From Brevibacillus sp. (GTDB lineage: Bacteria; Bacillota; Bacilli; Brevibacillales; Brevibacillaceae): a DNA stretch of 17,877 nucleotides. Under the pieces are notes generated by a model that worked only from the letters and a program-made list of their open reading frames with translations, made no database searches and was not told the DNA's origin. The stretch covers positions 1-17,877 of the forward strand of contig JARDZO010000183.1 in NCBI GenBank assembly GCA_029240815.1, given 5' to 3'. A program made the position numbers and the translations under genes. Shown here one piece after another: positions 1-17,877 of the stretch (its first letter is position 1; every line of letters starts with the position of its first letter).

Positions 1-365
1 TCGGGAGTCATTTTGTCTCGATGAATTGCAAAATACTCGGATTTATTGTCATTGGTTGATCTTATCCGTAGTGAACGCCCTTGTTTGATAGACCACTTAT
101 TCCACCTTTGATAAGTTCGATACTTACTGATTATCTCACTTTCAAACTCATGAAAAATATCATGATTCATTAAGTTGTGTGGATGGATTGGTCTGTACTC
201 GCCCTCGGCTTCTAAATACTGAAGCCAGTAATCATTGTGCCTATTCTCATACTCCCATCCTATCGGAACGATTGAGCTTACCTCATCCCAGTACAATAGT
301 GACTTCCTTAACCAAGCCCCATCCGGAATGACAATATTCGGATAGTACAATATCGTCCTTCTCAT
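1..365 (-). CDS. Partial hypothetical protein, N-terminal 121 residues (possibly DUF6236-like)
   Basis: An open frame starts with ATG at 365 and runs off the left edge without a stop, so only the first 121 codons are visible. A ribosome binding site, AAGGAG, sits 7 nt upstream (374-379) and fixes the start. The protein begins MRRTILYYPNIVIPDGAW and continues with a LLYWDEVSSIVP segment. This opening resembles, from memory only, bacterial proteins filed under DUF6236, whose function is unknown. There is no signal peptide or membrane segment in the visible part; it is rich in Trp, Tyr and His. A possible promoter with Spo0A-like boxes lies upstream at 401-449. The reading frame is convincing; the family name is tentative. 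Confidence 0.7.
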   Translation of the reverse strand, partial: MRRTILYYPNIVIPDGAWLRKSLLYWDEVSSIVPIGWEYENRHNDYWLQYLEAEGEYRPIHPHNLMNHDIFHEFESEIISKYRTYQRWNKWSIKQGRSLRIRSTNDNKSEYFAIHRDKMTP

Positions 366-400
366 TTCGATTCTCCTTTTGCAAGTGTACAAGCTAAACT

Positions 401-449
401 ATTTTAATCACAATTCTTCCATCTATTACCTATTCGAAGCCATTCGACA
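401..449 (-). promoter_or_regulatory. Candidate promoter with tandem Spo0A-like boxes upstream of the left-edge gene
   Basis: On the minus strand there is an exact 0A-box core TGTCGAA (443-449). A second, imperfect copy CTTCGAA (433-439) is phased 10 nt away. A TAAAAT hexamer (401-406) is placed as a -10, about 35 nt before the ATG at 365. This spacing resembles Spo0A-activated promoters. A 7-mer match is common by chance, so this is a weak call resting mainly on the 10-nt phasing and position. Confidence 0.3.
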
Positions 450-514
450 TTTCCCTTCCTTTTCTTACAAATTATCCCCAATCTTCATAAAATAAAAATC
501 CGGACCTAAAACAT

Positions 515-550
515 ATAAAAACCAGCAACACGCAATGGTTGACTGGTTTC
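515..550 (-). terminator. Intrinsic terminator downstream of the DJ-1/PfpI gene and flavoprotein remnant
   Basis: Arms 519-529 and 538-549 pair on the minus strand (AAACCAG and CAAC against GTTG and CTGGTTT, with one bulged T), followed by a short T run. It is a diverged copy of the terminator at 4223-4255, and both directly follow the same flavoprotein tail. Confidence 0.75.
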
Positions 551-563
551 TTCATTCAGGAAT

Positions 564-617
564 TTAGTTTGTTTTTAAATCATATTGCTCTCCGTTCATC
601 TCACTGAACACATTTAT
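564..617 (-). pseudogene. Remnant of the 3' end of a second thioredoxin-reductase-like flavoprotein gene
   Basis: Read on the minus strand, this stretch encodes INVFSEMNGEQYDLKTN and a TAA stop. The intact flavoprotein at 4271-4840 ends INVISELNGERY, then VDHDVLKTN, then stop. The remnant lacks four codons. Homology continues into the following terminator (515-550 against 4223-4255); over roughly 100 nt about four in five positions agree by hand alignment. Homology stops abruptly at about 617. The DJ-1 gene reads into the remnant in another frame and takes its last codons and TGA stop from it. The simplest reading is that a paralogous flavoprotein gene once stood here and was deleted except for its tail. 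Confidence 0.8.
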
Positions 618-1971
618 TCTGGTTTCGATCCTTCCTTCTTGTAATGAATCGTCTGTCGATCCCGTATGCCACCAGGAAGGATGCTACGATAGTCAATAAC
701 AGATTGCCGAATGATTCGATAGAAATGGGTGCGCCTTTTAAAGGGAGATCGTCGGGACGATATTCCAATCGCTTTAGACCGTAGTTTGCAGTCAAAACGT
801 CCTCTTGCTCTGCCAATGCTTCTAGCGGAGCATCGAACATGAACCGCTTTGAATCGTCATGAATGAATTCGGGATGCACCCCATTTCTCTGTTCCTTCCA
901 TGAAGCGATCTCTTTTTCAGCCAAGCGCTTTGCCTCTGCTCCCGTAACGAACAACCGATCAAGCTCGGGAGCATTTTCGATCGTGTATCGGGGAATGACG
1001 TTCAAGTGATGTTTGGTCACAATGGGACGTACCACATTGGAGAGCGTATGCACATCGGTCGTACCGGAAGCAGAAAACGTATCAAATATGGAGATCAGTT
1101 CTCCGTCATCCATCCCGTCATACAGCAAGACACCGGTCTGCATTTTGTTCCATTGAAAGGCGAGATTCAGATAATACACGGCTTCGCTGCGATCGACTCT
1201 GTACGGATCCACCTTTGGATTTTTGACAAAGTGGTAGGAAGGATAATTCAATTCCTTCGCTATTTTTTCTGACATCGGTTCACCTAATTTTTGCGAAATG
1301 ACATACAATACGGCATCTATTCCAGAAGTAAGACCAGCCGAGCCGACAATATTCCCATCTTGCACATAACGTCGATCAGCGATCCAGTTCGTTTCCGTAT
1401 ATTGTTTCTTCGCTTGTTCAAACACTTGCCAGTGCAATGTGGAAGACTTTCCTTTCAATAAACCAGCATCAGCTAAATTCTCTGCACCTGCACAAATGCT
1501 GACGATTTCCGTCTTCGCATGCTTTTGAATCCATTCTCGAACAGGTTTGTACTTTGCTTCGTCAACCATCGGCATGAACGGGGCCACGATCAGATCAGGA
1601 CTTTTTCCTAATAATTGATCCAACTCCTCAAAGGAGTAATGGGGAACCAGATCCAGTCCGCCTGTTAACGACGTTACCTGTTTGGTCGGAGCAACAGCAT
1701 ACACATTGTACGCCCCCGTCATCGCAAACATCTCGTACGGAACCATAAAATCGAATACTTCCGTGGTCGGATTCCCCAAAACTACCGCCACAGTAGGTTT
1801 CGTCTGCTCATATTCGGGTATATGAATGCTCTGTAAAGAAGGTACGGGTTGTTCGCGAATCGCAAACCAATACCCTTTTTGGGACCCGGCAAAGCCCGTT
1901 AAGCCGATCCCCCCTACGATGAGCACGAAGCTCAGAACATAAACAATGAAACGTGACAACACTCTTAACAA
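601..1971 (-). CDS. Membrane-anchored tandem DJ-1/PfpI-domain protein
   Basis: A 456-residue protein of the class I glutamine amidotransferase-like superfamily. Residues about 8-28 form a signal-anchor. A full DJ-1/PfpI domain (about 60-240) carries the nucleophile-elbow motif SICAGAENLADAGLL with Cys160, plus Glu80 and His180. A second, truncated DJ-1-like half (about 278-345, from GVLLYDGMDDGELISIFDTF to PELDRLFVTG) has no elbow cysteine. A second membrane segment lies at about 420-437, followed by a basic tail. The start is TTG, chosen because GGAGGAG lies 6 nt upstream. The gene has its own promoter with an operator-like repeat shared with the upstream two-component operon, so it is probably a target of that regulator. 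The last residues (about NKCVQ) are read from the remnant at 564-617, so the natural C-terminus may have been replaced. Family assignment is firm; activity and substrate are unknown. Confidence 0.88.
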   Translation of the reverse strand: MLRVLSRFIVYVLSFVLIVGGIGLTGFAGSQKGYWFAIREQPVPSLQSIHIPEYEQTKPTVAVVLGNPTTEVFDFMVPYEMFAMTGAYNVYAVAPTKQVTSLTGGLDLVPHYSFEELDQLLGKSPDLIVAPFMPMVDEAKYKPVREWIQKHAKTEIVSICAGAENLADAGLLKGKSSTLHWQVFEQAKKQYTETNWIADRRYVQDGNIVGSAGLTSGIDAVLYVISQKLGEPMSEKIAKELNYPSYHFVKNPKVDPYRVDRSEAVYYLNLAFQWNKMQTGVLLYDGMDDGELISIFDTFSASGTTDVHTLSNVVRPIVTKHHLNVIPRYTIENAPELDRLFVTGAEAKRLAEKEIASWKEQRNGVHPEFIHDDSKRFMFDAPLEALAEQEDVLTANYGLKRLEYRPDDLPLKGAPISIESFGNLLLTIVASFLVAYGIDRRFITRRKDRNQNKCVQ

Positions 1972-2017
1972 CGAAATCTCCTCCAGTGCTTTTCAGTTTT
2001 TCACTTCCCCTGCCGAT

Positions 2018-2049
2018 ACTCTACCCCCGCTTTATGAACTCAATATGAA
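2018..2049 (-). promoter_or_regulatory. DJ-1 gene promoter with OmpR-type direct repeat
   Basis: On the minus strand, TTCATA (2044-2049) and TTCATA (2033-2038) are spaced 11 nt start to start. Nine nucleotides follow, then a -10-like TAGAGT (2018-2023). The same layout occurs before the response regulator gene (4186-4217). The repeat sits where a -35 would be, as for activators of the OmpR/PhoB class. The 5' leader to the TTG start is about 40 nt. Confidence 0.6.
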
Positions 2050-2064
2050 TGGATCATGCCAAGA

Positions 2065-2092
2065 AAAAGAAAAAACCGCCATCATGGCGGCA
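2065..2092 (-). terminator. Intrinsic terminator of the two-component operon
   Basis: CCGCCA and TGGCGG pair (2076-2090) around a TGA loop on the minus strand, followed by a T run (2067-2075). It lies 20 nt after the histidine kinase stop and separates that operon from the DJ-1 gene, which therefore needs its own promoter. Confidence 0.88.
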
Positions 2093-2110
2093 AGAATCGT
2101 ACGAGAATGT

Positions 2111-3433
2111 TCAGGTAGGCAGTGTCACGGTAAACGTGGTCCCTGTGTACGGACTGCTGGACACATGAATGTCTCCATGGTGAAGGACGAGGATTTGTTT
2201 CACAATGGACAGACCAAGCCCATTCCCTTTCACTGCACGATTACGGGCTTTGTCCGCCTTATGAAAAGGTTTAAAAATATCAGCGAGCTCTTCCTCCAAA
2301 ATTCCAATCCCATTGTCTGCTATGGTCACGATGATTCGATCATCCTTCTTCAAAGCGGTGATACGGATGGAGCCCTCAACTGGCGTGAATTTGATGGCAT
2401 TGCTCACCAAATTAATCCACACCTGGTCCAGCTGATCCTGATCAGCACGAATGACCATAGACTCCAGCTCTACTTCCAGGTTCATTTCCTTTTCTGACCA
2501 CAAAGGCTCCAGTGCAATCACGATTCTTCTCAGTTGTTCATCCAGACGGAATGCACTTACTTCTAACGGCTGTTGCTTTTGCTGCAAAAAGGAGAGGCGC
2601 AGTAAATTTTGACCCAAACGGGACAGACGTTCACTTTCTTCTTCGATGATCGTCAAATAACGCATTCGGCTCTCTTCTGTCATTTTCTTTTGCTTCAGAG
2701 CCTTCGTGAAACCCGAAATGGACGTTAAAGGCGATTGAATTTCATGGGAGACACTGGAAACAAAGTCCTGCCTCATTTGATTTAGCTTCGAGAGCTCGTT
2801 TGCCATCTCGAAAAAACTAAGCGACAATTGACCGATTTCATCCCTTCTCGTGGTAGGTGTGCCCACAAATTCAAAATTTCCTTTTGTCATCGCTTTCGTT
2901 GCTTCTGTCAAACGAAGTATTGGGTTCACCACATAACGGGCAGCGATCAATATCAGAAAGCTGCCAATGAACAGAACGAGAATGTACAAGAGATGAATCG
3001 AGTTCATAAACTCTTCCTCCACTCGATTTTCCTGCAACGTGATAAACAGAGCGTACGCCTGTCCGTTTGATTGAAAGGGGATTCCCATCATCGGAATCTG
3101 ATGCAAGCCAGCATCAAATGTGCGGGAATACTTACCCTCGAGCACTTCTTGAACACGACTGCGGTCTACGGAAATGGGTTCCCTTGCAGATAGAAGAGGT
3201 CTGCCATCCTGATTGTAGAGCTGGACAAGTCTGCCGGAATAACCGGAATAATTCTGGATAAACGGCACTAGCTTAGCTGAAGGAGTCGTCTGATAGGCTT
3301 GAATGATTCTTTGTCCGTCTTTTAATAAATCATCATGGATAAAGGTATGAATCCGTGATTGAAATAACCATGCACTCATCAAATAAGCAGTAAACAAACT
3401 TACCAGTACGATGCCGATAAAGATCAAGACCAC
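2111..3433 (-). CDS. Sensor histidine kinase, HAMP/HisKA/HATPase type
   Basis: Membrane-bound sensor kinase that should autophosphorylate and pass the phosphate to the response regulator encoded just upstream. Using the GTG start at 3433 (440 residues): TM1 about 2-23, an extracytoplasmic sensor region of about 125 residues, TM2 about 147-165, HAMP about 165-218, H-box SVSHEIQSPLTS with His230, N-box N341/N345, G1 box DNGIGI (373-378) and G2 box GNGLGLS (403-409). All catalytic boxes are present. The start is uncertain. The only good ribosome binding site (GGAGGTGA, 3461-3468) is 27 nt from this GTG but 6 nt from an in-frame ATT at 3454 that overlaps the regulator's stop. The ATT start would add IKSLYVR, giving the basic cytoplasmic flank that TM1 otherwise lacks. 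The stimulus is not deducible. Confidence 0.95.
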   Translation of the reverse strand: MVLIFIGIVLVSLFTAYLMSAWLFQSRIHTFIHDDLLKDGQRIIQAYQTTPSAKLVPFIQNYSGYSGRLVQLYNQDGRPLLSAREPISVDRSRVQEVLEGKYSRTFDAGLHQIPMMGIPFQSNGQAYALFITLQENRVEEEFMNSIHLLYILVLFIGSFLILIAARYVVNPILRLTEATKAMTKGNFEFVGTPTTRRDEIGQLSLSFFEMANELSKLNQMRQDFVSSVSHEIQSPLTSISGFTKALKQKKMTEESRMRYLTIIEEESERLSRLGQNLLRLSFLQQKQQPLEVSAFRLDEQLRRIVIALEPLWSEKEMNLEVELESMVIRADQDQLDQVWINLVSNAIKFTPVEGSIRITALKKDDRIIVTIADNGIGILEEELADIFKPFHKADKARNRAVKGNGLGLSIVKQILVLHHGDIHVSSSPYTGTTFTVTLPT

Positions 3434-3449
3434 ACGAACATACAGCGAT

Positions 3450-4130
3450 TTAATCTGAGGTCACCTCCAATCGATAGCCGAGTCCGCGGATCGTCACGAT
3501 GCGAAAGTCAGATTCGTATTCGGCAAACCGTTCCCGGAGACGCTTGATATGTACATCCACCGTCCGATCGTCCCCTTCATAGTCTATGCCCCATATTTGT
3601 TCAATCAGATTTTCCCGAGTAAATAGCTGCCCAGAATAGCTCCCCAATTTGTACAGTAATTCAAATTCTTTCATTGGGAGCGTTACCTTTTTTCCATCCT
3701 GGAAAATCACGTGATAGCTTTTTCGGTCCAAGGCGATACTCCCCAGCGTGATGATGCTGGAAGTCGCGATACGATATCGCCTGAGCAATGCCTTCACCCG
3801 CAGCACCAGCTCTACCGGGTCGAATGGCTTCACCAAATAATCATCCGTTCCCAGCTTAAATCCTTTGATCCGATCCGTTGCTTCCCCTTTTGCCGTGATC
3901 ATCAAGATCGGCATTTCCCTAAACTCTCGGAGACTGGCACACAAATCCCAGCCATCCATTTTCGGCATCATGATATCCAGGATCACCAGATCGACAGCGT
4001 GATTTTCCACGTATTCCAGTGCGTCTTCCCCATTTGATTTCTCAATGATCGTAAAGCCTTCATCCTCTAAATACAATTTCACCAGCTCACGGATATGCGC
4101 ATCATCATCGACCACGACGATCTTTGGCAT
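3450..4130 (-). CDS. Response regulator, OmpR/PhoB family
   Basis: A 226-residue DNA-binding response regulator. Its receiver domain (about 1-118) has the acidic pocket D8/D9/D10, phospho-acceptor D52 in VILDIMMPKMDG, T79 and K101 (VKPFD). The winged-helix effector domain (about 127-222) has the usual TRENLIEQIWG and RTVDVHIKRLRERF helices and ends IRGLGYRLE. The ATG start is preceded by GGGAGG about 8 nt upstream. The gene leads a two-gene operon with the kinase and overlaps the kinase's probable start. Its promoter carries a TTCA-type direct repeat at the -35 position that also occurs before the DJ-1 gene, suggesting autoregulation and control of that gene. Paralogue naming (YclJ, PhoP and others) is not possible from sequence alone. 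Confidence 0.96.
   Translation of the reverse strand: MPKIVVVDDDAHIRELVKLYLEDEGFTIIEKSNGEDALEYVENHAVDLVILDIMMPKMDGWDLCASLREFREMPILMITAKGEATDRIKGFKLGTDDYLVKPFDPVELVLRVKALLRRYRIATSSIITLGSIALDRKSYHVIFQDGKKVTLPMKEFELLYKLGSYSGQLFTRENLIEQIWGIDYEGDDRTVDVHIKRLRERFAEYESDFRIVTIRGLGYRLEVTSD
3452..3468 (-). promoter_or_regulatory. Ribosome binding site favouring an ATT start for the kinase
   Basis: GGAGGTGA (3461-3468) lies within the last codons of the response regulator gene. It is 6 nt from an in-frame ATT (3452-3454), whose last T is the first base of the regulator's TAA stop (an ATTAA overlap). The nearest canonical in-frame start, GTG at 3433, is 27 nt away. Confidence 0.55.
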
Positions 4131-4185
4131 GTCACTTCCCTCCCAATTGTTTCTGTCCTCATCATGAAGGAGATCCTCGTGGTTT

Positions 4186-4217
4186 ATTCTATACCAGTTT
4201 TGTGAACTCCGGATGAA
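4186..4217 (-). promoter_or_regulatory. Two-component operon promoter with OmpR-type direct repeat
   Basis: On the minus strand, TTCATC (4212-4217) and TTCACA (4201-4206) are 11 nt apart start to start. Nine nucleotides follow, then TAGAAT (4186-4191), a five-of-six match to a sigma-A -10. No good -35 is present; the repeat takes its place. Layout and most bases match the promoter at 2018-2049. Confidence 0.6.
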
Positions 4218-4222
4218 TAAAC

Positions 4223-4255
4223 AAAAAAACCAGCAACATGTAATGTTGACTGGCT
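4223..4255 (-). terminator. Intrinsic terminator of the flavoprotein gene
   Basis: Arms 4230-4237 and 4245-4253 pair on the minus strand (CCAG/CTGG and CAAC/GTTG with one bulged T), with a run of seven T (4223-4229) after it. It lies 15 nt after the flavoprotein stop and immediately before the two-component promoter. A diverged copy exists at 515-550. Confidence 0.85.
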
Positions 4256-4270
4256 TCTTGATCCATTCAT

Positions 4271-4840
4271 TTAGTTTGTTTTCAAAACATCATGGTCCAC
4301 ATAGCGCTCGCCGTTCAGCTCACTGATCACGTTTATCGCTACTTTCGCTCCATCACCGGAAGTAATGATTGTATGTACGCTTACTCCTGCGCACGTGCCT
4401 GCTGCCCAAATGCCTTCCACGTTTGATTTTCCTTGGGCATCTACATCTACTACGGTTTTGATGCGTGGCTCTGTACCTGCTTTGGTATTCACGCCAGCTT
4501 TCTCAGCCAGATCTACCAGTGCGCCAGTAGCCAGGATCACATGCTTCGTTTCAAAAGAGCCTTTTTCAGCGGTTTCAATCGTTACGCCTTGCCCGCTTTT
4601 AGAAACGTTGGTTACTTGATCAGTGATCAGCTCAGCGCCGAATTTCGCTGCTTGCTTTTTGCCGATCTCGATCAGGTCAGGGCCACTAATTTCAAGTACG
4701 CCGTAATGGTTTTCCATCCACGCACGCTTTGTCATGCTTTTATCGCTGTCGATCAAAAGCGTTTTCTTCCCCGCTTTTGCTGCAAACAACGCTGCGCTTC
4801 CTCCTGCTGGACCCCCACCAATAATCACGATATCGTACAT
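4271..4840 (-). CDS. Half-length thioredoxin-reductase-like FAD protein
   Basis: A 189-residue member of the pyridine nucleotide-disulfide oxidoreductase superfamily. The FAD-binding Rossmann motif GGGPAG is at 8-13, the strand ending in ATG is at 104-106, and the second FAD motif GIWAAGTCAG is at 143-152, followed by a TSGDGAKVA helix typical of thioredoxin reductases. Compared with TrxB (about 310-320 residues) the NADPH domain between the two FAD halves is missing, and there is no CxxC redox pair; the only cysteine is C150. The Asp of the usual AAGD motif is Thr149. It is probably a small flavoprotein that works with a partner reductase or senses redox, but no reaction can be assigned. Start: ATG with GGGGAG about 7 nt upstream. 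A TATAAT (4878-4883) is suitably placed. It has its own terminator, and a TnpB unit sits just upstream. Confidence 0.9.
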   Translation of the reverse strand: MYDIVIIGGGPAGGSAALFAAKAGKKTLLIDSDKSMTKRAWMENHYGVLEISGPDLIEIGKKQAAKFGAELITDQVTNVSKSGQGVTIETAEKGSFETKHVILATGALVDLAEKAGVNTKAGTEPRIKTVVDVDAQGKSNVEGIWAAGTCAGVSVHTIITSGDGAKVAINVISELNGERYVDHDVLKTN

Positions 4841-4877
4841 AGTAATCTCCCCTTTCCAAAATGAGTTTCACAACATA

Positions 4878-4883
4878 ATTATA
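4878..4883 (-). promoter_or_regulatory. -10 element of the flavoprotein gene, next to the TnpB unit right end
   Basis: A perfect TATAAT lies 38 nt before the ATG at 4840. No recognisable -35 is found at 16-18 nt; that position falls in the T-rich edge next to the TnpB right end, so the original -35 may have been replaced by the insertion. Confidence 0.5.
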
Positions 4884-4919
4884 TACTTTGTCTAAAAAAA
4901 GAAAACCCCTGAACTGAAT

Positions 4920-5165
4920 CCTCCCACACATGAATGAGTGGGGTTCTGATGTACTTCATACCTTCGTCGAATATACCGAAGCTCTCCGACACTGAATAAG
5001 GTTCCATCAGACTTTTGCGAACAAACCGCTCTGTCGGTACAAAGGTACCGCCTCGAACCCTCAAAGGATTTGACTTTGCCGCTTCGCGTTCGCATGCGCC
5101 CGGATCAAGACGCTTCATAGATAAGATCTTTATAAGTCCATACAAGCCACGAAAGGCCTTTGTAT
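4920..5165 (-). ncRNA. Candidate omega/reRNA (TnpB guide RNA scaffold)
   Basis: The region from the tnpB 3' end to the right-end hairpin is where TnpB guide RNAs are encoded. On the minus strand it shows several clean stem-loops: a 6-bp stem with CTTT loop (5036-5051), a CTTCG/CGAAG stem (4962-4981) and the terminal hairpin at 4923-4942. The guide would be the flanking sequence just past the right end, at about 4895-4917. Position and structure support the call; expression is not visible. Confidence 0.5.
4923..4942 (-). repeat. Right-end subterminal hairpin of the TnpB unit
   Basis: CCCAC/GTGGG stem, a 17-of-20 match to the hairpin at 6592-6611 in the same orientation. Confidence 0.75.
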
Positions 5166-6533
5166 CTTCAATTGAAGCTCGATTTCTTTGTACAAACCAT
5201 AAAATACGGGGAATTCAGACAGACATGCTTGTCGATCCACCTGACGATGGTTCACTTTCACATTCTTAATCAACCAGGCAGAGAAAATGTCTCGTTGAAT
5301 GCGGATTCCGATACCGGTATCGTGCCAACGCTCCGAAAGAGGTTTCTTTCGGTATTGATCATCAAAGGGATCGTACTGACTGGCTCGCACTGTTCGCGTG
5401 TTTACCTTGATGAGTTCTTTCTTTTGGTACCCGAGTTTCCGGTTGAGAATCGTGAGAAACAGGGAGGGGGCTTTTTTCGCAATCTGTCGTCCGAAACGGT
5501 AGCCTCGTTTTCGTTTGGCCAAGGCGCGGTAGTTCATCTCTTCGACTTTGACTTCATTTCCATGGGCAAGGACGAGATTTGCCAGTTTCTCATGTTCGAT
5601 CTTTCGTTTGGCAGCCATCCGTCTATGGATTTCTCGTAATTGTACTCGCAGTTCTTGATATCTTTTTGAGAACATCCAACGGGTGCCATCCTTCTTCTTT
5701 GCGGTACCATCCTCGTTGAACTTATGAGGGTTGGTTGCCCGTTTGGAACGATCCATCTTTCGTTGGAGGAGGCGCTTTTCGCGTTGCTTATCATCCAATC
5801 CGGGACAAAACTCTTGGAAAGATACAGATGTATCGCTCACAACGGCTATGGTGGAGATCCCAATATCAATTCCGACCTTCCCCTCTTGTCGATGATGTTT
5901 TTTCTTTTGAGGCGGGAAGCCGTCGATAACAAACTGGACGTAATATTTGACTTTACCGCGAACCCATTTTCGCAAGAGTCGGCAATACTTCACCTTTCCT
6001 GAAAGCGCTTCGTGAGCATATGTATCTTTTGGTTTTATGACAACAGGTAGAATAAGATGGTTCCAATGGATAGCACCATCACGAAAGCGAATGCCTTGCT
6101 TATTCGTTTTTCCTTCCAGCGAATCCATTTCTCCGTGCTTTTTAAAGTGGACATCGTTCGATTTGCGAAAGAGAAGATCTGAAATGGCTTTCCAAACGCG
6201 CGTGGCTATTTTTTGTGAAGTATTGGCATCGAGGAAAGAAGCATAGATTCTTTGCATGGGGCCAACGTACCCATGCAGGTGGTATTCACTCAACTTATGT
6301 TCCATTCGTAAAGAGGTGAGCATTTCATTGCGCTCAGGTGAAGGTTTTTGAGCGATCCAATAGTGGACACGATGGTCACGAAGATAGGCTTTATACCTTC
6401 CGAGAGCTTTGGCGAGTACGGCATTATATAGTTTTCGTCCGATTTCAAAACGTTTCTCCAAGAGATCCGCTTTCCAGTACTCTACACGTAAGGGACACTC
6501 TAAGATAAACGTTGGATGATTCTTCTTTGCCAC
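5130..6533 (-). CDS. tnpB: TnpB-family RNA-guided nuclease (IS605 OrfB-like) lacking the zinc ribbon
   Basis: A 467-residue TnpB. The N-terminal helical/WED-like region (about 1-210) includes YNAVLAKALGRYKAYLRD. The RuvC core follows: Asp223 in VGIDIGISTIAVVSD, Glu331 in VKVEEMNYRALAK and Asp415 in IQRDIFSAWLI, which aligns with the DRDxNAA motif of family members. The full D-E-D triad is therefore present. The zinc ribbon normally found just before the last motif is absent: residues 385-412 (ASQYDPFDDQY to GIGIRI) contain no cysteine. This seems to be a property of a TnpB subgroup, not recent decay, because the frame is intact. TnpB cuts DNA matching the guide RNA next to a short motif and helps keep the element at its site. 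The start is GTG, with GGGGGTGA 3-5 nt upstream. The 3' end probably overlaps the guide RNA gene. Confidence 0.9.
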   Translation of the reverse strand: MAKKNHPTFILECPLRVEYWKADLLEKRFEIGRKLYNAVLAKALGRYKAYLRDHRVHYWIAQKPSPERNEMLTSLRMEHKLSEYHLHGYVGPMQRIYASFLDANTSQKIATRVWKAISDLLFRKSNDVHFKKHGEMDSLEGKTNKQGIRFRDGAIHWNHLILPVVIKPKDTYAHEALSGKVKYCRLLRKWVRGKVKYYVQFVIDGFPPQKKKHHRQEGKVGIDIGISTIAVVSDTSVSFQEFCPGLDDKQREKRLLQRKMDRSKRATNPHKFNEDGTAKKKDGTRWMFSKRYQELRVQLREIHRRMAAKRKIEHEKLANLVLAHGNEVKVEEMNYRALAKRKRGYRFGRQIAKKAPSLFLTILNRKLGYQKKELIKVNTRTVRASQYDPFDDQYRKKPLSERWHDTGIGIRIQRDIFSAWLIKNVKVNHRQVDRQACLSEFPVFYGLYKEIELQLKIQRPFVACMDL

Positions 6534-6591
6534 ATTCTCACCCCCAAAAGACGAACTCTCGTTCCTATAATATCAAAACATAAGAAAAAAT

Positions 6592-6611
6592 CCCACCCGT
6601 TAATGAGTGGG
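6592..6611 (-). repeat. Left-end hairpin of the TnpB unit, doubling as a terminator for the upstream operon
   Basis: CCCAC/GTGGG stem on the minus strand, followed by A and a run of six T (6585-6590). It matches the right-end hairpin at 17 of 20 positions. As it faces out of the YtcJ-type gene, it can also stop that operon's transcript before tnpB. Confidence 0.7.
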
Positions 6612-6635
6612 CTACCTATTTTGGCTGTGTCGTTG

Positions 6636-6655
6636 CTTCCGCAGGTTTCCGGAAG
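6636..6655 (-). repeat. Hairpin in the leader between the amidohydrolase gene and tnpB
   Basis: CTTCCG and CGGAAG form a perfect 6-bp stem with an 8-nt loop, 25 nt upstream of the left-end hairpin. The stretch 6620-6710 otherwise holds no convincing gene. It may be part of the element's left end or a structured leader RNA. Confidence 0.4.
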
Positions 6656-6713
6656 GGTAAGAAGTTTGGTATTTTTCATGTAGACTTTAACAAGCTTCAC
6701 CATACATCGATTT

Positions 6714-8339
6714 CTATATTTCACAAAGGTTTTTATTCCCATCCTTCTCGTAGCTGATCTCTCCGCCGATCACCGTCATCTCGATTTGCGTTTTCAGCAG
6801 ATCATCCGCGTCTCCCATCTCCAGGAGATTTCGCGAGTAGACCGTCATATCCGCTAGCTTGCCTCGACTGAGCGTTCCCTTGATCGTTTCTTCATTAGTA
6901 GCGAGCGCACCTCCATACGTAAACACGCGCAGCGCTTCTTCCACCGTCAGATTTTGTGCCGGATTGTAACCTTCATGGGTATCTTGCGGCGCTCGTCGGG
7001 TGACGGCTGCATGAATACCCAAGAGCGGCTCTACCGGTTCTACGGGTGCATCCGAACCACCGGCACACATAATGCCCGCTTCGAGCATGCTCTTCCAGAT
7101 ATATGCTTGATCAGCTCGCTCCCGTCCGATTCGATCCGCTACCCATGGGAAATCACCAACCACAAATCTCGGTTGAATGTCCGCGATGATACTGGGGCGT
7201 CTCAATCGTTCTAACTGATCAGGACGTAGCAAGGACGTATGAATGATTCGATCCCGGAAGGCTACTGCTGGGAATCGTTCCAGTGTATCCAGGACATTAT
7301 CCAGCGCCTGATCCCCAATCGTATGCACGGCTATCGGCATGTTTGCCGCACGAGCTTCCCGAAATAGCTCATGCAGCGTATCGGCGTCATGAATTTCACT
7401 TCCTACGTTGCCTGGATCATCTGAATACGGAGCAGTCAGCAGAGCCGTTCGACCACCGAAGCTACCATCGGCAAAAATTTTGACGGCACCGATCTGCAGT
7501 GTCTCATTGCCGTAGCCTGCGTACATCCCTCGTTCTCGCAATCTCTTTACGTGCGGATAATAGATGAGCAAATTGCAGCGAAGCCGATTTTGCTCCTGAT
7601 TCAATAGTTCGTCGAACAGCTGCCACGTCTGATCCAATCCGCCATACGTACGCAAATCCTCTGTATGTACACTGGTGAGACCGCATTCGATCGCCAGCCG
7701 GATTGCTTGCCTCAAAGAATCTTTGAACTGCAGGTATGTCGGCTCCGGAATGTGCCGTTGGATGATGTTCGATGCTGTTTCCAGCAGCAAGCCCGTCGGT
7801 TTTTTCGTCTGTGGATCCACTACGACGGTTCCACCTGATGGAATCTCCATTTCCGGCGTATACCCTGCTACCTCCAACGCTTTGCTGTTGACCAGAAATA
7901 CGTGCCCACATACCCGTGTCAGGAAAATAGGGCAGTGCGGAGCGACCCTGTCCAGCTCTTCGATAGTAGGCAAGCCACCATCCGTGAAGCGATTCTCATC
8001 CCAGCCTCTACCTTGCACCCATGCATTTGCCGGCGTCTGTTCGGCCTGCTCCTTTACCACCTGCAACAGATTATCTTTGGAAGTGACCTTTCCCAGATCC
8101 GTTGTCAACAGCTTCGTTGCGATAGAGGACATGTGCAGATGACTGTCAATCAAGCCCGGTGTGACCATTTTACCGTCCAAATTCTTCACGGATACATCCG
8201 GTCGTCCCCACTGCAGCAGCATATCTCGGTGACTCCCCAAGTCCACGATCCGGCCGTCTCTCACGACTACTGTCTCGACCAAAGGCTGATTTCCGTCGAA
8301 TGTATAAAACTTGCCGTTGGTATAGATCGCTGTTGTCAT
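6714..8339 (-). CDS. YtcJ-type amidohydrolase (Amidohydro_3 family)
   Basis: A 541-residue metal-dependent hydrolase of the amidohydrolase superfamily, close in length and motifs to Bacillus YtcJ and to N-substituted formamide deformylase. Strand-1 metal ligands are H67 and H69 in PGLIDSHLHM. K287 in AVKIFADGSFGG is the likely bridging lysine region. His339 lies in VHTIGDQALDNVL and the catalytic Asp430 in CAGGSDAPVEPVEP. No signal peptide, so cytoplasmic. The ATG overlaps the stop of the preceding aminohydrolase gene by four bases (ATGA), which implies translational coupling and a shared pathway. It is the last gene of the operon. Family members cleave C-N bonds such as N-formyl groups; the substrate here is unknown. 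A hairpin with a T run at 6585-6611 may terminate the transcript. Confidence 0.9.
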   Translation of the reverse strand: MTTAIYTNGKFYTFDGNQPLVETVVVRDGRIVDLGSHRDMLLQWGRPDVSVKNLDGKMVTPGLIDSHLHMSSIATKLLTTDLGKVTSKDNLLQVVKEQAEQTPANAWVQGRGWDENRFTDGGLPTIEELDRVAPHCPIFLTRVCGHVFLVNSKALEVAGYTPEMEIPSGGTVVVDPQTKKPTGLLLETASNIIQRHIPEPTYLQFKDSLRQAIRLAIECGLTSVHTEDLRTYGGLDQTWQLFDELLNQEQNRLRCNLLIYYPHVKRLRERGMYAGYGNETLQIGAVKIFADGSFGGRTALLTAPYSDDPGNVGSEIHDADTLHELFREARAANMPIAVHTIGDQALDNVLDTLERFPAVAFRDRIIHTSLLRPDQLERLRRPSIIADIQPRFVVGDFPWVADRIGRERADQAYIWKSMLEAGIMCAGGSDAPVEPVEPLLGIHAAVTRRAPQDTHEGYNPAQNLTVEEALRVFTYGGALATNEETIKGTLSRGKLADMTVYSRNLLEMGDADDLLKTQIEMTVIGGEISYEKDGNKNLCEI

Positions 8340-9769
8340 AAATATCCGTCCTCCATCATTTGATAAACATCGCTGTGCGCTGCCGCAATATCATCACGGG
8401 AGCGCTGGCTGATTCGATCAGCTGCCTCCTGCGCCGCTCGAATCGCTGCTTTTTCATCTACGGTAAGCAATTTGCGGTTTTCCATAATGACCTGTCCGTC
8501 GATGATGACAGTCTCGACCTCACTCCCTCGCGCTGAATATACAAGATTGGGCACGATATTGCGGATGGGATCGGTATAAACCGGACAAAGACTCGGGTCT
8601 TGCAAATCGAGAACGATCAAGTCCGCCTTTTTTCCTTTTTTCAGACTGCCGATTTCATGCTCCAGTCCGAGTGCTTTCGCTGATTCGATCGTCGCCAATC
8701 TCAAGGAGAGCCAGGCCGGGAACACGCGCGGATCGGAACGTTTGACCTTGTTTAAAATGGCGGCAAACTTCATCTCATTAAACATGTTGTTGCAGTTGTT
8801 TCCTGGTGCTTGATCCGACCCGAGAGCTGCCTGACCTCCCGCTTCCAGAAAGTCCATGATAGGAGGAACCAATCCGTCTATGATCCCGATGCTGCCCGCA
8901 CAATAGATCATGGAAGCCCCTCGCTTCGCCACGAGTTGGCTTTCTTCCGTGGTCGCCTCCGTCAAGTGAACGGCCATCAAGCGAGAATCCAAATACCCCA
9001 GCTCATCCAGATACGGAATCGAGCGCTTGCCGTACCGCTTCACCATCTGATTGATCTCCCGGTCCCCCTGGGCGACATGCATATGAATCCGGGTATCGTA
9101 TTTTTCAGCCAATGCTCGGACCTCCAGCAGCAGCTCCGTACTCATCATATCCGGTCCCTGTGGTCCAAACAGGCAAGTAATTCGTCCGTTTGCTCGTCCG
9201 TGCCACTCCTCGAACAGCCTAATGTTGTCCTGGAGCTTTCGCTGCCCGATCGCCGGATCAAACGGGTACAGCTCTCCTACCGGATTTTTCCCGATGTCAT
9301 CTGGGAGTTCGTTTACGGTCTCCGCAACTCTCGCACGTGCCCCTGCCTTGGCATAGTGCTGGACAATCCGATTCATTCCGTAATCGTAATCGCAAAATGT
9401 CGTCGTCCCTGCCTTGATCCCCTCGATGATGGTCACCAGTGATCCTGCTAACGACTCTTCTTCCGTCGTATTTTTCTTGAATGGCCACAATCCTTTTTGC
9501 ATCCAATGCGACATATCCTGGGCCATTCCCCTGAAAATCGAGATGCCACTATGGATGTGGGCGTCGATCAGGCCCGGCATCACCAGCTTGCCGGCTCCAT
9601 CTATTACCCGTTCCGCTTGATAGGTCGCGAGAATCTCATCCGTACCACCTACAGCGAGGATCGTGTCTCCTTTTACAGCAACCGCACCGTTTTCCACCAT
9701 ACCTACGCCCTTGCCTTCCATAGTCAGTACAAAGGCATGCGCGATGATCAAATCCGCTTTCACATCCAT
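8336..9769 (-). CDS. TrzA/AtzA/MtaD-type aminohydrolase
   Basis: A 477-residue cytoplasmic amidohydrolase of the chlorohydrolase/aminohydrolase group (MTA/SAH deaminase, TrzA, guanine deaminase relatives). H71 and H73 lie in PGLIDAHIHSGISIFRG, H231 in RIHMHVAQGDREI, H268 in MAVHLTEAT, and the catalytic Asp319 in LGSDQAPGNN. The C-terminal KGKKADLIVLDL segment is typical. The Glu that normally follows the third metal His (HxAE, proton shuttle in deaminases) is Gln234 here, so a classical deaminase reaction should not be assumed. The start is ATG with AAGGAG upstream, overlapping the ATPase stop. It is coupled to the following amidohydrolase by a four-base overlap. The likely role is hydrolysis or deamination of the compound imported by the ABC system in the same operon; the substrate is inferred only in general terms. 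Confidence 0.9.
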   Translation of the reverse strand: MDVKADLIIAHAFVLTMEGKGVGMVENGAVAVKGDTILAVGGTDEILATYQAERVIDGAGKLVMPGLIDAHIHSGISIFRGMAQDMSHWMQKGLWPFKKNTTEEESLAGSLVTIIEGIKAGTTTFCDYDYGMNRIVQHYAKAGARARVAETVNELPDDIGKNPVGELYPFDPAIGQRKLQDNIRLFEEWHGRANGRITCLFGPQGPDMMSTELLLEVRALAEKYDTRIHMHVAQGDREINQMVKRYGKRSIPYLDELGYLDSRLMAVHLTEATTEESQLVAKRGASMIYCAGSIGIIDGLVPPIMDFLEAGGQAALGSDQAPGNNCNNMFNEMKFAAILNKVKRSDPRVFPAWLSLRLATIESAKALGLEHEIGSLKKGKKADLIVLDLQDPSLCPVYTDPIRNIVPNLVYSARGSEVETVIIDGQVIMENRKLLTVDEKAAIRAAQEAADRISQRSRDDIAAAHSDVYQMMEDGYL

Positions 9770-9784
9770 GACCCCCGTTTCTCC

Positions 9785-10513
9785 TTAGTGATTCAACACC
9801 TTGGAAAGGAAATCTTTTGCCCGCTCCGTCTGCGGGTTGGTAAAGAACTTATCAGGTGGTGCCACTTCCACGATCTTTCCATCCGCCATGAAAACGATCT
9901 GATTGCAAATTTCCCGGGCAAACCCCATTTCATGGGTGACAACCACCATCGTCATTCCGGTCGATGCCAGATTTCGAATGGCGTCCAGCACTTCCTTAAT
10001 CATCTCTGGATCAAGCGCGGAGGTGGGTTCATCAAACAGCATCACTTTTGGATCCATTGCCAATGCTCTGGCGATCGCCACCCGCTGTTGCTGCCCACCG
10101 GACAGCTGATTGGGGTAGGAGCCAAGCTTCTCTCCCAGCCCCAGTGACGCGAGCAATTTCCTCGCCTTCTCTTCCGCCTGCTCCTTTGGTACTTTTTTCA
10201 CCTGAATAGGAGCGATCGCAACATTTTCTACCGTAGTTAAATGAGGATACAAATTAAACGATTGGAACACAAAGCCTACTTCGGAACGAAGATGATTGAT
10301 ATTCGTCTTCTTGTCATGTACGGAAATACCGTCTACGATGATTTCTCCGCCTTGTATGGCCTCCAGTGCATTGATGCTGCGGATCAGCGTGCTTTTGCCC
10401 GCGCCGCTCGGTCCAATCAGGGCGTAGACGTGGGACTGTGGGACTTCCAGATCAATGTCTCTCAATACTTGAACGTTTCCAAAGCTTTTGTTAACCTGCT
10501 TGATTCGGATCAC
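9785..10513 (-). CDS. Polar amino acid ABC transporter ATPase (GlnQ/HisP type)
   Basis: A 242-residue ATP-binding subunit of a PAAT-type importer. Walker A is GPSGAGKST, Q-loop VFQSFNLYPHLT, signature LSGGQQQRVAIARAL, Walker B VMLFDEPTSALDPE, and switch histidine VVVTHEMG. It would energise uptake with the permease and lipoprotein encoded just upstream. The start is GTG at 10513, supported by AAGGAGG 7 nt upstream. Its TAA stop overlaps the ribosome binding site of the next gene, so it belongs to the same transcript. Length and motifs are normal. Specificity is set by the binding protein and cannot be read here. Confidence 0.97.
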   Translation of the reverse strand: MIRIKQVNKSFGNVQVLRDIDLEVPQSHVYALIGPSGAGKSTLIRSINALEAIQGGEIIVDGISVHDKKTNINHLRSEVGFVFQSFNLYPHLTTVENVAIAPIQVKKVPKEQAEEKARKLLASLGLGEKLGSYPNQLSGGQQQRVAIARALAMDPKVMLFDEPTSALDPEMIKEVLDAIRNLASTGMTMVVVTHEMGFAREICNQIVFMADGKIVEVAPPDKFFTNPQTERAKDFLSKVLNH

Positions 10514-10550
10514 AGTCTGGCCTCCTTCGCAAATTCATGGCACGGTCCCT

Positions 10551-11204
10551 TTAATCGGATACGCGATATCGCCGCTCCAGCACACTGATTAATTGAGAGA
10601 GGAAAAACGTGATGCAGAAATAGAGAATTGCGACAAAGGTCCATACTTCTAAGGCACGGAAAGAAGTGGCAACCAAGTTTTTTGCGACCAACGTCAAATC
10701 TACCACGGAGATGACAGATACCAGAGAAGAGTCTTTGATCAATGTGATAAATTGGGAAGCCATTGGCGGCAGCACTTTGCGAAACGCTTGCGGCAAAATG
10801 ATAAACCGCATGGCCTGAACATAGCTCATCCCCGAGGAGCGTGCCGCTTCCATCTGTCCACGAGGCACTGCTTGAATTCCTGCCCTCACAATCTCGGCAA
10901 TGAACGCTGCCGAAAACAATCCCAAACCGACAACTCCCGACCAAAATGGGCCGAGCTTCAAGATCTTCCCGAGAACAAAGTAGATCCACATTAATAAGAC
11001 AAGCAGGGGAACACCACGGATAAATTCCACATAGCTGACCGCCAGAAAAGAAATGACTCGATTGCTGGAGATCCGACAAAGCCCCAGCAAAATCCCCACT
11101 GGTATGCTGACGAGAAGAGCGCATGCGGACAACTGTAGTGTCAGCAACAAACCTTCCCATAACAAATCTAGATTTTGAGGAATCACACTCCAAGTGCCAC
11201 CCAT
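10551..11204 (-). CDS. Polar amino acid ABC transporter permease
   Basis: A 217-residue inner-membrane permease of the HisM/GlnP type, with several hydrophobic spans and the EAA loop (EAARSSGMSYVQAMRFIILP) that contacts the ATPase. There is only one permease gene, so it probably acts as a homodimer. The start is set at the ATG at 11204, not the ATG at 11213: the ribosome binding site AAGGAGGT (11214-11221) abuts the first ATG with no spacer but is 9 nt from the second. The gene begins inside the 3' end of the binding-protein gene (22-nt overlap), so its translation is coupled to it. Confidence 0.95.
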   Translation of the reverse strand: MGGTWSVIPQNLDLLWEGLLLTLQLSACALLVSIPVGILLGLCRISSNRVISFLAVSYVEFIRGVPLLVLLMWIYFVLGKILKLGPFWSGVVGLGLFSAAFIAEIVRAGIQAVPRGQMEAARSSGMSYVQAMRFIILPQAFRKVLPPMASQFITLIKDSSLVSVISVVDLTLVAKNLVATSFRALEVWTFVAILYFCITFFLSQLISVLERRYRVSD

Positions 11205-11977
11205 TTTGAACATACCTCCTTCTTACCGTTCGCTTTCTGGAGAAATGAGCGGCTCGAATTCAGCCATTGAACCGTAGCGTGATCATTTAGCGGAACAGCG
11301 ACCCCCAAATTCTCACTGGACAATACGTCATACACCCCTCTGACTGAATCACCATTCAAAATTTCATAGACACGAATGCCTGGCTCGTCAAAGACGATCG
11401 CGTCTGCCTGCCCCTGTTTGACTGCCAGCGCAGCGTTCGTGAAGCCATCGAAGTCCATGACTTGGGCGTTTTTAAACAGCTGCTTGGCCAGTAAAGCACC
11501 AGTCGTCCCTTGAGAAACGGTAATCTTTTTCCCCGCTTGGTCCAGGTCCTTCCATGTTTGCGTCGCGCTGTCCTTTTTAGGTACCATGATTACTTGACCT
11601 GAGGAATAATACGGGTCAGAGAAGCTGACGGCAAGTGCACGATCCCCTCGAATCGTCACGCCTGAAATGACCATGTCAATGTCACCCGTCTGAAGGGCAG
11701 GAATGAGACCGCTGAATTCAAACTCCTTAAACTCCACTTCCACCTTCAAGGCATCGGCAATCGCCCTGCCCAAATCCATGTCATACCCGACAAATTTCCC
11801 TTCCTTATCTTTCATTTCAAACGGAAAGTAACCTGGAGACGTACCAATCACCAGCTTTTTCTTGTCCACTACTTTTTGGATCGTAGAAGGACCGCTCACT
11901 CCTGTCCCTGCCTCTTGGGAACATCCCGTCATGATCATCAATAGCAAAGCGATCCATATAAACGCCCATTTCTTCAT
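11183..11977 (-). CDS. Amino acid-type ABC transporter substrate-binding lipoprotein
   Basis: A 264-residue extracytoplasmic solute-binding protein of family 3 (SBP_bac_3). A type II signal peptide with lipobox MTGC places the lipidated Cys at 19. The mature part has the expected LVIGTSPGYFPFEMKD, GYDMDLGRAIADAL, DMVISGVTIRGDRA and SFSDPYYSSGQ motifs of this fold. The C-terminus (KKEVCSKWVALGV) is short and contains the ribosome binding site of the permease gene, but SKW fits the usual end of the family, so the protein looks complete. The ATG start has GGGGGA about 7 nt upstream. The family binds polar or cationic amino acids and related compounds. Given the amidinotransferase-fold gene 35 nt upstream, a guanidino-type ligand is plausible but unproven. 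Confidence 0.95.
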   Translation of the reverse strand: MKKWAFIWIALLLMIMTGCSQEAGTGVSGPSTIQKVVDKKKLVIGTSPGYFPFEMKDKEGKFVGYDMDLGRAIADALKVEVEFKEFEFSGLIPALQTGDIDMVISGVTIRGDRALAVSFSDPYYSSGQVIMVPKKDSATQTWKDLDQAGKKITVSQGTTGALLAKQLFKNAQVMDFDGFTNAALAVKQGQADAIVFDEPGIRVYEILNGDSVRGVYDVLSSENLGVAVPLNDHATVQWLNSSRSFLQKANGKKEVCSKWVALGV

Positions 11978-12012
11978 CGCTATTCCCCCTGGTCTATTTG
12001 GGTGTGCTGCCT

Positions 12013-12963
12013 TTAGTCTTTGTCGATCGGATCTCTTCGCAAAAACGCTGTCATACAGTGAATCGAGCCCCAGCCCTTTATGATCTCGTCCATCTCGGTT
12101 TCGATCACTTCAATGCCAGCCATCTCCATCTTGGCTTTTGTCTCTGGATTACCCGCAGGCATCACAACCTTCCCTGGTTCCAGTGCTACAAAATTGGTAC
12201 AAAAGGTCTCTTTCACTTCAACCGGATTGGTCGCCTCAATCACCGTAAAATCTCTGTCCAGCAACGGTTTCACGACATCGTAGGGAACTTGCCAAGGGAA
12301 CAAGACCACCGTCCGTTTATCTGCAATGTTCAAGAGGCCATCGATATGGGCATGTCCATACGGAATAGGAAAACGAATAATGTCAGTCACACCTATATTC
12401 CGCAGCTCTGCTTCCACCTGTTTCGCTCCTGCCTCGTTGGCGCGGGCCCCTGTTCCGATAATCACCGTCTGCCGGTCGACCCACATGGCGCACGCACCGT
12501 CGAAGAAACCATCGCCATTAATCGTCTTGATGATCGGAACACCCAGCTTGGCCAACTGCTCAGCAACATACCGCTCTTCCCCCCGCCGCGCTTCAATTGC
12601 TGGCCGGCAGACGATTGCCCCCTCTGGTGTAGTCACCACCAGGTCCCTCAGATACAAGGCATTCGGCTTGTCTTCACGCATATTTTCTACATAATGAACC
12701 TCAATTCCGTGATCCCGATAGATTTGGGCCAATGCATCCTGCTGAGTGCGAGCCCTTTCCGGATCCATGGCCGCCTTCCAACGGAAATCGGCGTAGTTGC
12801 CCTCGTTTACGATCTCGATTTCCTTCCCTGGCCTTCTCATCAAGACGGAGCGCAGCGTACCTACTTCTGAATCGCAATACCAATTGCCCCATAGATCGGG
12901 CATGTCCTCTGAGAATACCTTTTCCGACGGGAACCAGCGCTCACCTTGCACATGTAGACGCAT
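12013..12963 (-). CDS. Amidinotransferase/arginine deiminase-fold enzyme (guanidino-group modifying)
   Basis: A 316-residue protein of the amidinotransferase superfamily, which includes arginine deiminase, dimethylargininase and glycine amidinotransferase. Likely active-site residues are Cys303 in GWGSIHCMTAF, His204/Asp208 in YGHAHIDG, Asp107 in YLRDLVV and the GDGFFDGACA loop that takes the place of the usual EGGD segment. These enzymes attack a guanidinium carbon through the Cys, either hydrolysing it or moving the amidino group. First gene of the six-gene operon, so its substrate should match the importer. The annotated ATG is 15 nt from the AAGGAG ribosome binding site, longer than usual; an in-frame ATT at 12972 would be better spaced. 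Hydrolase versus transferase activity cannot be decided from sequence. Confidence 0.88.
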   Translation of the reverse strand: MRLHVQGERWFPSEKVFSEDMPDLWGNWYCDSEVGTLRSVLMRRPGKEIEIVNEGNYADFRWKAAMDPERARTQQDALAQIYRDHGIEVHYVENMREDKPNALYLRDLVVTTPEGAIVCRPAIEARRGEERYVAEQLAKLGVPIIKTINGDGFFDGACAMWVDRQTVIIGTGARANEAGAKQVEAELRNIGVTDIIRFPIPYGHAHIDGLLNIADKRTVVLFPWQVPYDVVKPLLDRDFTVIEATNPVEVKETFCTNFVALEPGKVVMPAGNPETKAKMEMAGIEVIETEMDEIIKGWGSIHCMTAFLRRDPIDKD

Positions 12964-13025
12964 AATGGAAATGATTCACTCCTTTTTACGTAGTACCGTA
13001 TTTATATAAGTCCAACAATAGCTGG

Positions 13026-13031
13026 ATTATA
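13026..13031 (-). promoter_or_regulatory. Possible -10 of the six-gene catabolic operon
   Basis: A TATAAT on the minus strand lies 62 nt before the first gene of the operon. The best -35 candidate (TTCATA) is 19 nt away, so the promoter is weak or needs an activator. Confidence 0.35.
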
Positions 13032-13071
13032 TATCCTATGAATCTTCGGTTATGAATATAGCTAAATTCGG

Positions 13072-13273
13072 ATGAACTCTGTGTTGTCAGGAAATATTTC
13101 GAGAAATAGCGGCTTTAATAACCTATTTTTGGAAACGCTTACAATCAAAGGTATGAGAGTAGATCTGGATGAGAAAAAAGAGGGTTTTGAAGGTCAGATG
13201 AATATTAATGATATTTTATTTCGTAGAATGTAAATAGGCAAGATTATTATTCTGAATATAAAGAATATTTAGA
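13072..13273 (+). pseudogene. Possible decayed small gene in the AT-rich spacer
   Basis: A plus-strand frame from ATG 13072 to TAA 13233 encodes 53 residues, including LETLTIKGMRVDLDEKKEGF. If one frameshift is allowed near 13222-13231, it continues as NVNRQDYYSEYKEYLEEN to a TAG near 13273. Both parts look protein-like, and the AT-rich base use differs from the neighbours. There is no good ribosome binding site, and I do not recognise the family. It could also be chance open sequence. Confidence 0.25.
13129..13144 (+). promoter_or_regulatory. Catabolite-responsive element (cre box)
   Basis: TTGGAAACGCTTACAA matches the Bacillus cre consensus WTGNAANCGNWWNCAW at every position. It lies about 100 nt upstream of the probable -10 of the catabolic operon and about 170 nt from its first codon. 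CcpA with HPr-Ser-P would bind here; upstream cre sites usually activate, or repress by roadblock or looping. Confidence 0.65.
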
Positions 13274-13302
13274 GGAAAATTAGTTTCTATTAATAAACCA
13301 CA

Positions 13303-13327
13303 TATAAGAGAGGGTGCCCCTCTCTTT
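13303..13327 (-). terminator. Hairpin after the GNAT gene
   Basis: A perfect 9-bp inverted repeat (13306-13314 and 13318-13326) with a 3-nt loop directly follows the GNAT stop. The T run is poor on both strands, so it may be a weak or bidirectional terminator. Confidence 0.6.
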
Positions 13328-13330
13328 AGA

Positions 13331-13852
13331 TTATAGCGCTATCCAAAATCTTCTCACGACGTTGCCATCCTCTTCGATGAACTCCGACTCAAACACTCCG
13401 CCGTTCTTTACGATGGTTTTTTCCGAGCCAATATTGCCCTCATCACATGCGACGAGTACACGATTCAAGCCGAGCTCTCTCGCCTTTTGCAAAGACTGCT
13501 CCAGAATGGCTGTCGCATATCCTTTCCTTCTTTGGGAAGGAACGACACCGTAACCGATATGTCCGCCTGTGTTCAGCAGCCGCTCCGTCAAGTCGTGGCG
13601 AATATTTACGGCTCCTGCGATTTGGCCCTGTTCATTGACCAACCAGTACGTAGAATGAGTCACCCAACCTGGTTGGAGATTTGCCCCAGTTTCCTCCTCT
13701 TGCAAGTAACGCAGGTACGCTGCAAAATCAGCCGGGTCCTTATCCACAATCCATGGGACAATCGGCTCTCCGCTTTGCTTCCATTCTCGATAAAAAGCCA
13801 GATACTCTTCCTGAAATTGTGCAGAAGGTCTCGTTAAATAGACTTCTCCCAT
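13331..13852 (-). CDS. GNAT-family N-acetyltransferase
   Basis: A 173-residue protein of the GNAT fold that transfers an acetyl group from acetyl-CoA to an amine. The acetyl-CoA motif A is seen in HIGYGVVPSQRRKGYATAILEQSL (written here as HIGYGVVPSQRRKGYATAI, about residues 97-115), with the Q/RxxGxA signature QRRKGYA. The sequence after it (VLVACDEGNIGSEKTIVKNGG) fits motif B, where the Asn and Ser lie near the CoA. Cytoplasmic, single gene, with its own promoter and a following hairpin. The acceptor substrate is unknown. The ATG at 13852 is about 12 nt from an AGGGAGTG ribosome binding site, a little long. Confidence 0.93.
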   Translation of the reverse strand: MGEVYLTRPSAQFQEEYLAFYREWKQSGEPIVPWIVDKDPADFAAYLRYLQEEETGANLQPGWVTHSTYWLVNEQGQIAGAVNIRHDLTERLLNTGGHIGYGVVPSQRRKGYATAILEQSLQKARELGLNRVLVACDEGNIGSEKTIVKNGGVFESEFIEEDGNVVRRFWIAL

Positions 13853-13892
13853 CCCACATCCACTCCCTAGCTTTTCTCTATAAATTCCGTCT

Positions 13893-13921
13893 ATCTTATC
13901 ACGAGGATGTCATGCCCTCAA
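13893..13921 (-). promoter_or_regulatory. Sigma-A-type promoter of the GNAT gene
   Basis: TTGAGG (13916-13921) and TAAGAT (13893-13898) on the minus strand, separated by exactly 17 nt and about 40 nt before the ATG. Each box matches consensus at four of six positions. Confidence 0.55.
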
Positions 13922-13943
13922 GCACCTTTCTGCCAAATAAATA

Positions 13944-13990
13944 GGAAAAGAGGCGTGACACCAGCAGAGAATCGCCAGTGACACGCCTCG
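13944..13990 (-). terminator. Intrinsic terminator of the qox operon
   Basis: Long stem with arms 13950-13961 and 13978-13989 (11 of 12 pairs), followed on the minus strand by TTTTCC. It lies 23 nt after the qoxD stop. Confidence 0.88.
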
Positions 13991-14012
13991 ATCTATCCGA
14001 AAGCCGTATTGC

Positions 14013-14330
14013 TTAATATTTGTTGAACATCATGATCCAGATGGAACCGCCAATGATCGTAACGACGATCACAAGACCCAGGATCAGTGTCTGAACGTTG
14101 TAGCGCGGCTTTTCTCCCTCGCGAATGTGCATGAAGAAGAACAACTGAACGACGAATTGCAGGATCGCCATCACCAGAATGGTAAGCACCAGTGCGGTTT
14201 TTTCGAGCATATTGTTCATGACCAGCACCAGTGGAATAATGGTGAGCACAATCGACAGGATAAAGCCGATTACATAGGACTTGAGCGATCCGTGATTGTG
14301 ATGATCTCCATGGTTTTCATGTTGTGTCAT
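14013..14330 (-). CDS. qoxD: Quinol oxidase subunit IV (QoxD)
   Basis: A 105-residue subunit IV of the aa3-type quinol oxidase. Three hydrophobic spans (about 18-40, 45-67 and 82-101) follow a His-rich N-terminus (five His in the first 13 residues). It fits the small COX4/CyoD-like family, and its position as last gene after qoxC agrees. It helps assemble the complex and is not catalytic. Start ATG; the ribosome binding site GGGGGTGA lies within the end of qoxC, and only one base separates the qoxC stop from this start, so translation is coupled. Confidence 0.94.
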   Translation of the reverse strand: MTQHENHGDHHNHGSLKSYVIGFILSIVLTIIPLVLVMNNMLEKTALVLTILVMAILQFVVQLFFFMHIREGEKPRYNVQTLILGLVIVVTIIGGSIWIMMFNKY

Positions 14331-14331
14331 C

Positions 14332-14946
14332 TTACATCACCCCCATCAGGTAGACGACTGTGAAGAGGAAGATCCACACAACGTCCAGGAAGTGCCAGTA
14401 CAAGCTCAGGTTGGTCACTTTGCGGCGAGTTACCGGTGTAATACCACGGCGTTTCAACTGAACCATCAACGCGACCATCCAGAACAAACCGACCGAAACG
14501 TGAAGTCCGTGCGTACCGACAAGCGTAAAGAACGCGGACCAGAAAGCACTTGTTGCCATGGTTGCACCTTCATGCATCAAATGCGTAAATTCATTGATCT
14601 CCAGTACTACGAAGCCCAGACCCAGTACAGCAGTTACGGCCAGCCAAGAAATCATTTCTTTTACTTTCCCTTTGTTCATAGCAAGGACAGCCAAACCGCT
14701 CGTAAAGCTACTGGTCAACAGGATAAAGGTCGAAGCGATGATCCCTGGAAGTTCAAACAATTCTTTCCCTGTCGGCCCCCCTGCGTAGCTGTTCATCAAC
14801 ACCGCATAAGTGGCAAACAACGAACCGAATAAGATACAGTCAGTCACAACGAAGATCCAGAATCCTAGTACTTTTAATTGTTCATGCTCTTCATGGCCAT
14901 GTTCATGATCGTGCGCTCCATGACTGTGGTCGTGTTGAGTCGTCAT
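14332..14946 (-). CDS. qoxC: Quinol oxidase subunit III (QoxC)
   Basis: A 204-residue subunit III, the same length as B. subtilis QoxC. Five membrane spans carry the typical LGFWIFVVTDCILFGSLFATY, EINEFTHLMHEGA, TSAFWSAFFTLVGTHGLHV and LYWHFLDVVWIFLFT segments (spans begin near residues 29, 65, 98, 132 and 180). The first 23 residues contain eight histidines, which is unusual and suggests metal binding. It stabilises subunit I in the membrane. ATG start with GGGGAGGG 7 nt upstream. Lies between qoxB (66 nt upstream) and qoxD (1 nt downstream). Confidence 0.96.
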   Translation of the reverse strand: MTTQHDHSHGAHDHEHGHEEHEQLKVLGFWIFVVTDCILFGSLFATYAVLMNSYAGGPTGKELFELPGIIASTFILLTSSFTSGLAVLAMNKGKVKEMISWLAVTAVLGLGFVVLEINEFTHLMHEGATMATSAFWSAFFTLVGTHGLHVSVGLFWMVALMVQLKRRGITPVTRRKVTNLSLYWHFLDVVWIFLFTVVYLMGVM

Positions 14947-15012
14947 TAGTAAACCCTCCCCAGTGAAGCCTCCGTGCTGCGCACTTCCTCCACTGGTACG
15001 TAATAATCCGTA

Positions 15013-16860
15013 TCATATTGGAAGGAACGTGCCCACATGCACAAATCCGACCAAGAAGAAGAAGATGGACATAATAAACGGAATACCGGAGTTTTTCGGC
15101 ATATGGATCGGTTCCAAATGCGCCGGTTCTTCTTTAAACGTACCATTTGCTTTTGCTTCTTTTGTCAGCCACCAGTCATCGGCACCTTTCACCGTAGGAA
15201 CGACGGCAAAGTTGTAAAACGGTGCTGGAGAAGGAATCGACCATTCCAGCGTACGCGCATTCCACGGGTCACCCGTTGTATCGCGCTCGCCGTGTTTGAT
15301 GCTGTATGCGATCTGCCATACTTGGAAGATGAAACCGATCCCCATCAAGAATGCCCCAACAGTAGAGATCAGGTTGAGATCTGCCCAACCGCGGTCCCAG
15401 CCGTATGTGTAGTAACGGCGAGTCATACCCATGAAGCCAAGTGCGTATTGCGGCATAAAGCAAACGTAGAAACCGATATTCCAGAACCAGAAGCCCCATT
15501 GTCCGAGCTTTTCATCCAGCTTGAAGCCGAACAGTTTTGGCCACCAGTAGTAGATCCCTGCCAGGTAACCAAACACTACCCCACCGATCAAGACCTGATG
15601 GAAGTGGGCAATCAGGAAGTAACTGTTATGGTATTGATAGTCTGCAGGAGCAACAGCCAGCATGACACCGGTCGCACCACCTACGACAAAGCAAGGGATA
15701 AAGGCGATGGTCCAGAGCATTGGCTGTTTAAAGGATATCCGACCGCGGAACATTGTAAACAACCAGTTGAATATCTTCACCCCGGTCGGGATCGCAATGA
15801 CCATCGTCGATATCGCAAAGAACACAATGACGCTGGCACTTGTACCCATTGTGAAGAAATGGTGAGCCCATGTGAAGAACGATGCAATAGCGATGGCCAT
15901 CAAAGCCCACACCATGGATTTGTAACCAAAAATCGTTTTCTTCGAGAATGTCGCAACGACTTCCGAGAAGATACCAAACGCTGGTACAACTACGATGTAT
16001 ACCTCTGGGTGACCCCACATCCAGATGAGATTGAGGTACATCATCGGGTTACCGCCGCCGCCCATGGTAAAGAAGTGAGCACCTGCGAAACGGTCAAGGA
16101 ACAAGAGAGCAATTGTTACAGTCAAGATTGGGAAAGCAAAGATGATCATGATGCTGCTGGACAGTACAGACCAGCTAAATAATGGCATTTGGGAAAGCTT
16201 CATGCCAGGAGCACGCATTTTCAGAATGGTTACGATGAAGTTAATCCCCGTAGCCAAACTACCTATCCCTGATATCTGTATCCCCCATATCCAGAAGTTC
16301 TGACCCGGACCAGGGCTGAAATCATTTTGTGATAACGGTGGATACGACAACCAACCAGCATCCGGGGAACCCCCGATTACGAACGACAGGTTGAACAGCA
16401 TCGCACCAAACATGAACAGCCAGAAGCTGACTGCATTCAGGAAAGGATAGGCAACATCTCGTGCGCCTAATTGCAGCGGAACCACCATGTTAAACAGACC
16501 AAACATCATCGGCATTGCCATGAACAAGATCATGATCGTACCGTGAGTCGTAAAGATGGCATTGTAGTGATCCGAATGCAGGAACTCTACGTTCGGGAAT
16601 GCCAATTGCAGACGCATCAGCAGGGCGTCGACCCCACCGCGGAACAGCATCAGAAGCGATGCGATCAAGTACATAATCCCGATTCGTTTATGGTCAACGG
16701 TAGTCAGCCATTCACGCCAGAGCCAACCCCATTTTTTATACTTGGTAAGGACAAAGACGATCGCGACCATAGTCAGAGCAATCGAAACGTCTGCACCGTA
16801 AATCAGTGGATCACCAGTAACAAAGAACGTGGATGCAAATTCCTTAAGGTTCTCCCACAC
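15013..16860 (-). CDS. qoxB: Quinol oxidase subunit I (QoxB), heme-copper catalytic subunit
   Basis: A 615-residue catalytic subunit of the aa3-type (A-family) heme-copper oxidase. It reduces oxygen to water with electrons from menaquinol and pumps protons. Ligands visible: His106 (THGT, low-spin heme), His284 with Tyr288 in WGHPEVY (CuB and the cross-linked Tyr), Glu286 of the D-channel in the same motif, His333/His334 in WAHHFF (CuB), and His419/His421 in IAHFHQV (high-spin and low-spin heme). The many membrane spans are as expected; B. subtilis QoxB is slightly longer. GTG start with GGAGGAGG 8 nt upstream, 24 nt after qoxA. All key residues are intact. Confidence 0.98.
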   Translation of the reverse strand: MWENLKEFASTFFVTGDPLIYGADVSIALTMVAIVFVLTKYKKWGWLWREWLTTVDHKRIGIMYLIASLLMLFRGGVDALLMRLQLAFPNVEFLHSDHYNAIFTTHGTIMILFMAMPMMFGLFNMVVPLQLGARDVAYPFLNAVSFWLFMFGAMLFNLSFVIGGSPDAGWLSYPPLSQNDFSPGPGQNFWIWGIQISGIGSLATGINFIVTILKMRAPGMKLSQMPLFSWSVLSSSIMIIFAFPILTVTIALLFLDRFAGAHFFTMGGGGNPMMYLNLIWMWGHPEVYIVVVPAFGIFSEVVATFSKKTIFGYKSMVWALMAIAIASFFTWAHHFFTMGTSASVIVFFAISTMVIAIPTGVKIFNWLFTMFRGRISFKQPMLWTIAFIPCFVVGGATGVMLAVAPADYQYHNSYFLIAHFHQVLIGGVVFGYLAGIYYWWPKLFGFKLDEKLGQWGFWFWNIGFYVCFMPQYALGFMGMTRRYYTYGWDRGWADLNLISTVGAFLMGIGFIFQVWQIAYSIKHGERDTTGDPWNARTLEWSIPSPAPFYNFAVVPTVKGADDWWLTKEAKANGTFKEEPAHLEPIHMPKNSGIPFIMSIFFFLVGFVHVGTFLPI

Positions 16861-16883
16861 TTGGTATTCCTCCTCCCTCTCAC

Positions 16884-17846
16884 CTAGTGATTCATTTTGG
16901 AATGATCCATTCCAGGCATATGGCTCATGTCAGAGCCTTGTTCGATTTCTTTCGTAGCTGCTTCTCCGTCAGGGTCCATGACGTGTTTCATGTCGTGACC
17001 GTGACTGTATTTCTGAACAATCTCTTCAAATAAGCCTTCTGGGAATGCAGAATACATTTTCTCATCTGTCACACCAGGCTTTTTCAATTCATCATAATCT
17101 TGCTTGGACATAGCAGGTGTCGTACCTTTCACTTGCTGTACCCACTGGTCAAACTCATTTTGTGGCTTGGCAACCACTTTGAATTGCATATGAGCAAAGC
17201 CTTCACCGGAGAAGTTCGCGCTAAAGCCTGCGAATTCGCCTGGTGCATCTGCTTGCAGATACAGCTCAGTCGCCATACCGGACATTGCATAAATCTGACC
17301 GCCCAGCTCTGGCACCCAGAACGAGTTCATCGGAGCCTCTGCAGATACTTGGAAATGAATCGGTACGCCAGCTGGAATTTCTAAGTAATTGACAGTCGCG
17401 ATATTTTGATCAGGGTAAGTAAACATCCATTTCCAATCCAAAGCCGTTACCTGAATGGTCATGGGCTTCACTTCTTTATTTGGGTTTTCTTTCAACGCAT
17501 ATGTGTCACGAGCCGTGTAAAAACCCAAAACAGCAATGATGACGATCGGAATTGCCCACCAAATCACTTCAAGGGTCGTATTATGGGCCCATGTCGGTTT
17601 GTAAGGTGCCTTGTTCTCCGGTGTATCGCGATATCGATAAACGATAAATGCGGTAAGCGCGAGAACGGGGACAATTATGATTGCGCACAAAATCACTGAG
17701 ATGATAATGAGATTGTACTGCGTTTCGGCAACGGGTCCTTTCGGATTCAGGACAAGATAATCACTTCCGCATCCCGACAGCAGGACAGTTGCTAGTGCTG
17801 CCAAGACCCAAAAATGAAATTGCCTCAGCATTTTTCCTCCACTCAT
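16884..17846 (-). CDS. qoxA: Quinol oxidase subunit II (QoxA), lipoprotein without CuA
   Basis: A 320-residue subunit II. A lipoprotein signal with Cys26 in LLSGC is followed by two membrane spans (about 45-70 and 88-106) and an extracytoplasmic cupredoxin domain with DWKWMFTYPDQNIATVNYL and SFWVPELGGQIYAM. The CuA ligands (CxxxC and His) of cytochrome c oxidases are absent, with FSGEGFAHMQF in their place; this marks the enzyme as a quinol oxidase. The last 40 residues are rich in His and Met (DMSHMPGMDHSKMNH), possibly copper binding. The frame stays open to a GTG at 17870, but GGAGGG 9 nt before the ATG at 17846 favours that start; ATG 17831 is also possible. First gene of qoxABCD; the operon promoter lies beyond the window. 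Confidence 0.95.
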   Translation of the reverse strand: MSGGKMLRQFHFWVLAALATVLLSGCGSDYLVLNPKGPVAETQYNLIIISVILCAIIIVPVLALTAFIVYRYRDTPENKAPYKPTWAHNTTLEVIWWAIPIVIIAVLGFYTARDTYALKENPNKEVKPMTIQVTALDWKWMFTYPDQNIATVNYLEIPAGVPIHFQVSAEAPMNSFWVPELGGQIYAMSGMATELYLQADAPGEFAGFSANFSGEGFAHMQFKVVAKPQNEFDQWVQQVKGTTPAMSKQDYDELKKPGVTDEKMYSAFPEGLFEEIVQKYSHGHDMKHVMDPDGEAATKEIEQGSDMSHMPGMDHSKMNH

Positions 17847-17877
17847 TCTCCTAATCCCTCCCTCTTTCACACAACAA

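What the first reader, a model, noticed from the sequence alone, without database searches (positions are those of the whole stretch)
2018..4217. Shared operator: same direct repeat and spacing before the two-component operon and the DJ-1 gene
Seen directly: both minus-strand promoters carry TTCAT-N3-GAG-TTCAYAAA (4212-4217 with 4201-4206; 2044-2049 with 2033-2038). The half-sites are 11 nt apart in both, and exactly 9 nt separate the second half-site from a -10-like TAGAAT or TAGAGT. Neither has a good -35. OmpR/PhoB regulators bind TTNACA-like direct repeats of 11-nt period at this position. Inference: the regulator activates its own operon and the membrane DJ-1 protein, which would be a dedicated output or feedback component of the sensor.
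Basis: partly seen in the sequence, partly recalled or inferred. Interest (0 to 1): 0.7.

Follow-up and report, generated by a model that had tools for sequence, protein, structure and literature searches.

The report
Sensor operon and DJ-1 share operator
A soil bacterium's sensor-kinase operon and the neighbouring gene for a membrane-anchored DJ-1-like protein start with the same on-switch sequence, and that switch is kept in front of the DJ-1 gene in many related species, so the DJ-1 protein is very probably an output of the sensor.

Summary
It is not chance. In 15 of 16 related loci where this DJ-1 gene lies beside the regulator or kinase, the repeat (at most 1 mismatch) is within 260 nt of the DJ-1 start; the 16th has it one small ORF further up. 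Shuffles expect none. In loci chosen by protein homology, 36 of 37 repeats have TANNNT exactly 9 nt downstream. Eleven DJ-1 genes of ten Brevibacillaceae lacking the regulator have no repeat at up to 2 mismatches. The element equals the box before hrtBA-like genes of staphylococcus-like HssRS systems, so the regulator works like HssR/HitR; it forms a separate clade, and the kinase lacks three of four HssS heme-pocket residues. In relatives the box also precedes efflux pumps and a His-rich anchored protein: an envelope-stress-like regulon with DJ-1 as one output. Autoregulation is less uniform (16 of 24 loci), and the window's own regulator site is the weaker one. Binding and expression were not measured. 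Side finding: the kinase gene apparently starts with a conserved ATT codon.

The parts
2031..2049 (-). DJ-1 operator: direct repeat TTCATATTGAGTTCATAAA, half-sites 2049-2044 and 2038-2033
   Evidence: conserved before DJ-1 in relatives
2018..2023 (-). -10-like TAGAGT of the DJ-1 promoter, 9 nt after the second half-site
   Evidence: 9-nt spacing in 36 of 37 boxes
601..1971 (-). DJ-1/PfpI membrane protein, 456 aa (TTG start), N- and C-terminal hydrophobic helices, DJ-1 fold about 54-266, invariant Cys160
   Evidence: PF01965 72.9 bits vs cut-off 26.6; alignment A1; model and fold match
2075..2091 (-). terminator-like hairpin with T run between kinase and DJ-1, upstream of the DJ-1 operator
4199..4217 (-). 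operator of the regulator-kinase operon: TTCATCCGGAGTTCACAAA, half-sites 4217-4212 and 4206-4201
4186..4191 (-). -10-like TAGAAT of the operon promoter
3450..4130 (-). OmpR/PhoB-family response regulator, 226 aa
   Evidence: PF00072 and PF00486; in a set of 21 rows with 100/100 support
2111..3454 (-). sensor histidine kinase (HAMP, HisKA, HATPase_c); likely start ATT at 3454-3452 overlapping the regulator's stop TAA, GGAGG 9 nt upstream (the ORF caller's GTG start is 3433)
   Evidence: start codon

Best explanation
The two promoters carry one and the same activator site of the neighbouring OmpR-family response regulator. Inferred mechanism: the membrane kinase senses a stress at or in the cell envelope and phosphorylates the regulator; a regulator dimer binds two GTTCA half-sites one helical turn apart, placed at about -38 to -22 where the -35 element should be, and recruits RNA polymerase to a -10 box exactly 9 nt downstream. 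This switches on the DJ-1 gene and, through a weaker and less uniformly conserved site, the regulator-kinase operon. The DJ-1 protein has hydrophobic helices at both ends, with its DJ-1 domain probably outside the membrane (positive-inside reading), and is an effector of the stress response, most likely a surface-facing detoxifying or damage-binding protein related to isocyanide hydratase. The regulator belongs to a broader HssR-like group whose other members often sit with efflux pumps. Shown by sequence comparison: site, spacing, conservation, linkage, clade. Inferred: binding, activation, topology, signal, enzyme activity.
For: Box with at most 1 mismatch within 260 nt upstream of DJ-1 in 15 of 16 relative loci with adjacent regulator or kinase, 16 of 17 with the window; 300 dinucleotide shuffles of each of the 17 regions expect 0 at up to 1 mismatch and 0.04 at up to 2. 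Where present, the box starts 72-97 nt before the DJ-1 start codon. TANNNT at exactly 9 nt in 36 of 37 boxes of 25 loci found by regulator or DJ-1 homology; the next best spacings reach 7. Of the other 37 DJ-1 loci, without adjacent regulator or kinase as set in the script, 1 has the box at up to 1 mismatch (L016, a genome with the regulator) and 3 at up to 2. Brevibacillaceae: DJ-1 in 9 of 9 genomes with the regulator, 10 of 30 without, Fisher p 0.0004; the 11 DJ-1 genes of those 10 genomes have no box at up to 2 mismatches (7; L023, L033, L034, L038), though two of the 7 show a stray 3-mismatch hit (L215, L219). A second DJ-1 gene elsewhere in a regulator-bearing genome (L222) has the box at 1 mismatch. 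Same box, spacing and -10 in 10 of 12 fetched HssR-type loci, before ABC genes read as hrtBA (Pfam ABC_tran and FtsX for L158). Box pattern in 6 relative genomes: 14 matches against 1 for the reversed control.
Against: No binding, footprint or expression data. The regulator's own site in the window is poor (3 mismatches), and 8 of 24 relative loci show no box before the regulator operon. The box class is not exclusive: with up to 2 mismatches over box plus TAnnnT, 78 matches (13 in the reversed control) occur in 30 Brevibacillaceae genomes without this regulator, against 107 (11) in 22 genomes with it (summed); several of those looked at precede paralogous regulator systems, so cross-talk or a paralogue could be the true binder. 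Of the 14 matches, some lie where no target is evident (L050, L054; L052 before a kinase fragment). Other DJ-1 copies in regulator-bearing genomes lack the box (L223 and L224 of G042; L032 of G104). DJ-1 is not in the fetched region of 9 of the 24 regulator loci, and DJ-1 homologues occur in genomes without the regulator. Absence of the regulator rests on searches that scored only part of the first-look candidates per genome (for example 75 of 80, 28 of 131). Topology and catalysis are unproven; mean model confidence is only 67.9.
Confidence: 0.8

Rival explanations
1. The two boxes are read mainly by a paralogous HssR/HitR-like regulator elsewhere in the genome, and the local regulator is a passenger or only partly involved.
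For: Paralogues of about 54-70% identity are common and carry closely similar boxes (L122, L204, L205, L213). [quoted passage not shown] anthracis occurs at the regulator-repeat level too (PMC3968170, abstract and passages).
Against: The box before DJ-1 follows the presence and neighbourhood of this regulator clade, while genomes with only the paralogues have DJ-1 genes without it (L023, L033, L038 of G034, G029, G030).
Confidence: 0.12
2. It is a true HssRS heme sensor and the DJ-1 protein is a heme-stress factor.
For: Same box and spacing as before the hrtBA-like genes; automatic database names HssR and HssS among the closest relatives.
Against: The regulator is outside the hrtBA-linked clade (99/97) and inside another (100/100); Arg94, Phe128 and Arg163 of HssS have no counterpart in 16 of 16 kinases of the clade aligned, while Phe25 is Phe or Tyr (residues as given in PMC11237747); no hrtBA-like genes in the window.
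Confidence: 0.06
3. The repeat is a repressor site or a shared core-promoter quirk with no role for the regulator.
For: Nothing measured excludes repression.
Against: No -35 at either promoter, site in the -35 position, box absent from DJ-1 genes of Brevibacillaceae without the regulator; precedent of activation that needs the repeat in B. anthracis (PMC3968170, passages).
Confidence: 0.04

Closest known systems
HssRS-hrtBA heme sensor system (Staphylococcus, Listeria, B. anthracis)
   Same: OmpR-family regulator with HAMP/HisKA-type kinase; direct repeat GTTCATATTnnGTTCAY, 9 nt before the -10
   Different: Separate regulator clade, 43-49% identity; kinase lacks Arg94, Phe128 and Arg163 of the heme pocket; target is DJ-1, not hrtBA; the operon has its own box
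HitRS-hitPQ of Bacillus anthracis (PMC3968170, abstract and passages seen)
   Same: HssR-like regulator, repeat closely related to the hrt one, box in the promoter ahead of its own genes, envelope-stress theme; loci L107, L117 and L119 of the window's clade lie beside ABC transporter genes
   Different: DJ-1 in the window (and a His-rich protein in relatives) instead of an ABC transporter; HitR itself was not placed in the tree here
PhoB/pho-box type activation (recalled)
   Same: 11-nt direct repeat replacing the -35 about 10 nt upstream of the -10
   Different: Other half-site sequence
Isocyanide (isonitrile) hydratase InhA, DJ-1/PfpI superfamily
   Different: Membrane-anchored, extra C-terminal half, and Ala in the window (Ala, Ser, Gly or Asn in the family) where InhA has the Thr after the Cys

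Membership tests
OmpR/PhoB-family response regulator with HisKA kinase | receiver plus winged-helix domain; kinase with HisKA and HATPase_c | tested here: met
   all above Pfam cut-offs
HssRS heme sensor | direct repeat GTTCATATTnnGTTCAY with -10 nine nt downstream | tested here: met
   exact but for the first G at the DJ-1 site, 3 more mismatches at the regulator's own site
HssRS heme sensor | regulator falls in the clade of hrtBA-linked HssR | tested here: not met
HssRS heme sensor | kinase heme-pocket residues Phe25, Arg94, Phe128, Arg163 | tested here: not met
   Tyr, gap, gap and Met in the window; residues from PMC11237747. An Arg lies two columns before Arg94 in the window
HssRS heme sensor | hrtBA next to the system | tested here: not met
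   the rest of the host genome is not held
HssRS heme sensor | activation by heme | not testable with these tools
   needs experiment
HitRS | orthology to HitR/HitS | not tested
   HitR sequence was not fetched
DJ-1/PfpI superfamily | DJ-1 domain with nucleophile-elbow cysteine | tested here: met
   PF01965, Cys160 invariant in 26 sequences
Isocyanide hydratase | Cys101-Thr102 pair | tested here: not met
   Cys present, Thr replaced by Ala in the window
Isocyanide hydratase | catalytic Asp17 equivalent | tested here: inconclusive
   Asp74 is invariant and plausible by position, but no printed sequence alignment to InhA covers it

The most novel reading that the evidence does not exclude
An envelope-stress two-component system of HssR/HitR type whose chief output is not a pump but a membrane-anchored, outward-facing DJ-1/isocyanide-hydratase-like protein, in relatives co-regulated with an anchored protein bearing two HxHP motifs: a surface detoxification module, run by a kinase translated from a conserved AUU start codon that overlaps the regulator's stop codon.
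Probability: 0.4. Interest if true: 0.65.

Novelty: new variant of a known kind. Interest (0 to 1): 0.52.

Why it matters
It gives a testable regulon, operator and output for a clade of sensors that databases label 'heme sensor' although its kinases lack three of the four tested heme-pocket residues, and it ties an apparently unstudied membrane DJ-1 family (no paper found) to a defined regulator. Knowing the box lets one list further candidate targets in Brevibacillus, Paenibacillus and Bacillus genomes and look for the inducer with a simple reporter.

Tried and rejected
Heme-sensor reading: rejected on the kinase residues and the tree. Chance repeat: rejected by conservation. TTNACA-type site: the collected boxes are of TTCAT-N6-TTCAY type, but that list was gathered with a TTCATATTnnGTTCAY pattern, and its loci from L197 on came largely, whose pattern already held TAnnnT at this spacing; so for the spacing only one search is cited, whose loci have regulator or DJ-1 homology hits. 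Second DJ-1-like half in residues 277-345: hinted at by 0.7-2.2-bit alignments to the InhA N-terminal half and loose matches to tandem plant DJ-1d; the C-terminal part alone found nothing in the PDB; left open. RNA element: none at gathering threshold. Literature (this open-access library only): no paper holding 'DJ-1 PfpI', 'histidine kinase' and 'Brevibacillus', none holding 'DJ-1 PfpI family', 'two-component system', 'regulon' and 'Bacillus'; the GTTCATATT text search listed 20 of 115 papers, none on this subject by title. NCBIfam and Pfam give the His-rich protein no family above cut-off.

Rows dropped: in the tree L107 and L118 gave no full-length stop-free regulator and were left out; 45 rows remained. 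L004 is not held as a genome and was not searched. Alignment A1 holds the window and 25 of the 40 loci. Of the kinases asked for outside L094-L119, eight loci (L120, L124, L205, L213, L166, L165, L203, L004) gave no match to the start pattern.

Full report
The sequence facts. On the minus strand the DJ-1 gene (601-1971) is preceded by TTCATATTGAGTTCATAAAGCGGGGGTAGAGT (from 2049) and the regulator-kinase operon by TTCATCCGGAGTTCACAAAACTGGTATAGAAT (from 4217). A terminator-like hairpin (2091-2075) lies between the kinase and the DJ-1 box, so DJ-1 probably needs a promoter of its own.

The genes. The regulator has receiver and winged-helix domains, the kinase HAMP, HisKA and HATPase_c, and the membrane protein a DJ-1/PfpI domain. 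Close named relatives are from Brevibacillus: regulator 90% and kinase 77% (over 87% of its length) to Brevibacillus sp. GCM10020057; UniRef calls several relatives HssR and HssS. The host genome is not held.

Conservation of the operator. Forty loci with DJ-1 relatives and 26 regions fetched mostly around regulator relatives were mapped. Regulator relatives passing strict cut-offs occur in 9 of 39 genomes of the Brevibacillus family (of G001), 8 of 104 of the family of G002 (Paenibacillus cremeus) and 5 of 193 of the family of G003 (Bacillus methanolicus) (cut-offs 1e-105, 1e-108, 1e-108; only part of the first-look candidates of many genomes was scored). With two more, found in G003 and G005, 24 fetched loci bear the regulator. 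Fifteen of these hold DJ-1 in the fetched region, and in G003 the kinase and DJ-1 lie about 34 kb from the regulator (L104, L105). In 15 of these 16 the box (at most 1 mismatch to TTCATATTnnGTTCAY) lies within 260 nt of the DJ-1 start; in the 16th (L110) it precedes a 108-aa ORF ahead of DJ-1. Shuffled upstream regions expect none at that stringency. In 25 loci found by homology, 36 of 37 boxes have TANNNT at exactly 9 nt, and no other spacing exceeds 7.

Negative controls. DJ-1 genes counted as without adjacent regulator: 1 of 37 has the box at up to 1 mismatch, 3 of 37 at up to 2. Of these 37, L016 is in the same genome as L006, L002 has a box about 500 nt upstream, L026 and L032 lie in regulator-bearing genomes without a box at that gene, and L004 has a regulator relative of 65% about 4.6 kb upstream. 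In the Brevibacillus family DJ-1 occurs in 9 of 9 genomes with the regulator and in 10 of 30 without (Fisher p 0.0004). The 11 DJ-1 genes of those 10 genomes show no box at up to 2 mismatches (7, where L215 and L219 have a 3-mismatch hit; L023, L033, L034 and L038). On the other side, L223 and L224 of the regulator-bearing G042 lack it too. The reversed-pattern control gave 1 match against 14 in six genomes; some of the 14 have no evident target.

Own operon. Directly before the regulator the box is present in 8 of 24 loci. By reading the maps, a further 8 have it before a gene or genes ahead of the regulator in the same direction (the His-rich gene in L094, L095, L097, L098, L100; DJ-1 in L096, L110 and L118, the last with a 467-nt gap), and 8 have none (L099, L101, L102, L106, L107, L114, L117, L119). 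The window's own site departs at 3 positions. Autoregulation is therefore likely but the weaker half of the claim.

What kind of box it is. A class-wide search with a recalled HssR sequence found 32 of 398 genomes. Of 12 fetched regions, 10 have the regulator-kinase pair divergent from an ABC ATPase and permease pair, which I read as hrtBA from the arrangement (Pfam ABC_tran and FtsX for the pair of L158), with the box before it, each with TANNNT at 9 nt. So the element is the HssR-type box. Published work shows that four conserved nucleotides of this repeat are needed for activation in B. anthracis (PMC3968170, passages), and a mutated repeat was made to test HssR-dependent activation in Listeria (PMC6305404, passages; the result was not in the passages seen). 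Yet the window's regulator lies in a set of 21 rows (100/100) apart from the hrtBA-linked clade (99/97). In its kinase Arg94 and Phe128 of HssS fall on gaps, Arg163 on Met and Phe25 on Tyr; in 16 of 16 clade kinases aligned the first three are missing, while 8 of 8 HssS rows have all four. These are residues reported as needed by HssS (PMC11237747, abstract and passages). The regulator works like HssR; a heme sensor is not shown and unlikely.

The wider regulon. In relatives the box also precedes HlyD and ABC transporter genes (L107 and L208; ABC genes in L117, L119 and L207), an AcrB-type pump (L113, box with 2 mismatches; L122, beside a paralogous regulator), an MFS transporter (L202), a His-rich anchored protein with two HxHP motifs (L094, L095, L097, L098, L100, L108, L197) and paralogous regulator operons (L204, L205, L213). 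The class is shared by paralogues: 107 matches (11 in the reversed control) in 22 genomes with the regulator and 78 (13) in 30 without (summed). A box alone does not name its binder; the link to this regulator rests on neighbourhood and co-occurrence.

A second finding. The kinase reading frame of the window has an in-frame stop two codons before ATT-AAA-TCG-CTG; GGAGG lies 9 nt upstream and the ATT overlaps the regulator's TAA. Among 23 kinases of the mapped loci, window included, 21 have ATT and 2 ATG at this place, and 21 have GGAGG within 25 nt upstream; five have such a nearby stop (L094, L095, L101, L107, window). The 14 kinases outside the clade that matched the start pattern have ATG (13) or GTG (1) at or just before it (counted by eye). 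The T of ATT is also required by the overlapping stop codon, so its constancy is not independent proof. AUU initiation is rare (recalled); one text search showed 12 of 2,266 papers, titles and starts of abstracts only, and none on such a kinase of this group.

Verdict. New variant of a known kind.

Noticed in passing
window 3450-3454 (minus strand); 21 of 23 kinases in L094-L119 and the window: The sensor kinase appears to start with ATT, overlapping the regulator's TAA stop, with GGAGG 9 nt upstream; 2 relatives have ATG. Lengths given for relatives vary, as if starts were miscalled.
   Followed up: partly
window 508-640 and 4216-4345: Imperfect direct repeats of about 130 nt (79-80% in the ungapped blocks): the end of the FAD oxidoreductase gene (4271-4840) and the stretch after it recur beyond DJ-1, so the regulator-kinase-DJ-1 cassette sits between two copies, as after an old insertion or duplication.
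   Followed up: partly
window 4271-4840: Thioredoxin-reductase-like FAD protein of only 189 aa, covering the first third of TRX_reduct and far below its cut-off; possibly a short stand-alone form.
   Followed up: no
window 5130-6533: TnpB-like gene (NF040570, 71.6 bits, below its cut-off of 100); a partner transposase was not looked for.
   Followed up: no
L094, L095, L097, L098, L100, L108, L110, L197, L201, L207, L208; distant in L217, L218: Anchored His-rich protein of about 275 aa with two HxHP motifs, no Pfam family above cut-off, often box-controlled and next to the regulator or DJ-1; a distant relative also precedes DJ-1 in two genomes without the regulator.
   Followed up: partly
L104/L105 (G003), L107, L102, L118, L096/L200 (G019), L100/L203 (G042): In some relatives the regulator reading frame holds stops (G003, G005, G011, G204) or the kinase is not beside the regulator; in G019 and G042 a kinase or kinase piece with its own DJ-1 and box lies elsewhere.
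   Followed up: no
window 14013-17870: Quinol oxidase genes (QoxB/CyoB- and CyoA/QoxA-like) at the far end of the window; no link to the sensor was tested.
   Followed up: no
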